DNA from: Granulicoccus phenolivorans DSM 17626 = NBRC 107789 = JCM 15570
GTDB taxonomy: Bacteria > Actinomycetota > Actinomycetes > Propionibacteriales > Propionibacteriaceae
Assembly: GCF_000423085.1 (NCBI RefSeq)
Contig: NZ_AUHH01000007.1
Coordinates: forward strand, 62,001 to 126,000
Length of the DNA stretch: 64,000 nucleotides
Reading direction: 5' to 3'
Shown: positions 1-64,000 of the stretch, piece by piece
Layout: the number at the start of each line of letters is the position of its first letter
Position numbering within the stretch: position 1 is the stretch's first letter
The notes under the pieces: generated by a model
What the model saw: the letters and a program-made list of their open reading frames with translations, nothing else
The model's database searches: none
What the model was told of the DNA's origin: nothing
Translations under genes and position numbers: made by a program

Positions 1-56
1 CGGCCCGCTGCGACGAGGTGCATCTGGTGGTCGCGGGGCGGGTGTTGCAGCTGTGA
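1..56 (+). CDS. cobU: 3' end of cobU-like adenosylcobinamide kinase/guanylyltransferase (partial)
   Basis: Only the last 17 codons and the TGA (54-56) are in the window, reading ...CDEVHLVVAGRVLQL. This resembles the usual C-terminus of CobU/CobP, the bifunctional enzyme that phosphorylates and GMP-activates adenosylcobinamide in cobalamin biosynthesis. Its TGA overlaps the ATG of the next gene, cobD (TGATG), so the two are translationally coupled. The identity rests on this short tail plus context and needs the upstream sequence to confirm. Confidence 0.6.
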   Translation, partial: ARCDEVHLVVAGRVLQL

Positions 57-1036
57 TGGGCTGGGCCGACGGCGGCGGCCTCGTCTTCGGCTGGCTGCTG
101 GACGAGGGAATCGGCGATCCGAAGCAGAATCACCCGGTCGGCGGGTACGGCAACGCGGTTGCGGCGCTGGAGCGCCACACCTACGCCGACTCCCGGGCCG
201 CCGGCCTCGCCCACCTGGCCCTGGCGGTGCTGCCGGTGACCGGGCTGGGCTGGCTGTTGCAGCGGGTGAGCCGGGACCGGCCGATCACCCGGTTGGTGCT
301 GACCACCCTCGCCACCTGGACGGTGCTCGGCGGGCGCTCCCTGCAGCGCGAGGGCGAGGCGGTGGCCGCCCTGCTGGCGGCCCACGATCTGCCCGAGGCG
401 CGCAAGCGGATCCGCAGCCTGGTCGGCCGCGATCCGGAGTCGCTGGATGCCGAGGGGCTGGCCCGCGCCGCGGTGGAGTCGGTTGCCGAGAACACCTCCG
501 ACGCGGTCGTGGCGCCACTGTTCTGGGGGGCGCTGTTCGGCATCCCGGGGTTGCTGACCTATCGCGCGATCAACACCCTGGACGCCATGATCGGGCACCA
601 CAACGAGCGCTACGAGCGGTTCGGCTGGGCCGCGGCCCGGCTGGACGACCTGGTCAACTGGGCGCCGGCCCGGCTGGCCGCGCTGCTCACCGTGCCGGCC
701 ACCTTCTTCAACGGGGGCAATGCCGCGGCGGTGTGGCCGGTGGTCCGCCGGGATGCCGGCAAGCACCCCAGCCCGAACGCGGGTCGGATAGAGGCTGCCT
801 TCGCCGGGGGCCTGGGCGTACGCCTGGGCGGGTCGAACAGCTACGGCGGCCGGTGGGAGGACCGCGGGACCCTCGGCGACGGTCCCGCGCCGACCCCCGA
901 CGATCTGCCGCGCACCACGATGCTGTCCGCGCTGGTCGGCGGATTCGCCGCGATGAGCCTGGGGCACCTGGCCCGGGTCCGATCCAACCTGACCCGTCGT
1001 GCCGTTCGGCCGAAAAGTGTCCGACCGCCCGCATAA
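56..1036 (+). CDS. cobD: Adenosylcobinamide-phosphate synthase CobD/CbiB
   Basis: 326-residue integral membrane protein of the CobD/CbiB family. It joins the aminopropanol (phosphate) side chain to adenosylcobyric acid in the late aerobic/anaerobic cobalamin pathway. The family-typical core is visible: DPKQNHPVGGYG near the N-terminus, RAAVESVAENTSDAVVAPLFWG in the middle, YRAINTLDAMIGH, and the KHPSPNAGRIEAAFAGGLGVRLGG block towards the C-terminus. The ATG at 56 overlaps the cobU stop; an in-frame GTG at 53 is the alternative. The last codons and the TAA lie inside a short duplicated motif (aaagtgtcc, see findings). No terminator is obvious before the next gene. Confidence 0.92.
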   Translation: MGWADGGGLVFGWLLDEGIGDPKQNHPVGGYGNAVAALERHTYADSRAAGLAHLALAVLPVTGLGWLLQRVSRDRPITRLVLTTLATWTVLGGRSLQREGEAVAALLAAHDLPEARKRIRSLVGRDPESLDAEGLARAAVESVAENTSDAVVAPLFWGALFGIPGLLTYRAINTLDAMIGHHNERYERFGWAAARLDDLVNWAPARLAALLTVPATFFNGGNAAAVWPVVRRDAGKHPSPNAGRIEAAFAGGLGVRLGGSNSYGGRWEDRGTLGDGPAPTPDDLPRTTMLSALVGGFAAMSLGHLARVRSNLTRRAVRPKSVRPPA

Positions 1037-1121
1037 AGTGTCCAGCAACAGACGTGGTCCGGCCGTGGGTGCCCTCCCGCGTCCGGCCCAGGCCCGCGAC
1101 GACCCGATGAGAGAATGAAGC

Positions 1122-1814
1122 ATGCACATCCTGGTGGTTGATGACGACCAAGCCGTTCGTGATTCCCTCGCCCGTACGCTGCAGTACAACGGTTACGAAG
1201 TCTCCACGGCCGTCGACGGGGTGGAGGCGCTGGCCCGGCTGTCGGCGTCCCGCCCGGATGCGGTGATCATGGATGTGATGATGCCCCGGCTGGATGGGCT
1301 GGAGACCACACGGATGCTGCGCTCCACCGGGAACGACGTGCCGATTCTGGTGCTGACCGCGCGCGATGCGGTCGGGGACCGGGTGGACGGCCTGGACGCC
1401 GGCGGCGACGACTATATGGCCAAGCCGTTCGCGATCGACGAGTTGCTGGCCCGCTTGCGCGCCCTGGTCCGTCGCTCGGGCAGCGGCGCGAACGGTGAAC
1501 ACGACGACAGCACGCTGACCTTTGCCGACCTGTCGATGAACATCGCCACCCGCGACGTGGTGCGCGCCGGTCGCAAGATCAGCCTGACCCGCACCGAGTT
1601 CGCCCTGCTCAAGGCCTTCCTGCAGAATCCGCGCAAGGTGTTGGAGGACTCCTGGTTGCTCAAGGAGGTGTGGGGCTTCGACTTCCCGACCTCGCGCAAT
1701 TCGCTGGAGGTCTATGTGGGCTACCTGCGCAAGAAGCTCGAGGCGCAGGGTGAATCCCGGCTGATCTGGACGGTGCGCCGGGTCGGGTACGCCATGCGCG
1801 AGACCCAGCCGTGA
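1122..1814 (+). CDS. OmpR-family response regulator (MprA-like)
   Basis: 230 residues. The N-terminal receiver domain has the acidic pocket D7-D9, phosphoacceptor D51 (VIMDVMMP), T79 and K101 (YMAKPF). The C-terminal winged helix (about 130-228) is of the OmpR/PhoB class, with the LTRTEFALL and VGYLRKKLE segments. It is followed 4 nt later by a sensor kinase, forming a two-component operon. Sequence style is closest to actinobacterial MprA/TcsR envelope-stress regulators, but the signal and targets cannot be read from this window. The start is the ATG at 1122, preceded by a purine-rich stretch (gagagaatgaag). Confidence 0.9.
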
Positions 1815-1818
1815 TGCG

Positions 1819-3276
1819 GTGAGGCTCCCGAGGTTCCGCTTCCGGGCCCCCTCCCTCGCCCGCCGGATCACCCTGCTGACCGCCATCGCGGTGGCGGTGT
1901 CGGCGATCCTCAGCGGTGTCGCCGGGTACTTCAACGCGCAGTCCTCGCTGTACGCCCAACTCGACCAGGAACTGCTCGGCACCGCCGTGGCCACCGCCGA
2001 CGCCGTGGCCGGGGACGTGACGAACCTCGCCGGCGTCGATCTGCAGTCGCTGCATTCCACCGAGACGATCCTGGTGCTGCTGAAAGCCGACGGGACCCGG
2101 ATCCGCCCGCCGCAGCAGAAGACGCTCGAGCTGGGCCCCACCGAACTGGCGGTGGCCCGGCTGCAGCACGGCTCCTCCACCCGGACCGGGACTGCCTCCG
2201 ACGGGCAGTCCTATCGGGTGGTCGCGGTGCCGCTGACCGCGGACAACGGCGGACAGTACGCCCTGGTGATCGGCCGACCGCTCGCCCCCACCCTCGGCCT
2301 GCTCGATTCGCTGCGCAACGTGCTGATCGTGGTGGGCCTGGCCGGCGTCCTGCTGTCGACCGCGCTCGGCCGCTGGGTGGCGAACCAGTCGCTGCGTCCG
2401 GTGCGCCAGCTCTCCGACGCGGTCACCCGGATCGCCAAGACCGACGTGCTCGACCCGATCGAGGTGCACGGCAACGACGAACTTTCCCAGCTGTCGGTCT
2501 CGTTCAACTCGATGCTGGCCTCGCTGGCCTCCAGTCGCGCCCGGCAGAACCGGCTGATCGCCGATGCCGGGCACGAGTTGCGCACCCCGCTGACCAGCCT
2601 GCGTACCAACATCGAACTGCTGGTCGCCGATGAGAAGGCGAACATGCTGCCCGAGGGGGCGCGCGGGGAGATCCTGCGGGACGTGTCCGCCCAGTTGCGG
2701 GAGTTCACCAGCCTGATCAACGACCTGGTGCAGCTGTCCCGCGGCGAGTACGCCCACCCGGCCAAGGAACTGCTCGACCTGCGGGTGCCGATCAACAGCG
2801 CGCTGGAGCGGGCGCGGCTGCGCGGTCCGCAGCTGCACTTCCAGGTGACGCTGGAACCCTGGTGGCTCTACGGCGAGCACGACGGGCTGGAGCGGGCGAT
2901 TACCAACCTGCTGGACAATGCGGTGAAGTTCTCCCCCGCCGGCGGCACCATCACCGTCACCCTGCACGAGGCGCACCTGGTCATCTCCGATCAGGGGCCG
3001 GGGATCGCCGAGGAGGACCTTCCGCACATCTTCGACCGGTTCTATCGCTCGGATCGGTCGCGGAACACCCCCGGCACCGGTCTCGGGCTGTCCATCGTCG
3101 CGCAGACGGTGGCCCGACACGAGGGGTGGGTCCGGGCGGCCCGGGCCGAGGGCAATGGCGAGGAGGACGGCGGCGCGGAGTTCACCGTCTTCCTGCCCGG
3201 CTGGGCCAGCGAGGAGCTCGCCCGCGCGGCGGCCGAGCCCGCCGGAACCGGCCACGAGGAGCCGACCGGCCGCTGA
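1819..3276 (+). CDS. HAMP-containing sensor histidine kinase (MprB-like)
   Basis: 485-residue membrane kinase, partner of the preceding regulator. It has a first membrane segment at about residues 15-37, an extracytoplasmic sensor region to about 160, a second membrane segment at about 165-188, then HAMP. The dimerisation/H-box is ADAGHELRTPLTSL with phospho-accepting H252. The ATPase domain shows the N box (NLLDNAVKFSP), G1 (SDQGPGI), F (FDRFYRSDRS) and G2 (GTGLGLSI) motifs. Start is GTG 1819; an ATG at 1814 runs straight into a stop. The stop lies 45 nt from the convergent glycosylase gene. Confidence 0.9.
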   Translation: MRLPRFRFRAPSLARRITLLTAIAVAVSAILSGVAGYFNAQSSLYAQLDQELLGTAVATADAVAGDVTNLAGVDLQSLHSTETILVLLKADGTRIRPPQQKTLELGPTELAVARLQHGSSTRTGTASDGQSYRVVAVPLTADNGGQYALVIGRPLAPTLGLLDSLRNVLIVVGLAGVLLSTALGRWVANQSLRPVRQLSDAVTRIAKTDVLDPIEVHGNDELSQLSVSFNSMLASLASSRARQNRLIADAGHELRTPLTSLRTNIELLVADEKANMLPEGARGEILRDVSAQLREFTSLINDLVQLSRGEYAHPAKELLDLRVPINSALERARLRGPQLHFQVTLEPWWLYGEHDGLERAITNLLDNAVKFSPAGGTITVTLHEAHLVISDQGPGIAEEDLPHIFDRFYRSDRSRNTPGTGLGLSIVAQTVARHEGWVRAARAEGNGEEDGGAEFTVFLPGWASEELARAAAEPAGTGHEEPTGR

Positions 3277-3321
3277 GGCCCGGCCGCCGGATCGGGCTCC
3301 GAGTCCCGGGGCCGACGCGGG

Positions 3322-4236
3322 TCAGTGCGGCAGATGGGTCGGCAGCGTACGCCGTGGCCCGTGGCGCGGTGGCAATCCGATCCGCAGGCAGAGCGCCTGG
3401 ATCCGCAGCCGGTGCCCGTAGTAGGGCGCCAGCAGTTCCCGGCAGGCGTCGTTGTCCAGCACCTCGCCGGTCAGCGCCAGGGTGATCGCCCCGGGGACGT
3501 GATAGTCGCCGTCGCTCCACGCGTCGGGATCGCCGTGGGCCCGCTGGCGTACCTCGGCCGAGGTCCACGGCCCGACTCCGGGCAGCGACTGCAGCGCCTG
3601 ATCGGCCTGCGGTCCCGAGCGGGTCAGCGTACGCTCCAGCGCGTCGGCCCGGCGCGCCCCGGCCAGCAGCGCCACGGTCCGGGAGCGATCCACCCCGGCC
3701 CGGATGAACGCCCAACTCGGCAGGGCGGCCCACTGCTCCCCGCTCAGCGGCAGCCGCATCCCGGCCGCCGGATGCCCCCGGTCCCCGCTGCTCGCGGGGC
3801 CGGGCGCGGGCTCGCCGTGCCGCAGCAGCAACGTCCGATACGAGGCGTACGCCTCCTGCCCGGTCACCTTCTGCTCCAGACACGCCGGGGCGTACGCCTC
3901 CAGGACCGCGCGGGTCCGGCCGATCCGGGGTACGCCGAACTGCCGCAGCGCCGCGGCGATCACCTCGTGGTGGGGTTCGAAACCGCTGGGGTCGTCCTCG
4001 GCACCGAGCAGGGCAGGGACCGCGGTCAGTGCCCAGTCCGCACCCGGGCCCCACGCCCGCACCACGACCTCGGCACCCCCGGCGATCTCCAGCAACACCG
4101 GCCCCTCGGGAGTACGGCTGGCCCGCCACCACACGTCGCCGACGCGGCGTACGCTGGGATCTCCGGCTCCGCGCCGCAGCGGCCCGAGGAAGGGTCCCAG
4201 CGGCTGGGCCGGAAGTTGACGCGATTTTGGCCCCAC
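3322..4236 (-). CDS. HhH-GPD family DNA glycosylase (3-methyladenine glycosylase/AlkA-like)
   Basis: 304 residues. The C-terminal half carries the helix-hairpin-helix LQSLPGVGPWTSAEV followed by the Gly/Pro-Asp loop region (GDPDAWSDGDYHVPG), the signature of the HhH-GPD superfamily of base-excision glycosylases, which remove damaged (often alkylated) bases. The acidic residues after the hairpin fit the catalytic Asp position. The N-terminal half is variable and resembles AlkA-type proteins only loosely, so the substrate is uncertain. Start is GTG 4236 with a TANNNT box 7 nt upstream (TACTCT, minus strand), suggesting leaderless translation. Divergent from the YibE/F gene. Confidence 0.8.
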   Translation of the reverse strand: MGPKSRQLPAQPLGPFLGPLRRGAGDPSVRRVGDVWWRASRTPEGPVLLEIAGGAEVVVRAWGPGADWALTAVPALLGAEDDPSGFEPHHEVIAAALRQFGVPRIGRTRAVLEAYAPACLEQKVTGQEAYASYRTLLLRHGEPAPGPASSGDRGHPAAGMRLPLSGEQWAALPSWAFIRAGVDRSRTVALLAGARRADALERTLTRSGPQADQALQSLPGVGPWTSAEVRQRAHGDPDAWSDGDYHVPGAITLALTGEVLDNDACRELLAPYYGHRLRIQALCLRIGLPPRHGPRRTLPTHLPH

Positions 4237-4243
4237 GGCGCCG

Positions 4244-4249
4244 AGAGTA
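4244..4249 (-). promoter_or_regulatory. -10 box for leaderless glycosylase mRNA
   Basis: TACTCT on the minus strand ends 7 nt before the GTG at 4236, which puts the expected transcription start at the start codon. Confidence 0.5.
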
Positions 4250-4261
4250 CGCTGTGATCCT

Positions 4262-4280
4262 GGTTTCGGACCCCGAAACC
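4262..4280. promoter_or_regulatory. 8-bp perfect inverted repeat in divergent promoter region
   Basis: GGTTTCGG acc CCGAAACC lies between the glycosylase -10 box (4244-4249) and the leader ORF of yibE/F, where the glycosylase -35 region would be. It could be an operator for a local regulator; no regulator is identified. Confidence 0.4.
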
Positions 4281-4331
4281 CGCCGCCCGGGCATCGGGGA
4301 CGCGCTGGAGGAGAGGTAGATTCACCGAATC

Positions 4332-4406
4332 ATGAAGTTCCATACCGCAACGCCCTGCACTGCGCCGCGCTGTCGGCGTGGCCTCGGGCTCCGGGGCAAG
4401 GAGTGA
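4332..4406 (+). CDS. Candidate 24-residue leader peptide upstream of yibE/F
   Basis: An ATG at 4332 opens a 24-codon frame (MKFHTATPCTAPRCRRGLGLRGKE) whose last codons AAG GAG TGA form the ribosome-binding site of the next gene. The GTG start of yibE/F follows 2 nt after the stop. A TAGATT -10-like box (4317-4322) sits 9 nt before the ATG, so the ORF would be at the very 5' end of the mRNA. Arg makes up 5 of the 24 residues and there are two Cys. Translational coupling or attenuation is inferred; no homolog is recognised. Confidence 0.4.
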   Translation: MKFHTATPCTAPRCRRGLGLRGKE

Positions 4407-4408
4407 TC

Positions 4409-5707
4409 GTGGCGCATTCTCATTCCCATGTGGCTCCGCCACCGCTGACCCCCGAAGCCAAGGCACAGCAACGCCGCGCGCTGCGCATCATGCTGCTCAC
4501 CCTGATCCCGCTGGCGGTGTGGACCATCGGCGGACTGATCATGCTGTGGCCGACCAATACCGCCGCGCACGTGAAGTCGGACATTTCCACCTACTCCGTG
4601 GCGGGGCTGCAGATCCCCACCGGTCGCATCGTCGAGGCGCAGCCGATCCCCTGTGACGGGCTGACCGGCAGCACCCAGGCCGGCGGCGCGGACCAGCAGC
4701 AGACCTGTGGCAAGGTCAAGGTGCTGATGCTGGACGGCCCCGAGGCCGGTCAGGAGATCCCCGAGATCACGATGACCGCTCCGGTCTACTCCTCCGGGGT
4801 GCAGATCGGCCAGAACATCAAGCTCTTCCGGGTGCCGATGGAGGGCGCCCCTCCGGCGTACCAATTCGCGGAGTTCGAGCGCACCGCTCCCCTGATCGTG
4901 TTCGCGATCATCTTCGCCGCGGTGGTGATCCTGGTCGCCCAACCCCGGCGCGGGATCGCCGCCCTGCTCGGGCTGGTCTTCTCGCTGTTGATGATGGCGT
5001 ACTTCATCTTCCCCGCGCTGATCTCGGGTTCCAACCCGATCATGGTCGGCCTGATCGGATGTTCGGCGATCATGTTCGTGGTGCTGTACGCCACCCACGG
5101 CTTCTCCGCGAGAACCACAGCAGCGCTCCTGGGCACCTTGTTCGGGTTGTTGATAGTCGCTGTGCTCGGGTACGTCGCGGTCAGTTGGGCCCACCTGACC
5201 GGAGTGGCCGCCGAGGATGACGTGCAGTTGGCCGCCTCCGCGCCGGACATGAAGATGACCTCGGTGGTGTTGTGCGGCATGATCATCGCCGGTCTCGGCG
5301 TGCTGAACGACGTGACCATCACCCAGGCCTCCGCGGTGTGGGAGATCGCCGGCGGCGGGGAGACCCGCACCTCGGTGCTGTTCCGCCGGGGCATGCGGAT
5401 CGGGCGCGATCACATCGCCTCGACGGTGTACACGATCGTGTTCGCGTACGCCGGCACCGCCCTGGCCACCCTGCTGATGCTCTCGGTCTACAACCGGCCG
5501 ATGCTGGAGACGATCCAGACCGAGATGTTCGCCACCGAGATCCTCAGTTCCCTGGTCGGCGCGATCGGCCTGGTGCTGGCGGTCCCGCTGACCACGGCGA
5601 TCTCCGCGGCGGTGGTCGGCGCCAGCCAGCGCAATCGGGGCGAGATCTCGCTGCGTACCGATGGGGGCGGCGGCGGACTGCGCGGCGACGCCCTGGTCGA
5701 CCGCTGA
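4409..5707 (+). CDS. YibE/F family membrane protein
   Basis: 432-residue polytopic membrane protein. After a His-rich N-terminus (AHSHSH) and a first membrane segment (about 30-48), there is a roughly 100-residue extracytoplasmic domain. About seven further hydrophobic helices follow, with the family-typical runs GLGVLNDVTITQASAVWEI and GRDHIASTVYTIVFAYAG. YibE/F proteins are widespread in Gram-positives and their function is unknown. GTG 4409 was chosen because AAGGAG (4398-4403) is 5 nt upstream; GTG 4403 would lie inside that site. A leader ORF precedes it and a strong hairpin follows. Confidence 0.85.
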   Translation: MAHSHSHVAPPPLTPEAKAQQRRALRIMLLTLIPLAVWTIGGLIMLWPTNTAAHVKSDISTYSVAGLQIPTGRIVEAQPIPCDGLTGSTQAGGADQQQTCGKVKVLMLDGPEAGQEIPEITMTAPVYSSGVQIGQNIKLFRVPMEGAPPAYQFAEFERTAPLIVFAIIFAAVVILVAQPRRGIAALLGLVFSLLMMAYFIFPALISGSNPIMVGLIGCSAIMFVVLYATHGFSARTTAALLGTLFGLLIVAVLGYVAVSWAHLTGVAAEDDVQLAASAPDMKMTSVVLCGMIIAGLGVLNDVTITQASAVWEIAGGGETRTSVLFRRGMRIGRDHIASTVYTIVFAYAGTALATLLMLSVYNRPMLETIQTEMFATEILSSLVGAIGLVLAVPLTTAISAAVVGASQRNRGEISLRTDGGGGGLRGDALVDR

Positions 5708-5727
5708 CCCGGGCCCCGTCCCGACTG

Positions 5728-5774
5728 AACGCGCCGGTCCCCGGCACCGCGATGGTGCCGGGGACCGGTGCGTT
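5728..5774. terminator. Very long hairpin terminator between convergent genes
   Basis: Two 21-nt arms (5728-5748 and 5754-5774) pair with a single G-T wobble around a 5-nt loop (gcgat). There is no U-tract on either side. It separates yibE/F (+) from the nuclease gene (-) and can serve both. Confidence 0.8.
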
Positions 5775-5785
5775 CGGTGCGGGGG

Positions 5786-7030
5786 TCAGCCCCAGATGGC
5801 CCCGGCGTACTCCGGGTGATCGATGAACGGGTTGCGATTGCCCTGGATCTGCTGGATCCGGTCGTTGCGGCGCTGCTCGAACGCGTCCGGCGGGTCCTGC
5901 AGGTGCCACTGCAGCAGCACCGACTTCCGGCCGTGCAGCGGGCGGGTGCCCGAGGAGGTGGTCTCGGCCAGCTCCAGGTCCGGGCCGTCGGAGCCGTCGT
6001 AGCGGACGTCCATGTACATCAGCATCCGGGCCACATCGCCCTTGACCGCGTCGCGCGGCTCGAAGGAGTCGGCGTCGGTGTAGTTGCCGGGCGCCTCGGC
6101 GACCGGTGCGCCACCGTTGTCGAAGTCCTTGTTCGATCGGATCGAGTTCACCGTGACGTTGGCCGGTCGCAGGTGGTGGATGTCGGTCCCGGCCCCGGCG
6201 GTGGTCCCGAAGTCGCCGTGGGACTTGGCCCACACGTGCTCCCGGTTCCATTGGGTCTCCCCGCCGCCGTTGTCGCTCTTGGCCTGTGACTTCCCGGTGT
6301 AGAGCAGGATCACGTTGGCGGTGTTGCGCGGATCCTCGTCGGTCTGCTTCAGCGCGTCCCAGACCGCGGTGTAGGACAGGCGCCGGTTGTCGTCGATGAT
6401 GTCGTGCAGGGTCAGTTTCAGCGCCTGCCCGGTCTTGCCCGCCGCGGCGGCGTAGTAGCCGGTCGACGGAGTGCCGGAGGTCGGGCTGGGCGAGCTGGTC
6501 GGGCTGGGCGAGCTGGTCGGGCTGGGCGAACTCGTCGGGCTGGGGCTGGGGGTCGCGGTGACCCGGGTGATGGCGCTGGGGTCCTTCAGCCCGGGATGGG
6601 AGAAGTACGCCGCCAGGGTGCCGGTGACCTCCAGTTGCGTACCGCGCAGCCCCGGATTGCTCCGCAACCCGTACGTGCTGCGGAACTGGCTGGGGATCTG
6701 GACGTACAGCATGCGCGAGGGGGCCGTCTCGGTCGGGCTGTCGGCCAGCGCGAGGGCGTAGTCGGAGGGGTAGTTGGAGGTGACCACGGTGTTGGTCGCG
6801 GTGGGCTGCCCGACGACATAGCCGCGGACGGTGGCGGTCCCGGAGTTCGCGGAGATCGCCTGGGCGACGGAGCTGGCCGTCGCGGCGTGGGCCTGACCGA
6901 GGCCGAGGCCGGCCAGGGTGAGCACGGTGGCCAGAACCAGTGCGAGCGCCGCGCGGACGCCGGTGCGCGGCCGGTCCCCGGTGGATGAGGTGGGGGCGGT
7001 ACCCGAGGAGGTTCGGGAGGACTGGGACAT
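5786..7030 (-). CDS. Secreted endonuclease I family nuclease with N-terminal OB-like domain
   Basis: 414 residues. A signal peptide lies at about residues 25-52 (VRAALALVLATVLTLAG..., ending AHA). An OB-fold-like domain of the YhcR/DUF6359 kind (about 55-155) is followed by a low-complexity linker of four SPSPTS-type repeats (18-bp repeats near 6480-6550). The C-terminal endonuclease I domain has the beta-beta-alpha metal motif NREHVWAKSHG and the DIHHLRP...NSIRSNKDFD segment. Likely an extracellular non-specific DNase/RNase for nutrient scavenging. ATG 7030 was chosen because AGGA lies 6-9 nt upstream and it gives a standard signal peptide. Confidence 0.86.
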   Translation of the reverse strand: MSQSSRTSSGTAPTSSTGDRPRTGVRAALALVLATVLTLAGLGLGQAHAATASSVAQAISANSGTATVRGYVVGQPTATNTVVTSNYPSDYALALADSPTETAPSRMLYVQIPSQFRSTYGLRSNPGLRGTQLEVTGTLAAYFSHPGLKDPSAITRVTATPSPSPTSSPSPTSSPSPTSSPSPTSGTPSTGYYAAAAGKTGQALKLTLHDIIDDNRRLSYTAVWDALKQTDEDPRNTANVILLYTGKSQAKSDNGGGETQWNREHVWAKSHGDFGTTAGAGTDIHHLRPANVTVNSIRSNKDFDNGGAPVAEAPGNYTDADSFEPRDAVKGDVARMLMYMDVRYDGSDGPDLELAETTSSGTRPLHGRKSVLLQWHLQDPPDAFEQRRNDRIQQIQGNRNPFIDHPEYAGAIWG

Positions 7031-7148
7031 GGGGGTTCCTGAGGTAGCAGGGGTGGGCGGCTTCACCCTTGCGGCGCCACTGCGTTCCCGCCAAGAGCGG
7101 CTGCGGCGGAAGCTTCCCCCTGGCCGACGGCGTACTCCCGGACGCAGG

Positions 7149-7157
7149 TTATCCACA
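7149..7157 (+). promoter_or_regulatory. Perfect consensus DnaA box
   Basis: TTATCCACA matches the consensus DnaA-binding 9-mer exactly. It is followed by ggttttcccacag (a weaker box-like copy at 7161-7169) and then by TACACCTGTGTA, a 12-bp palindrome (7183-7194). All lie in the intergenic region upstream of the secreted nuclease gene. Whether DnaA binds here is untested. Confidence 0.5.
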
Positions 7158-7240
7158 GGTTTTCCCACAGACTCGGGATAACTACACCTGTGTAAGTAGC
7201 AGGATGCGACAGGCAGGTAACCGGTCCATGAACGCGCGGG

Positions 7241-7265
7241 GCGCGGATGCGCGATCCGTCCGCGC
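7241..7265 (-). terminator. Possible hairpin after sortase gene
   Basis: GCGCGGA (7241-7247) pairs with TCCGCGC (7259-7265) around an 11-nt loop, just past the sortase stop codon. There is no U-tract and only 7 bp, so this is a modest call. Confidence 0.35.
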
Positions 7266-7270
7266 GGCGC

Positions 7271-8293
7271 TCAGGCCCGGGCGACGTAATCGGCGTACAT
7301 GATCACCCGGGACTCGTACTCCCCGGTGCTCTTGTTGCGGTCCCAGCAGGTCATGATTGCCAGCTGCGGCCGGCCGGACTTGTTGTGGTAGATCCCGGAT
7401 CGGGGGTCGTAGTCGGCCACCCGGAACTTGATCATGTCGCGGAACCGATAACAGGCGACCTGGCCACCGTCGCCGACCACGCGGATCACATCCCCGGACC
7501 GGATCCCGGTACGCAGGTCGTTGCCGAGCGCGGCGCCACTGGCCCAGGAGTGGATGTTGATGATGACGTTGCCCTGGCCGCTGCCCGGCCGGGGCGACTT
7601 GTTGTACCAGGCCGCGGAGTACATCTGATTCAGCGGCGGAGCGCCCGGGGCCCCGGTGGAATCCTCACCGACCGGCCGCAACGGGACGTCCACGCCCATC
7701 CGGGAGAGCTGGAACCGGGTCACCCCGGTGAAGGATCCGCCGCTGCTGACGCAGCGCCCGCCCTCGTTGGCCGATTGACCTGACCCGGTGGTGCCCGACC
7801 CGGTGGTGCCCGACCCGGTCGTGCCGCTCTTGCCGGCCTCCTGCTGTCCGGCGCCTTGCTGACCGGCGCCTTGCTGACCGGCGCCTTGCTGACCGGCGCC
7901 CTGCTGACCGGCGCCCTGCCGGTCGGCTCCCGGCTGCCCGGAGTCCCCCGTACCCGGTCCGGCCTCTGCGGCCGGTTGCGGTGTGGCGGGCGGCTCGTTC
8001 GCCGGGACCGGGTCGGGTTCGGGAACCTGCAGCGTCGGCATGGTGGCCGCGGGCTCGGGTGCCCCGTCCCCGTCGGTACTCGGCGCGGCCGGGGACGCCG
8101 GATCGGCCGGCCACGCCGGCGCGGCGCTGACCTGCTCACTGCTGCGCGCCGGCCAGAAGATCGCGCCGAAGATGGCCAGCGGGGACAGCAGCAACAGCAC
8201 CGCGAGGATCAGGATCGGCGTGCTCGGCCGGGTGCGCCGGCCCAGGGGTCTCCCGAGAAGCTGACGCGTAGGTCTCCTGAGATGCTGGCCCAT
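7271..8293 (-). CDS. Class E/F-type sortase with long low-complexity stalk
   Basis: 340-residue membrane-anchored transpeptidase. An N-terminal hydrophobic segment (about 25-46) is followed by a Pro/Ala-rich region and two tandem repeats, about five GAGQQ units and three GTTGS units, acting as an extracytoplasmic stalk. The C-terminal sortase domain (about 200-340) has the catalytic His in IINIHSWAS, the Cys in AIMTCWD and the Arg in ESRVIMYA. Sortases of this size and motif style in actinobacteria are class E/F and attach proteins to the wall. ATG 8293 has AGGAG 5 nt upstream; an upstream in-frame start would add a Cys-rich stretch unlike the family. Confidence 0.83.
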   Translation of the reverse strand: MGQHLRRPTRQLLGRPLGRRTRPSTPILILAVLLLLSPLAIFGAIFWPARSSEQVSAAPAWPADPASPAAPSTDGDGAPEPAATMPTLQVPEPDPVPANEPPATPQPAAEAGPGTGDSGQPGADRQGAGQQGAGQQGAGQQGAGQQGAGQQEAGKSGTTGSGTTGSGTTGSGQSANEGGRCVSSGGSFTGVTRFQLSRMGVDVPLRPVGEDSTGAPGAPPLNQMYSAAWYNKSPRPGSGQGNVIINIHSWASGAALGNDLRTGIRSGDVIRVVGDGGQVACYRFRDMIKFRVADYDPRSGIYHNKSGRPQLAIMTCWDRNKSTGEYESRVIMYADYVARA

Positions 8294-8527
8294 GGGACTC
8301 CTGAGAATGGGGGACAGCCAGCAGCCTAGGCAGCCACCCGGTCGCGTGCCGCAGCCGTGGCAGCGGAAACTGCCGCTCATGCTGGACAGATGTGAGACCG
8401 GACACAGGGTCCCGGCGCCTCCCCCCTCCCCTGCGGCACCGAACCGTCCCGATCCCTAGACTTGAAGGGCGCGACACCATCACAGCTGACGAGGCCAGTT
8501 GCCCCCGGGCGGGCCTGAGGGGTGCAG

Positions 8528-11290
8528 ATGACGAATCCGAAGTCGGCCGAACCGACCACCGACCTGATGGCCGACCACACCGCCGACCCGGTCGAGCGAC
8601 CCCATTCGCTGGCCGTTGCCGAGGTCACCACCGGCCTGGCGAGCACGCTCGAGGGGCTGACCAGCGCCGAGGCCGCGGCCCGACTGGAGCGCTTCGGCCC
8701 GAACAAACTGCCCGCGGGCAAGAAGGAATCGGCGCTGATGCGGCTGCTGCGGCAGTTCCACGATCCGATGATCTACGTCCTGATCGGCGCCGCGGTGCTG
8801 ACCGCACTGCTGGGCGAGGTCGTCGACACCATCGTGATCGCCGCGGTGGTGCTGATCAACGCGACCATCGGTTACCTCCAGGAGGGCAAGGCCGCCGATG
8901 CGCTGGAGGGCATCCGGAACATGCTCTCCCTCCATGCCCAGGTACGCCGCGACGGATCCTGGCACACGGTGGACGCCGAGGACCTGGTGCCCGGCGACGT
9001 GGTGCGGCTCAGTGCCGGCGACAAGGTGCCCGCCGATCTGCGGCTGACCAGCACCACCAATCTGCAGATCGAGGAGTCGGCGCTGACCGGGGAATCCCTC
9101 GCCGCCCACAAGAGCCCCGACCCCGTGGCCGCCGACGCCGGGGTCGGCGACCGCAGTTCGATGGCCTTCTCGGGCACCACCGTGGTGGCCGGGTCGGCCA
9201 TCGGGGTGGTCACCGGCACCGGGACCCACACCGAGATCGGCCACATCACCAACATGCTGGACGAGGTGGAGTCCCTGGAGACCCCGCTGGTCCGGCAGAT
9301 GTCGCAGTTCAGTCGGACCCTGTCGGTCATCGTGGTGATCATGGCAGTGGTGATGTTCGGCATCGCCTGGCTGTTGTACGAGCAGGAGACGATCGCGTCG
9401 CTGGTGATGGCGGCGATCAGTTTTGCCGTCGCGGCGATCCCGGAGGGTCTGCCGGCGGTGCTCACGATCACCCTGGCGCTCGGCGTCCAGCGGATGGCCA
9501 AGCGCAACGCGATCACCCGCCGGATGAACTCGGTGGAGACCCTCGGCTCGGTCACCGTGATCTGCTCGGACAAGACCGGCACGCTGACCCGCAACGAGAT
9601 GACCGTACGCTCGGTGGTCACCCGGCAGGGCTCGTACGCCGTGACCGGCACCGGGTATGCCCCCGAGGGGACGATCACCCGCGACGGCGCCGAGGTCGAC
9701 CCGGCCGATCACCCGGACGTGGTCGCCCTGGCGCGGGTGGCGGCGTACGCGAACGACTCCTCGGTCACCCAGGAAGGCGATGCCTGGGTGCTGTCCGGTG
9801 AGCCGACCGACGGCGGCCTGCGTACGTTCGGGCTGAAGGTTGGGTTCGGGGAATCCGAGGACCGGCTGGCCGCGGTGCCGTTCGATTCGGCGTACAAGTA
9901 CATGGCCACCCTCGATGACACCGACCTGCCCGACGGCAGCCACGCCCGGCTGATCCACCTCAAGGGGGCGCCGGATCGGCTGCTGGAACGCTGTGACCAC
10001 CAGCAGGCCCCCGGGCGGCCCGGCCTGCGGGCCGAGGACCTCGAGCCGCTGGACCGGGACTTCTGGGAACAGCAGATCGACGAGCTGAGCGCCCAGGGCC
10101 TGCGCGTGCTGGCGGCCGCGGTGCGGCGCTGGGAACCGGACACCCTCGAGCGGACCGATGTCGATGCCGGGGGCTTCGTCTTCCTCGGCCTGTACGGGAT
10201 CATCGACCCGCCCCGGGAGGAAGCGACGGCGGCGATCCGGGCCTGCCACGGCGCCGGAATCCGGGTGAAGATGATCACCGGCGACCATGCCGGCACGGCC
10301 TCGGCGATCGGCCGGGAGATGGGCATCGGGATCGGTAAGGAACCGATCTCCGGACCCGAGCTGGAGCAGGCCAGCGACGAGGAACTGCAGGTGCTGGCGC
10401 AGCGCCACGACGTGTTCGCGCGGACCAGTCCGGAGCACAAGTTGCGGCTGGTCAAGGCGCTGCAGGCCGACGGCGAGGTCGTCGCGATGACCGGCGACGG
10501 GGTGAACGACGCCCCGTCGTTGAAGCGGGCCGATATCGGCGTGGCGATGGGCATCAAGGGCACCGAGGCGACCAAGGATGCCGCCGACGTGGTGCTCGCC
10601 GACGACAACTTCGCAACCATCGAGCGTGCGGTGGAGATGGGCCGCACCATCTACGACAACCTGCAGAAGGCGATCATCTTCATCCTGCCGACCAACGGCG
10701 CGCAGGGGCTGATCATGTTGGTGGCGGTGCTGCTGGGCTGGACGCTGCCGCTGACTCCGGTCCAGGTGCTGTGGGTGAACACGATCACCGCGGTGACGCT
10801 GTCGCTGGCGCTGGCCTTCGAGCCGGCCGAGGCCGACATCATGAGCCGGCCGCCGCGCAAACCGGGTGGATCGATCCTGCCCGCGTGGGGCCTGATCCGG
10901 ATCGCCTACGTCTCCGTGCTGATCGGCGCCATCACCATCGTCGTGTTCATGGTCGGCATCCAGGTGCTGGACAAGGACCTGGCGGTGGCCCGGACCGTCG
11001 CGGTGAACACCCTGGTGGTCGGACAGATCTTTTATCTGTTCGCCAGCCGGTACGCCCGGGTCACCTCGCTGCGCAAGGAGTTGTTCACCACGAACCCGGT
11101 GTCCTGGCTCACCGTCGCGATCATGATCGTGCTGCAGTTGCTGTTCGTGTACGCCCCGTTCATGCACACCGCCTTCGCCTCGGCCTCGGTCCCGCTGTTC
11201 GACTGGCTGCCGTCGCTGCTGGCCGGGGTGGCGGTGTTCGTCGTGGTCGAGATCGACAAGCTGATCGTGCGGACCCGGCACAAAATGTGA
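8528..11290 (+). CDS. P-type cation-transporting ATPase (P2-type)
   Basis: 920 residues with the full P2-type layout: cation-ATPase N-terminal domain, TM helices, actuator loop with LTGES, TM4 PEGLP, and phosphorylation site [10 protein letters not shown] with D348. The nucleotide-binding domain follows, then [21 protein letters not shown] and six C-terminal TM helices. This class includes Ca2+/Mn2+/Mg2+ or Na+ pumps; the ion cannot be assigned from motifs alone. ATG 8528 has GAGGGG about 7 nt upstream; GTG 8522 is the alternative. The last eight codons (VRTRHKM and stop) form the first unit of a 26-bp tandem repeat. A TAGACT -10-like box is at 8457-8462. Confidence 0.9.
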
Positions 11291-11360
11291 ACGTGCGGAC
11301 CCGGCACAAAATGTGAACGTGCGGACCCGGCACAGAATGTGAACGTGCGGACCCCGCAAC
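11266..11360 (+). repeat. 26-bp tandem repeat, 3.6 copies, overlapping the ATPase stop
   Basis: Units start at 11266, 11292, 11318 and 11344. Units 1 and 2 are identical, unit 3 has one substitution (cacagaatg for cacaaaatg), and unit 4 breaks off after about 16 bp. Each unit contains GTGC ggacccg GCAC, a short inverted repeat, followed by aaaatgtgaac. The first unit encodes the end of the ATPase, including its TGA. Nothing else is recognised between here and the PBP promoter. Confidence 0.9.
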
Positions 11361-11484
11361 GTGTGCGTGGCGGAGCCGGGCACACTGAGGGCACAGCGGT
11401 ACCCTGAGGTAACGATTCGGGACCGGCCGCCGATGGAGCGGCCCCGGGAACGTGTTACGGATTGATCGGCTTGATCCGGACACA

Positions 11485-11490
11485 TACCGT
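11485..11490 (+). promoter_or_regulatory. -10 box for leaderless PBP mRNA
   Basis: TACCGT ends 6 nt before the ATG at 11497 and supports that start over GTG 11452. Confidence 0.5.
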
Positions 11491-11496
11491 GTAGGC

Positions 11497-13692
11497 ATGT
11501 CTCCGGGTTCGCGCATGCTGCTACGCAACTTGGGTCGCTTCGGTTCGCGACTCGCCCTGTTCATCGTCGTCAGCATTTTTGCTGGCGTCCTGGTGGCCGC
11601 ACTGTTCATCCCGGCGGCCGGCATGATGGCCCAGGCGGCCCAGACGGTCTCCAGCGGCATGGATACCGTCCCCGCGGAGCTGGAAACCCCGCCGCAGTCG
11701 GAGAAGTCGACGGTCTACCTGTCCACCGGTGAGGTGCTGGCCGAGTTCTACGACGAGAACCGCACCTACAAGCCGCTGAGCGAGATCGCTCCGGTGATGC
11801 GGCAGGCGCAGATCGCGATCGAGGACCACCGCTATTACGAGCACGGCGCGATCGACACCCGGGCCACCATGCGCGCGCTGGTCCGCAACACTTCTTCCAC
11901 CGGCGGTACGCAGGGCGGCTCCTCGATCACGCAGCAGTACGTGAAGATGGTCCAGGTCGAAACCGCGGCGCAGAACGGTGACAAGCAGGGGGTCGCGAAG
12001 GCCCAGGAGCAGTCGATGTCCCGCAAGATCCAGGAGTTGCGGTACGCCGTGGCCCTGGAGAAGCGGCTGAGCAAGGACGACATCCTGGAGCGCTACCTGA
12101 ACATCGCCTATTACGGCGACGGCTCCTACGGGGTCGAGTCGGCGGCCCATCATTACTTCAACACCACCGCGAAGGACCTCACCCTCGACCAGGCCGCACT
12201 GCTGGCCGGCATGGTGCAGAATCCGGTCGCGACCGACCCGGTCAACTACCCCCGGGTGTCCCTGGAGCGCCGCAACGTGGTGCTGAACCGGATGGCCGAG
12301 CTGAATGTGGTGTCCGCCGAGGACGCCGCCACGGCCCGGCAGGTCGGGTTCGACAAGTCCAAGGTCCAGCCCAACCGCAATGGCTGTGTCTCGACCCGCT
12401 ACCCGTTCCTGTGCGACTACGTGAAGCGGGAGTTGGAGAACACCCCGGGTCTGGGCGCGACCAAGGCCGAGCGGCGCAACACGCTGAACCGGGGTGGGTT
12501 GCAGATCCACACCCAGATCGACCCGCGGACCCAGGATGCGGCCCAGGCCGCGATCGACAAGGTGTTCGATCCGAAAGATCCGGTCATTTCGACCACGACA
12601 ATGGTCCAGCCGGGCACCGGGCTGATCCTGGCGATGGCGCAGAGCCGGCCGGTGATGGGCAACGACCAGGCGGCCGGGAACACCTACTACAACTACGCCG
12701 CACCGGGCCCGGGCAACGAGGTCGACATGGGCGGCGCCGAGGGCTATCAGGCCGGATCCACCTTCAAGGCCTTCACCATGGCTGCCGCGCTGGAGAAGGG
12801 GATCCCGATCTCGAAGACCTACGACGCGGCAGAGCGGATGCAGTTCGGCGGGACGACCTTCACCTCCTGTTCCGGTCCCTTCAAGAGCGGCCCCTGGGAG
12901 CCGGCCAACTCCACCGGCCACAACGGAGTGATGGACATGCGGACCGCCGCGATGTGGTCGGTGAACACCTACTTCGTTCAGCTGGAGCGCGAAACCGGGA
13001 TCTGTGAGACCACGCGGATGGCCCAGCGCCTGGGGGTGGAGTTGCAGGACGTCAACGGCGTTTCGCCGGACAACTTCCCGTCGTTCACCCTCGGCGCCTC
13101 CGAGGTCGCCCCGATGCAGATGGCCGAGGCGTACGCGACCTTCGCCTCCGGCGGGATTCACTGCAACCCGGTGATCCTGCAGCAGGTGACCAAGAAGGAC
13201 GGCACCGAGATTCCGGTCTCCAACGCAGACTGCAAGCGGGTGATGGACGAGCGGGTGGCCAATGGGATGAACTCGATCCTCCAGTCGGTGATCGAGCAGG
13301 GCACCGGTACCCGGGCCCGGGTCTCGGGGGGATACCCCCAGGCGGGCAAGACCGGCACGATCGACGACAACCAGGCCGTCTGGTTCGCCGGCTACACCCC
13401 GGAGGTCGCCGCGGTGTCGATGATCGCGATCGACAAGACCCACCCGTACTGGAAGTCCGAGCAGTGGCGGCGGTCCACCCCGAGCCTGAAGGGCATCCGG
13501 TTGCCGGCCAGCAACACCTACCTGGAGGGCTCCGGCGGCGGTGACGCCGGCCAGGACCTGTGGCGTCCGGCGATGACCGAGGCGCTCAAGGGCAAACCGC
13601 GGACCGGTTTCGGTCGGGTCGACCCGAAGGTCCAGGGGCAGGGGCAGAATCCCCCGGCAGCCTCGCCGAGCAGCTCCCGGTCACCCGGCTGA
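11497..13692 (+). CDS. Bifunctional class A penicillin-binding protein (PonA-like)
   Basis: 731 residues. A short cytoplasmic N-terminus and one TM helix (about 18-42) precede a GT51 glycosyltransferase domain (about 75-260) with the catalytic Glu in IEDHRYYEHG (E109) and the QGGSSITQQ motif. The transpeptidase domain (about 350-650) has SxxK as STFK (S421), SxN as SVN, and KTGT. It polymerises and cross-links peptidoglycan at the outer face of the membrane. The tail is Pro/Gln/Ser-rich. ATG 11497 is favoured by a TANNNT box 6 nt upstream. A class A PBP near the origin resembles the mycobacterial ponA1 neighbourhood. Confidence 0.92.
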   Translation: MSPGSRMLLRNLGRFGSRLALFIVVSIFAGVLVAALFIPAAGMMAQAAQTVSSGMDTVPAELETPPQSEKSTVYLSTGEVLAEFYDENRTYKPLSEIAPVMRQAQIAIEDHRYYEHGAIDTRATMRALVRNTSSTGGTQGGSSITQQYVKMVQVETAAQNGDKQGVAKAQEQSMSRKIQELRYAVALEKRLSKDDILERYLNIAYYGDGSYGVESAAHHYFNTTAKDLTLDQAALLAGMVQNPVATDPVNYPRVSLERRNVVLNRMAELNVVSAEDAATARQVGFDKSKVQPNRNGCVSTRYPFLCDYVKRELENTPGLGATKAERRNTLNRGGLQIHTQIDPRTQDAAQAAIDKVFDPKDPVISTTTMVQPGTGLILAMAQSRPVMGNDQAAGNTYYNYAAPGPGNEVDMGGAEGYQAGSTFKAFTMAAALEKGIPISKTYDAAERMQFGGTTFTSCSGPFKSGPWEPANSTGHNGVMDMRTAAMWSVNTYFVQLERETGICETTRMAQRLGVELQDVNGVSPDNFPSFTLGASEVAPMQMAEAYATFASGGIHCNPVILQQVTKKDGTEIPVSNADCKRVMDERVANGMNSILQSVIEQGTGTRARVSGGYPQAGKTGTIDDNQAVWFAGYTPEVAAVSMIAIDKTHPYWKSEQWRRSTPSLKGIRLPASNTYLEGSGGGDAGQDLWRPAMTEALKGKPRTGFGRVDPKVQGQGQNPPAASPSSSRSPG

Positions 13693-13757
13693 ATCAGCGT
13701 TCACTTTTCTGCGTGAGGCTATTCCGTCGGCGTTGAATTTCTGCGAAGGTTAGGGTC

Positions 13758-14933
13758 ATGTCAAACAAGATCATCATCGTCGATGGCGCCCGCACCCCGG
13801 TCGGGAGCTTCGGGAGTGCGCTGAAGGACGTTCCCGCGCACGAACTGGGCGCCGCCGCGGCCAAGGCCGCGCTGGAGCGGTCCGGCGTCGCCGCCGACGA
13901 CATCCAGGAAGTGGTGATGGGCTGCGTGGGTCAGGTCGGCCCGGACGCCTACCTCGCTCGCCGGGTTGCGCTGGCCGCAGACCTGCCGACCAGCGTGCCG
14001 GCGCTGACGGTGAACCGGCTGTGCGGCTCCGGCCTGCAGGCGGTCTGGTCGGCCGCCCAGGAGATGCAGTGGAGCGGCCTGGACCTCACCCTCGCCGGTG
14101 GCGCGGAGAACATGAGCCGGGTCCCGTTCAATGATTTCAACGCCCGCGACGGGTATCGCCTGGGCAATCACACCCTGGTCGACGGCACCCTGGGGCTGCT
14201 GACCGATCCGTTCTACAACATCCACATGGGCGTCACCGCGGAGAATGTGGCCGAGCGTTACCACGTGACCCGCGAGGAGCAGGACGAGTTCGCCCTGGAG
14301 TCGCAGCGCCGGGCCGTCACCGAGGCCGCCGCGGCCGCGTTCGCCGAAGAGATGATCAGCATCACCACCCCGGGCCGCAAGCCGGTCGAGGTCACCACCG
14401 ACGAGCACCCCAAGCCGGACACCACCTTGGAGAAGCTGGCCAAGCTGCGTCCCGCGTTCGTCAAGGACGGCACCGTCACCGCCGGTAACGCGTCGGGGAT
14501 CAACGATGCCGGTGCCGCGATGGTGCTGGCCTCGGAGAAGGCGGTCGCCGAGCGCGGGCTGAAGGGCCTGGTCAGCATCGAGGAGGTCGTGGTTGCAGCG
14601 CTGGAGCCGGAGATCATGGGGTACGCCCCCGTCCCGGCCCTGGCCAAGTTGTGGGAGCGTACCGGGATGGTGCCCGCCGACATCGACGTCTTCGAGGTGA
14701 ACGAGGCCTTCGCTGCCCAAGCGGTCGCGGTCGTGCGGGACGCGAAGCTGGATCCCGAGCGGGTCAACCCGTACGGTGGCGCGATCGCGCTGGGTCACCC
14801 GATCGGTGCCACGGCAGCGATCCTGACCCTGCGGGCGGCCAAGTTCCTCGTCCGGGAGGACAAGGAGCACGCTGTGGTGACGATGTGCATCGGTGGCGGG
14901 CAGGCCCTGGCCGCCCTGCTGCGCCGCTACTGA
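13758..14933 (+). CDS. Acetyl-CoA C-acetyltransferase (thiolase)
   Basis: 391 residues, the standard thiolase II length. Nucleophile Cys89 lies in NRLCGSGLQAV, His347 in ALGHPIGATAA, and the second catalytic Cys377 in CIGGGQALA. It catalyses reversible condensation/thiolysis of acetyl-CoA and acetoacetyl-CoA in fatty acid or ketone metabolism. A monocistronic gene: the PBP ends 65 nt upstream, and a hairpin followed by actcttt lies just downstream. The ATG at 13758 has gaagg 11-15 nt upstream and gttagggt directly before it. Confidence 0.93.
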   Translation: MSNKIIIVDGARTPVGSFGSALKDVPAHELGAAAAKAALERSGVAADDIQEVVMGCVGQVGPDAYLARRVALAADLPTSVPALTVNRLCGSGLQAVWSAAQEMQWSGLDLTLAGGAENMSRVPFNDFNARDGYRLGNHTLVDGTLGLLTDPFYNIHMGVTAENVAERYHVTREEQDEFALESQRRAVTEAAAAAFAEEMISITTPGRKPVEVTTDEHPKPDTTLEKLAKLRPAFVKDGTVTAGNASGINDAGAAMVLASEKAVAERGLKGLVSIEEVVVAALEPEIMGYAPVPALAKLWERTGMVPADIDVFEVNEAFAAQAVAVVRDAKLDPERVNPYGGAIALGHPIGATAAILTLRAAKFLVREDKEHAVVTMCIGGGQALAALLRRY

Positions 14934-14963
14934 GTTCCGGTACGCCGCTGGTCGGTACGCCTC

Positions 14964-15001
14964 CACTGCCTGTCGCCCTGCGTGGCGGGCAGTGACTCTT
15001 T
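14964..15001 (+). terminator. Hairpin terminator after the thiolase gene
   Basis: CACTGCC (14964-14970) and CGCC (14974-14977) pair with GGCG (14984-14987) and GGCAGTG (14988-14994) with a 3-nt bulge. The stem is followed by actcttt, a short U-run on the plus strand. Confidence 0.65.
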
Positions 15002-15040
15002 CGGGGAGAGTGCGTTTCGGGGAGGACCGGTTTGGGTGCG

Positions 15041-15905
15041 GTGTTCGCGGGCCGGCCTCGGGGCGCGCGGGCCGGCGTCGGGGCGCGCGGGCGCGCGTCG
15101 GAGTTCGCGGGCGGGCCTCGGAGTTCGCGGGCGGGCCTCGGAGTCCGCGGGCGGGCCTCGGAGTTCGCAGGCCGCCATCCGGCCCGCGGGCCCTGCAGGA
15201 ACCGCGCACTCCACCCGCGCCCGCGAGCTGCACGAGGACCCGCGAAAACCCCCAAGAGCTCCCGACCCCGACGGCTGCACCAGGCCGACGAACGAGCCTG
15301 GGAAGGCCACCAGCGACGCAACCTGGGTGTTCGCGGGCGGCCGCCGGAGTGCGCAGGCCGCCATCCGGCCCGCTGGCCCTGCAGGAACCGCGCACTCCAC
15401 CCGAGCCCGCCGGCTGCGCGAAGACCCGCGAAAACCCCAAGAGCTCCCGACCCGAGGGCTGCACCAGGCCGACGAGCACCGAGGAAGGCCACCAGCGACG
15501 CAACCTGGGTGTTCGCGGGCGAGCCTCGGAGTCCGCGGGCGAGCCTCGGAGTTCGCAGGCGAGCCTCGGAGTTCGCAGGCCGCCATCGGGCCCGCGGGCC
15601 CTGCAGGAACCGCGTACTGAATCCGGGCCCGCCAGCTGCGCGAGGACCCGCGAAAACACCAGAAGCTCCCGACCCCGAGAGCTGCACCAGGCCGACGAGC
15701 GAGCTGAGGATGGCCACCAGCGACGCAACTTGTCTGTTCGCGGGCCGGCCTCGGAGTTCGCGGCCGAGCCTTGGAATGCGCGAGCCGCCATCCGGCGCGC
15801 GGGCCCTGCAGGACCCGCGTACTCGATCGGGGCCAGCCGACCGCACCACGACCCGCACATGCACCATGGAGCGTTGCCCCGGGGCTGCGCCAGGGCGGAC
15901 GACCG
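15041..15905. repeat. Nested intergenic repeat array: four units with variable numbers of 20-bp sub-repeats
   Basis: The 14934-16008 gap is filled mainly by four tandem units. Each begins with a run of 20-bp sub-repeats (type GAGTTCGCGGGCGGGCCTCG) and continues with a constant block of 142-146 bp. Unit 1: 15041-15326 (7 sub-repeats). Unit 2: 15327-15508 (2). Unit 3: 15509-15733 (4). Unit 4: 15734 to about 15905 (3, with a more diverged block). Each constant block holds a palindromic core around CCTGCAGG. Unit lengths of 286, 182 and 225 do not keep one reading frame, so the long open frames crossing the array are composition artefacts. A diverged fifth copy lies near 30.8 kb. Confidence 0.9.
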
Positions 15906-16008
15906 CCGGTTTCGGTTTCCGACCCGGCGGCACTACTGTGCGCAGTGTCAGGGGAACCGGGTCGCGTGTGAGGTCGGGAGCGCGACCGATCGACGCACCC
16001 GAAAGCCG

Positions 16009-17322
16009 ATGCCCATGAGTTCCGCGGATTCCGCACGCCCTGCGCCCGCCTTTGCTTCCCCCACCCCGGACGCTTCCCCCACCCCGGACGCTTCCCCCAC
16101 CCCAGACGCCTCCCCCACCCCGAACCCGAGCGACACCCCCCGGACCAGCCTGATCCGGACCGGCGGCTGGCCGTTCCTGATCACCAGCTTCATCGGCCGG
16201 GTCCCGGCGTCCACCCTGCAGTTGGGTCTGCTGTTGTACGTCAGCGCGTCCGGCCTGGGGCTGGGTCTGGGCGGTCTGACCATCGCCGCGATCGGGATCG
16301 GATCGGCCCTGAGTGCCCCGATGATCGGGCGACTGGCCGACCGCTACGGCCCGCTGCCGGTGATCGCGAGCTGCACCGTCATCCAGGTGCTGGGACTGCT
16401 CGGCATCTACACCGCGGTCAATGGCGGCGCCGGCGCACCGGTCGTGCTCGGGTGCGCCGCGGTGGTCGGCTTCGCCAATCCGCAGACCGGACCGATCGCG
16501 CGGGCGCACTGGTCCCGACTGGCCCGCCAGCACCGCACCCCGGACCTGATCCGGACCGCCCTGGGGTACGAGAGCGCGGTCGATGAACTGGGATTCATCC
16601 TCGGTCCGGTGCTGGCCAGTCTGCTGGTCGGCCTGCTGGGTCCGAACCCGGCCCTGTGGGTGATGCTGGCGTTCACCGTGCTGGGTCAGGGCCTGTTCCT
16701 GGCGTACCTGGCCACCCGCCGCAACACCCGTACGCCGCGCGAGACCACCTCCCCCGAAGGCGAACGGATCCGGCTGCCGTGGGCGGCGATGTGGTCCCCG
16801 GTGCTCAGCGTGTTCGCCGCCGGGACCACCTTCGGAGCCACCCAGACCGCCCTCACCGCGGTCTTCGATGAGCGCGGTCGCCCGGAGCTGACCGGCCTGG
16901 TCTACGGCTGCGTCGGGGTGGGCAGCGCGATCGCCAGTCTGCTCGTCGTCCGGCTGTCGCCCCGGGTGCCGCTGGGCGTACGGGTGCTGGGGGGCGGGGT
17001 CCTGGTCCTGATCGGCGGGCTGGCGATGATGACCCTGCCCGCGGTCGGCCCCGCGATCGCGATCAGCATCCTGCTGGGGCTGGGGGTGGGCAGCATTATC
17101 GTGAGCTCCTACACCCGGATGGAGCAGATCGCCCCCAGTCGCCGCCTGTCCTCGATGATGACGCTGCTGGCGACCGGGCTCACTCTGGGGATCTCGGCCG
17201 GTGCCGCGGTCGCCGGCTGGCTGGCCCGCGAGCCCGCGCACGGCTTCTGGCCGACCGCCGTGGCCGGCGTACTCGCGATCGTGGCGGGAGTGTCGTTCCG
17301 GTTCGGCCGGGCCCGGGACTGA
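16009..17322 (+). CDS. Major facilitator superfamily transporter
   Basis: 437 residues with about 12 hydrophobic helices and an MFS loop 2-3 motif (GRLADRYGPLPV). The cytoplasmic N-terminus is unusual, with four near-identical SPTPDA repeats (18-bp repeats, 16053-16124). Drug/metabolite efflux is the usual role of such orphan actinobacterial MFS proteins, but the substrate is unknown. Start is ATG 16009 or ATG 16015. The frame stays open far upstream through the repeat array, which is not considered coding. A possible promoter (TACTGT, 15934-15939) would give a leader of about 65 nt. Confidence 0.83.
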   Translation: MPMSSADSARPAPAFASPTPDASPTPDASPTPDASPTPNPSDTPRTSLIRTGGWPFLITSFIGRVPASTLQLGLLLYVSASGLGLGLGGLTIAAIGIGSALSAPMIGRLADRYGPLPVIASCTVIQVLGLLGIYTAVNGGAGAPVVLGCAAVVGFANPQTGPIARAHWSRLARQHRTPDLIRTALGYESAVDELGFILGPVLASLLVGLLGPNPALWVMLAFTVLGQGLFLAYLATRRNTRTPRETTSPEGERIRLPWAAMWSPVLSVFAAGTTFGATQTALTAVFDERGRPELTGLVYGCVGVGSAIASLLVVRLSPRVPLGVRVLGGGVLVLIGGLAMMTLPAVGPAIAISILLGLGVGSIIVSSYTRMEQIAPSRRLSSMMTLLATGLTLGISAGAAVAGWLAREPAHGFWPTAVAGVLAIVAGVSFRFGRARD

Positions 17323-17411
17323 TCCGGATTTTCGGCGGCGGACCGGGCCGGCCGTTCATCTGCCCGCCATAGTAAGGACAACCTACTGAGCGGTGGCGCT
17401 CACAGTTCGCT

Positions 17412-17430
17412 GACAGGCTTTCGGCCTGTC
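17412..17430 (+). other. Stem-loop in the gap before the phosphoesterase gene
   Basis: GACAGGC (17412-17418) and GCCTGTC (17424-17430) form a 7-bp stem with loop tttcg, 35 nt before the ATG at 17466. It may be a weak terminator for the MFS gene or a 5'-UTR structure of the downstream mRNA; the sequence does not decide. Confidence 0.5.
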
Positions 17431-17465
17431 TCAGCCTCGAGCTGCTCTTCCCCGAAAGGAATCCG

Positions 17466-19037
17466 ATGCGCCGTCGTCCCGTTCTGGCGTCCGCTGCCCT
17501 CGCCGCCACCGGCCTGCTGACCGCCGCCACCGTGTGGACCAGCACCACCGCCCCCGCCGCCCCGCCGAACAACCCCCCGTACCGCATGTCCGAGGACGTG
17601 CTGTGGACCGAGGATTTCGAGAGCGTCGCCAACCCGGTGCTGTTCACCCACAACGTCCCGAAGGGCTGGACCAACCAGATCCCCCAGGGGGTCACCGGTG
17701 AGGAGCGCTGGCGCGGCTGGACCCTGACCGACATCCGTAACTGGTCCTGGGCCGTCGAGGGTCCCGCCGAGCGGCACTACTTCACCCGCGGTTCCGGCCA
17801 GGTCGCGGTGGTGGAGAGCGAGCGGCAGCGTACCGCCGGCGCGGAGCGGCTGAACACCGCCCTGGTGTCCCCGCAGATCGATGTGAAGAAGCAGAGCAAC
17901 CTGGTGCTGTCGTTCGACTCGCACTACAAGCAGGGCAAGGCCGGGCAGACCGCGACCGTCGAGGTCTCCTACGACGGTGGCCCGAAGCAGACGGTACGCA
18001 CGCTGGACCGGACCACCTTCAGCAACCGGGAAACGATCGACCTGCAGGTGCCCCAGGGCGCCAAGAAGGCCCAGTTCACCTGGTCGTACCACAACGGCTT
18101 CAACGACTTCTGGTGGGCGATCGACGACATCAAGCTGGCCACCCCGCTCGGCGAACCGACCGGCAAGCCGGTCAACATCGATGTGCTCAGTGACGTCCAG
18201 GGTGGCCTGTCCCACTACACCTCGGCGATCAGCCAGCTGAACGCGATGCCGGACCGCGCGTCGGCGGTGGTGTTCAACGGCGACACCGTCGACAACGGTT
18301 CGCAGGCGCTGTACGACGAGTACAAGGCGGTCCACGACGCCACCCCGCACGCCTCGGGCAAGGAGATCTACTCCGCCGGCAACCACGAGTTCTACGGACC
18401 CGAGGGCTCCGATGTCTACCTGCAGCGGTTCCTCACCCAGCTCGCGAAGACCGACAAGCACTACCAGGAGCATGTCGTCGAGGGGGTCCCGGTGCTGGTG
18501 ATCGGCACCGAGTTCTATGACGACGTCGCCTCCGGTGGCAAGGAACCCTTCGTCACGATGACCGATGCCCAGCTGCAGTGGCTCGACCAGCGACTGGCGT
18601 ACTGGCATTCGCAGGGGAAGCCGGTGCTGCTGGCCAGCCACCAGCTGCTGCCGCAGACCGTGTCGGCCAGTCACAGCCCGTGGTACAACGACTACAACCA
18701 GCTGGAGCAGCTCAGCACGATCCTGGGCAAGTACGACAACATCGTCATGTTCACCAGCCACTCCCACTGGTCGCTGGAACTCAATGACTGGTGGGGCCAG
18801 TACCAGGTGCCCGGCACCGGCAACCCGCAGGGCTTCCCCGTGGTGAACACCGGCGCCCTGCTGAATGCGTACGTGCCCGACGGCGACAAGGACGAGACCC
18901 GGCTGGACGGGGAGCACGCCAGCGGGCTGCGGGTCAAGGTCTACCCCGATCGGGTGCGGGTGGAGGCCTGGGACTTCATCGCGCAGAAGATGATCAAGTC
19001 GGTCGACTTCCCGGTGTTGACCAAGAAGGGCAACTGA
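17466..19037 (+). CDS. Secreted calcineurin-like metallophosphoesterase
   Basis: 523 residues. A signal peptide lies at about 1-32 (RRRPVLASAALAATGLLTAATV..., cleavage near APA-AP). A beta-rich, jelly-roll-like N-terminal domain follows (about 40-220; WTEDFESV, SFDSHYKQG, WWAIDDIKL). The C-terminal metallophosphoesterase domain (about 235-480) has the metal-site motifs DVLSDVQG, FNGDTVDNG, SAGNHEFYG, LLASHQ and FTSHSHW. It probably hydrolyses extracellular phosphoesters; the substrate is unknown. ATG 17466 has AAAGGA 5-6 nt upstream. A hairpin terminator follows. Confidence 0.87.
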   Translation: MRRRPVLASAALAATGLLTAATVWTSTTAPAAPPNNPPYRMSEDVLWTEDFESVANPVLFTHNVPKGWTNQIPQGVTGEERWRGWTLTDIRNWSWAVEGPAERHYFTRGSGQVAVVESERQRTAGAERLNTALVSPQIDVKKQSNLVLSFDSHYKQGKAGQTATVEVSYDGGPKQTVRTLDRTTFSNRETIDLQVPQGAKKAQFTWSYHNGFNDFWWAIDDIKLATPLGEPTGKPVNIDVLSDVQGGLSHYTSAISQLNAMPDRASAVVFNGDTVDNGSQALYDEYKAVHDATPHASGKEIYSAGNHEFYGPEGSDVYLQRFLTQLAKTDKHYQEHVVEGVPVLVIGTEFYDDVASGGKEPFVTMTDAQLQWLDQRLAYWHSQGKPVLLASHQLLPQTVSASHSPWYNDYNQLEQLSTILGKYDNIVMFTSHSHWSLELNDWWGQYQVPGTGNPQGFPVVNTGALLNAYVPDGDKDETRLDGEHASGLRVKVYPDRVRVEAWDFIAQKMIKSVDFPVLTKKGN

Positions 19038-19083
19038 CCTCGTAGGGTCCCGCGGGCTCGGTGGAGTTCGCGGTTCCCGGTGG

Positions 19084-19112
19084 GGTACGCGGGTCCGGCG
19101 GGCCCGCGTACC
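19084..19112. terminator. Bidirectional hairpin between convergent genes
   Basis: GGTACGCGGG (19084-19093) pairs perfectly with CCCGCGTACC (19103-19112) around a 9-nt loop, directly abutting the LLM gene stop. The GTACGCGGG element also occurs in the intergenic repeat family, so this gap may hold a degenerate remnant of it. Confidence 0.65.
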
Positions 19113-20126
19113 TCAGGGACGGAAGAGCTCCACGAGGCGACGATCCAGCTCGGCCAGGGCGCCGGTGTCGTAGGTGTTGGTGGTGACCAACAATTCGGCA
19201 GCCCCGGTACGCTCCAGCAGCGTGGCGAGTCGATCGGCCACCTGGTCGGCGGTGCCGTGAATGGTTGCGGTGAGGTACTCCTCGAGCATGGTTTCCTGCC
19301 GCGGGGTGAGCGTCCGGGCCCGGATGTCGGCGACCGAAACCAGCGGCGGGAAGTCACCGATCGTGCGCGACGCGGTCATCGCCCAGGCCTCGGGCAGCAA
19401 CAGATCCCGAGCCTGCTCTGCGGTGTCGGCGATCGCCACGTTCGCCGACACGATCACATACGGTTCGGCGTACCAGGCCGACGGCCGGAACTCATCGCGA
19501 TAGCGCTGCAGCGCATTCGTCGCGGCCCCCGGCGAGTTCCCCGTGAAGGCCGGCCCACCGACCACCACCCCCAGCCCGGCCCGGGCGGCGTACTCCTGCC
19601 CCCGACCCATCGCCAGCACGAACGGCCTGGTCGCACCACGATCCGGTGGGCGCGCCGTGATCGCCGCGGTCCCGTCCAGGTAGGACAGCAGCTCGGCCAG
19701 GTCGTCCCCGAACCGCTCGGCGGCGTCCTTGCCCTGCCGCAGGGCGGCGCGGATCGCCGAGGTGAAGGCGACCGAACGCCCCAGCCCGAGATCGATCCGG
19801 CCCGGGAACAGCGCCTGCAGCGTGGCGGCCTGTTCGGCGACCACCAGTGGCTGATGGTTGGGCAGCATCACCCCGCCCGATCCCACCCGGATCCGCTCGG
19901 TACGCCCCGCGATCGCGGCCATCAGCAGGGTCGGGGTGGAGCCGGCGATCCCGGGCACCGCGTGGTGCTCGGCGACCCAGAATCGGTGATAGCCCAGTTC
20001 CTCGGCGCGCCGGGCCCGCGCGATCACCGCCGCGAGGGCCTCGGCGGGCGTACTCCCCTCTCGATTGTTCGCACGGTCGAGGATGGAGATCGGGACACCG
20101 GACAGACGCGACTGGGACACGGGCAT
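19113..20126 (-). CDS. LLM-class (luciferase-like) flavin-dependent oxidoreductase
   Basis: 337 residues, one luciferase-like monooxygenase domain. Typical motifs are RAEELGYHRFWVAEHH, RTERIRVGSGGVMLPNH, and FPGRIDLGLGR. It belongs to the YhbW/MsnO8-like LLM group that uses FMN or F420; the substrate is unknown. ATG 20126 has GAGG about 6 nt upstream. The open frame continues further upstream but only as a GC artefact overlapping the next gene. It is probably co-transcribed with the alpha/beta hydrolase, whose stop lies 65 nt upstream. Confidence 0.88.
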   Translation of the reverse strand: MPVSQSRLSGVPISILDRANNREGSTPAEALAAVIARARRAEELGYHRFWVAEHHAVPGIAGSTPTLLMAAIAGRTERIRVGSGGVMLPNHQPLVVAEQAATLQALFPGRIDLGLGRSVAFTSAIRAALRQGKDAAERFGDDLAELLSYLDGTAAITARPPDRGATRPFVLAMGRGQEYAARAGLGVVVGGPAFTGNSPGAATNALQRYRDEFRPSAWYAEPYVIVSANVAIADTAEQARDLLLPEAWAMTASRTIGDFPPLVSVADIRARTLTPRQETMLEEYLTATIHGTADQVADRLATLLERTGAAELLVTTNTYDTGALAELDRRLVELFRP

Positions 20127-20191
20127 GGGCACCTCGCTCAGGATCGATGGGCCCCACCGTAACCCGGGCTCCCCCACCGGCGGCCCCCGGC

Positions 20192-21010
20192 TCAGTCGGG
20201 ATGGGCCGCCAGGAAGGCCGCCAGCAGCGCCGCCACCGCCCCGGGATGGCTCATCGGCAGGTCGTGGCCGGCCCCGGCGACGGTGTGTTCCGCGCAGTCG
20301 GGGAACAATTCCCGCACCCAGTCCCGAACCGGGGCGAACAACGCCGGACTGGCGGCCCCGGCGAGATACAGCACCGGGGCCGTCACCGCGGCTGCCCGGG
20401 CCGGATCGAAGGTCCAGGCCTCCAGCGCCGACAGGTCGGCGGTGAAGAAGGTGACCGCGTCCGCTTCGATCCGGGCGACCACGTCCGGGGCGGTCTCGGC
20501 CCGTTCGGCCCGCCAGCTCCGGGTCCCCAGCGCCTGGCTGAACAGTTCCAGTGCTGCGGTCACCCCGGCACGGGCGAAACAGTCCCGCAGGTCCCGGTTC
20601 GCGGCCAGAAACGTCTCGGCCGAGCGGCCGTGGCGGGGCGGCGGCTCGATCAGGGTGAGCGTACGCACCCGGGCCGGTTCGAGCGCGGCCAGTTCCAGGG
20701 CCACGGCGGCGCTGTAGCTGGTCCCCAGCACATGGGCCCGGTCGATGCCGAGCGCGGTCAGGACCGTCAGGCAGTCCCGGGCGTCCCGCGGGATCGAACC
20801 GGGGCCGGTCGCCGCGGAACTGGCGCCGTAGCCGCGCCGACGGCAGTCGATCACCCGATAGCGCTCGGCGATCAGCGGCTCGGCCCCGAGCGGAACCAAC
20901 TCCTCGGGGGCCAGGGCGGTCTGGATCAGCAGCAGCGGCGGCCCGCTCCCCGCCGTACGCACCTCCACGGCGGCGCCCGGCTCCACCGGTACCGTCCGGA
21001 TCTCGGTCAT
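20192..21010 (-). CDS. Alpha/beta-fold hydrolase
   Basis: 272 residues. Nucleophile elbow HVLGTSYSAAV (G-x-S-x-S/A), likely acid region near APVLYLAG, and catalytic His in GAGHDLPMSHPG form the usual triad order. It is a member of the broad hydrolase superfamily; esterase/lactonase activity is possible but no substrate can be assigned. ATG 21010 begins the conserved fold (MTEIRTVPVEPG); the upstream in-frame extension is low complexity. It lies upstream of, and in the same direction as, the LLM gene, and divergent from the TPP-riboswitch operon. Confidence 0.84.
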   Translation of the reverse strand: MTEIRTVPVEPGAAVEVRTAGSGPPLLLIQTALAPEELVPLGAEPLIAERYRVIDCRRRGYGASSAATGPGSIPRDARDCLTVLTALGIDRAHVLGTSYSAAVALELAALEPARVRTLTLIEPPPRHGRSAETFLAANRDLRDCFARAGVTAALELFSQALGTRSWRAERAETAPDVVARIEADAVTFFTADLSALEAWTFDPARAAAVTAPVLYLAGAASPALFAPVRDWVRELFPDCAEHTVAGAGHDLPMSHPGAVAALLAAFLAAHPD

Positions 21011-21110
21011 AGTCCATCGTGCGCCGCGCACCGGATCCGCGTCCACCGATCCCCGACCCCTGTCCCTCGTCCCTGATCCCCCTCGTCCCTGATCGGCGGC
21101 CACACGTCGA

Positions 21111-21140
21111 TGGACAGCCCCGCCGGGGAGGACCTATCGT
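21111..21140 (+). promoter_or_regulatory. Sigma-A-type promoter of the thiamine transporter operon
   Basis: TGGACA (21111-21116) and TATCGT (21135-21140) are 18 bp apart. Transcription would begin around 21147, just before the riboswitch. Confidence 0.6.
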
Positions 21141-21148
21141 GGAATAAC

Positions 21149-21240
21149 ACACGGGAGTCCGGGGCACCGGGCTGAGAGGAAGGTCAGACCTTCGACCGTC
21201 GAACCTGATCTGGGTCATGCCAGCGCAGGGAGGCTCTCTT
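21149..21240 (+). ncRNA. TPP riboswitch (THI element)
   Basis: The conserved aptamer pieces appear in order: GGGGCACC, CTGAGAGG, then CGAACCTGATCTGGGTCATG and CCAGCGCAGGGAGG. P1 can form between gggag (21153-21157) and ctctc near 21234-21238. Such elements bind thiamine pyrophosphate and shut off downstream genes. The ykoE ATG is about 85 nt further on. No clear terminator hairpin with U-tract was seen in that gap, so control of translation initiation is as likely as attenuation. Confidence 0.93.
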
Positions 21241-21323
21241 CAACCGCTCCACTGACTCCGGTCGTCCAACGACCCGCGCCGGTGGCAGGTTCCCGTGCCC
21301 GATGCGTCACGAAAGGGCACACC

Positions 21324-21968
21324 ATGACCGCAACATCGTCGAATTCCGCCAACCTCGGCGAGGACCAGACCCGCCCCGCCGGCACCGGCCGACTGCGCTG
21401 GCGCGTGGTCGACATCGTGGTCGCCGCCGTGCTGGGAGTGGCCTGCGGGGTGATCTTCGTCGGGTGGAACACCATCGGGTACGCTTGGTTCGCCGCCATG
21501 GACGCCGTCACCCCCGGTCTGGGCGGGCTCGCGGCCGGCGTGTGGTTCCTGGCCGGACCGCTGGGCGCCCTGATCATCCGCAAACCCGGTGCCGCGCTGC
21601 TGGTCGAACTGATCGCCGCGTTCGTTTCGATGGCGATGGGCAATCAGTGGGGCTGGACCACCATGTACTCCGGGTTCGCCCAGGGCCTGGGTGCCGAGAT
21701 CGTGTTCGCCGCCCTGCGCTACCGCCGCTTCACGCTTCCGGTCGCGGTGCTGGCCGGGGTCGGCGCCGGACTGGGCGCGTTCGTCAACGAATTCATCCTC
21801 GGCAACTGGGCCAAGTCGCCGGCGTTCAATGCGATCTACGCCGGCTGCACGATGCTCTCCGGCGCCGTCCTGGCCGGCCTGCTGGGCTGGCTGCTGATGC
21901 GCACGCTGGCGCGTACCGGTGCGCTGGATCGCTTCGCTGCCGGCCGGGAGGCCCGGCCGAGCGTCTGA
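21324..21968 (+). CDS. ykoE: ECF transporter S component, YkoE family (thiamine/HMP)
   Basis: 214 residues with about six hydrophobic segments. The family-typical stretch FVSMAMGNQWGWTTMYSGF resembles the YkoE substrate-binding membrane component, which captures the thiamine precursor hydroxymethylpyrimidine or thiamine for the energy-coupling module encoded next. It lies directly downstream of a TPP riboswitch, so it is expected to be repressed by TPP. ATG 21324 has gaaagg 9 nt upstream; an earlier in-frame ATG at 21282 has no such site. It is followed 1 nt later by the ATPase gene. Confidence 0.9.
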   Translation: MTATSSNSANLGEDQTRPAGTGRLRWRVVDIVVAAVLGVACGVIFVGWNTIGYAWFAAMDAVTPGLGGLAAGVWFLAGPLGALIIRKPGAALLVELIAAFVSMAMGNQWGWTTMYSGFAQGLGAEIVFAALRYRRFTLPVAVLAGVGAGLGAFVNEFILGNWAKSPAFNAIYAGCTMLSGAVLAGLLGWLLMRTLARTGALDRFAAGREARPSV

Positions 21969-21969
21969 G

Positions 21970-23421
21970 GTGCGGATCGAACTCACCGATTGGGGGTGGC
22001 GGCACGCGGCGCGGACCAGCTGGGCGGTCCGCGACATCACCTGCACCATCGAGGCCGGGGAGCGGGTGCTGCTGCTGGGCGCCTCCGGCTCGGGCAAATC
22101 GACGCTGCTGCACGCCCTGGCCGGCGTGCTCGGCGGCGGGCAGGAGGGCGACGAGACCGGGACCATGCTGCTGGACGGGAAGCATCCCACCCGACAGCGC
22201 GGTCGCGTCGGGCTGGTGCTGCAGGACCCGGACGCCTCGGTCGTGCTGGCCCGGGTCGGCGACGACGTCGCCTTCGGTCTGGAGAACCTCGGAGTCCCGG
22301 CCGAGGAGATCTGGCCGCGGGTCCGGGCGGCCCTGGACACGGTCGGGCTGGGTCGGCTGCCGCTGGACCGGCCCACCGAATGGCTGTCCGGAGGTCAGCA
22401 GCAGCGGCTCGCGATCGCCGGCGCGCTGGCGATGCGGACCCCCGTCCTGCTGCTCGATGAGCCCACCGCCAACCTCGATCCGGCGGGGATCCGCGATGTC
22501 CGGGACGCGCTGGGCCGGATCGCGGCCGACACCACCGTCATTCTGGTGGAGCACCGCCCCGAACTGTGGCTCGACCTGGTCGACCGGGTGATCGTGCTCG
22601 GCCCCGACTGCGGGATCCTGGCCGACGGTGCCCCGGCGCAGGTGTTCACCGCCCGGCGCGCGGAGTTGCTGGCCGCCGGGGTCTGGGTCCCCGGTGCCGA
22701 GCTGCCCGATCTCGGGCTCCCGGCGTACGCCCCGGGCCCGGACCTGCTGACCACCGAGGACCTGGCGATCGGCTACGACACCCCGGTCCGCAGCGGCCTC
22801 GACCTCGGGCTGCCCGCGGCCACCGCGACGGCGATCACCGGCCCCAACGGCGCGGGCAAGACCACGCTGGCGCTCACCCTGGCCGGGCTGCTGCCCCGCC
22901 TGGGCGGGCGGATCCGGGTCGCTGAGCACCTGCAACCACCGGCGCGCCGGCGTCGCTTCGGACGTACGCCCGACCCGCACGATCCGGGCAGCTGGCGGGC
23001 CAAGGATCTGCTGACCCGGATCGGCACGGTCTTCCAGCATCCCGAGCACCAGTTCGTCGCGGCCACCGTCGCCGACGAACTCGCGGTCGGACTGCACGCC
23101 CTGGGCCACCCGAAATCGGCCATCGACGCCCGCGTCGCGGAGTTGCTGGCGGTGCTGCACCTGGACCGACTGGCCGGGGCCAACCCGTTCAGCCTGTCCG
23201 GCGGGCAGAAGCGGCGGCTCAGCGTCGGCACCGTGCTGGCCACCGAACCCGAGCTGATCTTCCTCGACGAGCCGACCTTCGGGCAGGACCGGCGTACCTG
23301 GATCGACCTGGTCCGGCTGATCGGCCGGATCCTCGGCGAGGGCCGTGCGGTGGTCTCGGTCACCCATGACCCGGACTTTCTCGCGCTGCTGGGTCGGCAC
23401 CGGATCGAGGTCGCCGGATGA
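21970..23421 (+). CDS. ykoD: ECF transporter duplicated ATPase, YkoD family
   Basis: 483 residues with two ABC ATPase domains in tandem. The first has Walker A GASGSGKST, signature LSGGQQQRL and Walker B VLLLDEPTANLD. The second has GPNGAGKTT, LSGGQKRRL and LIFLDEPTFGQD, with a variable arginine-rich insertion (PPARRRRFGR) after its Walker A region. It powers uptake together with YkoE and YkoC. GTG 21970 begins immediately after the ykoE stop and aligns with the start of the first domain; ATG 21919 would overlap ykoE by 50 nt. Its stop overlaps the ykoC ATG (ATGA). Confidence 0.9.
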   Translation: MRIELTDWGWRHAARTSWAVRDITCTIEAGERVLLLGASGSGKSTLLHALAGVLGGGQEGDETGTMLLDGKHPTRQRGRVGLVLQDPDASVVLARVGDDVAFGLENLGVPAEEIWPRVRAALDTVGLGRLPLDRPTEWLSGGQQQRLAIAGALAMRTPVLLLDEPTANLDPAGIRDVRDALGRIAADTTVILVEHRPELWLDLVDRVIVLGPDCGILADGAPAQVFTARRAELLAAGVWVPGAELPDLGLPAYAPGPDLLTTEDLAIGYDTPVRSGLDLGLPAATATAITGPNGAGKTTLALTLAGLLPRLGGRIRVAEHLQPPARRRRFGRTPDPHDPGSWRAKDLLTRIGTVFQHPEHQFVAATVADELAVGLHALGHPKSAIDARVAELLAVLHLDRLAGANPFSLSGGQKRRLSVGTVLATEPELIFLDEPTFGQDRRTWIDLVRLIGRILGEGRAVVSVTHDPDFLALLGRHRIEVAG

Positions 23422-24227
23422 TCGCCGAGACCGCGCCGAGCGTACGCCCCACCCCGACCGGCACCCGGCTGGACCGGCTCAACCCGGTCACCCGGATCGT
23501 GATTGCGATCATCGTGTCCGGGCCGCTGATCCTGACCCTGGACTGGCTCAGCGCGGCCACGGCCCTGGTCGCGGTGGTGATTGCCGCGCTCGCCGTCGGC
23601 TTCGGTATCGCCCAGATTGCGCGCCGACTGGGGGTCCTGCTGATCCTGGCGGCGATCACCGGGACGTCGATGGCGCTGTACGGCGAACAGGGCGGCCGGG
23701 TGTGGTTCCACTGGCTGCTGATCACCGTGACCGACAACTCCCTCACCCTCGCGCTGGCGGTCTTCCTGCGGGTCCTGGCGCTGGGGCTGTCGGCACTGCT
23801 GCTGTTCGGCGACCTGGATCCGACCGAACTGGCCGACGGTCTCGCCCAGATCGTCCGGCTGCCGGCCCGGTTCGTCCTCGGGGCGCTGGCCGGGGTCCGG
23901 ATGCTGGGGCTGTTCGCCGCCGACTGGCGCACCCTCGCGCTGGCCCGGCGGGCGCGGGGCCTGGGTGACACGGGCCGGCTGCGACGCTGGCTGTCGATGG
24001 CCTTCGCGCTGCTGGTCCTCGCGATCCGGCGCGGCAGCCGGCTGGCCACCGCGATGGAGGCGCGCGGGTTCGGTGCCGAGGACGGGCCGCCGCGGACCTG
24101 GGCGCGGCCGTCGCGGTTGGGGCGCGCCGATGTCGTCGGGATCGGTGTCGCGGTGCTGATCGTGGTCCTGGCGGTGGCCATGTCGCTGGGGTTCGGGACC
24201 TTCCACTGGGTCGGGTCCGCCGGATGA
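23418..24227 (+). CDS. ykoC: ECF transporter transmembrane T component, YkoC family
   Basis: 269 residues with four to six hydrophobic helices. The T-component coupling segments, with the Ala-Arg-Gly style, appear as LALARRARGLGDTG and ATAMEARGFGAEDG; these helices contact the two ATPase halves. Start ATG 23418 overlaps the ykoD stop (ATGA), and its own stop overlaps the kinase ATG in the same way, so the operon is tightly coupled. Confidence 0.9.
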   Translation: MIAETAPSVRPTPTGTRLDRLNPVTRIVIAIIVSGPLILTLDWLSAATALVAVVIAALAVGFGIAQIARRLGVLLILAAITGTSMALYGEQGGRVWFHWLLITVTDNSLTLALAVFLRVLALGLSALLLFGDLDPTELADGLAQIVRLPARFVLGALAGVRMLGLFAADWRTLALARRARGLGDTGRLRRWLSMAFALLVLAIRRGSRLATAMEARGFGAEDGPPRTWARPSRLGRADVVGIGVAVLIVVLAVAMSLGFGTFHWVGSAG

Positions 24228-24802
24228 CCGTTGCGCGGGCAATCGAGCCCGACTTCAGTGGCGTGCTGGACCTGCTGGTGCCCGGCCTGCGCCGACGCGG
24301 CGACCGGTTCGTGATCCTGATCGACGGCGGGTCCGGCGCCGGGAAGACCACTCTGGCCGGCGCCCTGCACGCCGCGCTGCCGGGGACGCAGTTGGTCGGT
24401 CTGGACGAGTGCTACCCGGGTTGGGACGGGCTGGCCGCCGCCGCCGAGATGGTCGCACGCGACCTGCTCGCCCCGCTCACGCCCGGGTTCCGCCGCTGGG
24501 ACTGGGTCGCCGGGCGGCCGGCGGACTGGGTGTCCCTGGACCCGGATCGGCCGCTGATCATCGAGGGGTGCGGCGCACTGACGCCGGCCAGTGCCCCGGC
24601 CGCCCTGCTGCGGATCTGGCTGGACCGCGAGGCCGGGGCCCGGCGTACGGCTGCGCTGGCCCGGGACGGGGCGACGTTCGAGGCGCACTGGGAGCAGTGG
24701 GCGGCCCAGGAGCGGGCGCACTGGGCCGCCCACCGCCCCTGGGAGCTGGCTGATCTGGTGGTCGAGGTGACCGGCGAGCCGGGTACCGAGCGCATAGGCT
24801 GA
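24224..24802 (+). CDS. Small P-loop kinase of the uridine kinase-like type, last gene of thiamine operon
   Basis: 192 residues. Walker A is GGSGAGKTT near residue 35. The Asp of the catalytic region (LVGLDECYPGWDG) and an LID-like Arg-rich helix (LDREAGARRTAALARDG) follow the uridine/pantothenate kinase-like fold. Such actinobacterial proteins are annotated only as ATP-binding or (d)NTP/uridine kinase-like. The ATGA overlap with ykoC and the TPP riboswitch upstream suggest a job on the imported pyrimidine or thiamine, for example phosphorylation, but that is inference. No ThiD, ThiN or TPK signature is seen. Confidence 0.75.
   Translation: MTVARAIEPDFSGVLDLLVPGLRRRGDRFVILIDGGSGAGKTTLAGALHAALPGTQLVGLDECYPGWDGLAAAAEMVARDLLAPLTPGFRRWDWVAGRPADWVSLDPDRPLIIEGCGALTPASAPAALLRIWLDREAGARRTAALARDGATFEAHWEQWAAQERAHWAAHRPWELADLVVEVTGEPGTERIG
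24795..24800 (+). promoter_or_regulatory. -10 box for leaderless ferritin mRNA
   Basis: TAGGCT ends 7 nt before the ATG at 24808, overlapping the end of the kinase gene. It would give ferritin its own transcript, independent of the TPP-controlled operon. Confidence 0.5.
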
Positions 24803-24807
24803 GCCGC

Positions 24808-25323
24808 ATGAAGATGAGTGACAAGCTGGAAGCCGCGTTCAACGAACAGGTGACCCAGGAGTTCGCCTCCTCCCTGGTCTACCGGCAGCTCGCGGTGGAG
24901 ATGGAGCAGCAGGAACTGGTGGGGATGGCCAACTGGCTGCGGATCCAGGCCGACGAGGAGATCGTCCACGCCAACACCTTCCTGCAGCACCTGATCACCC
25001 GGGGCAACAAGGGTGTGATCGGAGGGATCGACGCGCCGACGGTGGCCGACACCTCGCCGCAGGGTCTGTTCGAGGCGGCGCTGGCCAACGAGCGGGAGAT
25101 CTCCGAATCGGTCCGCAACCTGTGGCGGCTGGCCGAGGCCGAGGGCGATCTGGACTGCCGGCCGCTGTTGCACACCTTCCTGAGCGAGCAGATCCGCGAG
25201 GAGGACACCGTGCACCACATCGTCGGCCAGCTGAAAATGACCGCCCACGACTCGGCCGGGGTGCTGCGGCTGGACGCCGAGCTCGGCGCACGCGGGGCCC
25301 AGGACACCGGAGCGACCCTCTGA
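24808..25323 (+). CDS. Ferritin (iron storage)
   Basis: 171 residues, non-haem ferritin. Ferroxidase-centre residues fall at the expected spacing: E18, E51 and H54 (QADEEIVHA), with E95 and E128/Q-type positions in the later helices. It oxidises Fe(II) and stores Fe(III) in a 24-mer shell in the cytoplasm. ATG 24808 lies 5 nt after the kinase stop with no clear ribosome-binding site, but a TAGGCT box is 7 nt upstream. An IdeR/DtxR site was not evident. The stop overlaps a candidate CTG start of the next gene. Confidence 0.92.
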   Translation: MKMSDKLEAAFNEQVTQEFASSLVYRQLAVEMEQQELVGMANWLRIQADEEIVHANTFLQHLITRGNKGVIGGIDAPTVADTSPQGLFEAALANEREISESVRNLWRLAEAEGDLDCRPLLHTFLSEQIREEDTVHHIVGQLKMTAHDSAGVLRLDAELGARGAQDTGATL

Positions 25324-26171
25324 GCACACCCTCGCCCCGGGCCGGCGCCGGCGGACCGACCCTGTGGGCGGTCAGCGACACCCACATCCGGCTCCCGGAC
25401 AATCGCCGGATCGTGGAGCGGATCCACCCCGCCCACGACGAGGACTGGCTGATCCTGGCCGGCGACATCTCTGAGCGCCTCGATGACATCGAGGAGAATC
25501 TGGCGATGTTCGCCGGCCGGTTCGCCCGGGTGATCTGGGTGCCCGGCAATCACGAACTGTGGACGATCGACCGCGAGGTCCGGCAGCTGCCCGGACCGGC
25601 CCGCTACGACGCGCTGATCGAGTTCTGTCGCGGGCTGGGCATCCTCACCCCGGAGGATCCCTATCCGGTGTGGCGGGACCGGGCCCGGATCGCGCCGTTG
25701 TGCTGCCTGTACGACTATTCCTGGCTGGCGCCGGGCACCAGCACCAAGACCGAGTCGCTGGCCGCGGCCCGGGCCGCCCGGATCGTGGTCCGCGACGAAC
25801 AGGTGCTCGATCCCAGTCCGTACGCCACCATCGAGGACTGGTGTCATGAGCGGGTGGCGCACTTCGAGCGCCGGCTCACCGAGGCCGGGGACGGGCCACC
25901 GTTCGTGCTGGTCAACCACTGGTCGCTGCTGCGCGCCCCGACCCGGGTGATGACCCATCAGGTGCTGCCCCAGTGGTGCGGTACCGAACTCACCGCCGAC
26001 TGGCACCTGCGCTTCCCGACCGAGGCCGTCGTCTACGGCCACCTGCACATCCCCCGGACCACCTACCACGACGGGGTCCGCTTCGAGGAGGTGTCGTTGG
26101 GCTACCCGCGGGAGTGGAAACGGCGGCACAACCACGACCCCGATCCGGTCCGGGCAATCCTGCGGGGCTGA
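25320..26171 (+). CDS. Cytoplasmic calcineurin-like metallophosphoesterase
   Basis: 283 residues. Metal-site motifs in order: VSDTHIRL, LAGDISERLDD, VPGNHELW, LVNHWSL and VYGHLHIPRTTY. No signal peptide. The start is odd: between the last possible upstream starts, deep inside ferritin, and the first conserved motif, there is no in-frame ATG, GTG or TTG. A CTG at 25320 overlaps the ferritin stop (CTGA) and gives a short N-terminal lead of about 17 residues, so CTG initiation by coupling is proposed. The substrate is unknown. Confidence 0.8.
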   Translation: MSTPSPRAGAGGPTLWAVSDTHIRLPDNRRIVERIHPAHDEDWLILAGDISERLDDIEENLAMFAGRFARVIWVPGNHELWTIDREVRQLPGPARYDALIEFCRGLGILTPEDPYPVWRDRARIAPLCCLYDYSWLAPGTSTKTESLAAARAARIVVRDEQVLDPSPYATIEDWCHERVAHFERRLTEAGDGPPFVLVNHWSLLRAPTRVMTHQVLPQWCGTELTADWHLRFPTEAVVYGHLHIPRTTYHDGVRFEEVSLGYPREWKRRHNHDPDPVRAILRG

Positions 26172-26248
26172 CCCCGCGCGACTGTACGCCCAGCAACTCC
26201 CCGACCCCGGCCGACAGGCCCACAGGAAACATTCGCCAGGAGGCCCCC

Positions 26249-26674
26249 ATGAAGGACACCATCCAGTTCCTCGACATCAGCAACATGATGGAGGAGGCGA
26301 TGCGCCACGCCACCGACGAGATCGGCCGGGGCGGACCGCTGATCCCGTTCGTGCTGGCGATCACCTTCGACGGGGAACGGGAACTGCAGCAGTTCCGACT
26401 GACCGACCTGGCGACCTCGGCCCAGGCGGCCTACGATCACGTCCGGGCCTCGGCCGGGCGCTACGAGCTGGCCGTGGTGGCCGTCGACATCACCCTGACC
26501 AAGGACGACGGCAGCCGGACCGACGCCGTGCTGACCGAGGGGTACGGCTCGGAACTGGAGGCCTCGCTCCAGCTCGCCCTGCCGTACAAACCGGCGACCG
26601 CGACCCGGCCGATGTCGTTCGGGCAGCCCCAGCAGTTGGGCAATGGGGAGAACCTGCTGCGCGCGAACGCCTAG
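26249..26674 (+). CDS. Conserved-looking hypothetical protein
   Basis: 141 residues, not recognised. It is acidic in its first half (MEEAMRHATDEIGRGG), then looks like a mixed alpha/beta fold with strands PFVLAITF, QFRLTD and ELAVVAVDITLT, and a disordered tail. No signal peptide or membrane helix. It has an excellent ribosome-binding site (AGGAGG, 5-6 nt before ATG 26249), so it is a real gene. It lies 77 nt after the metallophosphoesterase on the same strand and 7 nt from the convergent vapC. Confidence 0.7.
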   Translation: MKDTIQFLDISNMMEEAMRHATDEIGRGGPLIPFVLAITFDGERELQQFRLTDLATSAQAAYDHVRASAGRYELAVVAVDITLTKDDGSRTDAVLTEGYGSELEASLQLALPYKPATATRPMSFGQPQQLGNGENLLRANA

Positions 26675-26681
26675 CGCGCGG

Positions 26682-27119
26682 CTACGTGGCGGTGAGGTGC
26701 AGTCTCGTCGCCACGACCGTCGGCGTCTCGGCCAGGCCGGCGGTCACCAGTCGCCGGTCCGCGCTGACCAAGGGAATCTTCAGCGCTGCGGCGGCGGCAG
26801 CCCAACTGGCGTCGTAGAACGACAGGCCATGGGTCTCCGCGATCCGAGCGGCCTGATGCAGCCATCCCTGCGACATCACCAGGGGCGGGCCAACGATCGC
26901 CACCAGGTCGTCCAGCTGAGCGGCCACCTCGACCGCCTGCCATCCCAAGGCACGTGTCAGCACGTTTCCGACCTCATAGAGCGCCAGGTCGAGCACGTAC
27001 GCATCGACTACACCGCGGACGTGCGCATCTCGGATCGCGCGTGCCTCAGCCAGCTCACTCTCGCCGTCGGAGTGGAACCACTTGATCAGGACCGAGGTGT
27101 CGACCAGCAGGCCGGTCAT
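26682..27119 (-). CDS. VapC-family PIN-domain toxin
   Basis: 145 residues. PIN-domain acidic residues are present: LVDTSVLIKWF (D7), ALYEVGNVL (Glu), SFYDASWAAAA (Asp) and VSADRRL (Asp), forming the Mg2+-dependent RNase site. Its ATG at 27119 overlaps the antitoxin stop codon (ATGA), the standard coupled antitoxin-toxin order. VapC toxins usually cleave tRNA or rRNA; the target is unknown. A stand-alone chromosomal TA module in ordinary-composition DNA. Confidence 0.88.
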   Translation of the reverse strand: MTGLLVDTSVLIKWFHSDGESELAEARAIRDAHVRGVVDAYVLDLALYEVGNVLTRALGWQAVEVAAQLDDLVAIVGPPLVMSQGWLHQAARIAETHGLSFYDASWAAAAAALKIPLVSADRRLVTAGLAETPTVVATRLHLTAT

Positions 27120-27352
27120 CGACGCTGGTCGCGATCGGCGCGCACGAGGTCGGCCGACTCGAAGCTCCCGGCATTCCGGAAGCGCTGCTCCGATCGCTCG
27201 ACTGCAACTGCGAGCTGGACCGGATCCCGGCGCCTGAGCTCCCGCCGGGCCGCCGCGGCAAGGAGCGCGCTGCGACTCGTCGAGCGGCGCTTCGCCTCCG
27301 CATCCACCTCGGCCAGCAAATCATCGGGCAACGAGATCATCACCTTGGACAT
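27116..27352 (-). CDS. VapB-type ribbon-helix-helix antitoxin
   Basis: 78 residues. The N-terminal ribbon-helix-helix DNA-binding fold (SKVMISLPDDLLAEVDAEAKRRSTSRSALLAAAARREL) is followed by a toxin-binding tail. ATG 27352 was chosen because MSKVMISLP is the standard start of the fold and a TATACT box lies 6 nt upstream, giving a leaderless mRNA. That box sits within overlapping palindromes that likely bind the VapBC complex for autoregulation. Confidence 0.87.
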   Translation of the reverse strand: MSKVMISLPDDLLAEVDAEAKRRSTSRSALLAAAARRELRRRDPVQLAVAVERSEQRFRNAGSFESADLVRADRDQRR

Positions 27353-27356
27353 ACTC

Positions 27357-27383
27357 GGAGTATAGCTCCGGGTATAGCCGGAG
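27357..27383. promoter_or_regulatory. vapBC promoter/operator with overlapping palindromes
   Basis: Plus-strand sequence holds GGAG tatag CTCC (27357-27369) overlapping CTCCGG gtatag CCGGAG (27366-27383). The minus-strand -10 box TATACT (27359-27364) is inside the first palindrome, so a bound repressor would block RNA polymerase. Confidence 0.65.
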
Positions 27384-27537
27384 CTCAGGATGTGAAACTC
27401 ACCCGCCAGTGCCGACAATGGGACTCTCGGTACCGGGAGCGGATCAACCTCGGCTTCCCACTCGAGCACGCCCGGGACGAGTCCTTGGTTCTGGACCTGC
27501 AGGCCGCACTGTGGGGAGCCGGACGGCCGGCGCCCGG

Positions 27538-29853
27538 TCAGTCCGAGGTTTCGGCCCCATGGCGTTCCATCAGGGCCACGATGTCCTGCGAGCTGATGTC
27601 CTGGCCGAGGCTCATCACCGCGGCCCGCGCCATCGGCAGAGCCCGCAGGAAGGTGTCCATGGTCGGATCCTCGGCGTCCGCCCCGGATTGCCCGAGGACG
27701 GCACGCAACGCGGGCCCGGCCTCGGGATCATCCAGCCACTCCCCGACTGTGGCCGTGCCATCCAGGCGCACCCGGGGCTGCGGCGCGCTCACCTCGACGG
27801 TCGCGGTCAACGGAAGGTCGCGGGAGGAGGCCCCGACGGCGATCTCGGCCGGACCGGGCTCGACGGCCCACCCGCCCCGCGCGGTGTCCCAGTGGCTGAG
27901 GGCCCGTCGGGTCAGGGTGAACTCCACCCGCGCGGTGGCCCCCGGTTCCAGAGGGATCCGCGCGAAGTCGCGCAGTTCGCGCGGGGGCCGCGCGATTGCC
28001 GACCCGGGTCGGCCCAGGTAGAGCTGCGGGACCGCGACCCCGGCCCGGTCCCCGGTGTTGCTGACGTACGCCTCGACCCGGATCACCACCGCGTCGAGCG
28101 CCGTGGCGTCGGTGATCGGGGTGGTGGTCACGGTGAGATCGCCGAACGCGAACGTGGTGTAGGTGAGCCCGTGTCCGAAGGGGAAGGAGACCTCGGCGCC
28201 GGTGGCGTCCAGGCCGCGATAGCCGATGAACAGCCCCTCCCCGTACCGGACCACCTGATTGGCGCCCGGGAAGTTCAGTTGGGCGGGGACCTGGGCCAGC
28301 GTCCGCGGGATCGATTCGGCCAGGCGACCCGACGGGGTCGCCTCGCCCAGCAGCAGGTCCACCGCCGCCTGCCCGCCGGCCTGCCCGCCGAGCCACAGGT
28401 CCAGCACCGCATCGGCGTGGTCGATCCACTCGGCCACCGTCACCACCGCACCGTGGGCCAGCAGCACGACGACCCGGTCGGCCACCGCCGCGACCTCGGC
28501 GAGCAGACTGCGCTGGCTCTCGGGCAGTTCCAGGTGGTCGCGGTCGTAGCCCTCGGACTCATCGGCGGCGGGCAGCCCGAGCACCAGCACCGCGGTCCGG
28601 CCGCGCGCCAGGTCCACCGCGTCGGTACGCAGTTGCTCGTCGCTGCTGTCCTGCCCGGGTGCGTCGGCGGCCTCGGCGAGTCGGTAGCCGGGGGCGTACG
28701 GCAGGTCGAGGCCGCGTTCGGTCAGCGCATCGAGGATGCTGACCAGCCGGGTCGGATTGACCTTGGAGGAACCGGCGCCCTGGTAGCGCGGGGTTCGGGC
28801 CAGCTCGCCGATCAGCACGGTGGCGTCGAGGGCGGCCGGATCCAGCGGCAGGACGCCGTTGTTGGTGAGCAGCACCGCGACGGCGGCAGCCACCTCCCGG
28901 GCCAACGCGTGGTGGGCGGCGAAGTCGACCGGGGCCGGGTCGGTGCCGGCTTCGCCGGCCCGGGCGACCAGGGTGAGCACCCGGGTCGCCGCCCGGTCGA
29001 CGTCGGCCTCGGCCAGTTCGCCGGAGCGCACCGCAGCGACGATCCGGTCGGTGTTGAGCCCGCCGGAGGAGGGCATCTCCAGATCCAGGCCGGCGGCGAC
29101 CCCGGCCACCCGATCATCGACCGCACCCCAGTCGGAGACCACGAGCCCCGGATAGCGCCACTCCCCGCGCAGCAGCTCGGTGAGCAGCCACGGGTCCTGC
29201 GAGGCGTACGTGCCGTTGATCCGGTTGTAGGAGCACATGACGGTCCAGGGCTGGGCCCGGGTGACGACCTGTTCGAATGCGGCCAGGTAGATCTCGCGCA
29301 GCGTCCGGTCGTCCACCTCGGCGTTGATCCGCATCCGGTCGGTCTCCTGGTTGTTGACCGCGAAATGCTTCAGCGACGTCCCGACCCCGGCCGACTGCAC
29401 CCCCACGACCATCGGGACCGCCAGCTCGGCGGTCAGGTGCGGGTCTTCGGAAAAGTACTCGAAGTTGCGGCCGCACAGCGGGGTCCGCTTCATGTTGATG
29501 CCCGGCCCGAGCAGCACCGCCACCTGTTCGGCGCGCGCCTCGGCACCCAGCGCGGCCCCGACGCGCCGCACCAGGTCGCGGTCCCAGGTGGAGCCCAGGC
29601 CGGCCGCGCTGGGGAAGCAGGTGGCCGGCACCGATGCGTGCAGCCCGAGGTGATCGGTCGCCCCGGCCTGTTTGCGCAGCCCGTGCGGCCCGTCGGTCAG
29701 CATGATCGCCGGGATCCCCAGCCGGGGAATCGCCCGGGTGTGCCAGAAGTCCGAGCCGGACAGCAGCGACGCCTTCTCGGGCAGGGTCAGCTGCGCCAAG
29801 ACCCGTGGGATGTCGGCTGCGCGGAACTCGGTGAGATCGCTCGATCCGGTCAT
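27538..29853 (-). CDS. GH3 family beta-glucosidase
   Basis: 771 residues with the three-domain architecture of bacterial GH3 enzymes. The (beta/alpha)8 domain holds catalytic nucleophile D241 in LVVSDWGAVDD plus KHFAVNNQETDR. The alpha/beta sandwich domain is at about 340-540, and a fibronectin III-like domain (PRELRDFARIPLEPG) near 600-690 precedes a short extra C-terminal segment. No signal peptide, so it probably acts on imported beta-glucosides. ATG 29853 has GGAGG about 8 nt upstream. Cleaved sugar and linkage cannot be specified. No transporter neighbour. Confidence 0.9.
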   Translation of the reverse strand: MTGSSDLTEFRAADIPRVLAQLTLPEKASLLSGSDFWHTRAIPRLGIPAIMLTDGPHGLRKQAGATDHLGLHASVPATCFPSAAGLGSTWDRDLVRRVGAALGAEARAEQVAVLLGPGINMKRTPLCGRNFEYFSEDPHLTAELAVPMVVGVQSAGVGTSLKHFAVNNQETDRMRINAEVDDRTLREIYLAAFEQVVTRAQPWTVMCSYNRINGTYASQDPWLLTELLRGEWRYPGLVVSDWGAVDDRVAGVAAGLDLEMPSSGGLNTDRIVAAVRSGELAEADVDRAATRVLTLVARAGEAGTDPAPVDFAAHHALAREVAAAVAVLLTNNGVLPLDPAALDATVLIGELARTPRYQGAGSSKVNPTRLVSILDALTERGLDLPYAPGYRLAEAADAPGQDSSDEQLRTDAVDLARGRTAVLVLGLPAADESEGYDRDHLELPESQRSLLAEVAAVADRVVVLLAHGAVVTVAEWIDHADAVLDLWLGGQAGGQAAVDLLLGEATPSGRLAESIPRTLAQVPAQLNFPGANQVVRYGEGLFIGYRGLDATGAEVSFPFGHGLTYTTFAFGDLTVTTTPITDATALDAVVIRVEAYVSNTGDRAGVAVPQLYLGRPGSAIARPPRELRDFARIPLEPGATARVEFTLTRRALSHWDTARGGWAVEPGPAEIAVGASSRDLPLTATVEVSAPQPRVRLDGTATVGEWLDDPEAGPALRAVLGQSGADAEDPTMDTFLRALPMARAAVMSLGQDISSQDIVALMERHGAETSD

Positions 29854-30038
29854 CTCGGCCCCTCCTCCGACGGCGGCCCGCCGGTATCGGCATCGTACGG
29901 CCCGGTGATCCACCTGAGGCGAGCTACCCCGGTTCCGGGGGACGGGTCCGGTGGAGTTCGGATGCCTCGGGTACCGCGCCGGACGAGCATGGACGGTACG
30001 CCCCGCACCCGTCGGGCGGACCGATTCGGAGGCCGACC

Positions 30039-30629
30039 ATGACCCAACTCCTCGAAGACGAACTCTCGCTCAGCGAGGAGCGCCCCGGGCCGGCGGTCAT
30101 TGCCGTCGCACTGGTGACCGCTGCCTGCTGCCTCGGCTTCGCCGTGTTCAACCTGTGGTTCGAGGCCACCGGGTTCCTCGCCGTCGGCCCGAACGCGGCG
30201 TACGCCGAGGCGTTCACGGTCCTCAACTGGCTCGTGGTCGCACTCAAAGTGATCGGGGCGGCCGCGGCCCTGGGATCGGTATCGGGTCGACCGCGCGGAC
30301 CACTGCAGCGCCTGCTCGGGCTCACCCTGTGGGGTGCCTTCGGGACCCTCGCGATCTACTCCCTCGGCAGTGTGGGGCAGGCCGTTGCCCTGCTGCTCGG
30401 TTATCTCGGCGGCCCGGGCCGGCTCACTCCCGAGGCCCTTGCCTACGTCCTGTTCTTCCTGCTGCTCGCCACGGGCTTCGGAGTCCTGGCGGTCTCCTAC
30501 CGCCGGCGCTTCCGGTTGCGCAGGTGGATTCCGGTGCTGGGCTTCACCGCCGGCCCGCTGGTGTTGCTGGTGGTGCTCCTCGCCGTACCCGCTCTGCTGG
30601 CCGCGTTGGGGGTCATGCCGTCGGTGTGA
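30039..30629 (+). CDS. Four-TM membrane protein of unknown function
   Basis: 196 residues with about four to five hydrophobic segments: AVIAVALVTAACCLGFAV, EAFTVLNWLVVALKVIG, GAFGTLAIYSLG... to ALAYVLFFLLLATGFGVLAV, and LVLLVVLLAVPALLAAL. The N-terminus is acidic and cytoplasmic-looking. Family not recognised. ATG 30039 has GGAGG about 7 nt upstream. Divergent from the beta-glucosidase (185-nt gap) and followed by a gap holding an intergenic repeat copy. Confidence 0.7.
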   Translation: MTQLLEDELSLSEERPGPAVIAVALVTAACCLGFAVFNLWFEATGFLAVGPNAAYAEAFTVLNWLVVALKVIGAAAALGSVSGRPRGPLQRLLGLTLWGAFGTLAIYSLGSVGQAVALLLGYLGGPGRLTPEALAYVLFFLLLATGFGVLAVSYRRRFRLRRWIPVLGFTAGPLVLLVVLLAVPALLAALGVMPSV

Positions 30630-30749
30630 TCCATCCGGCTATCCCGACCTCTCCGGCGACGATTGCCCGCCGGAATCGGCAGCCGTACGGCCCGGTGATC
30701 GGGTCGTACGCGCGGGCTGCCGCACCGGGGCCCGCGTACACCGGGTGAA

Positions 30750-30990
30750 GGGCGGCCAGCAGCGAGGCAACGCGCGTGTTTGCGGGCACGTATCGGAGCT
30801 CGCGGCCCGCCATCGAGGGCGCGGGCCCTGCAGGACCCGCGCAACGCACGCGGGCCCGCGTACTCGAGCTGGACCCGCGAACAGCACCGAGGCGCGCTGC
30901 CCGAGACTGCACCAGGGCCCGCTGACCGGGACTTCAGCCCGCGAACTGCACCAGGGCCCGCGGGCCGGGGTGATCCGGCCGGCGCCGACC
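30750..30990. repeat. Diverged dispersed copy of the 15-kb repeat
   Basis: The 30630-31200 gap contains a second locus of the repeat family. It has a ggccagcagcgaggcaac lead, two 20-bp sub-repeats (30776-30795 and 30796-30815), the 22-bp palindromic core (30820-30841) and a diverged constant block. The phrase actgcaccagggcccgc is repeated near 30907 and 30947. Similarity to units 1-4 at 15.0-15.9 kb is clear by eye over about 100 bp. The rest of the gap (30990-31145) is GC-rich with nothing else recognised. Confidence 0.8.
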
Positions 30991-31145
30991 TACCCGCCCG
31001 GGGCTACCCCCCGGGGCAGGCGCGGAGCACGCCGGCTCAGGGTCGCGATCAGGGGTAATTCGGATGCATCGCGGTGGCCCCGCCTGACACAGTGGACGAC
31101 AGCCCCCACCCCAACCGGGTCACTGAGGACACGAGCTGTCCTATT

Positions 31146-31170
31146 CGACCTCTAGCCTCGATCGAGGTCG
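31146..31170. promoter_or_regulatory. Inverted repeat upstream of ABC exporter operon
   Basis: CGACCTC (31146-31152) and GAGGTCG (31164-31170) are separated by 11 nt, ending 30 nt before the ATG of the ATPase gene. This spacing fits a TetR/MarR-type operator; no regulator gene is adjacent. Confidence 0.45.
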
Positions 31171-31200
31171 GAGACACCGGCCCCCAACGAAGGGAGAGCC

Positions 31201-32178
31201 ATGGCCATCATCGAGGCCACCGGTCTCACCAAGATCTATCGCACCCGAAAAAGTGAGGTGCGCGCGCTGGACGGGCTCGACCTGTCGGTGCCCGAGGGCA
31301 CCGTGAAGGCGCTGCTGGGCCCCAACGGCGCCGGCAAGACCACCACCGTCAAGGTGCTGAACACCCTGATCCGACCGGACGCCGGGACCGCCACGGTCAG
31401 TGGGCTGGACGTCCTGCAGCAACCGAGCCGGGTCCGCGAGATCATCGGCGCCTCCGGTCAGTACGCCGCGGTCGATGAGAACCTGACGGCCCGGGAGAAC
31501 CTGGCGATGGTCGGCAGCCTCTACCACCTGGGCCGGCGCCGATCCCGGGCCCGGGCGACCGAGCTGATCGAGGCCTTCGATCTGGTCGACGCCGCCGATC
31601 GGCCGGTGAAGGGGTTCTCCGGCGGCATGCGTCGCCGCATCGACCTGGCCTGCGCGATCGTGATCAACCCGCCGATCCTGTTCCTGGACGAACCGACCAC
31701 CGGTCTGGATCCGCGCAGCCGACTTGCCTTGTGGGCGATCATCGAGGACCTGGTGCAGACCGGTACCACGGTGCTGCTCACTACGCAGTACCTCGAGGAG
31801 GCCGACCAACTGGCCGATCACATCTCGGTGATCGATCAGGGCAAGGTGATCGCCGAGGGCACCGCCGACGAGCTGAAGGCCCAGGTCGGCGGCCACCGGG
31901 TCGTGATCACCCTGGTCGATGGCGTCGACCAGGACGTCGCCCGCGATGTGCTGCAGCGCCACGGTGCCGGTCCGGTCCGGGTGACCAGTCCGCGGGATCT
32001 GGACGTGGCCGTCGAGCAGGGGCCCGCCGAGCTGCAACTGGTGCTCGGGGAACTGTCTGCCGGCGGCGTACCCCTGCACGATGCCGGCATGCGTCGGCCC
32101 ACCCTGGACGACGTATTCCTGTCCCTCACCGGCCATGGTGCCGTGGCCGACACCGATACCGAGAGCGAGGTCGCCTGA
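31201..32178 (+). CDS. DrrA-family ABC exporter ATPase
   Basis: 325 residues. Walker A GPNGAGKTT, signature FSGGMRRRIDLA, Walker B ILFLDEPTTGLD and H-loop-like TTQYLEEAD. The C-terminal extension (about 225-325), ending with a PTLDDVFLSLTG motif, is typical of the daunorubicin-resistance DrrA subfamily. It energises the permease encoded by the next gene, whose ATG overlaps its stop (TGATG). GAAGGGAGAG is the ribosome-binding site. Drug or lipid export is the family role; substrate unknown. Confidence 0.92.
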   Translation: MAIIEATGLTKIYRTRKSEVRALDGLDLSVPEGTVKALLGPNGAGKTTTVKVLNTLIRPDAGTATVSGLDVLQQPSRVREIIGASGQYAAVDENLTARENLAMVGSLYHLGRRRSRARATELIEAFDLVDAADRPVKGFSGGMRRRIDLACAIVINPPILFLDEPTTGLDPRSRLALWAIIEDLVQTGTTVLLTTQYLEEADQLADHISVIDQGKVIAEGTADELKAQVGGHRVVITLVDGVDQDVARDVLQRHGAGPVRVTSPRDLDVAVEQGPAELQLVLGELSAGGVPLHDAGMRRPTLDDVFLSLTGHGAVADTDTESEVA

Positions 32179-33041
32179 TGACCAGCGACACCCTCACCGC
32201 CCCGGTCACCCAGGCGACCAGCCGACGTCTGGTCCCGACTGTCAGCGGAGCGGCAGCCGTGCTGTCGGACTGCTGGACCATCACCAACCGGAATCTGATC
32301 AAACTGCGCCGGTCCCCGGACATGATCCTGTTCGCCGTCGCCCAGCCGATCATGTTCGTGCTGCTGTTCAGCCAGGTCTACGGCGGCTCGATCCGGGTGG
32401 AGGGCACCGACTACACCAACTACCTGATGGCCGGCATCTTCGGGCAGACCGTGGTCTTCGGCGCCACCTTCTCCGGATCCGGGATGGCCCAGGACCTCAA
32501 GGAAGGCCTGATCGACCGATTCCGGACCCTGCCGATGAATCCGATCGCGGTCATCGTCGGACGGACCAGTGCCGACCTGGTGCTGAATGCCATTTCGATG
32601 GTGATCATGATCCTGACCGGGCTGGTGGTCGGTTGGCGCTTCACCAATGGCTTCATGTCCTTCCTCGGTGGAGTCGGGCTGTTGCTGTTGTTCGCGTACG
32701 CGTTCAGCTGGGTGATGGCACTGCTGGGCATGCTGGTGCGTACCCCGGAGACGATCAACAACGCCTCCTTCATGGTGCTGTTCCCGCTGACGTTCATCTC
32801 GAACGCCTTCGTCCAGTCCTCGAACCTGCCGGGCCCGCTGGAGTTCCTGGCCAACTGGAACCCGGTCTCCGGGCTGGTCCAGGCGGCCCGGGAGCTGTTC
32901 GGCAACACCGGATCGGCCCCGTTGCCCGACACCTGGCCGATGCAGCACCCGGTGCCGACCGTGCTGATCGGCTCGGTGGTGATGCTCGCCATCTTCGTGC
33001 CGTTGTGCGTGGCCCGGTTCAAGAAGATCTCGGCCCGCTGA
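32178..33041 (+). CDS. DrrB-family ABC exporter permease
   Basis: 287 residues with six membrane helices of the ABC-2 type (PDMILFAVAQPIMFVLLF, then the amphipathic coupling segment AQDLKEGLIDRFRTLPMNP, and four later helices). It pairs with the upstream ATPase; start ATG 32178 overlaps that gene's stop. A 14-bp perfect hairpin follows the stop. Confidence 0.92.
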   Translation: MTSDTLTAPVTQATSRRLVPTVSGAAAVLSDCWTITNRNLIKLRRSPDMILFAVAQPIMFVLLFSQVYGGSIRVEGTDYTNYLMAGIFGQTVVFGATFSGSGMAQDLKEGLIDRFRTLPMNPIAVIVGRTSADLVLNAISMVIMILTGLVVGWRFTNGFMSFLGGVGLLLLFAYAFSWVMALLGMLVRTPETINNASFMVLFPLTFISNAFVQSSNLPGPLEFLANWNPVSGLVQAARELFGNTGSAPLPDTWPMQHPVPTVLIGSVVMLAIFVPLCVARFKKISAR

Positions 33042-33058
33042 GCCCCCACCCCCACCCG

Positions 33059-33092
33059 CAGCGCGCAGAGGCACCCCCGCCTCTGCGCGCTG
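33059..33092 (+). terminator. Hairpin terminator of the ABC exporter operon
   Basis: CAGCGCGCAGAGGC (33059-33072) pairs perfectly with GCCTCTGCGCGCTG (33079-33092) around accccc. There is no U-tract. Confidence 0.75.
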
Positions 33093-33158
33093 ACAGGGAT
33101 GGTTACACTCAGCCTCAGCGGGTTGCACAGCCGGGTTTCTTCTGCTGAAGGGGGCAGG

Positions 33159-33737
33159 ATGCATTTCCACGGATTGGTGTACCGGGCCCGTTCCGGCTCA
33201 TCGCCGGACGGCATAGCGGATCTGTTGAGCGCCACCATCGAGCTCGAGCAGGTCGCCCAGGTATACGTAGGACCGAATCGGGACCAGGACGCCGAGGGGC
33301 ACACGGGAGCCCTCGCGGTGTTGTTGCCCGAAAGCCGGGGACTGCCGCAGTTGTGGGCGCATCCGGCGTACCGCGAGGTGATGCAGGTGCTGATGGCGGA
33401 GTCGACCTCGATCGTGGGGGTCGACATGTCCGGGCCGGCCACCCCGGACCTGACCGCGGCGCGCTACCTGCGCGCCTGGATGATCAGTGACTCCCGCTTC
33501 GATGTCAACGCCCTGGCCGACCGGGTCACCCAACTGCGGGAATCGCTCGGCGTGCTCGCCCGCGGCGGCACCAACGGTTCCCGCGAGGCCGGTCGCTTCA
33601 ATCTGGCGGCCACCGTGGTCGCCGAGAGCCAGGACCAGATGGACCGCTTCGCCGCAGCCCTGAACCCGACCACCATGTTCGACGCCACCGATGCCACGAT
33701 CGGCCTGCGCCTGGATCCCGCCGACCGCGTCGCGTAG
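33159..33737 (+). CDS. Hypothetical protein with Dabb-like (stress-responsive barrel) N-terminal half
   Basis: 192 residues, soluble. Residues about 2-95 read like a Dabb domain: HFHGLVYRARSGSSPD, an ALAVLLPE strand, then LWAHPAYREVMQVLMAEST and a final IVGVDM strand, in the order typical of that alpha/beta barrel. The second half (about 115-192; RFNLAATVVAESQDQMDRFAAALN) may be a related or degenerate repeat. Function unknown. ATG 33159 follows gaagggggcagg. Confidence 0.65.
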   Translation: MHFHGLVYRARSGSSPDGIADLLSATIELEQVAQVYVGPNRDQDAEGHTGALAVLLPESRGLPQLWAHPAYREVMQVLMAESTSIVGVDMSGPATPDLTAARYLRAWMISDSRFDVNALADRVTQLRESLGVLARGGTNGSREAGRFNLAATVVAESQDQMDRFAAALNPTTMFDATDATIGLRLDPADRVA

Positions 33738-33758
33738 CCGGTCGGCGCGGCGACGCCG

Positions 33759-33764
33759 TAGCCT
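33759..33764 (+). promoter_or_regulatory. -10 box for leaderless GNAT mRNA
   Basis: TAGCCT ends 6 nt before the ATG at 33771. Confidence 0.5.
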
Positions 33765-33770
33765 GCGGAC

Positions 33771-34214
33771 ATGAGGTTCGAGGTCTGTGACGCTGCTCTG
33801 ATGGATCGCTACCTGGCCGTACGCCGGGAGGTCTTCATCGACGAGCAGGGGGTCAGCGAGGAACTCGAACTCGACGCCGCCGACGACCTGCCGACCACCG
33901 TCCACCTGGTCGGTCTGGACGGCGAGGACGCCGTGGCCAGCGGACGCCTGCTCGACGTCGGCTCCCCCACCGTGCTCATCGGCCGGGTCGCCGTCCGCAG
34001 CGCCCGGCGCGGCACCGGCCTCGGCCGCCGGATCATGGCGGCCCTGGAAGAGGTGGCCCGGGACCGGGCCACCGGGGATTTCACCCTGGAGCTGCATGCC
34101 CAGGAGCATGCCGCCGGGTTCTACGAGTCGCTGGGGTACGCCGTCGCCTCCGAGCCGTACCTGGAGGCGGGTATTCGACACGTCACCATGCGCAAGGCCA
34201 TGACGGCGTCGTAG
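33771..34214 (+). CDS. GNAT family N-acetyltransferase (ElaA-like)
   Basis: 147 residues, single GNAT fold. The beta-4/alpha-3 segment IGRVAVRSARRGTGLGRRIM contains the acetyl-CoA pyrophosphate-binding RRGTGLG motif. The N-terminal VRREVFIDEQGVSEELELD is typical of ElaA/YjcF-like GNATs, and the C-terminal FYESLGY motif closes the fold. Acceptor unknown. Probably leaderless. Confidence 0.87.
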   Translation: MRFEVCDAALMDRYLAVRREVFIDEQGVSEELELDAADDLPTTVHLVGLDGEDAVASGRLLDVGSPTVLIGRVAVRSARRGTGLGRRIMAALEEVARDRATGDFTLELHAQEHAAGFYESLGYAVASEPYLEAGIRHVTMRKAMTAS

Positions 34215-34265
34215 TCGCGCCGGGCCGGCTCCCTCCCGAGCCGTCCTGCCCCGCCCCGCCCGGAC

Positions 34266-34271
34266 TACGCT
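34266..34271 (+). promoter_or_regulatory. -10 box for leaderless yrdB-like mRNA
   Basis: TACGCT ends 6 nt before the GTG at 34278. Confidence 0.5.
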
Positions 34272-34277
34272 GGCAGT

Positions 34278-34691
34278 GTGTTCTGGCTCACGCTGGTCTT
34301 TCTCGCCGAGCTCGGCGCGTGGGCGGCGATCGGGGTCGCCACGTCCGCCCTGGCCGGTGGCGGCGTACCCGGCGGGCTGCTCGGGGTGGCCGCCGCGGCG
34401 GTGGCGATCATCGGCTGGGCGTTCGCGGCCTCGCCCCGATCGCGGGCACCCGGCCCGGTCAAGGTGGTCGTGAAGGTCGTCGTGTTCGGGGCCGCGGTGG
34501 TGCTGCTGTTCCTGGCCGGATGGCCGATTCCCGCTGCCGTCCTGGCCCTGATCATCGTCGTCGCGCACGTCGGGGTCGCCCGCACCGCACCCACCCTGCC
34601 GGGGGCAGCGACACCGGGAGCAGCGGCGCCCCACTCGGGGGCAGACCCCGCGCACCGGGCACCGAAACCACCCCGGCGACCCCCGGCCTAG
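34278..34691 (+). CDS. YrdB family (DUF2568-like) membrane protein
   Basis: 137 residues. About four short hydrophobic helices (FWLTLVFLAELGAWAAIG, LLGVAAAAVAIIGWAF, VVFGAAVVLLFLAGW, AAVLALIIVVAHVGVA) are followed by a 35-residue Pro/Ala-rich tail, longer than usual for the family. The spacing of AELGAWAAIG and the SPRSRAPGP loop matches YrdB-type proteins, function unknown. Start GTG 34278 is supported by the -10 box. It ends 16 nt before the MATE gene. Confidence 0.7.
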   Translation: MFWLTLVFLAELGAWAAIGVATSALAGGGVPGGLLGVAAAAVAIIGWAFAASPRSRAPGPVKVVVKVVVFGAAVVLLFLAGWPIPAAVLALIIVVAHVGVARTAPTLPGAATPGAAAPHSGADPAHRAPKPPRRPPA

Positions 34692-34695
34692 GCTC

Positions 34696-34701
34696 TACGC
34701 T
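34696..34701 (+). promoter_or_regulatory. -10 box for leaderless MATE mRNA
   Basis: TACGCT ends 6 nt before the GTG at 34708, overlapping the end of the preceding gene. Confidence 0.5.
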
Positions 34702-34707
34702 GGCCCT

Positions 34708-36030
34708 GTGTCGGACCAGCCCCCACCCCCGCGCGGCCTGAGCCGGGAGATTCTCGCCCTGGCCGTCCCGGCCTTCGCCACGCTGGTCTCCGAGCCCCTG
34801 TTGCTGCTCGCCGATTCCGCGATCATCGGACACCTCGCGACCACCCAACTCGCCGGACTGGCCGTGGCGACCAACATCATCGGGCTGATCAACGGGCTGT
34901 GTGTCTTCCTGGCGTACGGGACGACCGCGACGGTCTCGCGTCGGCTGGGCGCCGGCGACCGGCGCGGGGCACTGGCCGGGGGCATCGACGGGATCGTGCT
35001 GGCCGCGCTCCTCGGGGTCGCCATCACGATCGCCCTGCAGTTCCTGCAGGAGCCGATCATCGCCCTGTACGGCGCCCCACCCGAGGCGGCCCGGGCGGCC
35101 GGGGCGTACCTGCGAATCGCGTCCTTCGGTTTCCCGTTCCTGCTGACCATGCTCGCCTCCACCGGGGTGCTGCGCGGATTGCAGGACACCCGCACCCCAC
35201 TCAAGGTCACCGTCACGATCAACCTGGCCAACATCGCGCTGGATGTGTTCCTGGTGTACGGGGTCGGCCTCGGGATCGCCGGCTCGGCGCTGGGCACGCT
35301 GATCGCGCAGGGAATCGGGTCGCTGATCCTGGGATTCGTGGTGATCCGGGGAGCCCGGCGGCACGGGGTGCGGCTGCGGTTCCACCCCGCCGGGGTGCTC
35401 GGCGCGGCACGCTCGGGGGGCTGGCTGTTCCTGCGCACCATCTCGCTGCAGGGCGCGATCACGGTGACCACCTTCGTGGCCACCCACCACGGCTCGATCG
35501 TGCTGGCCGCCCACCAGGTGGGGTACACCATCTGGTCCACCCTGGCCTTCGCCCACGACGCGTTGGCCATTGCCGCCCAGGCGATCGTCGGCCGCTACCT
35601 GGGGGCCGGGGATGCCGCCAGCACCCGCACGATCACCCGCCGCCTGGTGGTCTGGGGAGTGGGCGCCGGAGTGGTCTTCGGCATCCTCATCGTTGCGGTG
35701 CACCGGGTGCTCCCGGCGGTGTTCACCCCGGACCCGGCGGTGCAGGCGCAGATCTCGGCGATGCTGCTGGTGGTCGCCGCCCTGCAGCCGATCGCCGGGG
35801 TGGTCTTCGTCCTCGACGGCGTCCTGATCGGAGCCGGGGACGCCCGCTACCTCGCCGTCGCCGGGGTGATCACCCTGGTGGCGTACCTGCCCTGCGCGTT
35901 GCTGGTCGACCAGACCCGGGCCGGCCTGGTCTGGCTGTGGATCGCGTTCGGGGTGTTCATGCTGGCTCGGGGGGTGACCCTGACTGCCCGCGCCCGCGGT
36001 TCCCGCTGGATGCGGTTGGGCGCGCGCTGA
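34708..36030 (+). CDS. MATE family (DinF-type) efflux transporter
   Basis: 440 residues with 12 hydrophobic segments in two similar halves. N-half motifs include PAFATLVSEPLLLLADSAIIGHL and the AYGTTATVSRRLGAGD loop typical of DinF-like MATE antiporters; the repeat in the C-half reads IAAQAIVGRYLGAGDA. It exports drugs or metabolites using H+ or Na+; substrate unknown. Start GTG 34708 is positioned for leaderless translation. Confidence 0.9.
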   Translation: MSDQPPPPRGLSREILALAVPAFATLVSEPLLLLADSAIIGHLATTQLAGLAVATNIIGLINGLCVFLAYGTTATVSRRLGAGDRRGALAGGIDGIVLAALLGVAITIALQFLQEPIIALYGAPPEAARAAGAYLRIASFGFPFLLTMLASTGVLRGLQDTRTPLKVTVTINLANIALDVFLVYGVGLGIAGSALGTLIAQGIGSLILGFVVIRGARRHGVRLRFHPAGVLGAARSGGWLFLRTISLQGAITVTTFVATHHGSIVLAAHQVGYTIWSTLAFAHDALAIAAQAIVGRYLGAGDAASTRTITRRLVVWGVGAGVVFGILIVAVHRVLPAVFTPDPAVQAQISAMLLVVAALQPIAGVVFVLDGVLIGAGDARYLAVAGVITLVAYLPCALLVDQTRAGLVWLWIAFGVFMLARGVTLTARARGSRWMRLGAR

Positions 36031-36037
36031 GTCGGGC

Positions 36038-36043
36038 TAAGGT
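36038..36043 (+). promoter_or_regulatory. -10 box for leaderless argE mRNA
   Basis: TAAGGT ends 6 nt before the ATG at 36050. The same bases (aaggtgg) could also act as a ribosome-binding site, so the leaderless reading is less certain here. Confidence 0.4.
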
Positions 36044-36049
36044 GGCGCC

Positions 36050-37210
36050 ATGCCGGAACCCCGCAGCCTCGACTGGGCCCAACGCCTCATCCGCATCGAC
36101 TCCACCAGCCGGATCAGCAACCGCCCGGTGATCGACCTGATCGCCGCCGAGGCGACCCGGCTCGGGCTGGATCCGCAGCTCTGCCCCAACCCGGACGGGA
36201 CGAAGGCGAATCTGCTGATCACCGTGCCGGCCGCCGACGGAACCCGCAGCGGCGGGGTGATCCTGTCCGGGCACTCCGACTGCGTCCCGGTCGACGGACA
36301 GGACTGGACCAGCGACCCGTTCACCCCCGAGGTCCGCGACGGCAAGCTGTACGGCCGCGGCTCGGCCGACATGAAGGGCTACCTGGGGGTCCTGGTCACC
36401 CTGCTGCCGGACATGATCGCCGCCCGGTTGACCGAGCCGATCCATCTGGCGATCTCCTACGACGAGGAGCCGGGCTGTGTCGGCGGCGAGCAGATCGTCC
36501 GCGACATTGCCGAGCGCGGCCTGGCCCCGCGCGCCGCGGTGATCGGGGAACCGTCGATGATGCGGGTGATCACCGGGCACAAGTCGGTGACGATGGGCGT
36601 TGCCACCGTCCGGGGCCGGGCCGCGCATTCCTCGCTCACCAACCAGGGCGTCAACGCGATCGAGTACGCCGCCCGGCTGATCGGCTTCCTCCGCGAGATC
36701 GGGGTCTCCTGGCGTACCGAGGGTCCCTTCGACGAGGGCTACGAAGTGATGTACTCCACAATCGGCACGAACCTGATCCATGGTGGCATCGTGGTGAACA
36801 CCGTCCCGCAGGACTGCACCTTCGAATTCGACTTCCGGACCATTCCCGCGGTCGACATGTACGCCACGATGGACCGGATCCGGGCAAAGGCGGCCGAACT
36901 CGAGGCCGAGATGCAGGCGGTCGACCCGGCGACCTTCCTGCGGATCGAGGCGCGGGTGCAGGTGCCCGGGCTGGGCACCGACCCGGACGCGGACGTCGTC
37001 GCCCTGGCGCACCGGCTGGGCGGGATCCCGTCGACCGATCAGGTCACCTATGGCACCGAGGCGGGTCAGTTCTCCCGGGCCGGGATGCCCGCGGTGGTCT
37101 GCGGCCCCGGCGACATCCAGGTCGCCCATCGCGCCGACGAGTTCGTCCCACTGGAGCAGTTGGTCGCCGCCGAGGAGTTCGTCCTCAGCCTGATCGCCGA
37201 ACTGAGCTGA
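36050..37210 (+). CDS. argE: Acetylornithine deacetylase-like M20 metallopeptidase
   Basis: 386 residues, M20/ArgE fold with two zinc ions. Ligands are visible in LSGHSDCVPVDG (His), GRGSADMKGYL (Asp), SYDEEPGCVGG (Glu-Glu) and AVIGEPS (Glu). The dimerisation/lid domain lies between. It is most like acetylornithine deacetylase ArgE, which releases ornithine in arginine synthesis, but no other arg genes are nearby and succinyl-diaminopimelate or dipeptide substrates are possible. A hairpin separates it from convergent rplI. Confidence 0.8.
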   Translation: MPEPRSLDWAQRLIRIDSTSRISNRPVIDLIAAEATRLGLDPQLCPNPDGTKANLLITVPAADGTRSGGVILSGHSDCVPVDGQDWTSDPFTPEVRDGKLYGRGSADMKGYLGVLVTLLPDMIAARLTEPIHLAISYDEEPGCVGGEQIVRDIAERGLAPRAAVIGEPSMMRVITGHKSVTMGVATVRGRAAHSSLTNQGVNAIEYAARLIGFLREIGVSWRTEGPFDEGYEVMYSTIGTNLIHGGIVVNTVPQDCTFEFDFRTIPAVDMYATMDRIRAKAAELEAEMQAVDPATFLRIEARVQVPGLGTDPDADVVALAHRLGGIPSTDQVTYGTEAGQFSRAGMPAVVCGPGDIQVAHRADEFVPLEQLVAAEEFVLSLIAELS

Positions 37211-37241
37211 ACCCGGCCCACCCCGAGCACACTCGAACCCA

Positions 37242-37275
37242 GAACGGCCGGCCCCCACGTGGGGACCGGCCGTTC
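37242..37275. terminator. Bidirectional hairpin between argE and rplI
   Basis: GAACGGCCGG (37242-37251) pairs with CCGGCCGTTC (37266-37275). Inside it CCCCAC abuts GTGGGG, with a C-A mismatch between the two stems. It serves both convergent units. Confidence 0.75.
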
Positions 37276-37290
37276 AGCTGGTGGGGTCGC

Positions 37291-37740
37291 TCACTGAGCG
37301 GCGACGACCTCCACCGGGAGCTTCGCGGTCACGGCATCGTGGAGCTTGACGCCCACCGACGCGGTTCCGACCTGCTTGATCGGCTTGGCGATCTTGATGG
37401 CGCGCTTGTCGAGGGCCGGGCCACCGGCCTTCTTCACGGCCTGGGCGATGTCGGCGGCCGTGACGCCACCGAACAGCTTGCCGTTCTCGCCGGCGTTGAC
37501 CGCAACCTGCACGGTCAGGCCCTCGATCTGCTCGCGGACCTCCTTGGCGTGATCCAGCGAGCGGATCTCCCGGGCGTCGCGCGCCCGCTTGATGCCCTCG
37601 ATCTGCTTCTCCGCGCCCTTGGTCCACCGGAGGGCGAACCCGCGGGGCAGCAGGTAGTTGCGGCCGTAGCCGTCCTTGACGTCGACGACGTCGCCGGCGA
37701 TCCCGAGGTGGTCCACCGCGGCAGTCAGGATGAGCTTCAT
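37291..37740 (-). CDS. rplI: 50S ribosomal protein L9
   Basis: 149 residues, full L9 length. The N-terminal rRNA-binding domain has the L9 signature (MKLILTAAVDHLGIAGDVVDVKDGYGRNYLLPRGFA), then the long connecting helix and C-terminal domain. Last gene of rpsF-ssb-rpsR-rplI. AAAGGA lies about 7 nt before the ATG at 37740. A bidirectional hairpin follows. Confidence 0.97.
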   Translation of the reverse strand: MKLILTAAVDHLGIAGDVVDVKDGYGRNYLLPRGFALRWTKGAEKQIEGIKRARDAREIRSLDHAKEVREQIEGLTVQVAVNAGENGKLFGGVTAADIAQAVKKAGGPALDKRAIKIAKPIKQVGTASVGVKLHDAVTAKLPVEVVAAQ

Positions 37741-37754
37741 GCTGGTGTCCTTTC

Positions 37755-37991
37755 TCAGCGGGCCGTCGAGGCGTACGGCAGCAGGGCGACTTCGCGCGCG
37801 TTCTTGATCGCCAGGGCGATCTTGCGCTGATCCTGCACGGACAGTCCGGTCACCCGACGGGCACGGATCTTGCCGCGCTCGGAGATGAACTTGCGCAGGG
37901 TGTTGATGTCCTTGTAGTCGATGTTGGCGACCCGGGTCGACTTGACCGGTACCGCCTTCTTCGGCTTCATCGGCTTGCGAGGTGATGCCAT
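37755..37991 (-). CDS. rpsR: 30S ribosomal protein S18
   Basis: 78 residues. S18 core [53 protein letters not shown]. The first 20 residues are Lys/Pro-rich. No Cys motif, so this is the zinc-independent (C-minus) form. ATG 37991 has GGGAGAG upstream. Lies 14 nt before rplI. Confidence 0.96.
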
Positions 37992-38064
37992 TGTGGTGCT
38001 CTCCCTTTCAGTTGAGCCCGGCTTGCGCCGGAATGGTTCGATTGAGGATTCCCCGAGGGGAGGG

Positions 38065-38081
38065 GGCCCGGAGCCCGGGCC
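38065..38081 (-). other. Stem-loop between ssb and rpsR
   Basis: GGCCCGG (38065-38071) and CCGGGCC (38075-38081) form a 7-bp stem with a 3-nt loop in the ssb-rpsR gap. It could act as a partial attenuator or mRNA-processing element; there is no U-tract. Confidence 0.35.
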
Positions 38082-38089
38082 GGATGGGA

Positions 38090-38677
38090 TCAAAAGGGCG
38101 GATCCTCGTTCTGGGCCTGCGCCCAGGGATCGTTGCCCGCCGAACGGTTCCCACCTTGGTTGCCCTGGTTGGCCGGGCTGCCCTGGCCCCAGGGATCGTT
38201 CTGCTGCTGGCGCGGCTGACCGCCACCGCCGTAGCCCCCATCGGAGCCACCGCCGTAGTTGCCACCGCCGCCACCGCCGCCGTAGTTGCCGCCACCGCCG
38301 CCGGATCCGCCGCCACTGGTGCGGGTCACCTTCGCGGTCGCGTACCGCAACGACGGCCCGATCTCGTCGACATCGAGTTCGAACACCGTCCGCCGCGAGC
38401 CGTCCTGCGCCTCGTAGGAGCGCGACTTGAGTCGGCCCTGCACGACGACGCGGGTGCCCTTGGTGAGCGACTCGGCGACGTTCTCGGCCACCTGCCGCCA
38501 CACGGCGCAGTTGATGAACATGGCTTCGCCGTCACGCCATTCATTGGCCTGTCGGTCGAAGTTCCGCGGGGTGGACGCGACGGTGAAGTTGGCCACCGCT
38601 GCCCCCGACGGGGTGAATCGCAGCTCGGGGTCGGCGGTCAGATTGCCGACCAACGTGATGATTGTTTCGCCTGCCAT
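38090..38677 (-). CDS. ssb: Single-stranded DNA-binding protein
   Basis: 195 residues. The OB-fold (about 1-115; [32 protein letters not shown]) is followed by a Gly/Gln/Asn-rich flexible linker and the acidic tip NEDPPF, which recruits repair and replication proteins. This is the operonic, replicative Ssb of actinobacteria. ATG 38677 has GGAGAG just upstream. Confidence 0.95.
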
Positions 38678-38769
38678 GAACTCTCCGGATCGATCGTCGA
38701 TGCTTCGGGACCAAGACTGCCACCGGCCCCCGACAAAAAATCAGTGGGCCGCAGTCCGGTGATCGGGGC

Positions 38770-39057
38770 TCACTTGTCGAGCAGGAACACCTTGGTGCGC
38801 ATGATCTGCTCGTTGATGCCGAACTGACGATTCAGCTCCTGCACGTCGGCAGGGGTGCTGGTCAGCTTGAGCACGACGTAGATGCCTTCGGTCTTCTTGT
38901 TGATCTCGGTGGCGAGCCGACGCTTGCCCCACAGATCGAACTCGTCGACGCTGCCGCCGTTGTTGGTGATCAGCTCGAGGTACTTCTCCACCCGGGGAGT
39001 CACCTGACGCTCGTCCAGCTCGGGGCTGATGATCATCATGATCTCGTACTTGCGCAT
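38770..39057 (-). CDS. rpsF: 30S ribosomal protein S6
   Basis: 95 residues, full S6 fold: MRKYEIMMIISPELDERQV at the N-terminus, then VDEFDLWGKRRLATEINKKTEGIYVVLKL. The true start is ATG 39057, preceded by AGGAGG; a longer in-frame extension upstream is not coding. First gene of the operon, with a sigma-A-type promoter about 110 nt upstream. Confidence 0.96.
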   Translation of the reverse strand: MRKYEIMMIISPELDERQVTPRVEKYLELITNNGGSVDEFDLWGKRRLATEINKKTEGIYVVLKLTSTPADVQELNRQFGINEQIMRTKVFLLDK

Positions 39058-39168
39058 ACGCGTACTCCACCTCCTCTGGTCTTGCGGCCATGGGTCTGTC
39101 CCATGGCAGGAGGGCGAATGCTGCCCGGCCCAATCGGTGGCCCGGGCGGTTCGATGAACCAAGGGACA

Positions 39169-39197
39169 ACGTTATCGGGTTTGCGACCCCGGACCAA
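39169..39197 (-). promoter_or_regulatory. Promoter of the rpsF-ssb-rpsR-rplI operon
   Basis: On the minus strand TTGGTC (39192-39197) and TAACGT (39169-39174) are 17 bp apart. The leader to the rpsF ATG would be about 105 nt. The rest of the 39058-39326 gap shows nothing else. Confidence 0.6.
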
Positions 39198-39326
39198 GTC
39201 CGGAATCGCGCTTCGGTGCGGTCAGGCAGCGTCACAGTGGGGTCCGCAGCTTCGGCGCGCCGGGACGCCGGGTTACCGATGGTGACGTTGGGTGGATGTG
39301 GTGAAGCTCGACCCGCGGGCGCGGCG

Positions 39327-41165
39327 CTACTTCACCCGGTTCGCGATGGTGTCGTACATCTCCTTGATGTCGGCACCGTAGCGACGGATCGCCTCGCGCC
39401 GCCGGACCTTGAGGGTCGGGGTGAGGATCCCGTTGTCCAGGTTGAACTCCTCGGGGATCAGGGTGAACCCACGGATCTGTTCATAGCCGGGCAGGTCGGC
39501 GGTCGCTTCGGCGATCCGTTGGTGCACCACGTGGCGCACCTTGTGGTTGCGGACCAGTTCCTCCACCGGTCCGTGTACGCCGAGTTCCCCGGCGATCCGC
39601 TCCAGCTCGGGGACGTAGGGCCGGATCAGGGCGGTCAGGCAGGGCCGGTTGTCCCCGATGACGACGGCGTACTCGATCAGCGGGTCGGCCATCAGTTCGG
39701 CCTCCAGCGGGCCGGGGGCGATGTTCTTGCCCCCCTCGGTGACGATCAGGTCCTTCATCCGGTCGGTGATCCGCAGATAGCCGTGCTCGTCGATCCAGCC
39801 GACATCCCCGGTGCGCAGCCAGCGCTTGCCGTCGGGGTCGGTGACGATGACCTGGCTGGTCGCCTCGGGCTTGTTCCAGTAGCCGACCATGATGTTGGGG
39901 CCGCTGAACCAGATCTCGCCGTGTCCGGGTTCGAAGGTGCTCTCCGGTGGCGGCACGATCTTCAACTCCCCGCCCGGCAGGACCTGGCCCACGGTGCCGA
40001 ACTGCCAACCGTGCAGCCGGTTGAAGGTGATCAGCGGCGCGGCCTCGGTGAGCCCGTAGCCCTCGTTGATCAGGATGCCGGCGGCCCAGAAGAACTCCGC
40101 GACCTCCTGGCGCAGCGGCGCCCCGCCGGAGGACAGCAGCTTCTTGGGCCCGCCGATGGCCTCCCGGATGCTGGAGAAGACCAGCTTGTCGGCGATCCGC
40201 AGTTGCTCGGTGAGGACGCGGCTGCGCTTGTCCCCGGCCAGCTGGGCCTGCCGGCCCACCTCCAGGGCCCACTTGAGGATGCCGCTGCGTACCTTGGAAC
40301 CGGCGACCTTCTGGTGCACCACCGCGTACACCTGCTCGTACAGCCGCGGCACACTCACCATCACGTTCGCCCGGGTCTGCGGCATCGCCTCGGCGATCCG
40401 CTTCGGATCCGGCAACAGTGTGATCTGCGCACCCAGCGACAGCAGCAGGAAACTCCAGGCGCGCTCGAAGGAATGACTCAGCGGCAGGAAGGCCAGCCCC
40501 TGGTCCTCGCAGTCCAACGGGAACGCGTCCACGCAGGATTCGATCTCGTGCAGGAAGGCCTGATGGGTGAGCATCACGCCCTTGGGCTCCCCGGTGGTGC
40601 CGGAGGTGTAGATCAGCGTCGCCAGGTCGGTTCCGGTGACCCGGTCGGCCCGGGCCCGGACCTCCTCGGCCCGGTCGGGGTGCCGGGCCAGCAGGGTGGC
40701 GAAATCGGTGCAGACCCGGCCCTGACCGGCCGCCGCGTCCAGCTGTACGCCGGGATCGAAGCTGATCACCACGGGCGGATCGGCAAGCTCGTTGACCACC
40801 GCGCCGACCCGTTCGGCCTCGGACTGCCCGGCCACGAAGATGACCTTGGCGCCGGAGTCGGCGAGGATGTGGTGGACCTGGTGCGGGGTCGAGGTCTGGT
40901 AGAGCGGAACGGTGACGGCGCCGATGTGCAGGCAGGCCAGATCGGCCACCAACCACTCCGGCCGATTGCCGGAGAAGATCCCTACCCGATCGCCGTGCTC
41001 GACGCCGAGATCGATCAGGGCCGCGCCCAGCCAGGTGATCTCCTGACCCAACTCGGCATAGCTGGTCACCGCGAAATCGGATCCTTCGGCGATCCGCAGG
41101 GCCGTTCGGGTGGGCCAGGTCTTCGTTGACCGTTCGAACAGCCGCCCCAGGGTTTCTGCTGTCAT
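39327..41165 (-). CDS. Long-chain acyl-CoA synthetase (AMP-forming)
   Basis: 612 residues of the ANL superfamily, FadD15/FAA1-like. The ATP/AMP motif LIYTSGTTGEPKGVMLTH lies near residue 190, then NEGYGLTEAAP, WLRTGDVGWIDEHGYLRITDR, and the KDLIVTEGGKNIAPGPLE lysine region. It activates long-chain fatty acids to acyl-CoA via acyl-adenylates at the membrane face. ATG 41165 has no close canonical ribosome-binding site (gaaggtgagcag lies about 7-18 nt upstream). It lies upstream of and co-directional with the rpsF operon. Confidence 0.92.
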   Translation of the reverse strand: MTAETLGRLFERSTKTWPTRTALRIAEGSDFAVTSYAELGQEITWLGAALIDLGVEHGDRVGIFSGNRPEWLVADLACLHIGAVTVPLYQTSTPHQVHHILADSGAKVIFVAGQSEAERVGAVVNELADPPVVISFDPGVQLDAAAGQGRVCTDFATLLARHPDRAEEVRARADRVTGTDLATLIYTSGTTGEPKGVMLTHQAFLHEIESCVDAFPLDCEDQGLAFLPLSHSFERAWSFLLLSLGAQITLLPDPKRIAEAMPQTRANVMVSVPRLYEQVYAVVHQKVAGSKVRSGILKWALEVGRQAQLAGDKRSRVLTEQLRIADKLVFSSIREAIGGPKKLLSSGGAPLRQEVAEFFWAAGILINEGYGLTEAAPLITFNRLHGWQFGTVGQVLPGGELKIVPPPESTFEPGHGEIWFSGPNIMVGYWNKPEATSQVIVTDPDGKRWLRTGDVGWIDEHGYLRITDRMKDLIVTEGGKNIAPGPLEAELMADPLIEYAVVIGDNRPCLTALIRPYVPELERIAGELGVHGPVEELVRNHKVRHVVHQRIAEATADLPGYEQIRGFTLIPEEFNLDNGILTPTLKVRRREAIRRYGADIKEMYDTIANRVK

Positions 41166-41237
41166 TGACTTCTGCTCACCTTCGTCCGTGATACTCCACC
41201 GTAGCCCAGTGGCTTCGGCAACACCGCCGGTGGTGGA

Positions 41238-42065
41238 CTATTGACCGGGCTCGGATTCGGCCGGGGCCTGTTCGGGCTGGGCCGGGCTGAAGGCGAGCAC
41301 CCCGCAGGCCACCGTCGCGACCAGGATCGCCAGCACCGCCGGCCAGGCCCACCCCGGCCGGACGGTGTCGCCCAACCAGTACCAGCCGATCACGCCCGGC
41401 ACGATGATCTCCACCACCCACAGCAGGGCGGTGGCCGGGCCGACGCTGCCCTGCTCCAGGGCCCGCGCATAGGCGAGCATCCCGATCGCGCCGAAGCCCA
41501 GCACCAGCCAGAGGGTCCACGACCCCAGCAGCCCGACCAGTCCATGGTCCAGGGGCAGGCCGCGGGCACCGACCGCCGCCCCGGAGAACCCCAGGCCCGC
41601 CAGCACGGCCATCACCGCCGGATGGTGCCGGCGATACAGCACCGCCACGGCGATCCCGACTCCGACCAGCCCGACCAGCAGGACCTCGTCGAAGAGGATC
41701 GAGGGCCGCACCGCGGCCTCGGTGCCGGACGCCGCACCGACCACGACCAGCGCGATCACCGTGGCGACCACGGCCACGACGTCGCGGCGCAACAGCCGCG
41801 CCCCGAGGAACAGCCGGGCCAGCAGAACCGTCACCGCCAACGACCCGGCCAGCACCGCCTGCACGGTGAACAGCGGCAGCGCCTGCATCGCGACCACCGA
41901 CGACACCCAGGCCAGCAGATCCAGGCCCATCCCGACCAGGTAGCCCGGCTGCACCACCACCCGGGCGCCGGTGGCCCGGCGCGCGGCCACGGCCTGGATC
42001 ACCGAGGCCGCGCCGTAGCAGAGCATGCCGACCACGGCGGCGACCCACGCCACCGGCACTGACAC
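41238..42065 (-). CDS. DMT-superfamily (EamA-like) membrane transporter
   Basis: 275 residues with about nine to ten hydrophobic helices, a DMT-type permease without recognisable substrate motif. GTG 42065 follows the dcd stop by 2 nt, and GTG 42059 is a close alternative. The longer upstream frame overlaps dcd and is not coding. Operon with dcd. Confidence 0.78.
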   Translation of the reverse strand: MSVPVAWVAAVVGMLCYGAASVIQAVAARRATGARVVVQPGYLVGMGLDLLAWVSSVVAMQALPLFTVQAVLAGSLAVTVLLARLFLGARLLRRDVVAVVATVIALVVVGAASGTEAAVRPSILFDEVLLVGLVGVGIAVAVLYRRHHPAVMAVLAGLGFSGAAVGARGLPLDHGLVGLLGSWTLWLVLGFGAIGMLAYARALEQGSVGPATALLWVVEIIVPGVIGWYWLGDTVRPGWAWPAVLAILVATVACGVLAFSPAQPEQAPAESEPGQ

Positions 42066-42067
42066 AC

Positions 42068-42643
42068 TCAGAGCTGGGTCCGATGAAAATTCAGCGCCGA
42101 GCGGCTCGGGGTCGGTCCGCGCTGCCCCTGGTACCGGGACTGGTTGCGTTCTGATCCGTAGGGGAACTCCGCCGCAGAGGTGAGCTGGAAGAAGCAGAAC
42201 TGGCCGATCTTCATCCCCGGCCACAGTTTGATCGGCAGCGTCGCGACGTTGGACAGCTCGAGGGTGACGTGACCGGAGAAGCCGGGATCGATGAATCCGG
42301 CGGTGGAGTGGGTCAACAACCCGAGTCGGCCCAGTGAGGACTTGCCCTCCAACCGGGCAGCGATGTCGTCGGGCAGGGACACCGACTCGTACGTCGCCCC
42401 GAGGACGAATTCGCCGGGATGCAGCACGAACGGGTCGTCGCCGTCGGGTTCGACCAGCCGGGTGAGTTCGGACTGCGGCTCGGCCGGGTCGATCACCGGG
42501 TACTTGTGGTTCTCGAAGACCCGGAAGTACCGATCCAGGCGTACGTCGATGCTGGAGGGCTGCACCATGGCGGGCAGGTACGGATCGAGCACGATCCGGC
42601 CGGCATCGATCTGAGTCCGCAGATCTCGGTCTGACAGAAGCAT
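42068..42643 (-). CDS. dcd: dCTP deaminase (likely dUMP-forming, Dcd/Dut type)
   Basis: 191 residues. Signature segments [51 protein letters not shown] and the C-terminal [14 protein letters not shown] lid are present. Actinobacterial homologs of this length convert dCTP directly to dUMP, feeding thymidylate synthesis and removing dUTP; the bifunctional reading is from family knowledge. ATG 42643 has a TAATCT box 7 nt upstream on the minus strand, suggesting leaderless mRNA. Confidence 0.93.
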
Positions 42644-42650
42644 GGGGCCG

Positions 42651-42656
42651 AGATTA
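42651..42656 (-). promoter_or_regulatory. -10 box for leaderless dcd mRNA
   Basis: TAATCT on the minus strand ends 7 nt before the dcd ATG at 42643. Confidence 0.5.
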
Positions 42657-42683
42657 CCGGCTCATTCGCGCCGAGGTTACCGC

Positions 42684-43760
42684 TCACTCACGCAGCAACT
42701 GCAGCACATGATCGCCGAAGGAGACCCGCTGTCCCTCGCCGACCCGCGCCGCCTCGCCGGGATTCAGCCGGCGGAACCGGCCGCCGGGCTCCTCGACCCC
42801 CGAGCCGTTGGTCGAGCCACAATCCATCACGAACACCCCGTCCCGGTCGAGGGCAACCAGCAGGTGGGTCTTGGAGACCGTACGCGTGGCGTCGTCCACC
42901 CGGACCGGGGCGGCGGGTTCGCCCGGCCGGGGTTCGGGATTGCGGCCGAGCAGCACGGCCGGACGCACCGGGAGCCGCCGCCCGTCGGCCAGGGCGATCA
43001 CCCAGCCGACCTCCGGTGCGGACCGGACCGTCGGCGGGGTGTGCCGGCTGCCCGGCGGGGCGACCGAGGTGGCGTCAGGGTCGTCCGGCGTCGAGACCGG
43101 ACGCGGGGATGGCGTCGAGACCGGAGGTGCCGGCTGTGCCGAGACCGGGGGTGCCGGCTGTGCCGGGGGTGGCGGCGTACCGGCGGCTGCGGTCAGATGC
43201 GCCGGCAGGCCGACCGTACGCGCCCGGGGTCGCGGCTGCGGCGCCATCGGCCGCTCCCGGGCCACCGGCCGCTGCGACACCACGATGGCCCCGGCGGCCC
43301 GGTCGTGCCAGCCCCGGTACTGATCGTCGATCACCAGCCACACCAGCATCAGGATGTAGGGGACGATGAGGGCGGCCAGCACCCCGGCGGCCAATTGTCG
43401 GGCGGCGAAGCGTCCCCACCCGATCTGCCGCCCGTCGCGGATCCCGACGATCTCCAGCCCGAGCACGCGCATGCCGGGGGTCGCGGCCCGCTCGGCCCCC
43501 GACCACCAGACGAAGCCCGCCCAGCCGAGCAGGATCAGCCCGGCCAGCACGGTCACCACCAGCAGGACATTCGCGTTGGTGATCACCGTCAGGCCGAGCC
43601 CGTACGCCGCGACCACCACCAGCGGCACGATCGAATCCACCACCGCGGCCAGGAAGCGCAGACCCAGCCCGGCCGGCTCGGCAGTGGGCCCCTCGGCCGC
43701 CGGAATCCCGGAGTTGCCCGGAGCGGGCGTACCGGGGGCGGGGGCGTACGACTCGGTCAT
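42684..43760 (-). CDS. RDD membrane domain fused to FHA domain
   Basis: 358 residues. An N-terminal disordered segment precedes an RDD domain with three to four membrane helices (GLRFLAAVVDSIVPLVVVAAYG; PGMRVLGLEIV; YRGWHDRAAGAIVV). A Pro-rich linker with repeats QPAPPVS leads to a C-terminal FHA domain (LGRNPEP, RTVSKTHLLV, STNGSGV) that would read phosphothreonine. Domain order suggests a membrane-anchored receptor for a Ser/Thr kinase target. ATG 43760 has AGGAGG 6 nt upstream. No kinase gene is in the window. Confidence 0.85.
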   Translation of the reverse strand: MTESYAPAPGTPAPGNSGIPAAEGPTAEPAGLGLRFLAAVVDSIVPLVVVAAYGLGLTVITNANVLLVVTVLAGLILLGWAGFVWWSGAERAATPGMRVLGLEIVGIRDGRQIGWGRFAARQLAAGVLAALIVPYILMLVWLVIDDQYRGWHDRAAGAIVVSQRPVARERPMAPQPRPRARTVGLPAHLTAAAGTPPPPAQPAPPVSAQPAPPVSTPSPRPVSTPDDPDATSVAPPGSRHTPPTVRSAPEVGWVIALADGRRLPVRPAVLLGRNPEPRPGEPAAPVRVDDATRTVSKTHLLVALDRDGVFVMDCGSTNGSGVEEPGGRFRRLNPGEAARVGEGQRVSFGDHVLQLLRE

Positions 43761-43878
43761 CACCCTCCTGCAGTTCGCCGGGTCCATCAGCACTCGCGGG
43801 CTACGGTAGCGCGGCCGGTGGCGCATTCCCCGCTCCAACGGACCCGCGACCTCTCCCCTTCGACCCCGCGCACCGAAG

Positions 43879-43898
43879 TTTCGTGTACCATCGCGAAA
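43879..43898. promoter_or_regulatory. Short inverted repeat upstream of FAD dehydrogenase
   Basis: TTTCG (43879-43883) and CGAAA (43894-43898) are spaced by 10 nt in the divergent gap between the RDD-FHA gene and the dehydrogenase gene. A possible operator, short and unsupported by other evidence. Confidence 0.3.
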
Positions 43899-43958
43899 TA
43901 ACGGAGATCTGCGCCTCAACGTAGAGCCGCGGAATCCTGGTCGGCGAAAGGTGCGCCC

Positions 43959-45350
43959 ATGGATTACTACAACCTCGTCGTGGTCGGAGCCGGAATGGGT
44001 GGCCTGGTCGCCGCCAATCGTGGCCTCGATCGCGGACTGTCGGTCTGTCTGGTGGAGGCCTCCGAGCGTCCCGGCGGCTCGATGAAATTCTCCGGCGGCA
44101 TCGTGTGGACCGCCAACGATCGCGACACCCTGCGCCGGATCGCTCCCGACGGTGACCCGGCGCTGCAGGCCGCCCTGGTCGAGGGGGTCGACGAACTGTG
44201 GAACTACCTCGAGGAGATCGGGGTCGAGCTGAAGCCGGAGGAGGACATCATCGGCGTCGGCCGTGGCCGCCGCTTCGCCGGAACCACCACCGGTATCCAG
44301 GAACCGGTCGCCCTGCACCTGTACCAGCGCTTCCTCAACGGCGGTGGCACCTATGTCGGCCGGACCCGGGTCGAGGACGTGCAGGTGGCCGACGGTTCGC
44401 TCACCATCACCGGTACCGGCGCCTGGGATGCGGCGTACGCGGTCCGCGCCGGCGGCCTGATCTTCGCCTCGGGTGGTTATCACGCCAGCAAGGAACTGGT
44501 CCAACAGCATGTCGGCGGTGACCTGTCCCGGATCGTCCTGCGCGGCAACGTGGAGAGTCGGGGCACCGCGCTCGAGATCGGGCAGCGGCTGGGGGCCGCG
44601 GTGACCGACCGGCTGGACACCTTCTACGGCCATTCGCTGGCCTATCCGATCCACTACGAGACCCCGATCAACTGGATCCGGGTCGGGCAGTACTACACCG
44701 ACCATTGCGTCATCGTCGGTTGGGACGGCCTGCGCTTCGTCGACGAGGGCTCCGGCGTCCTGGAAGAGGTCATGCCGCAGCACGCGGCGCGGCGCGCGGA
44801 TCCCCGCTATCTGGCGATCTTCGACGACCGGGTGTACCGGGAGCGGGTGCTGCGCCTCGGCGTCGCGCCGGGCACCGCCGGCGGGGGTGGCGACCATGAT
44901 TCGTTCCAGTTGGCCGCCGATCTGGGCGCCCGCACCGCCCGGGCCGACACCCTGGCCGAGCTGGTCGACCAGGTGGCCGACTGGGGCGTGGACCCCGCGA
45001 CGCTGACCCGGACCCTGGCGGAGTACAACACCGTCTGCCGTGACGGCGACCCGACGGTGGACCTGTCCCCGGCCCGGACCCGGTTCGCCGATCCGGTGGC
45101 CCAGGGGCCGTTCCGGGCGGTGGCGCTGATCCCGGGCATCACCTTCACCACCGGCGGACTCCGGGTGACCGGCGAGTTCCGGCTGCAGGATGCCGCCGGC
45201 GCGGCGGTGGCCGGGCCGGTGTACGCGGTGGGCGCGGACGCCGGCGGGGTGTACGCCCCGTACTATGCCGGGGGTCTGGCCTGGGCCGGGGTGGGTGGAC
45301 TGCGCGCCGCCGACGCGATCCACGCCGCCCTCGCCGCGACGCCGGCCTGA
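43959..45350 (+). CDS. FAD-dependent dehydrogenase (fumarate reductase/3-ketosteroid dehydrogenase-like)
   Basis: 463 residues. N-terminal dinucleotide-binding motif VVVGAGMGGLVAANRGLDRG with the GGSMKFSGG segment. The substrate-cap region lies in the middle, and a C-terminal FAD loop (GGVYAPYYAGGLAWAGVGG) closes the FAD_binding_2 fold. It oxidises or reduces C-C bonds in an unidentified organic acid or steroid-like substrate. No signal peptide. GAAAGG lies about 8 nt before ATG 43959. A hairpin terminator follows. Confidence 0.83.
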   Translation: MDYYNLVVVGAGMGGLVAANRGLDRGLSVCLVEASERPGGSMKFSGGIVWTANDRDTLRRIAPDGDPALQAALVEGVDELWNYLEEIGVELKPEEDIIGVGRGRRFAGTTTGIQEPVALHLYQRFLNGGGTYVGRTRVEDVQVADGSLTITGTGAWDAAYAVRAGGLIFASGGYHASKELVQQHVGGDLSRIVLRGNVESRGTALEIGQRLGAAVTDRLDTFYGHSLAYPIHYETPINWIRVGQYYTDHCVIVGWDGLRFVDEGSGVLEEVMPQHAARRADPRYLAIFDDRVYRERVLRLGVAPGTAGGGGDHDSFQLAADLGARTARADTLAELVDQVADWGVDPATLTRTLAEYNTVCRDGDPTVDLSPARTRFADPVAQGPFRAVALIPGITFTTGGLRVTGEFRLQDAAGAAVAGPVYAVGADAGGVYAPYYAGGLAWAGVGGLRAADAIHAALAATPA

Positions 45351-45363
45351 GCGACCCGCGGGT

Positions 45364-45391
45364 GCGGGCCGGCCCACGGTGGCCGGCCCGC
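45364..45391. terminator. Bidirectional hairpin between convergent genes
   Basis: GCGGGCCGGCC (45364-45374) pairs perfectly with GGCCGGCCCGC (45381-45391), loop cacggt, between the FAD dehydrogenase and FHA genes. Confidence 0.7.
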
Positions 45392-45434
45392 TCCCGTCAG
45401 TTGATTGCTCCGGGTCCGGGTCGATCGATCCGGG

Positions 45435-47120
45435 TCAGGGCTGATCGACCTTGATCCGGATGCCGTCGCCGAGGTCGAGGATGCAGCCGGGCTGGATCCG
45501 GACCGCCTCGCCGGGGGTCAGCCGCTCCGCCTCGTGCCGACCGGGCCACAACAGCGCGGTGCCGTTGGTCGAATGCAGATCGGTGACCGTCAGTTCCCAG
45601 CCCTCCGGCGCGATCTGGAGGTGGGTCCGGGAGATGTCGTTGCTGGGGCTGGGCACGGTCAGCAGCTTCGGCAACTGCTCGCGGCCGACCCGGTTCGCCG
45701 CCGGGGAGCGTCCGATCAGCACCGGCCGATCCACTTCGACCTCGCCGCCGGAACTGGGCCGCAGCACGGCCAGCACCGGTCGCGGTACCGGATGCGGCTG
45801 CCCGCCGGTCGGGTTGCCGCACACCCGGCAGCGCTGGTTCTCCGGTGGGTTGGGGTGGCCGAGGCTGCACTCGACCGCGAGGACCATGCCCTCCTCCAAC
45901 TGCTGCGGTCCGGGGCCCTGCGCACCGGGTCCCTGGGGTGCCGGACCCGGCTGGCCGGGACCCTGCGGACGCTCCGGAGCCGCCCACTGCTGATGCTGCG
46001 GCGGCGGCGCATCCGCCTGCCGCTGCGGGGTGTACGCGGGGCTGAACCCCGCACCGTAGCCGGGACCGCCCTGCTCGCCGTACCCGCGCTGGGGCTGGCT
46101 CTGCGCGCCCGCGGCGGGGCTGAAGCCGAACGGATCGGGCCGGCCCTGCGGCCCACCCTGCTGCCCCGGACCCTGCGGCCCACCCGGCTGACCCGGACCC
46201 TGCGGCCCACCCGGGCCCCCGAACGGGAGGGGAGCGGGGCCGGCCGGGCCCCCGGGGATCGGCCCGCCCGCCGCGGCGGCCCCGACCGGGGCCGGCGGGC
46301 CGGGATAGGGCGGGATCGCTCCGGCGCCGGGGACGTCGGCCTCCTCTGCGTGCGCCTCGGCCGCGTACCGGTCGGCGGGGCGTTCGGCGGGCCGGCCCGC
46401 CGCGGGGAAAGCGAACGGGTTCGCGTCGGGGGCCGCCGGCTCGGGTCGGCCCTGGGCCGGCCGATCGTACTGGGTGTCGAGATCCTCGATCGCCATCGGC
46501 TCGGTCTCCCCGAGGCCTTCGGCCCCGGCCCCGGCAACCCCGGCCCGGACAGCCCCGGCCTGCCCAGACCCGGCCTGCCCAGCCCCGGCGTGGGCGGCAC
46601 CGGCGTCCTGGGGGCTGCGGATCACCGCGGCATCGGTGGCATCGAGATCGATCACCGAGGCCGCGACCCCGCCGACCACCAGCGGCAGTTGCAGCACCCG
46701 GTCCATCTCGACGGTTTCCATTTCCACCCGGACCCGGCGCACATCGCCCAGTCCGACCTCGTTCCAGGTGAGGTAGCCCGCCCCGTCGGCGATCACCTCG
46801 GAGGTGTCCAGGTTGCGTACCTGCAACTGGCCGCGGACCAGCGACCGCATCTGGTTCCCGGCCCAGAAGAAGGCCGCGAAATCAGGCATCATGTCGAGCC
46901 GGTACTGGGCCAGCTGTTCGACCAGGTTCTCCAGGGAATCCGCCCCCACCAGGGTTTCCCAGATCTGGTTGAGCTTCGCCGAGGCCTTCGGCGGCGCGGG
47001 CTGCAGGATCACCAGCGACGTCGGCCCGGACAGGACCACCCACCGTCCGGGCGCATACACCGCGCGCCATTTCCCGGTCGTCCTCATCCCGGCGGGGTTC
47101 TCCCCGGCTGTGTTCACCAT
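45435..47120 (-). CDS. Large FHA-domain protein with zinc-ribbon-like motif
   Basis: 561 residues. A well-conserved-looking N-terminal globular domain (about 1-180) is of no recognised family. A long Pro/Gly/Gln-rich disordered centre (about 185-430) follows, then a C-x3-H-x-NPP-x4-C-x2-C zinc-ribbon-like motif (VECSLGHPNPPENQRCRVCG) and a C-terminal FHA domain (LIGRSPAANRVGR, SNDISRTHLQI, HSTNGT). Operon with the PP2C phosphatase, 5 nt upstream. ATG 47120 is chosen over TTG 47129 because GGGAG lies 9 nt upstream and the TTG overlaps the phosphatase stop. Confidence 0.8.
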   Translation of the reverse strand: MVNTAGENPAGMRTTGKWRAVYAPGRWVVLSGPTSLVILQPAPPKASAKLNQIWETLVGADSLENLVEQLAQYRLDMMPDFAAFFWAGNQMRSLVRGQLQVRNLDTSEVIADGAGYLTWNEVGLGDVRRVRVEMETVEMDRVLQLPLVVGGVAASVIDLDATDAAVIRSPQDAGAAHAGAGQAGSGQAGAVRAGVAGAGAEGLGETEPMAIEDLDTQYDRPAQGRPEPAAPDANPFAFPAAGRPAERPADRYAAEAHAEEADVPGAGAIPPYPGPPAPVGAAAAGGPIPGGPAGPAPLPFGGPGGPQGPGQPGGPQGPGQQGGPQGRPDPFGFSPAAGAQSQPQRGYGEQGGPGYGAGFSPAYTPQRQADAPPPQHQQWAAPERPQGPGQPGPAPQGPGAQGPGPQQLEEGMVLAVECSLGHPNPPENQRCRVCGNPTGGQPHPVPRPVLAVLRPSSGGEVEVDRPVLIGRSPAANRVGREQLPKLLTVPSPSNDISRTHLQIAPEGWELTVTDLHSTNGTALLWPGRHEAERLTPGEAVRIQPGCILDLGDGIRIKVDQP

Positions 47121-47125
47121 TGTCG

Positions 47126-47929
47126 TCAACTCCCGTTCTCGGAGATCGCCACGGTCAGTTCCTCGATGCCGCCCACCCGGGCCCGGGTGAGGTCGGTGTC
47201 CTCGGTGAGACTTCCGACGTCGACCACGATCACTGACACATTGTCACGCGCGCCCAGCCTCAGGGCCAGCGCAAGGCACTTGTCCACAGCCTCGATCGGA
47301 TCCGGGGTGCCCCGCAGGATTTCCTCCACCCGGGGCAGCGGAGTCTCCCGCAGCAGGCCGTCGGAGCACAGCAGCAGCCGGTCCCCGGTCACCATCGGAA
47401 CCAGCCAGAAATCCGGGTCGAAGGGCTCCTCGGCCCCGACCGCCCGGGTCACCACGTTGCGATCGGGATGTTTGCGGGCCTGCTCGGGGGTGAGCTGGCC
47501 GGCATCGACCATCTCCTGGACCAGCGAGTGGTCCACGCTCACCTGGGTGAGTTCCCAGGGTTCCCCGCTGAGCCGGTACACCCGGGAATCGCCCACGTTG
47601 AAGATCATCCAGTACGCCTGGTCCCCCACCGACAGGCCGACCGCGCCGCAGGCGGTCGAGGCGGCCTCGTGCCCGTCCTGCATCTGGGCCCGGCGTACGG
47701 CCAGGTGGCACTCCTCCAGCGTGGCGACCACCTGGTCGGGGGTGAGCGGCGCGGTCAGCGCCAGTTCGGCGAACCGATCGGTGATCAGCCGACTCGCCAC
47801 CTGCCCGCCCACCGAGCCGGACACCCCGTCGGCCACCACGAAGACCGGCGAGAGTGCCAGCACTGCGTCCTCGTTGGCGCTCTTGACCGCTCCGCGGTGG
47901 GTCAGTGCTCCGTACGTCAGGATGTCCAC
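47126..47929 (-). CDS. PP2C-family protein phosphatase
   Basis: 267 residues, SpoIIE/PP2C (PPM) fold. Metal-binding aspartates lie in KSANEDAV, VVADGVSGSVGG, CSDGLLRE and ARDNVSVIVVDV. The usual ADGMGG loop is changed to ADGVSGSVGG. It dephosphorylates Ser/Thr phosphoproteins, plausibly opposing a kinase whose marks the FHA proteins bind. ATG 47929 is 12 nt after a TAGGGT box. Divergent from DUF6049. Confidence 0.87.
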   Translation of the reverse strand: MDILTYGALTHRGAVKSANEDAVLALSPVFVVADGVSGSVGGQVASRLITDRFAELALTAPLTPDQVVATLEECHLAVRRAQMQDGHEAASTACGAVGLSVGDQAYWMIFNVGDSRVYRLSGEPWELTQVSVDHSLVQEMVDAGQLTPEQARKHPDRNVVTRAVGAEEPFDPDFWLVPMVTGDRLLLCSDGLLRETPLPRVEEILRGTPDPIEAVDKCLALALRLGARDNVSVIVVDVGSLTEDTDLTRARVGGIEELTVAISENGS

Positions 47930-47971
47930 GCGGTCACCCTAATGCTCGAGGGCTTGACGCGCGCCCTTCTT

Positions 47972-47983
47972 CCTGGCGCCAGG
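47972..47983. promoter_or_regulatory. 12-bp palindrome in divergent PP2C/DUF6049 region
   Basis: CCTGGCGCCAGG is a perfect palindrome in the divergent gap and could bind a regulator of either gene. No matching family motif is recognised. Confidence 0.35.
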
Positions 47984-48082
47984 GCCAGGTCACCTGCACC
48001 ACTACTTCAGCCTCGGGCGGTGTTCGGGCCCCCTTGCGGCCACCCTCCACCGCTGAAGCCGTAGTTTCAGAGGTCCCCCAAC

Positions 48083-48088
48083 TACACT
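48083..48088 (+). promoter_or_regulatory. -10 box for leaderless DUF6049 mRNA
   Basis: TACACT ends 7 nt before the GTG at 48096. Confidence 0.55.
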
Positions 48089-48095
48089 GACCGCC

Positions 48096-50165
48096 GTGAG
48101 CCGAGTTCGTCGTGGCAGCACCCGCCTGGTGCTGATCGTGTTGCTGGCTCTGCTGACCCTGGCGCCGCTGCTGGGCGGCCCCGACGGGGCCGTCCCGATG
48201 CCGGCCGCGTACGCCGCCGACACCACCCAGCAGGTCGGCCTGACCTTCACCGAACTCTCCCCCGCGCTCCCCGGGCCCGACGGGACCCTGACGCTGCGCG
48301 GCACCGCGACGAACAACACCGATCAGCCGGTCACCGATCTGCAGGTGCTCTTCTGGCGTGATCGGACACCCCTGAACACGCGCGCCGACCTGGCCTCGGC
48401 GCTGGCCAGCGACGCCGGTACGCCGCTGGGCCGCCGGATGACCTCCGACGGCGCCTTCCAGACCCTGACCAACGAGCAACACCCCGAACTCGCCCCTGGG
48501 GAGAGCCTCCCGTTCGAGGTGCGGGTCAAGGTCGCCGACCTGGGTCTGGGGGTCGGGAACTACCTGATCGGCGCGCATGCCCTGGGGCAGGTCGGCCGCG
48601 GCGGGAACCAGACCCTGGGCCGGGGCCGGACCCTGGTCACCGTGCCGGCGCGCACCGTCACCCCGGCGACGGTGACCGCTCCCACGATCGCGATCCTGAG
48701 CAGTCCCCCCTCGATGATCCGGGAGGGCGTGTTCAGCGACGACCACCTGTCCGACGACCTGAGCGAGGGCAATCGCCTGCACCAGCTCATCCGGATCGCC
48801 CAGCGCAGCGATGTCTCCTGGGCGATCGACCCGAACCTGATCCGGGAACTGACGATAATGAGCGACGGCTATCAGGTGCAGACCCCCGACGGCCTGCAGG
48901 AGGGAGCCGGCGCCGATCAGGCCCGGGCGTACCTGACCCAGCTGGCGAACCTGCCCAAGGATCGCGGCTACCGGCTCCTCGCGGCGGTTCCGGACCTGAA
49001 CACCCTGGCCGACCAGCCCGATCAGTCGCTGCTCACCCAATCGCTGGCCGCCACCTCGGAGTTCACCGAGTACAACGGGTTGCCGTTGCTCGCCTACCAA
49101 CCCGGCGGAGCGCTGTCGAACGACACGATCCCGCTACTGGAACGCATTCGGCCGGCGGCGATCCTGGCCTCCACCACCGTCGGGGACCAGTCCGTGATCG
49201 GTTCCCTCGCCGGCGCGCCGGTGATCGGTTACGACGCCGACCTGCTGTCCGGCGGCCCGGGCCCGCAGCCGGCCGGGACGGTGGTACAGCGGACGCAGCG
49301 GTTGCTCGCCGAGGGGTACCTCACCGCCACCCTGGACCCGAAACCGACCCAGGTGCGGGTGCTCACCTCCGCGGAGGATGCCCGCGCCGAGGTGGCGGCC
49401 CAGGCCCCCTGGACCCGCTCCCAGCCGCTGCAGACCCTGGTGCGCGAACGCCCTCCGAGCGGCGGTACCACCCAGTTCGAGTACACCGCCGCCGACGCCG
49501 CCGCGCAGTTGAATCCGATTCAGCTCGGCCGGATCTCGACGCTCAACGAGCAGTACGCCGCGTACCTGCAGGTGATGGTCGACCCGAGCGAGTTGCAATC
49601 GGTGGTCGCCCGGTCGCTGCTGCGGGCGCACAGCGCGTGGTGGCGGGGCAACCCCACGGGTTTCGCCGGCTATCTCGACCCGCAGACCGAGTTTCTGGAC
49701 GGGCTGATCCGCGGGTCGGAGGTCTCGGTGTCCTCGCAGCCGTCGGTGATCATGTCGGGGCAGACCGGCTCCTTCCCGGTGACGGTGACCAATCGGTTGG
49801 ACCGTGACGTCCAGGTGTCCCTGGTCTTCGACTCCGACGCCCCGCAGCGGCTGCGGATCGACACGGTGACCGATGTGATCGTGCCCAGTGGCCAGTCGGT
49901 CACCGTCCCGATCCAGCCGCGCGCCAGCGTGAACGGGCCGGTGCAGGTCACCGCCCAGGTGTCCACCCCGGGCGGGATCCGCCTGGGTCATCCGATCCGG
50001 CTCACCGTCGAGGCGACCAACTTCGGCCAGATCGGCTGGATCATCGTCATCGCGTCAGGACTCGTGCTCCTGGCCGCCACAGCGTTACGGATTCGGCAGG
50101 TTACCCGTGAGAGACTTGCCGGAGCCCAGCCGAACGACCAACCCGGGGGAGGTAATCGGGAGTGA
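48096..50165 (+). CDS. DUF6049 family secreted/membrane glycoprotein-like protein
   Basis: 689 residues. Signal peptide at about 1-41 (RLVLIVLLALLTLAPLLG...AYA-AD). A large extracytoplasmic part has beta-rich domains at each end (LRGTATNNTDQPVTDLQVLFWRD; FPVTVTNRLDRDVQVSLVF). A C-terminal TM helix (WIIVIASGLVLLAATALRI) and a basic tail follow. This is the protein found immediately before murJ in actinobacteria (Rv3909-like); function unknown but presumably linked to cell-envelope assembly. Start GTG 48096. Its stop overlaps the murJ GTG (GTGA). Confidence 0.85.
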   Translation: MSRVRRGSTRLVLIVLLALLTLAPLLGGPDGAVPMPAAYAADTTQQVGLTFTELSPALPGPDGTLTLRGTATNNTDQPVTDLQVLFWRDRTPLNTRADLASALASDAGTPLGRRMTSDGAFQTLTNEQHPELAPGESLPFEVRVKVADLGLGVGNYLIGAHALGQVGRGGNQTLGRGRTLVTVPARTVTPATVTAPTIAILSSPPSMIREGVFSDDHLSDDLSEGNRLHQLIRIAQRSDVSWAIDPNLIRELTIMSDGYQVQTPDGLQEGAGADQARAYLTQLANLPKDRGYRLLAAVPDLNTLADQPDQSLLTQSLAATSEFTEYNGLPLLAYQPGGALSNDTIPLLERIRPAAILASTTVGDQSVIGSLAGAPVIGYDADLLSGGPGPQPAGTVVQRTQRLLAEGYLTATLDPKPTQVRVLTSAEDARAEVAAQAPWTRSQPLQTLVRERPPSGGTTQFEYTAADAAAQLNPIQLGRISTLNEQYAAYLQVMVDPSELQSVVARSLLRAHSAWWRGNPTGFAGYLDPQTEFLDGLIRGSEVSVSSQPSVIMSGQTGSFPVTVTNRLDRDVQVSLVFDSDAPQRLRIDTVTDVIVPSGQSVTVPIQPRASVNGPVQVTAQVSTPGGIRLGHPIRLTVEATNFGQIGWIIVIASGLVLLAATALRIRQVTRERLAGAQPNDQPGGGNRE

Positions 50166-53100
50166 CCGATCCACACGGCGAGATCACCACCGATCCAGCA
50201 CAGGCCAGGTGGCGAGGCACGCCTCCCGCCGGCCGGGATGACCTCCCCGACACGGTGCCTCTCTCGACCTCGGACCAGCCCACGCAGCGCGACCGCCGGG
50301 CGCCCGACTCGTGGGCCCCGGCCGACAGCCCGGACGAGCCCGAGGCGGTACGCACCCGGCCGCTGCCGACGCCACCGCTGACCCGGCAACAGGGCACTGC
50401 CCCGGTCAACGCCGACGCCGAAACCGCGGCACTGCCGGTGGTCGCCGACGACGCGACCGCGCCCCTGCCCTCCGGCGGGACCGGGCAGGCGCCGCACGGC
50501 GGGACGGGGAACGGGCCGGTGTCCGCAGCGGACGCGGAGACCACCGTCCTGCCGGTGGTCGATCCGGTGTCGGCGGGTTCGGCTCCCGAGGCGCCGGATC
50601 GGTCGATGTCGCCGCGCTCGGACGGCGACCGCCCCGACCCCGACTCCCCCGCCGACGGCCCTGACTCCCCCGGCTCCGACTCGGCCGACTCGGCCGACTC
50701 GCCCGGGCCCGACTCGGGCACTGCCGACCGCGACGGCGGGCGGGCCGCGACCTCGCGCCTGCTCTCGGCCGGGGCGCTGATGGCAGCCGGCACCATGGTC
50801 TCGCGCATCCTCGGCTTCGTCCGGGTCGCGCTGTTGGCGTTCGTGCTCGGCAACGGCACCCGCCAGGCCGACATGTTCAACATCGCCACCACGATCCCGA
50901 CCAGCCTGTACATCCTGTTCGCCGGTGGTGCGCTGAACACGGTCCTGGTGCCGCAGCTGGTCCGCGCGGCCAAGAACGACGCCGACGGGGGTGAGGCGTA
51001 CACCAACCGGATCATCACCGCCTTCAGCCTGCTGATCGGCGCGGTCACGCTGATCCTGACCGTCGGCGCCCCGGTGGTCACCACGATCTATTCCGCCGAC
51101 GCCTGGCGGGCGCCCGAGCTGGCCGAACACTGGAAGTCGATGGTGTTCCTGGCGTACCTGTGTATGCCGCAGGTGTTCTTCTACGGCGTGTTCTTCCTGC
51201 TGGGTCAGGTGCTGAACGCCCGCGACCACTTCGGCCCGATGATGTGGGCCCCGATCGCGAACAACATCATCCAGTTGCTGGTGCTGGGCCTCTATCTGGG
51301 GATCTGGGGCACCTCCGACGGCGCGTCCCCGTTCACCGGACCCCAGGCCGGCCTGCTCGGTGGCGGCGCCACCTTCGGCATCATCGTGCAGTCGGCGGTG
51401 ATGGTGATCTGGCTGCGCAAGATCGGCTATCGGTACCGTCCCCGGTTCGACCTGAAGGGTCAGGGGCTGGGCCACACCTTCCATCTGGCCAAGTGGACCC
51501 TGGGCTTCGTCGCGGTCAACCAGCTGGTGCTGGTCGTGGTCGACCGGTTGGCGACCTCGGCGACCGCGGGCGGGTCGGGGGCCGGTCTCACGGTCTACAA
51601 CAACGCCTACCTGATGTTCGTCCTGCCGCACTCGCTGATCACGGTGTCCCTGGCCACCGCGATGCTGCCCTCGGCCTCCCGGCTGGCCGCCAACGGGGAT
51701 CTGGCCGGCGTACGCGAGGAGACCCTACGGACCATCCGGTTGGCCACCTCCCTGGTCCTGCCCGCTGCGGTCGCCTTCCTCGCCCTGGCCCATCCGGTGG
51801 TCCGGCTGCTGTTCGGTCACGGCGCCGGGGCGGAGGACGCGGCGTACGTGGGCTGGACGCTGATGGCGTTCGCGATCGGCCTGGTCCCGTTCACCGTGCA
51901 ATACATCTGTCTGCGGGCCTTCTACGCCCTGGAGGACACCCGCTCGACCTTCTTCATCCAGATCGCGATCGGCGCGGTGAACGTGATCGCCGGGGTGGGG
52001 ATCGTGTACGCCGTGGGCGACCCCGCCTGGGTGGCACCGAGCCTGGCCCTGGCGTACTCCCTGTCCTATGTGGTGGGCCTGGCCATCTCCTTCCACCAGT
52101 TGAGCCGCAAGCTGCCGGACCTGCGCTTCGCCGTGGTCGCCAAGCATCTGCTGCGGGTGTTCCTGGCGGTGGCCCCGGCCGGGCTGCTCGCCTGGGGGAT
52201 CACCACGCTGCTGGCCAGCGACTCGGTGCTGATCGAGGCGGCCGTGCTGCTGCTGGCCGCGGTGGTCGCCCTGGTGGTCTTCTTCGCGCTGGCCCGCCTG
52301 ATCCGGATCACCGAGGTCACCAGCATGCTCGACGCGGTCCTGCGCCGGGTCCGCCGCCGCGGTGGCGGTTCGGGCGGTTCGGGTGATTCGGGTGATTCGG
52401 GCGGTTCGGGCGGACCCGAGGGGCCGCCGGGACCGGACGGGGACGACCCCGGGACCGGCCCCGCCGCCGATCCCGATGCCGAGGCCGAGACCCGCGCCCT
52501 CAGCACCGCCGCGACCGAACTCGGATCAGGGCAATCGGCCGCCGCTCCGGGACTCCCGGAGGCCGACTCGGGCACCCTGCCCCTGCCGCGCGACACCGGC
52601 GCGGATGGCACCGACGAGTACGCCGGGAACCCGGCCGGGGAGGACACCCTGGATCCGGGACCGCCGACCGATCCGGGCCCCAGCCCGGCGTACCCCGTGG
52701 CCCCGGCGGCGACCCCGCAGCCGCGCTACGCTATGCCGATGTACGCCGATCGCCCCGCGAGTGCCGCGTCGGCGGGTGAGGATCCCGACACCGAGGAGAC
52801 GAATCCGCTGGAGGTCGGCGACGCGGCCGACGAGGACTTCCACCCGATCGGCGGCCGGGTCGGCGACACCCTCGGCAATCGGTACCAACTGCAGGAACTG
52901 CTGGTCCGCCGGCCCACCAGCGAGACCTGGCGGGCGCTGGACGACATCTTGTCCCGGTCGGTGCTGATCCACCGGCTGGCGCCCGAGGATCCCAACAACC
53001 CGCTGATCATGAACGCCGCGCGCCGGGCAGCCGCCGCGACCGACGCCCGGTTCCTGCGCGTGCTCGACGTGATCGAGGAGGACCCCGCCGGTCCGTTCGT

Positions 53101-54454
53101 GGTCTGCGAGTTCGTCCCCGGGGAGAATCTGGCCACCCTGCTCACCGCCGGGCCGCTGAGTGCCCTGGAGGGCGCCTGGGTGGTCCGCGAGGTCGCCGAT
53201 GCGCTGGCCGGGATGCACGCCCAAGGCCTCTATCACCGCCGGATCTCGCCGGACACGGTGGTGATCACCGCCGCCGGTGGGGTGAAGATCGTCGGCTTCC
53301 TCCTGGAGGCGGCGATCGAGGAGCCCGGCACCGTCGATCAGGATTCCGCGGAGCAGGACACCACCGACCTCGGCCGGTTGCTGTACGCCACCCTGGTCTC
53401 CCGCTGGCCGGGCGGACCGGCGTACGGGCTGGCCGCGGCACCGACCGGTTCGGACGGGACCTGCCTGACCCCGCGTCAGGTCCGGGCGGGCGTCTCGCCG
53501 GCGCTGGACGGAATCTGCGACCGGATCCTGTCCCTGTCGCCGCGCCAGCACGGCCGCCCGATCACCTCGGCGAAGGACGTGGCCGCCGAACTGAGCGCGG
53601 TCCTCGGGACCGCGGACGCCTCCCACGATCTGGAGCGTCGGCTGCGCTACCCGGTCCAGGTGGTCACCTTCGGGGAACCGGCGGTCCCGGCCCGCTCGGC
53701 CCGCAGCCCGCACACCCCTGCCGGGTCGGTCCCGGGCTACGGTCCCGGCGAGATCGATGCGGACGCCACCGCCCCCCAGCAACCGATCGACCTGGCCGGG
53801 CCCGACTATGAGCCCGAACCGGTCACCGACCCGACCCGTCCGGTCCACCGGCCCCCCAGCGGCCGCCACCAGACCTGGCGCCCGTGGCTGCGGATCCTGG
53901 TCGCGGTGGTGATCGGCATCCTGATCTGCTCGCTGATCGTGGTCGCGGTGACGCTGAACCGGAACCGATCCGGCACCACGGCGCCAAAGGCGGCCACCGG
54001 GCCGGTCGTACTGTCGATCACCGGAGCCAAGGACTTCGATCCCGAGGGCGCCACCCGCGAGGAGAACCCGGACCAGGTGGCCCTGTCCCATGACGGCAAC
54101 CCGAGCACCGCCTGGCACACCGTCGTCTACAACGCCGCGAACCTCTCCGGGAAGTCCGGGGTCGGGGTGTATTACGACCTCGGCCGCGAGGTCGCCGTGT
54201 CCCAGGTCCGGCTGACCCTGGTGGGCACCGGGACCAACGTGCAGATCCGGGTCCCGGACCGGGCGGGGGACGCCGTGCCGACCGATTCCGCCACCCAGTG
54301 GCGCACTGTCGGGGAGGCCGACCGGACGCAGGAGACCACCGAGATCGCGGTCAGCCAGGTGAGCACCCGGTACGTGCTGGTCTGGCTCACCTCGATTCCC
54401 GGTACGCCCGGCAACTATCAGGGCGGAATCGCCGAAGTCGAGTTCATCGGATAA
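50162..54454 (+). CDS. murJ: Lipid II flippase MurJ fused to pseudokinase and extracytoplasmic domain
   Basis: 1430 residues. Disordered N-terminus (1-194); MurJ/MviN flippase core with about 14 TM helices (about 195-730); acidic disordered linker with GGSGDS repeats; kinase-like domain (about 900-1155); TM helix (about 1242-1265); and a beta-rich extracytoplasmic C-terminal domain (1280-1430). The kinase-like domain lacks a VAIK lysine (VLIH), has HRR for HRD and no DFG, so it is a pseudokinase. This matches mycobacterial MviN (Rv3910), whose phosphorylated pseudokinase binds the FHA protein FhaA. It flips the peptidoglycan precursor. Start GTG 50162 overlaps the previous stop. Confidence 0.95.
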   Translation: MTDPHGEITTDPAQARWRGTPPAGRDDLPDTVPLSTSDQPTQRDRRAPDSWAPADSPDEPEAVRTRPLPTPPLTRQQGTAPVNADAETAALPVVADDATAPLPSGGTGQAPHGGTGNGPVSAADAETTVLPVVDPVSAGSAPEAPDRSMSPRSDGDRPDPDSPADGPDSPGSDSADSADSPGPDSGTADRDGGRAATSRLLSAGALMAAGTMVSRILGFVRVALLAFVLGNGTRQADMFNIATTIPTSLYILFAGGALNTVLVPQLVRAAKNDADGGEAYTNRIITAFSLLIGAVTLILTVGAPVVTTIYSADAWRAPELAEHWKSMVFLAYLCMPQVFFYGVFFLLGQVLNARDHFGPMMWAPIANNIIQLLVLGLYLGIWGTSDGASPFTGPQAGLLGGGATFGIIVQSAVMVIWLRKIGYRYRPRFDLKGQGLGHTFHLAKWTLGFVAVNQLVLVVVDRLATSATAGGSGAGLTVYNNAYLMFVLPHSLITVSLATAMLPSASRLAANGDLAGVREETLRTIRLATSLVLPAAVAFLALAHPVVRLLFGHGAGAEDAAYVGWTLMAFAIGLVPFTVQYICLRAFYALEDTRSTFFIQIAIGAVNVIAGVGIVYAVGDPAWVAPSLALAYSLSYVVGLAISFHQLSRKLPDLRFAVVAKHLLRVFLAVAPAGLLAWGITTLLASDSVLIEAAVLLLAAVVALVVFFALARLIRITEVTSMLDAVLRRVRRRGGGSGGSGDSGDSGGSGGPEGPPGPDGDDPGTGPAADPDAEAETRALSTAATELGSGQSAAAPGLPEADSGTLPLPRDTGADGTDEYAGNPAGEDTLDPGPPTDPGPSPAYPVAPAATPQPRYAMPMYADRPASAASAGEDPDTEETNPLEVGDAADEDFHPIGGRVGDTLGNRYQLQELLVRRPTSETWRALDDILSRSVLIHRLAPEDPNNPLIMNAARRAAAATDARFLRVLDVIEEDPAGPFVVCEFVPGENLATLLTAGPLSALEGAWVVREVADALAGMHAQGLYHRRISPDTVVITAAGGVKIVGFLLEAAIEEPGTVDQDSAEQDTTDLGRLLYATLVSRWPGGPAYGLAAAPTGSDGTCLTPRQVRAGVSPALDGICDRILSLSPRQHGRPITSAKDVAAELSAVLGTADASHDLERRLRYPVQVVTFGEPAVPARSARSPHTPAGSVPGYGPGEIDADATAPQQPIDLAGPDYEPEPVTDPTRPVHRPPSGRHQTWRPWLRILVAVVIGILICSLIVVAVTLNRNRSGTTAPKAATGPVVLSITGAKDFDPEGATREENPDQVALSHDGNPSTAWHTVVYNAANLSGKSGVGVYYDLGREVAVSQVRLTLVGTGTNVQIRVPDRAGDAVPTDSATQWRTVGEADRTQETTEIAVSQVSTRYVLVWLTSIPGTPGNYQGGIAEVEFIG

Positions 54455-54543
54455 GGTCGCCGGGTGACCGGAGCCCCGCCGGCCGCTCCGATCCCCCGGG
54501 GATCAGCCAACTCCGCGCAGCGCGCCCGACGGGAAGGATGCCG

Positions 54544-55119
54544 GTGACCGACCCGCGTGACGACACCACGTTGCTCAAGGATCACGTGGCCGGTGATCCG
54601 CACGCCTTCGAGGTGTTGCTCGCCCGCCACCGCGATCGGCTGTGGGCGGTGGCGCTGCGGACCATGCGCAATCCGGAGGACGCCGCCGATGCGTTGCAGG
54701 AGGCGTACATCTCGGCCTTTCGGCGCGCGCACACCTTCCGCGGCGATGCCAAGTTCACCACCTGGATGCATCGCATCGTGGTCAATGCCTGCCTGGACCG
54801 GATCCGGCGCAACAAGGCACGCAGCACCGACCCGCTGCCCGAGCAGCCGGATCGGCTGGCCGAACTGACCGCCACCTCGAACACCCAGGACGCGATCGAC
54901 GCCAAGGAAACCCACACCGATGTGCTCAACGCGCTGAGCCGGATCAATCCCGACCAGCGCGCCGCGATCGTGCTGGTCGACATGGAGGGCTACAGCGTCG
55001 AGGAGGCCGCCACGATTCTGGGCTGCGCGACGGGTACGGTAAAGAGTCGTTGCGCACGGGGCCGGGCCAAGCTCGTTCCGCTGCTGCAGCACATGCGACC
55101 CGCCGGGACCGGCCGGTAG
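54544..55119 (+). CDS. sigM: ECF sigma factor SigM-like
   Basis: 191 residues. Region 2 is at about 20-90 (FEVLLARHRDRLWAVALRTMRNPEDAADALQEAYISAFRRA; TWMHRIVVNACLDRIRR). Region 4 is at about 125-180 (LNALSRINPDQRAAIVLVDMEGYSVEEAATILGCATGTVKSRCARGRAKL). The position after murJ is that of SigM in mycobacteria. GTG 54544 is preferred because GGGAAGG ends 6 nt upstream; ATG 54538 would abut it with no spacing. An ECF-type promoter follows downstream, in front of the anti-sigma gene. Confidence 0.9.
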   Translation: MTDPRDDTTLLKDHVAGDPHAFEVLLARHRDRLWAVALRTMRNPEDAADALQEAYISAFRRAHTFRGDAKFTTWMHRIVVNACLDRIRRNKARSTDPLPEQPDRLAELTATSNTQDAIDAKETHTDVLNALSRINPDQRAAIVLVDMEGYSVEEAATILGCATGTVKSRCARGRAKLVPLLQHMRPAGTGR

Positions 55120-55175
55120 CCGATCGTGGCCGACCGACCGCGCTCGGTGACCGCGCAAAAAGTGACGCGGCGGGC

Positions 55176-55203
55176 GGAACCGTCCGACGGGTCCGCCTCG
55201 TCA
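55176..55203 (+). promoter_or_regulatory. ECF (SigM-like) promoter before the anti-sigma gene
   Basis: GGAAC (55176-55180) and CGTCA (55199-55203) are separated by 18 bp, matching the actinobacterial SigM-type consensus GGAAC-N16-18-CGTCR. The GTG start at 55245 would have a leader of about 35 nt. It implies the anti-sigma gene is part of the SigM regulon, a feedback loop. Confidence 0.6.
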
Positions 55204-55244
55204 GATACGAGCCACAGCCGTGGCTTCCCCCGGAAGGACTGACC

Positions 55245-55673
55245 GTGACCGTTGATTCCCCCGGTTCTGCGCACGACTCCGCTCATCCCGAGCAACTCCC
55301 CGACACCGACCATGTCGATCTGGACGCGATCGCCGATGCCGACGAAGATCTGCCGACCCCGGAACGGGCGGCCCGGGTACGGCGGCATCTGATCGGCTGC
55401 CCCGAGTGTGCCGCGATTGCCGCGATTCTCGCCGAGACCTGCGCGGCGGTGGCCGCCGATCCGGCGCCGGCGATGCCCGATGCGGTCTTCGAGCGGTTGT
55501 CCGAGGTGGTCCGGGCCGAGTCGGCTCGCCGCCGCTCGGGGCTGCTGTCGGCCGAGGAGCAGGCGTCCCGGACGCAGGCGGCCAAGCGCACCGCGCTCGG
55601 CAGCTTCGGGGAGAACCCCTCCTACGGGCGCAAGTCGATGCGGCAGTTCCAGCCCGGCACGACCGAGCGCTGA
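55245..55673 (+). CDS. Soluble zinc-type anti-sigma factor
   Basis: 142 residues with a zinc anti-sigma (ZAS) motif H-x3-C-x2-C (RRHLIGCPEC) near residue 48, normally redox- or zinc-sensing and binding the sigma factor. No hydrophobic segment is visible, so unlike the membrane-anchored mycobacterial counterpart (RsmA) this one should be cytosolic. The C-terminal 60 residues are acidic/basic mixed and likely disordered. GTG 55245 has GGAAGGA about 7 nt upstream. Preceded by a SigM-like promoter. Confidence 0.83.
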   Translation: MTVDSPGSAHDSAHPEQLPDTDHVDLDAIADADEDLPTPERAARVRRHLIGCPECAAIAAILAETCAAVAADPAPAMPDAVFERLSEVVRAESARRRSGLLSAEEQASRTQAAKRTALGSFGENPSYGRKSMRQFQPGTTER

Positions 55674-55692
55674 GCCCCCGCCGGGGAACACC

Positions 55693-55727
55693 GAAGCACC
55701 CGGCGACCGAGTGTCGCCGGGTGCTTC
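55693..55727. terminator. Bidirectional hairpin between anti-sigma and pirin genes
   Basis: GAAGCACCCGGCGAC (55693-55707) pairs perfectly with GTCGCCGGGTGCTTC (55713-55727), loop cgagt. Confidence 0.8.
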
Positions 55728-55757
55728 ATGTCGTGGTTGTGGGCCTGCGGGCGGGCG

Positions 55758-56708
55758 TCAGCGCCGCTCGCCGTAGCTACTGCCGCGCCGATTGCGGGTC
55801 TTCAGGCGTACGTTCGGCAGCTGCGGCGCGGGGATCCGATCGGTCGTCCCGACATACCCGGGCACCTCGCCGAAGCGGTCGCCGTGGGCCTGCCACTCCT
55901 CCCGGAAAGCGACGATCTCGTCGTGGGTGCGGCCGACGAAGTTCCACCACATCACGATCTCCTCGGTGAACGGCTCCCCGCCGAGCAGGATCAGGCGTAC
56001 CGGCCCCGGCCCCGCGGTCAGGGTGAGGGTGCGCTCGCCGGGCTCGAGACAGGCGAGGTCCGCGTACGCCAGGGCGGTCCCGTTGACGCTCAGCTCGCCA
56101 CGGTCGAGCAGAATGCCGTACTCGAAGGACGGATCGATCTCCAGTACGCAGGTGGCCCCCGGCACCAGATCGAGCTGGGCCCCCAGCAGCGGGGTGAAAC
56201 TGTGCACCGGCGCCGCGTCGACCCCGGCCAGGGAACCGACGAAGACCAGGGCCGTGCCCGCGGCACCGGGCAGCGGTGCCGGTTCGGGAACGTGGTGCTG
56301 GAAGCCGCGTTCCCCGTGCCGGTCGGCGTCCGGCAGAACCACCCACAGCTGAACTCCGTGCAGGATGCTGGTCGCCGCGGTGCTGACCTCGGAGTGCGCG
56401 ATCCCGGCGCCGGCCGACATCAGGTTCATCTCGCCGGGGCGGACCTTGGCGATCACGCCGCCGGTGTCGCGGTGCTCGATCTCACCCTCGAAGAGCCAGG
56501 AGACCGTCTGCAGGCCGGTGTGCGGGTGCGGCGGGACGTCCATGCCGCCCTCGTTGCCCGCCTTCACCGGGGTCGGGCCGTAGTGGTCGCAGAAGCACCA
56601 GGCCCCGACGAACGAGCGGTCGCGGTGCGGGATGGTCCGCCGCACGTTCAGGGCGCGTACGCCGCCGAGCGGCACCTCACGGGCGGACAGGATCTGGATT
56701 TCGCTCAC
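55758..56708 (-). CDS. Pirin family protein (bicupin)
   Basis: 316 residues. N-terminal pirin cupin with the metal-binding segment PPHPHTGLQTVSWLFEGEIEHRD and the SAGAGIAHSE motif. The C-terminal second cupin contains GGEPFTEEIVMWWNFVGRTHDEI, a pirin hallmark. Prokaryotic pirins act as quercetinase-like or redox-sensing regulators; role here unknown. GTG 56708 has TACAGT 7 nt upstream on the minus strand, so it is probably leaderless. Confidence 0.92.
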   Translation of the reverse strand: MSEIQILSAREVPLGGVRALNVRRTIPHRDRSFVGAWCFCDHYGPTPVKAGNEGGMDVPPHPHTGLQTVSWLFEGEIEHRDTGGVIAKVRPGEMNLMSAGAGIAHSEVSTAATSILHGVQLWVVLPDADRHGERGFQHHVPEPAPLPGAAGTALVFVGSLAGVDAAPVHSFTPLLGAQLDLVPGATCVLEIDPSFEYGILLDRGELSVNGTALAYADLACLEPGERTLTLTAGPGPVRLILLGGEPFTEEIVMWWNFVGRTHDEIVAFREEWQAHGDRFGEVPGYVGTTDRIPAPQLPNVRLKTRNRRGSSYGERR

Positions 56709-56715
56709 CCCTGGG

Positions 56716-56721
56716 ACTGTA
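56716..56721 (-). promoter_or_regulatory. -10 box for leaderless pirin mRNA
   Basis: TACAGT on the minus strand ends 7 nt before the GTG at 56708. Confidence 0.5.
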
Positions 56722-56739
56722 CCCGGCGAGGCCGGCGGT

Positions 56740-58653
56740 TCAGCGTCGGGGAGACCTCGGGCGGGCGGGCGGCAGCTTCCCCTGCGGGCCGGGACCGTAC
56801 GCCGCCACCCGCTGCGGCTTCGCCTGCCGGGATCGGCCCACGATCAGGGCCACCCCACCGCCGGCCAGGGCCAGGGAGGCGATGGCGCCGAGGATGATCA
56901 CCGGAGCGCTGGTGCGGCCGGCCAGCGGCGTACTCAGGTTGATGCCTTGCGAGGCAACCTCACGGTCATTGGTGCCCGCGGCGTCCGGGTTGCCCGGGTC
57001 GCCGAGTTGGATGCCGGGTTCGGCATTCTGGTCCGGCGCCGGCTGCCCCCCGGTGGTCCCGGGGTCGCCCCCGGTGTCCGCGGGAGCGCCATTGGGCGCA
57101 TCGGCCGGGGCGGTATCGCCCTGGGTCACCGGCGGCGCCGGGACCGTTTCGGGCTGGCCGGCACCCGGGTCCTGCGGGGCACCGGGGTCCTGCGGGGCAC
57201 TGGGGTCGCTCGGCTGGGATCCGTCGGCCGGGGGCGGTACCTGGGTCCCGGGATCCTGCGCGGGCCCCGACTGCGGTTCGACCGGCGGCATCGGCTGTTG
57301 CCCGCCGGGATCTGCCGGCAACGTGGGTTCCGGGGCTGACGTGCGCTGGGGGGCTGACGTGCGCTGGGGGGCAGAGGAGGGCTGCGGGGCGGGCTGGTTG
57401 CCGCCGTCGGTGCGGGACTCGGTCCGGCCCTGCGGAGCCTGCTGCGTCTTCGGCTGCTCCTGGGCCGGGGCCGGCTGCTGGGTCTTCTTCGGCTGCTCCT
57501 GCGCCGGAGCCGGCTGCTGAGTCTTCGGCTGTTCCTGGGCCGGGGCGGGCTGCTGGGTCTTCGGTTGTTCCTGGGCCGGGGCCGGCTGCTGGGACTTCGG
57601 CTGCGTCTTCGGCTGCTCCGACGGCGGCTTCGGTTCAGCCTTTTCGACCGGCGGCAGGGTCGGCGGCAGCGTGACGGTGGTCAGCGAGGGCGATGCCTTG
57701 GGCGAGACCCGCGGGGTGCCGACCGGACTGCTTTCGGTCGCCGAGGGAAAAGCAGAAGTCGGCGAGGCCGGCGAGCTGGGTTTGACCGTCGAGCTCGGTT
57801 TCGCCGTCGAGCTCGGTTTCGCCGTCGGACTGGGCTTGGCCGTCGAGGTGGGCGAGGCCGTCGCGGTCCGGCCGGGTGCCGCGCTCGGCGACGGCGTCGC
57901 CGCCACCGGCGGCCCCGGCTGCGTGCTGTTCGGATCCTTCGCGAACGCGGCGAGTTGGGCCCCGGTCCCGTTGAAAACGTTGATCCCGAGCTTCTGCTCG
58001 GTGTTGCGGTACTGGTGGAAGGTGAAGTCGCTCCACGGCTTCGGCACCTCCGGGTTGCGCACCTCCCAGCGCGCGATCCACAGCGGCATCTGCTGCAGCA
58101 CCGGATGATCGGTGCCGACGCACTTCTCCAGGTAGCTCTTGCTGGCGTGCAGCATCGGGTAGCGGCCGCTCTGGTGCTGATATGCGGTCGCGAACTCGCT
58201 CAGCCAGGTGCCCAGCTCGGCCCGGGACTTTCCGAAGCACTGCTGGTTCAGTTCCGGTTGATCGGCGAGTTCGACGGTCCCGGGAAGGGTACGCCCATCG
58301 TTGTGCCAGGCACCGCCGTTGGCGAGGAACTGACCGGCCTGGGTCGCGCCGTCACTCTGGTCCGGGCGGGCGAGGTGGGAGGCGCCCCGGATCAGGCCGG
58401 CCTCACCGGCTCCGCGCCAGTTGCGTGCGAACTTCGCGTCGGTGTCCTTACCCGTGGTGGCCCGGATCAGGGCGAAGGACCACTGCTGTTGCTTCGCCCT
58501 GCCCCAGTCGAAGTCCCCCTGCAGCCGGGAGATGTCGGGGCCCTGGGGACCGGAGCGGTAGTCGGCAGCGCCGGCAAGGCTCACCCCGAAACCGGAAAGG
58601 CCGATGCCCACGGCAACGACTCCGGCGGCCAGGCGCTTGGTCGACAGCTTCAC
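56740..58653 (-). CDS. Secreted GH25-like protein with degenerate active site, Pro-rich stalk and C-terminal anchor
   Basis: 637 residues. Signal peptide (1-29) and GH25 muramidase-like domain (about 38-250: PDISRLQGDFDW; FALIRATTGKDTDAKFARNW; AGLIRGASHLARPDQSDG). D40 is kept, but the catalytic acidic stretch (D-x-E in active enzymes) reads VELA at 127-130, replacing Asp by Glu and Glu by Ala, and the C-terminal Asp is missing. Ser/Thr/Pro-rich repeats follow, including four PAPAQEQPKTQQ units, then a single TM helix and a basic tail (GRSRQAKPQR). Probably a wall-binding rather than hydrolysing protein. GTG 58653 has GGAGGG 8 nt upstream. Confidence 0.8.
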   Translation of the reverse strand: MKLSTKRLAAGVVAVGIGLSGFGVSLAGAADYRSGPQGPDISRLQGDFDWGRAKQQQWSFALIRATTGKDTDAKFARNWRGAGEAGLIRGASHLARPDQSDGATQAGQFLANGGAWHNDGRTLPGTVELADQPELNQQCFGKSRAELGTWLSEFATAYQHQSGRYPMLHASKSYLEKCVGTDHPVLQQMPLWIARWEVRNPEVPKPWSDFTFHQYRNTEQKLGINVFNGTGAQLAAFAKDPNSTQPGPPVAATPSPSAAPGRTATASPTSTAKPSPTAKPSSTAKPSSTVKPSSPASPTSAFPSATESSPVGTPRVSPKASPSLTTVTLPPTLPPVEKAEPKPPSEQPKTQPKSQQPAPAQEQPKTQQPAPAQEQPKTQQPAPAQEQPKKTQQPAPAQEQPKTQQAPQGRTESRTDGGNQPAPQPSSAPQRTSAPQRTSAPEPTLPADPGGQQPMPPVEPQSGPAQDPGTQVPPPADGSQPSDPSAPQDPGAPQDPGAGQPETVPAPPVTQGDTAPADAPNGAPADTGGDPGTTGGQPAPDQNAEPGIQLGDPGNPDAAGTNDREVASQGINLSTPLAGRTSAPVIILGAIASLALAGGGVALIVGRSRQAKPQRVAAYGPGPQGKLPPARPRSPRR

Positions 58654-58713
58654 GATCGATTCCCTCCGGCAGGCTCGCGAGCCCGCGATTGACCCAAGAA
58701 CAGGGCCCACCCT

Positions 58714-58719
58714 AGGCAG
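58714..58719 (-). promoter_or_regulatory. Possible -10 box for the GH25-like gene
   Basis: TAGGGT on the minus strand would give a leader of about 55 nt containing the palindrome GGCTCGCGAGCC (near 58674-58685). Confidence 0.35.
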
Positions 58720-58786
58720 CGGGCGGAGCGCACACCCAGCCTCGGGGCAGGGAAGTTTCCGGGCAGCCGACGATCGTGTCCCGATC

Positions 58787-58844
58787 CTGACTCCAGTCGG
58801 CGAAATCAGGCCCCGCACGGCCGATTCGAAGCTGCTGGAGTCAG
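58787..58844. repeat. 10-bp perfect inverted repeat with nested stem
   Basis: CTGACTCCAG (58787-58796) and CTGGAGTCAG (58835-58844) enclose 38 nt with a weaker inner stem (TCGGC/GCCGA). On the plus strand it is followed by tttt. It lies between two minus-strand genes and could terminate the upstream one (58921-60036). Confidence 0.55.
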
Positions 58845-58920
58845 TTTTGGCCCACCCGGACACCGCAACCGGCCCCGGCTCTCGACTCCGGCCCCGCCTG
58901 ACCCGCCCCGGCGCTCCGGC

Positions 58921-60036
58921 TCAGCCGACGCCCTCCAGGGCCTTGACCTGGTCCGCGCTGTCCCCCGCGTCGGCCGACGCCACGACCAGGAAGCGGCCCA
59001 CCCCGATCAGACACCGCTCCTTCTTGTCCTCGACCGAGACGCGTTGGCAGACCGCCCGGTGCGCATTGATCCGGGTCTCCCGCGGCGGGAACTGATACGA
59101 GGCGGTCGGATCCACCGTCAGGATCCGGTCCACCGCCGTCGCATCGGCATAGGCCAGCACGGTGTTCCGTCCGCGCAGCTGCGCCTGCAGGTCCCGGTCG
59201 CGGAACTCAGGGGCGATCAGCGCCGTGGCATCCACTCCATCGGTTCGCCCGGCCACCTGGATCTGCTCCGGCGCCCAGTCCCGCCCGGCGATCAGGGGCA
59301 CCCGATCGGCCAGCGACGGATAGGTCGCCGGCAGGGGGGTCCCGGTGACCCGGGCCATCGCGGTAATGGTCTGTTGCAGCAGCGGGCGCAGCTTCTCCCG
59401 GGCACTGTCGGCATCGGCCCGGGGCAGGCAGCCGAAGCTCGCCTCCAGGGTGGTCTGCCCGATCCGGGCCACCACGCTGAGAAAGACCGGGTCCGGAACA
59501 CGACAACCCTGCGCGTTCGTCCCGGCGTACCAGAGCACCTCATCGGCACCGGGCAGCGTCTCCCGCGCCAGCACCGGATTGGCCGCGTAGCCCTGCCAGA
59601 ACGTCCCGAGCCGATCGGGGGCAGCCCACTCGATCACCTGCAGCGGGTGGGTGGTGCGGTCGAACAGCCCCCGCCCGGCCGCGGGCCAGACCGCGGAGGT
59701 TTCGTTGACCGTGGTCCGGAACCCGGCCCGCAGGCCGGCCGGGGCATTCTGGGGCGGGTCCGCGCGGGTACCGGGATCCACGGTGTACAGCGGGGTCAGC
59801 CACGGGTCGCCGGGATCGGTCAGTTGCCAGGCCTCCACGTACTGGCGGGTCCGCGCCACCGAGGCCACGGTGGGATCGCTGGTCGCCAGCGCCGCCACCG
59901 GCTTGCCCTCCGGCCACGGGCTCGGGGTCCGGCGCCCCTGTTGGTGCTGGAGGTAGAGCCCGACGCCGAGTCCGAGGATCAGCAGGCTGATCAGGACCAG
60001 CACCGCCGGAACCAACGCTCCTCGAAATCTCCGCAC
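58921..60036 (-). CDS. Unknown secreted or membrane-anchored protein
   Basis: 371 residues. An N-terminal signal anchor (VPAVLVLISLLILGLGVGLYL) is followed by a roughly 340-residue extracytoplasmic part with no recognised domain. Four Cys are visible (QGCRVPD, SFGCLPR, AVCQRV, ERCLIG), probably two disulfides. Start GTG 60036 has TAGGCT 8 nt upstream on the minus strand. Lies between tRNA-Ile and the GH25-like gene. No function assigned. Confidence 0.72.
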   Translation of the reverse strand: MRRFRGALVPAVLVLISLLILGLGVGLYLQHQQGRRTPSPWPEGKPVAALATSDPTVASVARTRQYVEAWQLTDPGDPWLTPLYTVDPGTRADPPQNAPAGLRAGFRTTVNETSAVWPAAGRGLFDRTTHPLQVIEWAAPDRLGTFWQGYAANPVLARETLPGADEVLWYAGTNAQGCRVPDPVFLSVVARIGQTTLEASFGCLPRADADSAREKLRPLLQQTITAMARVTGTPLPATYPSLADRVPLIAGRDWAPEQIQVAGRTDGVDATALIAPEFRDRDLQAQLRGRNTVLAYADATAVDRILTVDPTASYQFPPRETRINAHRAVCQRVSVEDKKERCLIGVGRFLVVASADAGDSADQVKALEGVG

Positions 60037-60044
60037 GATCCAGC

Positions 60045-60050
60045 AGCCTA
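60045..60050 (-). promoter_or_regulatory. -10 box for leaderless mRNA of the unknown secreted protein
   Basis: TAGGCT on the minus strand ends 8 nt before the GTG at 60036. Confidence 0.4.
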
Positions 60051-60081
60051 GTCGACGGACCGAAACGGCTCCGGAACCAGA

Positions 60082-60115
60082 AAATCCCTCCCGGTACCAG
60101 GCCCGGGAGGGATTT
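60082..60115 (-). terminator. Rho-independent terminator of tRNA-Ile
   Basis: On the minus strand, AAATCCCTCCCGG and CCGGGAGGGATTT (plus-strand arms 60082-60094 and 60103-60115) form a perfect 13-bp stem followed by TTTTC. It sits 8 nt after the tRNA 3' end. Confidence 0.85.
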
Positions 60116-60122
60116 CGGAGGG

Positions 60123-60196
60123 TGCGCCCAGCTGGACTTGAACCAGCGACCTCTGCCTTATCAGGGCAGCGCTCTAACCGCCTGAGCTATGGGCGC
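60123..60196 (-). tRNA. tRNA-Ile (anticodon GAT)
   Basis: A 74-nt cloverleaf on the minus strand. Acceptor GCGCCCA pairs with TGGGCGC plus discriminator A. The D-arm contains AGCTCAGGCGGTTAGAGC, the anticodon stem-loop CTGCC-CTGATAA-GGCAG, and the T-arm GCTGG-TTCAAGT-CCAGC. CCA is not encoded. In many actinobacteria tRNA-Ile and tRNA-Ala follow gyrA and DUF3566; here only tRNA-Ile is seen. Confidence 0.97.
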
Positions 60197-60275
60197 GGGG
60201 CCGATCATCGATCAGCACCGAGGGAAAACATTACTGGAAGATCCCCCCGGTGCCAAATCGAGACCGGGACCTCGC

Positions 60276-61370
60276 TCAGTCCTCGGCGAGGGTGACCTCG
60301 AGGCCGCCGATCATCGCCGAAGCCAGGTTGTACAGGAAGGCCGCCAGCGTTGCCAGCGCGGTGAAGATGATCACGTCCACGAACGCGATGATCGCCGCGG
60401 TGCCGAGCACCTTGGAGGTCGGGACGTAGTCCTGGATCCGGAACTGGGTGGTGTCACCCGGCACCTGGACGATGTCACCGATCAGCTTGTTCATCGCGTC
60501 GAACAGGCCGGACTGACCGATCACCGTCCACACGACCAGCACCGCCACCCACAGCACCACGCCGGCAGCAATCGAGAACAGGAAGGACGTCTTCAGCACC
60601 GACCAGGGATCGACCTGGGAGATCCGCAGCCGGGCCTTGCGGGTACGCCGCGGCGCCCCCAGCTTGCGGGTCTCCGGCTCGGCGGTGTCCTCCTTGACCG
60701 GAGTCATCTCCGCCGAGGCGAGCACCTTGGCCGTATGCTCCTTCAGCTTGGCGGCCAGACCCGAGGCCTTGTCCCCGGCCGAGCGCGCCACCCCGGCCAC
60801 CCCGGCCACCGCACTGGGCCGGGTCGCCTCGCCGGACCGGGCCTCAGCGGGAGCACTGGGCGGAACCGGCGCCACGGCCCGATGCGAGGTCTGCTGACCC
60901 GGCGGGGGCACGACGGTACCCTGAGCGCCGCCACCGGCCACCGGGGCGACCGGCTGCTGCGCCCCGGGCCGGGGGCCGCTCTGCTGCCCCGGCATCGGGC
61001 TGCCCGGCTGGCGCTGGCTGACCTGGCTCGCCTTCGGGGCACTGACCGCGGACGCCTTCGGCGCCCCAGTGGGCATCGGGCGCGGGGCGGTCCCGTTCCC
61101 GACGCCGGCAGGCTGCCCTGTGGCCGGTTGCGCGCTGGTCGGTTGCGCGTTGGTGGGCTGGGCGTTGGTGGGCTGAGCAACCGGGGCGGTCCCCCGCGGG
61201 GTCTCGGCGAACGACGGGCGCGTGCCCTCGGCAGCGGATTCGCTGTTCGGCTTGGTTCCACTGCTGCGACCCATGATCCGGTCGGCACGCGACTTGGCGG
61301 ATTCTTTGAATCCGGAGTTACGGATAGCAGTCTGGTCCAGGGGCGTACCTGAGTTCTTCTGCTCGGTCAC
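60276..61370 (-). CDS. DUF3566 membrane protein downstream of gyrA
   Basis: 364 residues. A long disordered N-terminus rich in Pro/Gln/Ala (1-235, with repeats QPTNA) precedes a C-terminal DUF3566 domain: [35 protein letters not shown], a short extracytoplasmic loop, then [37 protein letters not shown]. This protein (Rv0007-like) accompanies gyrA in actinobacteria; function unknown. Start GTG 61370 overlaps the gyrA stop (GTGA). Confidence 0.93.
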
Positions 61371-64000
61371 CGCTCATTCTCCTCGGCCTCGTCGGCTTCC
61401 TGACCCGCTCCCGGATCAGTGCTCGGCTCCCCATCATGCTGCACGTCCGCCTCGTCGGTCGACCCCGACACCTCGGGGGCCTCATCCTCGTCGTCCATCG
61501 CAGCTTCCGGGTTCACCGCGATCAACGATACGGCGTCGTCCGAATTTACCCCGACAAACTTGACGCCCATCGTGTCGCGCCCCTTGACCGGAACCTCGCT
61601 GACCAGCGATCGGGTGACCTGTCCGGACTGCTTGATCGCCAGGATTTCATCGCCGGCGACGACCACGATGCCACCGACCAGGGAGCCGCGCTGATCGTTG
61701 AGCCGCATGGCCTTGATGCCCAGCCCGCCGCGGCCCTGGACCCGATATTCCTCGACCGCGGTCCGCTTGGCGTACCCCCCGTCGGTGACGGTGAACACGT
61801 ACAGCTCGGACTCCTCGGTCTCCTGCCGGATGATCGACATCGACAGCAACTCGTCGTCCTCGCGGAACTTCATCCCGGTGACCCCGGAGGTGGCCCGACC
61901 CATCGGGCGCAACTGGGCATCGTCGGCGGCGAACCGGATCGCCTGCCCCTTGCGGGAGATCAGCAGCACGTCGTCCTCGGCGTTGACCAGTTGGGCCCCG
62001 ACCAGGCGATCCTCCTCGGCGCGGAAGTTGATCGCGATCACCCCGGCCGCCCGCGGCGAGTCGTAGGCGGACAGTTCGGTCTTCTTGACCAGGCCCTGGT
62101 TGGTCGCCAGCAGCAGGTATTGCGCATCGTCGTAGCCGGTGATCGCCAGCACCTGCGCGATCCGCTCGTCGGGCAGGAAGCTGAGCAACCCGGCCACGTG
62201 CGCGCCGCGGGCGTCCCGGCCGGCCTCGGGAATCTGCCACGCCTTGATCCGGTACACCCGGCCCATGTTGGTGAAGAACAGCAGCCAGTGGTGGTTGGAG
62301 GTCGCGAACAGGTGTTGCACCTCGTCGTCGGCGCGCAGCGATGCCCCGCGTACGCCCTTGCCGCCGCGCTTCTGGACCCGGTACAGATCGGTCCGGGTGC
62401 GCTTGACGTACCCGCCGTAGGTGATGGTGACCACCACGTCGTCATCGGGGATGAAGTCCTCATCGGACATGTCCCCGTCGGCCGCCACGATCTGCGTACG
62501 CCGGTCATCGCCGTACTTGGCGACGATCTCGCCGAGTTCCTCGGAGATGATGGTCCGCTGCCGCTCCGGGGAGGCCAGGATGTCCTTCAGGTCGGCGATC
62601 CGGGCCTCGATCTCGGCCAGGGTGTCGAGGATCTTCTGCCGTTCCAGGGCGGCCAGCCGGCGCAGCTGCATGTCCAGGATCGCGGTGGCCTGGATGTCGT
62701 CGATCTCGAGCAGTTCCTTCAGGCCCTCGCGCGCGGCGTCGGTGTTCGCCGAGCGGCGGATCAGCGCAATGACCTCATCGAGGGCGTCCAGCGCCTTGGC
62801 CAGACCGCGGTAGATGTGGGCCTGCTCCTCGGCCTTCTGCAGCCGGAACCGGGTGCGGCGCTGGATGACCTCGACCTGGTGCTTCACCCACAGGCTGATG
62901 AACTGGTCCAGCCGCAGCGTCCGCGGCACGTCGTCGACCAGCGCCAGCATGTTGCAGGAGAAGTTGTCCTGCAACTGGGTGTGCTTGTACAGGTTGTTCA
63001 GCACCACCCGCGGCTGGGCGTCGCGCTTGAGCACGATGACCAGGCGCTGTCCGGTCCGCGCGGAGGTGTCGTCCTTGATGTCGGCAATGCCCTGGATCTT
63101 GCCGTTGTTGACCAGCTCGGCGATCTTCTGGGCCAGGTTGTCCGGGTTGCACATGTACGGCAACTGGGTGACCACCAGCTGTTGGCGGCCGTTCTTGTCC
63201 TCCTCGATGTCGACCACCGCGCGCATGGTGACCGAGCCGCGCCCGGTGCGGTACGCCTGCTCGATCCCGGAGCGGCCGACGATGGTGGCACCGGTGGGGA
63301 AATCCGGGCCCTTGACCCGCTGCATCGAGGCCTCGAGGAGTTCCTCGTCAGTCGCCTCGGGGTGCTCCAGGGCCCACTGGACCGCCTCGGCGACCTCGCG
63401 CAGGTTGTGCGTGGGAATGTTGGTCGCCATCCCGACCGCGATCCCGGTGGAGCCGTTGACCAGCAGGTTCGGGAAGCGCGCCGGCAGCACGACCGGTTCG
63501 GAATCGCGGTTGTCGTAGTTGGGCCGGAAGTCGACGGTGTCCTCGTCGATATCGCGCACCATCTCCATCGCCAGCGGCGCCATCTTGCACTCGGTGTACC
63601 GCATCGCCGCGGCCGGGTCGTTGCCCGGGGAGCCGAAGTTTCCCTGCCCGTTGACCAGCGGATGCCGCATCACCCACGGCTGGGCCAGCCGGACCAGGGT
63701 GTCGTAGATCGCGGAGTCACCGTGCGGGTGGTACAGACCCATCACCTCGCCCACGACCCGGGAGCACTTGTTCCAGCCCCGGTCGGGGCGGTAGCCGCCG
63801 TCGTACATCGCGTAGATCACCCGCCGGTGCACCGGCTTCATGCCGTCGCGTACATCCGGCAGGGCCCGGCCCACGATCACGCTCATCGCGTAGTCGAGGT
63901 AGGACTTCTGGATCTCCTCCTGCAGCTCGACCAGTTCGGTGGTCCCCTTGGCGGGGGGCACGATCGCGTCGCTGCCCTCCGGCTCCGCGGGCCCCTGGGG
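61367..64000 (-). CDS. gyrA: DNA gyrase subunit A (5' end outside window)
   Basis: At least 864 residues, open to the window edge. Motifs: [29 protein letters not shown], the [18 protein letters not shown] with the wild-type Ser and Asp positions, and active-site Tyr in [11 protein letters not shown]. GyrA box [10 protein letters not shown] begins the beta-pinwheel, and the tail is acidic. It cuts and rejoins DNA together with GyrB to introduce negative supercoils. The GTG at 63961 is inside the gene, as the frame continues upstream (EPEGSDAIV), so the true start is beyond 64000. Confidence 0.97.

Follow-up and report, generated by a model that had tools for sequence, protein, structure and literature searches.

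The genome of Granulicoccus phenolivorans carries, in a gap of 1.08 kb between a thiolase gene and an MFS transporter gene that both lie on the plus strand, an array of short repeats that raises a simple question: is this a gene, a plain tandem repeat, a mobile element, an RNA structure, or a site at which the chromosome itself is bound? We addressed this question in a window of 64,000 nucleotides, the whole stretch of DNA analyzed here, and in the genomes of related bacteria. The evidence suggests a putative chromosome-level binding site rather than a gene. With its rigid geometry, genus-specific half-site, and natural variants in unit number and core orientation, the array family offers a test bed for the origin of extragenic repeats; it is also useful for studying the binding of chromosome-organizing proteins and the survival of palindromes in bacterial chromosomes.

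Architecture of the array

The original prediction described four tandem units in which a 20-bp sub-repeat occurs 7, 2, 4, and 3 times, and our recount of the CGCGGG-type sub-repeats ahead of each centre gave the same numbers for units 1 to 4 (15044 to 15905). The unit lengths proposed there, 286, 182, and 225 bp, match block starts at 15044, 15330, 15512, and 15737. Tandem Repeats Finder reported 20-bp arrays at 15046-15172 (score 156), 15514-15599 (score 107), and 15736-15787 (score 62), and the self-identity of the 15044-15905 stretch is 0.44 at a lag of 20 versus 0.30 to 0.34 at lags of 18, 19, and 21. The "constant block" said to follow the sub-repeats is present, but it is not one plain block: inverted CCCGCG copies to the right of each dyad centre show that it holds the second arm of a palindrome. 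Each unit is an imperfect palindrome in which CGCGGG recurs every 19 to 20 bp, followed by the centre CGCGGGYCCTGCAGGRSCCGCG and then by CCCGCG every 19 to 20 bp; the dyad centre CCTGCAGG lies within CGCGGGY-CCTGCAGG-RSCCGCG at 15192, 15378, 15600, and 15805. Because of this inverted second arm, the unit is an interrupted palindrome rather than a plain VNTR (Table 1). The palindromic layout, the dispersed extragenic family, and the recurrence in related genera were all missed by the original prediction.

Table 1. Array units, flanking genes, and related features (window positions unless a contig is named)
Feature	Position	Strand	Remarks
Left arm of unit 1: seven 20-bp sub-repeats (CGCGGG/CGCAGG + N14)	15044..15184	-	
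Unit 1 centre, CGCGGGC-CCTGCAGG-AACCGCG	15185..15206	.	
Right arm of unit 1, with CCCGCG at 15220 and 15239, plus the spacer before unit 2	15207..15329	.	
Unit 2: 2 sub-repeats, centre 15371-15392, right arm, spacer	15330..15511	-	
Unit 3: 4 sub-repeats, centre 15593-15614, right arm, spacer	15512..15736	-	
Unit 4 (last, ~169 bp): 3 sub-repeats, centre 15798-15819, right arm	15737..15905	-	End as in the original prediction
Thiolase gene, flanking	13758..14933	+	Pfam PF00108, PF02803
MFS transporter gene, flanking	16009..17322	+	Pfam PF07690
Single-unit second family member within the window (centre 30820-30841; CCCGCG repeated several times to the right)	30777..30966	-	Profile match C5:92778-92882
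Possible short remnant: CGCGGG/CGCGGT in 3 copies spaced by 19-20 bp, with a GCGGGTCCGGCGGGCCCGC palindrome; flanking genes convergent	19048..19112	.	By eye
Second array type, own genome	C8:142216, C8:142866, C7:34301, C10:18296, C11:44618-44893, C14 end, C47 end, C42:679		L101, L103, L105, L107, L147-L149, L157

Coding potential

That the array might be a protein-coding repeat is a reading to which we give next to no credence, although five of its six frames are stop-free and the frame of the MFS gene is open upstream through the array. The stop-free frames follow from the 75% G+C of the array. Codon log-odds range from -0.33 to -0.45 per codon across all six frames, compared with +0.56 and +0.41 per codon for the neighboring genes, and a Pfam search of three open array frames returned no match, in accord with the predicted non-coding status; the 286- and 182-bp units also shift the frame, as had been argued from the unit lengths. 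Rfam matches at gathering score within the window were confined to a tRNA and a TPP riboswitch, both outside the array.

A dispersed extragenic family

A search of the genome for further copies, a check that the original prediction had proposed, places the array in a dispersed extragenic family of 48 loci. One unit used as a blastn query gave at least 31 matches in its own genome (best 40 of 158 candidates scored), and a profile, R1, built from 52 oriented copies gave at least 156 matches at E ≤ 0.01 (best 150 of 10,739 candidates scored). Once the two strands of this near-palindrome were merged, the 150 listed matches resolved into at least 90 places at 48 loci, 20 of which are nested, with two or more places or centres, and at least 9 of which lay outside the sequences available when the profile was built. 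The exact core pattern GCGGGNCCTGCAGG occurs 33 + 29 times in the genome versus once for its reversed control, both strands of the near-palindrome being counted. Family membership rests on the profile search, since at two mismatches the core pattern (670/651) shows no excess over the control (688/729). The possible remnant in Table 1 is absent among the profile matches listed for this genome.

These arrays appear to break assemblies: 21 of the 48 loci have a contig end at most 700 bp away, versus 1.2 expected, and such families are for this reason probably under-reported. Further copies are hidden where arrays are cut at contig ends, and the true number of loci is slightly below 48, some contig-end loci (the starts of C5 and C22; the ends of C7, C40, and C44) resembling one sequence on two contigs and probably being the same sequence seen twice. 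Contigs C5 and C22 probably join at their starts, which look like one sequence in inverted orientation. Another tandem repeat, of GGTCACCACCACAAGGCCGGCCCACCCAGT type, stands beside arrays at C5:1-2041 and C22:1-2060 (L005, L006).

The half-site in this species is TTCGCGGG, repeated every 19 to 20 bp. We placed one copy each from 44 of the 48 loci on a common grid (C22, C44, and the ends of C7 and C9 were excluded as duplicate or cut), allowing at most one mismatch. CGCGGG falls at -49 in 25 loci, at -30 in 40, and at -11 in 39, and CCCGCG at +5 in 38, at +24 in 40, at +44 in 34, and at +64 in 18 of 42, a symmetric hexamer grid that spans more than 100 bp; CGCGGG also occurs at +7 (27 of the 44 loci) and +26 (17), overlapping CCCGCG sites. 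The element has a polarity, with an A arm of CGCGGGTTGGGTTCGGTNG type and a B arm of GCCGGATCCGGACCCGCGAG type, and the A-to-B strand of the window array is the minus strand. Not included in the alignment of copies were five that were duplicates or did not belong to the family, one truncated at a contig end, one extra tandem copy of C7, and all that scored below 52. Identity between loci is 0.93 at the centre, 0.81 in the hexamers, 0.51 in the linkers, and 0.30 in sequence 100 to 200 bp away, the conservation of centre and hexamers being partly ascertainment because copies were found and aligned by the same motifs. Linkers are similar inside one locus and dissimilar across loci.

Genomic surroundings

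Centres fall outside gene calls in 43 of 44 cases, and the exception overlaps a 33-codon call at threshold score; the calls were made with a script that scores codons and was trained on the window, so they are approximate, and those for the genus g34 described below are less exact still. Both flanking genes were available for 29 elements, the pair being codirectional at 16, convergent at 9, and divergent at 4. The 51 adjacent gene pairs of the window divide into 38, 7, and 6, and the 18 pairs with a gap of at least 100 bp into 12, 0, and 6, in the same order. The excess of convergent pairs at elements (9 of 29 versus 7 of 51 window pairs) is modest. Of the flanking gene ends that face an element, 43 are 3' ends and 30 are 5' ends. 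At codirectional loci, the A-to-B strand runs with the genes in 9 cases and against them in 7, so that there is no strand preference. The surroundings of 26 g34 stretches are codirectional in 9, convergent in 12, and divergent in 5. We rejected a polar, KOPS-like pattern, as neighboring elements on one contig share orientation 11 times and oppose each other 8 times in a hand count.

The same layout in related genera

Searched over 117 genomes of the family, R1 matched only this genome and G059 at E ≤ 0.001 (best 33 of up to 11,441 candidates per genome); over 245 genomes of the order, it matched only this genome, G059, G217, and G239 at E ≤ 1e-4 (best 15 candidates per genome). All three belong to the same taxonomic family as the window species. 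The G059 array has an identical layout with the half-site TTCGCTGC. Further G059 arrays (L108-L111) occur downstream of rplL and tuf, genes read by eye; they are probably not the terminators of these operons, since they sit beyond ordinary-looking terminator hairpins.

Pattern searches are tied to the half-site letters chosen, and other genera may have further spellings. The pattern TTCGCKGSN{10,12}TTCGCKGS matched in 41 of 117 genomes, with 22 matches here, 7 each in G059 and G004, and no more than 3 in any of the remaining 114, its control giving at most 2 per genome. The G004 arrays consist of 19-bp CCCGCGAA repeats, and the three stretches read there had no clear mirrored arm. The pattern TTYGCTGGCCN{8,13}TTYGCTGGCC gave 20, 17, 19, and 24 hits in G085, G217, G239, and G261, four species of genus g34 and 4 of the 38 g34 genomes searched; elsewhere it gave 1 hit here and none in the remaining 192 of 197 genomes.

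Two side observations concern other arrays. In G074, near contig ends (C10 end and C19 end; L135, L136), CCCGCGAA copies are interleaved with CCCTTCGACAAGCTCAGGG palindromes or repeats, and we take the CCCTTCGACAAGCTCAGGG palindrome to resemble a repeat of other bacteria. The genome of the window species has a second, intergenic-looking array type with GCAGCGAA / TTCGCTGC (or CCAGCGA) half-sites at a spacing of ~20 bp and a different centre (Table 1).

Geometry and evolution of orthologous loci

Genus g34 allowed us to compare the layout between species. In 34 stretches, fetched because they matched two half-sites, all 85 of the 85 same-direction spacings below 70 bp are 20 bp (53), 19 bp (25), or 39 bp (7). 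All 34 direction switches run from > to <, at 36 bp (20), 56 bp (13), or 55 bp (1); the 36-bp switch breaks down into ~19 + 17 if one includes a degenerate inner half-site, read by eye in L182, and this 17 is close to the 18 bp of the window genome and G059. Cores of the form GYTYGC-N16-GCRARC number 32 in 31 of the 34 stretches and are nearly one sequence, CTGCGCTGTGAGGCCA or its inverse.

Alignment across two or three species was possible for seven orthologous loci. Unit number differs between species by steps of ~20 bp at four of them (III, V, VI, and VII), and three (III, IV, and VII) carry an inverted core, in which 2, 0, and 4 of 46 positions differ after inversion versus 16, 12, and 16 as the sequences stand. 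A private G/C variant kept at locus III marks a true inversion there. With one species pair taken per locus and inverted cores masked, changed positions number 11 of 348 in half-sites (3.2%), 31 of 302 in linkers (10.3%), and 198 of 1985 in flanks (10.0%). Half-sites thus differ from flanks (p = 9e-6) and linkers resemble them (p = 0.84), although these and the following p-values are optimistic because sites within a locus are not independent. Unit indels blur the alignment at locus VII, where 7 of 42 half-site positions changed; without that locus the counts are 4 of 306, 19 of 271, and 167 of 1736, respectively (half-site versus flank, p = 2e-8; linker versus flank, p = 0.21). Half-site positions outside the search-pattern match changed at 0 of 67 (p = 0.002), a small count that matters because the stretches were selected for matching two half-sites. 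The step-wise variation in unit number between these species and the slower change of half-sites than of flanks support the earlier description of a maintained, VNTR-like repeat.

RNA structure

A transcript read from A to B would form a long hairpin that might terminate, stabilize, or process mRNA, a role for the family that we regard as unlikely. In its favor, among 34 loci retained after a score cut of 45, the A-to-B strand gave the more stable fold in 29 (mean -58.6 versus -47.8 kcal/mol), its folds beat dinucleotide shuffles on average (mean z of -2.5; other strand, -1.6), and more 3' than 5' ends of flanking genes face the array. Real copies, however, are no better folded than chimeras built from halves of different copies (-58.6 versus -61.0 kcal/mol), natural copies in fact folding worse by ~2.7 sd of the chimera mean, and Watson-Crick mirror pairs make up 47.7% versus 49.8% with swapped halves, with no copy-specific covariation. 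We therefore rejected an RNA element as the first choice, the mirror-pair count, RNAalifold (6 pairs only), and chimera folding all being without copy-specific compensation. Since chimeras fold slightly better, the hairpin is a by-product of the common dyad grid, not kept by compensatory change. Terminator-like sites in 14900-16100 number 2 versus 0.5 expected (sd 0.8), with none at any of the four array centres; this and the 9-to-7 orientation count led us to reject an intrinsic terminator, whose hairpin would precede a T-run and follow the direction of the upstream gene. The lack of strand preference, together with the lack of within-copy compensation, points to a role at the level of DNA, which the 9-to-7 strand agreement at codirectional loci fits.

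Comparison with known repeat systems

Like REP and BIME elements (PMC3733652, PMC2817692), the array family is dispersed, extragenic, palindromic, clustered, and lineage-specific. REPs are palindromes of 20 to 40 bp, most of them GTAG- or CGTC-tagged, whereas the array family is a dyad of more than 100 bp with phased half-sites (PMC3733652, PMC2817692). The trait shared with REPs and REPINs is an extragenic, dispersed, high-copy distribution (at least 90 places at 48 loci; 43 of 44 centres extragenic). Inspection of the 44-copy consensus by eye showed no GTAG or CGTC tag. REPs lie mostly between unidirectional and convergent genes (PMC3733652), and BIMEs are reported to bind gyrase and IHF, with Pol I bound to REPs (PMC2817692). 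ChIP-Seq has been used in Mycobacterium tuberculosis to study how topoisomerase occupies convergent and divergent gene pairs (PMC5433769). BIMEs may be the nearest functional analogy for the array family, in which binding is putative.

That the family is instead a non-autonomous mobile element, a MITE or REPIN moved by a transposase, strikes us as unlikely. Its copies are dispersed, palindromic, extragenic, and lineage-specific in number, as such an element would have them, but we noticed no fixed ends in the copies read, and the REP-type transposase Y1_Tnp (PF01797, RAYT) has no match in the window species' own genome (98.5% complete) or in any of six other array-bearing genomes, a control being positive in 5 of 14 genomes. 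REP or REPIN elements mobilized by RAYT were rejected as an identity for the array, there being no PF01797 in the seven array genomes and no tagged palindrome of 20 to 40 bp.

MIRUs are direct repeats of roughly 50 to 100 bp. The MIRU-VNTR loci of M. tuberculosis, also an actinobacterium, share with the array family dispersed intergenic tandem repeats of variable unit number, which in the array family varies between g34 species, but they are not known to have its palindromic centre and inverted second arm of 20-bp half-sites. A plain VNTR or MIRU-like identity was rejected because the family does not consist of direct repeats only, an inverted CCCGCG arm standing at +5, +24, and +44. In chloroplast spacers, small hairpin-loop inversions flip a short segment between inverted repeats in related species. 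In g34, by contrast, what flips between species is itself the conserved core shared by a family of repeated elements. Iteron and operator arrays place short protein-binding sites in helical phase; the array family differs in being scattered over dozens of loci and arranged as dyads, with a putative binding protein. By the tests made, the array family is a variant of extragenic palindromic repeats that is neither REP/REPIN nor a plain VNTR. A literature search, with most subscription journals outside its reach, found no description of such arrays, and we know of no well-described actinobacterial counterpart of REP or BIME elements. The main text of the first REP source does not mention "Actinobacteria," "propioni," or "streptomyces" (PMC3733652), nor does the available portion of the second source mention "actinobacteria" (PMC2817692).

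Phased binding or neutral growth

Our leading but still tentative explanation is that the array belongs to an extragenic family of phased dyads serving as a putative DNA-binding array, helically phased and with a BIME-like role. Half-sites every 19 to 20 bp stand about two helical turns apart, direct on one side of the palindromic centre and inverted on its other side. A putative DNA-binding protein would load on the centre and spread cooperatively over the phased half-sites along one face of the helix, and the resulting nucleoprotein platform between transcription units could act as a topological boundary or supercoil sink, like the BIMEs of Escherichia coli. Unit number would change through slippage between 20-bp repeats, and the core may flip via exchange between arms that can form a strong hairpin or cruciform. 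Conservation of the grid between loci and between species, and under different spellings between genera, alongside drifting linkers, fits a putative protein or protein array that reads the short half-site on one face of the helix and is anchored at the dyad core.

The main rival, close behind phased binding and itself quite possible, holds that these are self-propagating or neutral hairpin minisatellites, grown from a GC-rich, palindrome-prone seed by 20-bp slippage, template switching, and gene conversion and spread without host function. Neutral growth of this kind agrees with the varying unit number (four of seven) and inverted cores (three of seven) at orthologous loci, with linkers alike within a locus and different between loci, with the 20 of 48 loci that have two or more centres, with the strong hairpin potential, and with an expansion confined to few lineages among the sampled genomes. 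Slippage alone can give both tandem growth and a rigid 20-bp spacing, which counts against phased binding, as do the changed half-sites of locus VII and the genus-specific half-site letters, a common reader across genera being putative. Neutral growth sits poorly, however, with orthologous half-sites that change about one-third as fast as linkers and flanks and with the higher identity of hexamers and centre than of linkers between loci, partly ascertainment as this is; one geometry spelled with different half-site letters in separate genera is hard to obtain without a geometric constraint.

Phased binding may be extended to a broader proposal, possible but less likely than not, that Propionibacteriaceae carry an undescribed class of extragenic nucleoprotein arrays whose TTYGCKGS-form half-sites are held in strict 19- to 20-bp phase and mirrored on an evolutionarily inverting core. 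On this proposal, constant geometry with genus-specific letters would imply a putative co-evolving, sequence-specific protein that organizes the chromosome between genes.

Other features of the window

Three further features lie outside the array. A 26-bp repeat (TGAACGTGCGGACCCGGCACAAAATG), present at 11262-11358 in 3.7 near-perfect copies, runs over the end of the frame at 8522-11290, which reads by eye as a cation-transport ATPase. A tRNA-Pro (cgg) was called by ARAGORN on the minus strand at 54046-54135, where the Rfam tRNA model made no report at gathering score. On the plus strand, a TPP riboswitch (RF00059, 57.3 bits) at 21141-21248 precedes a run of genes that starts at 21324.
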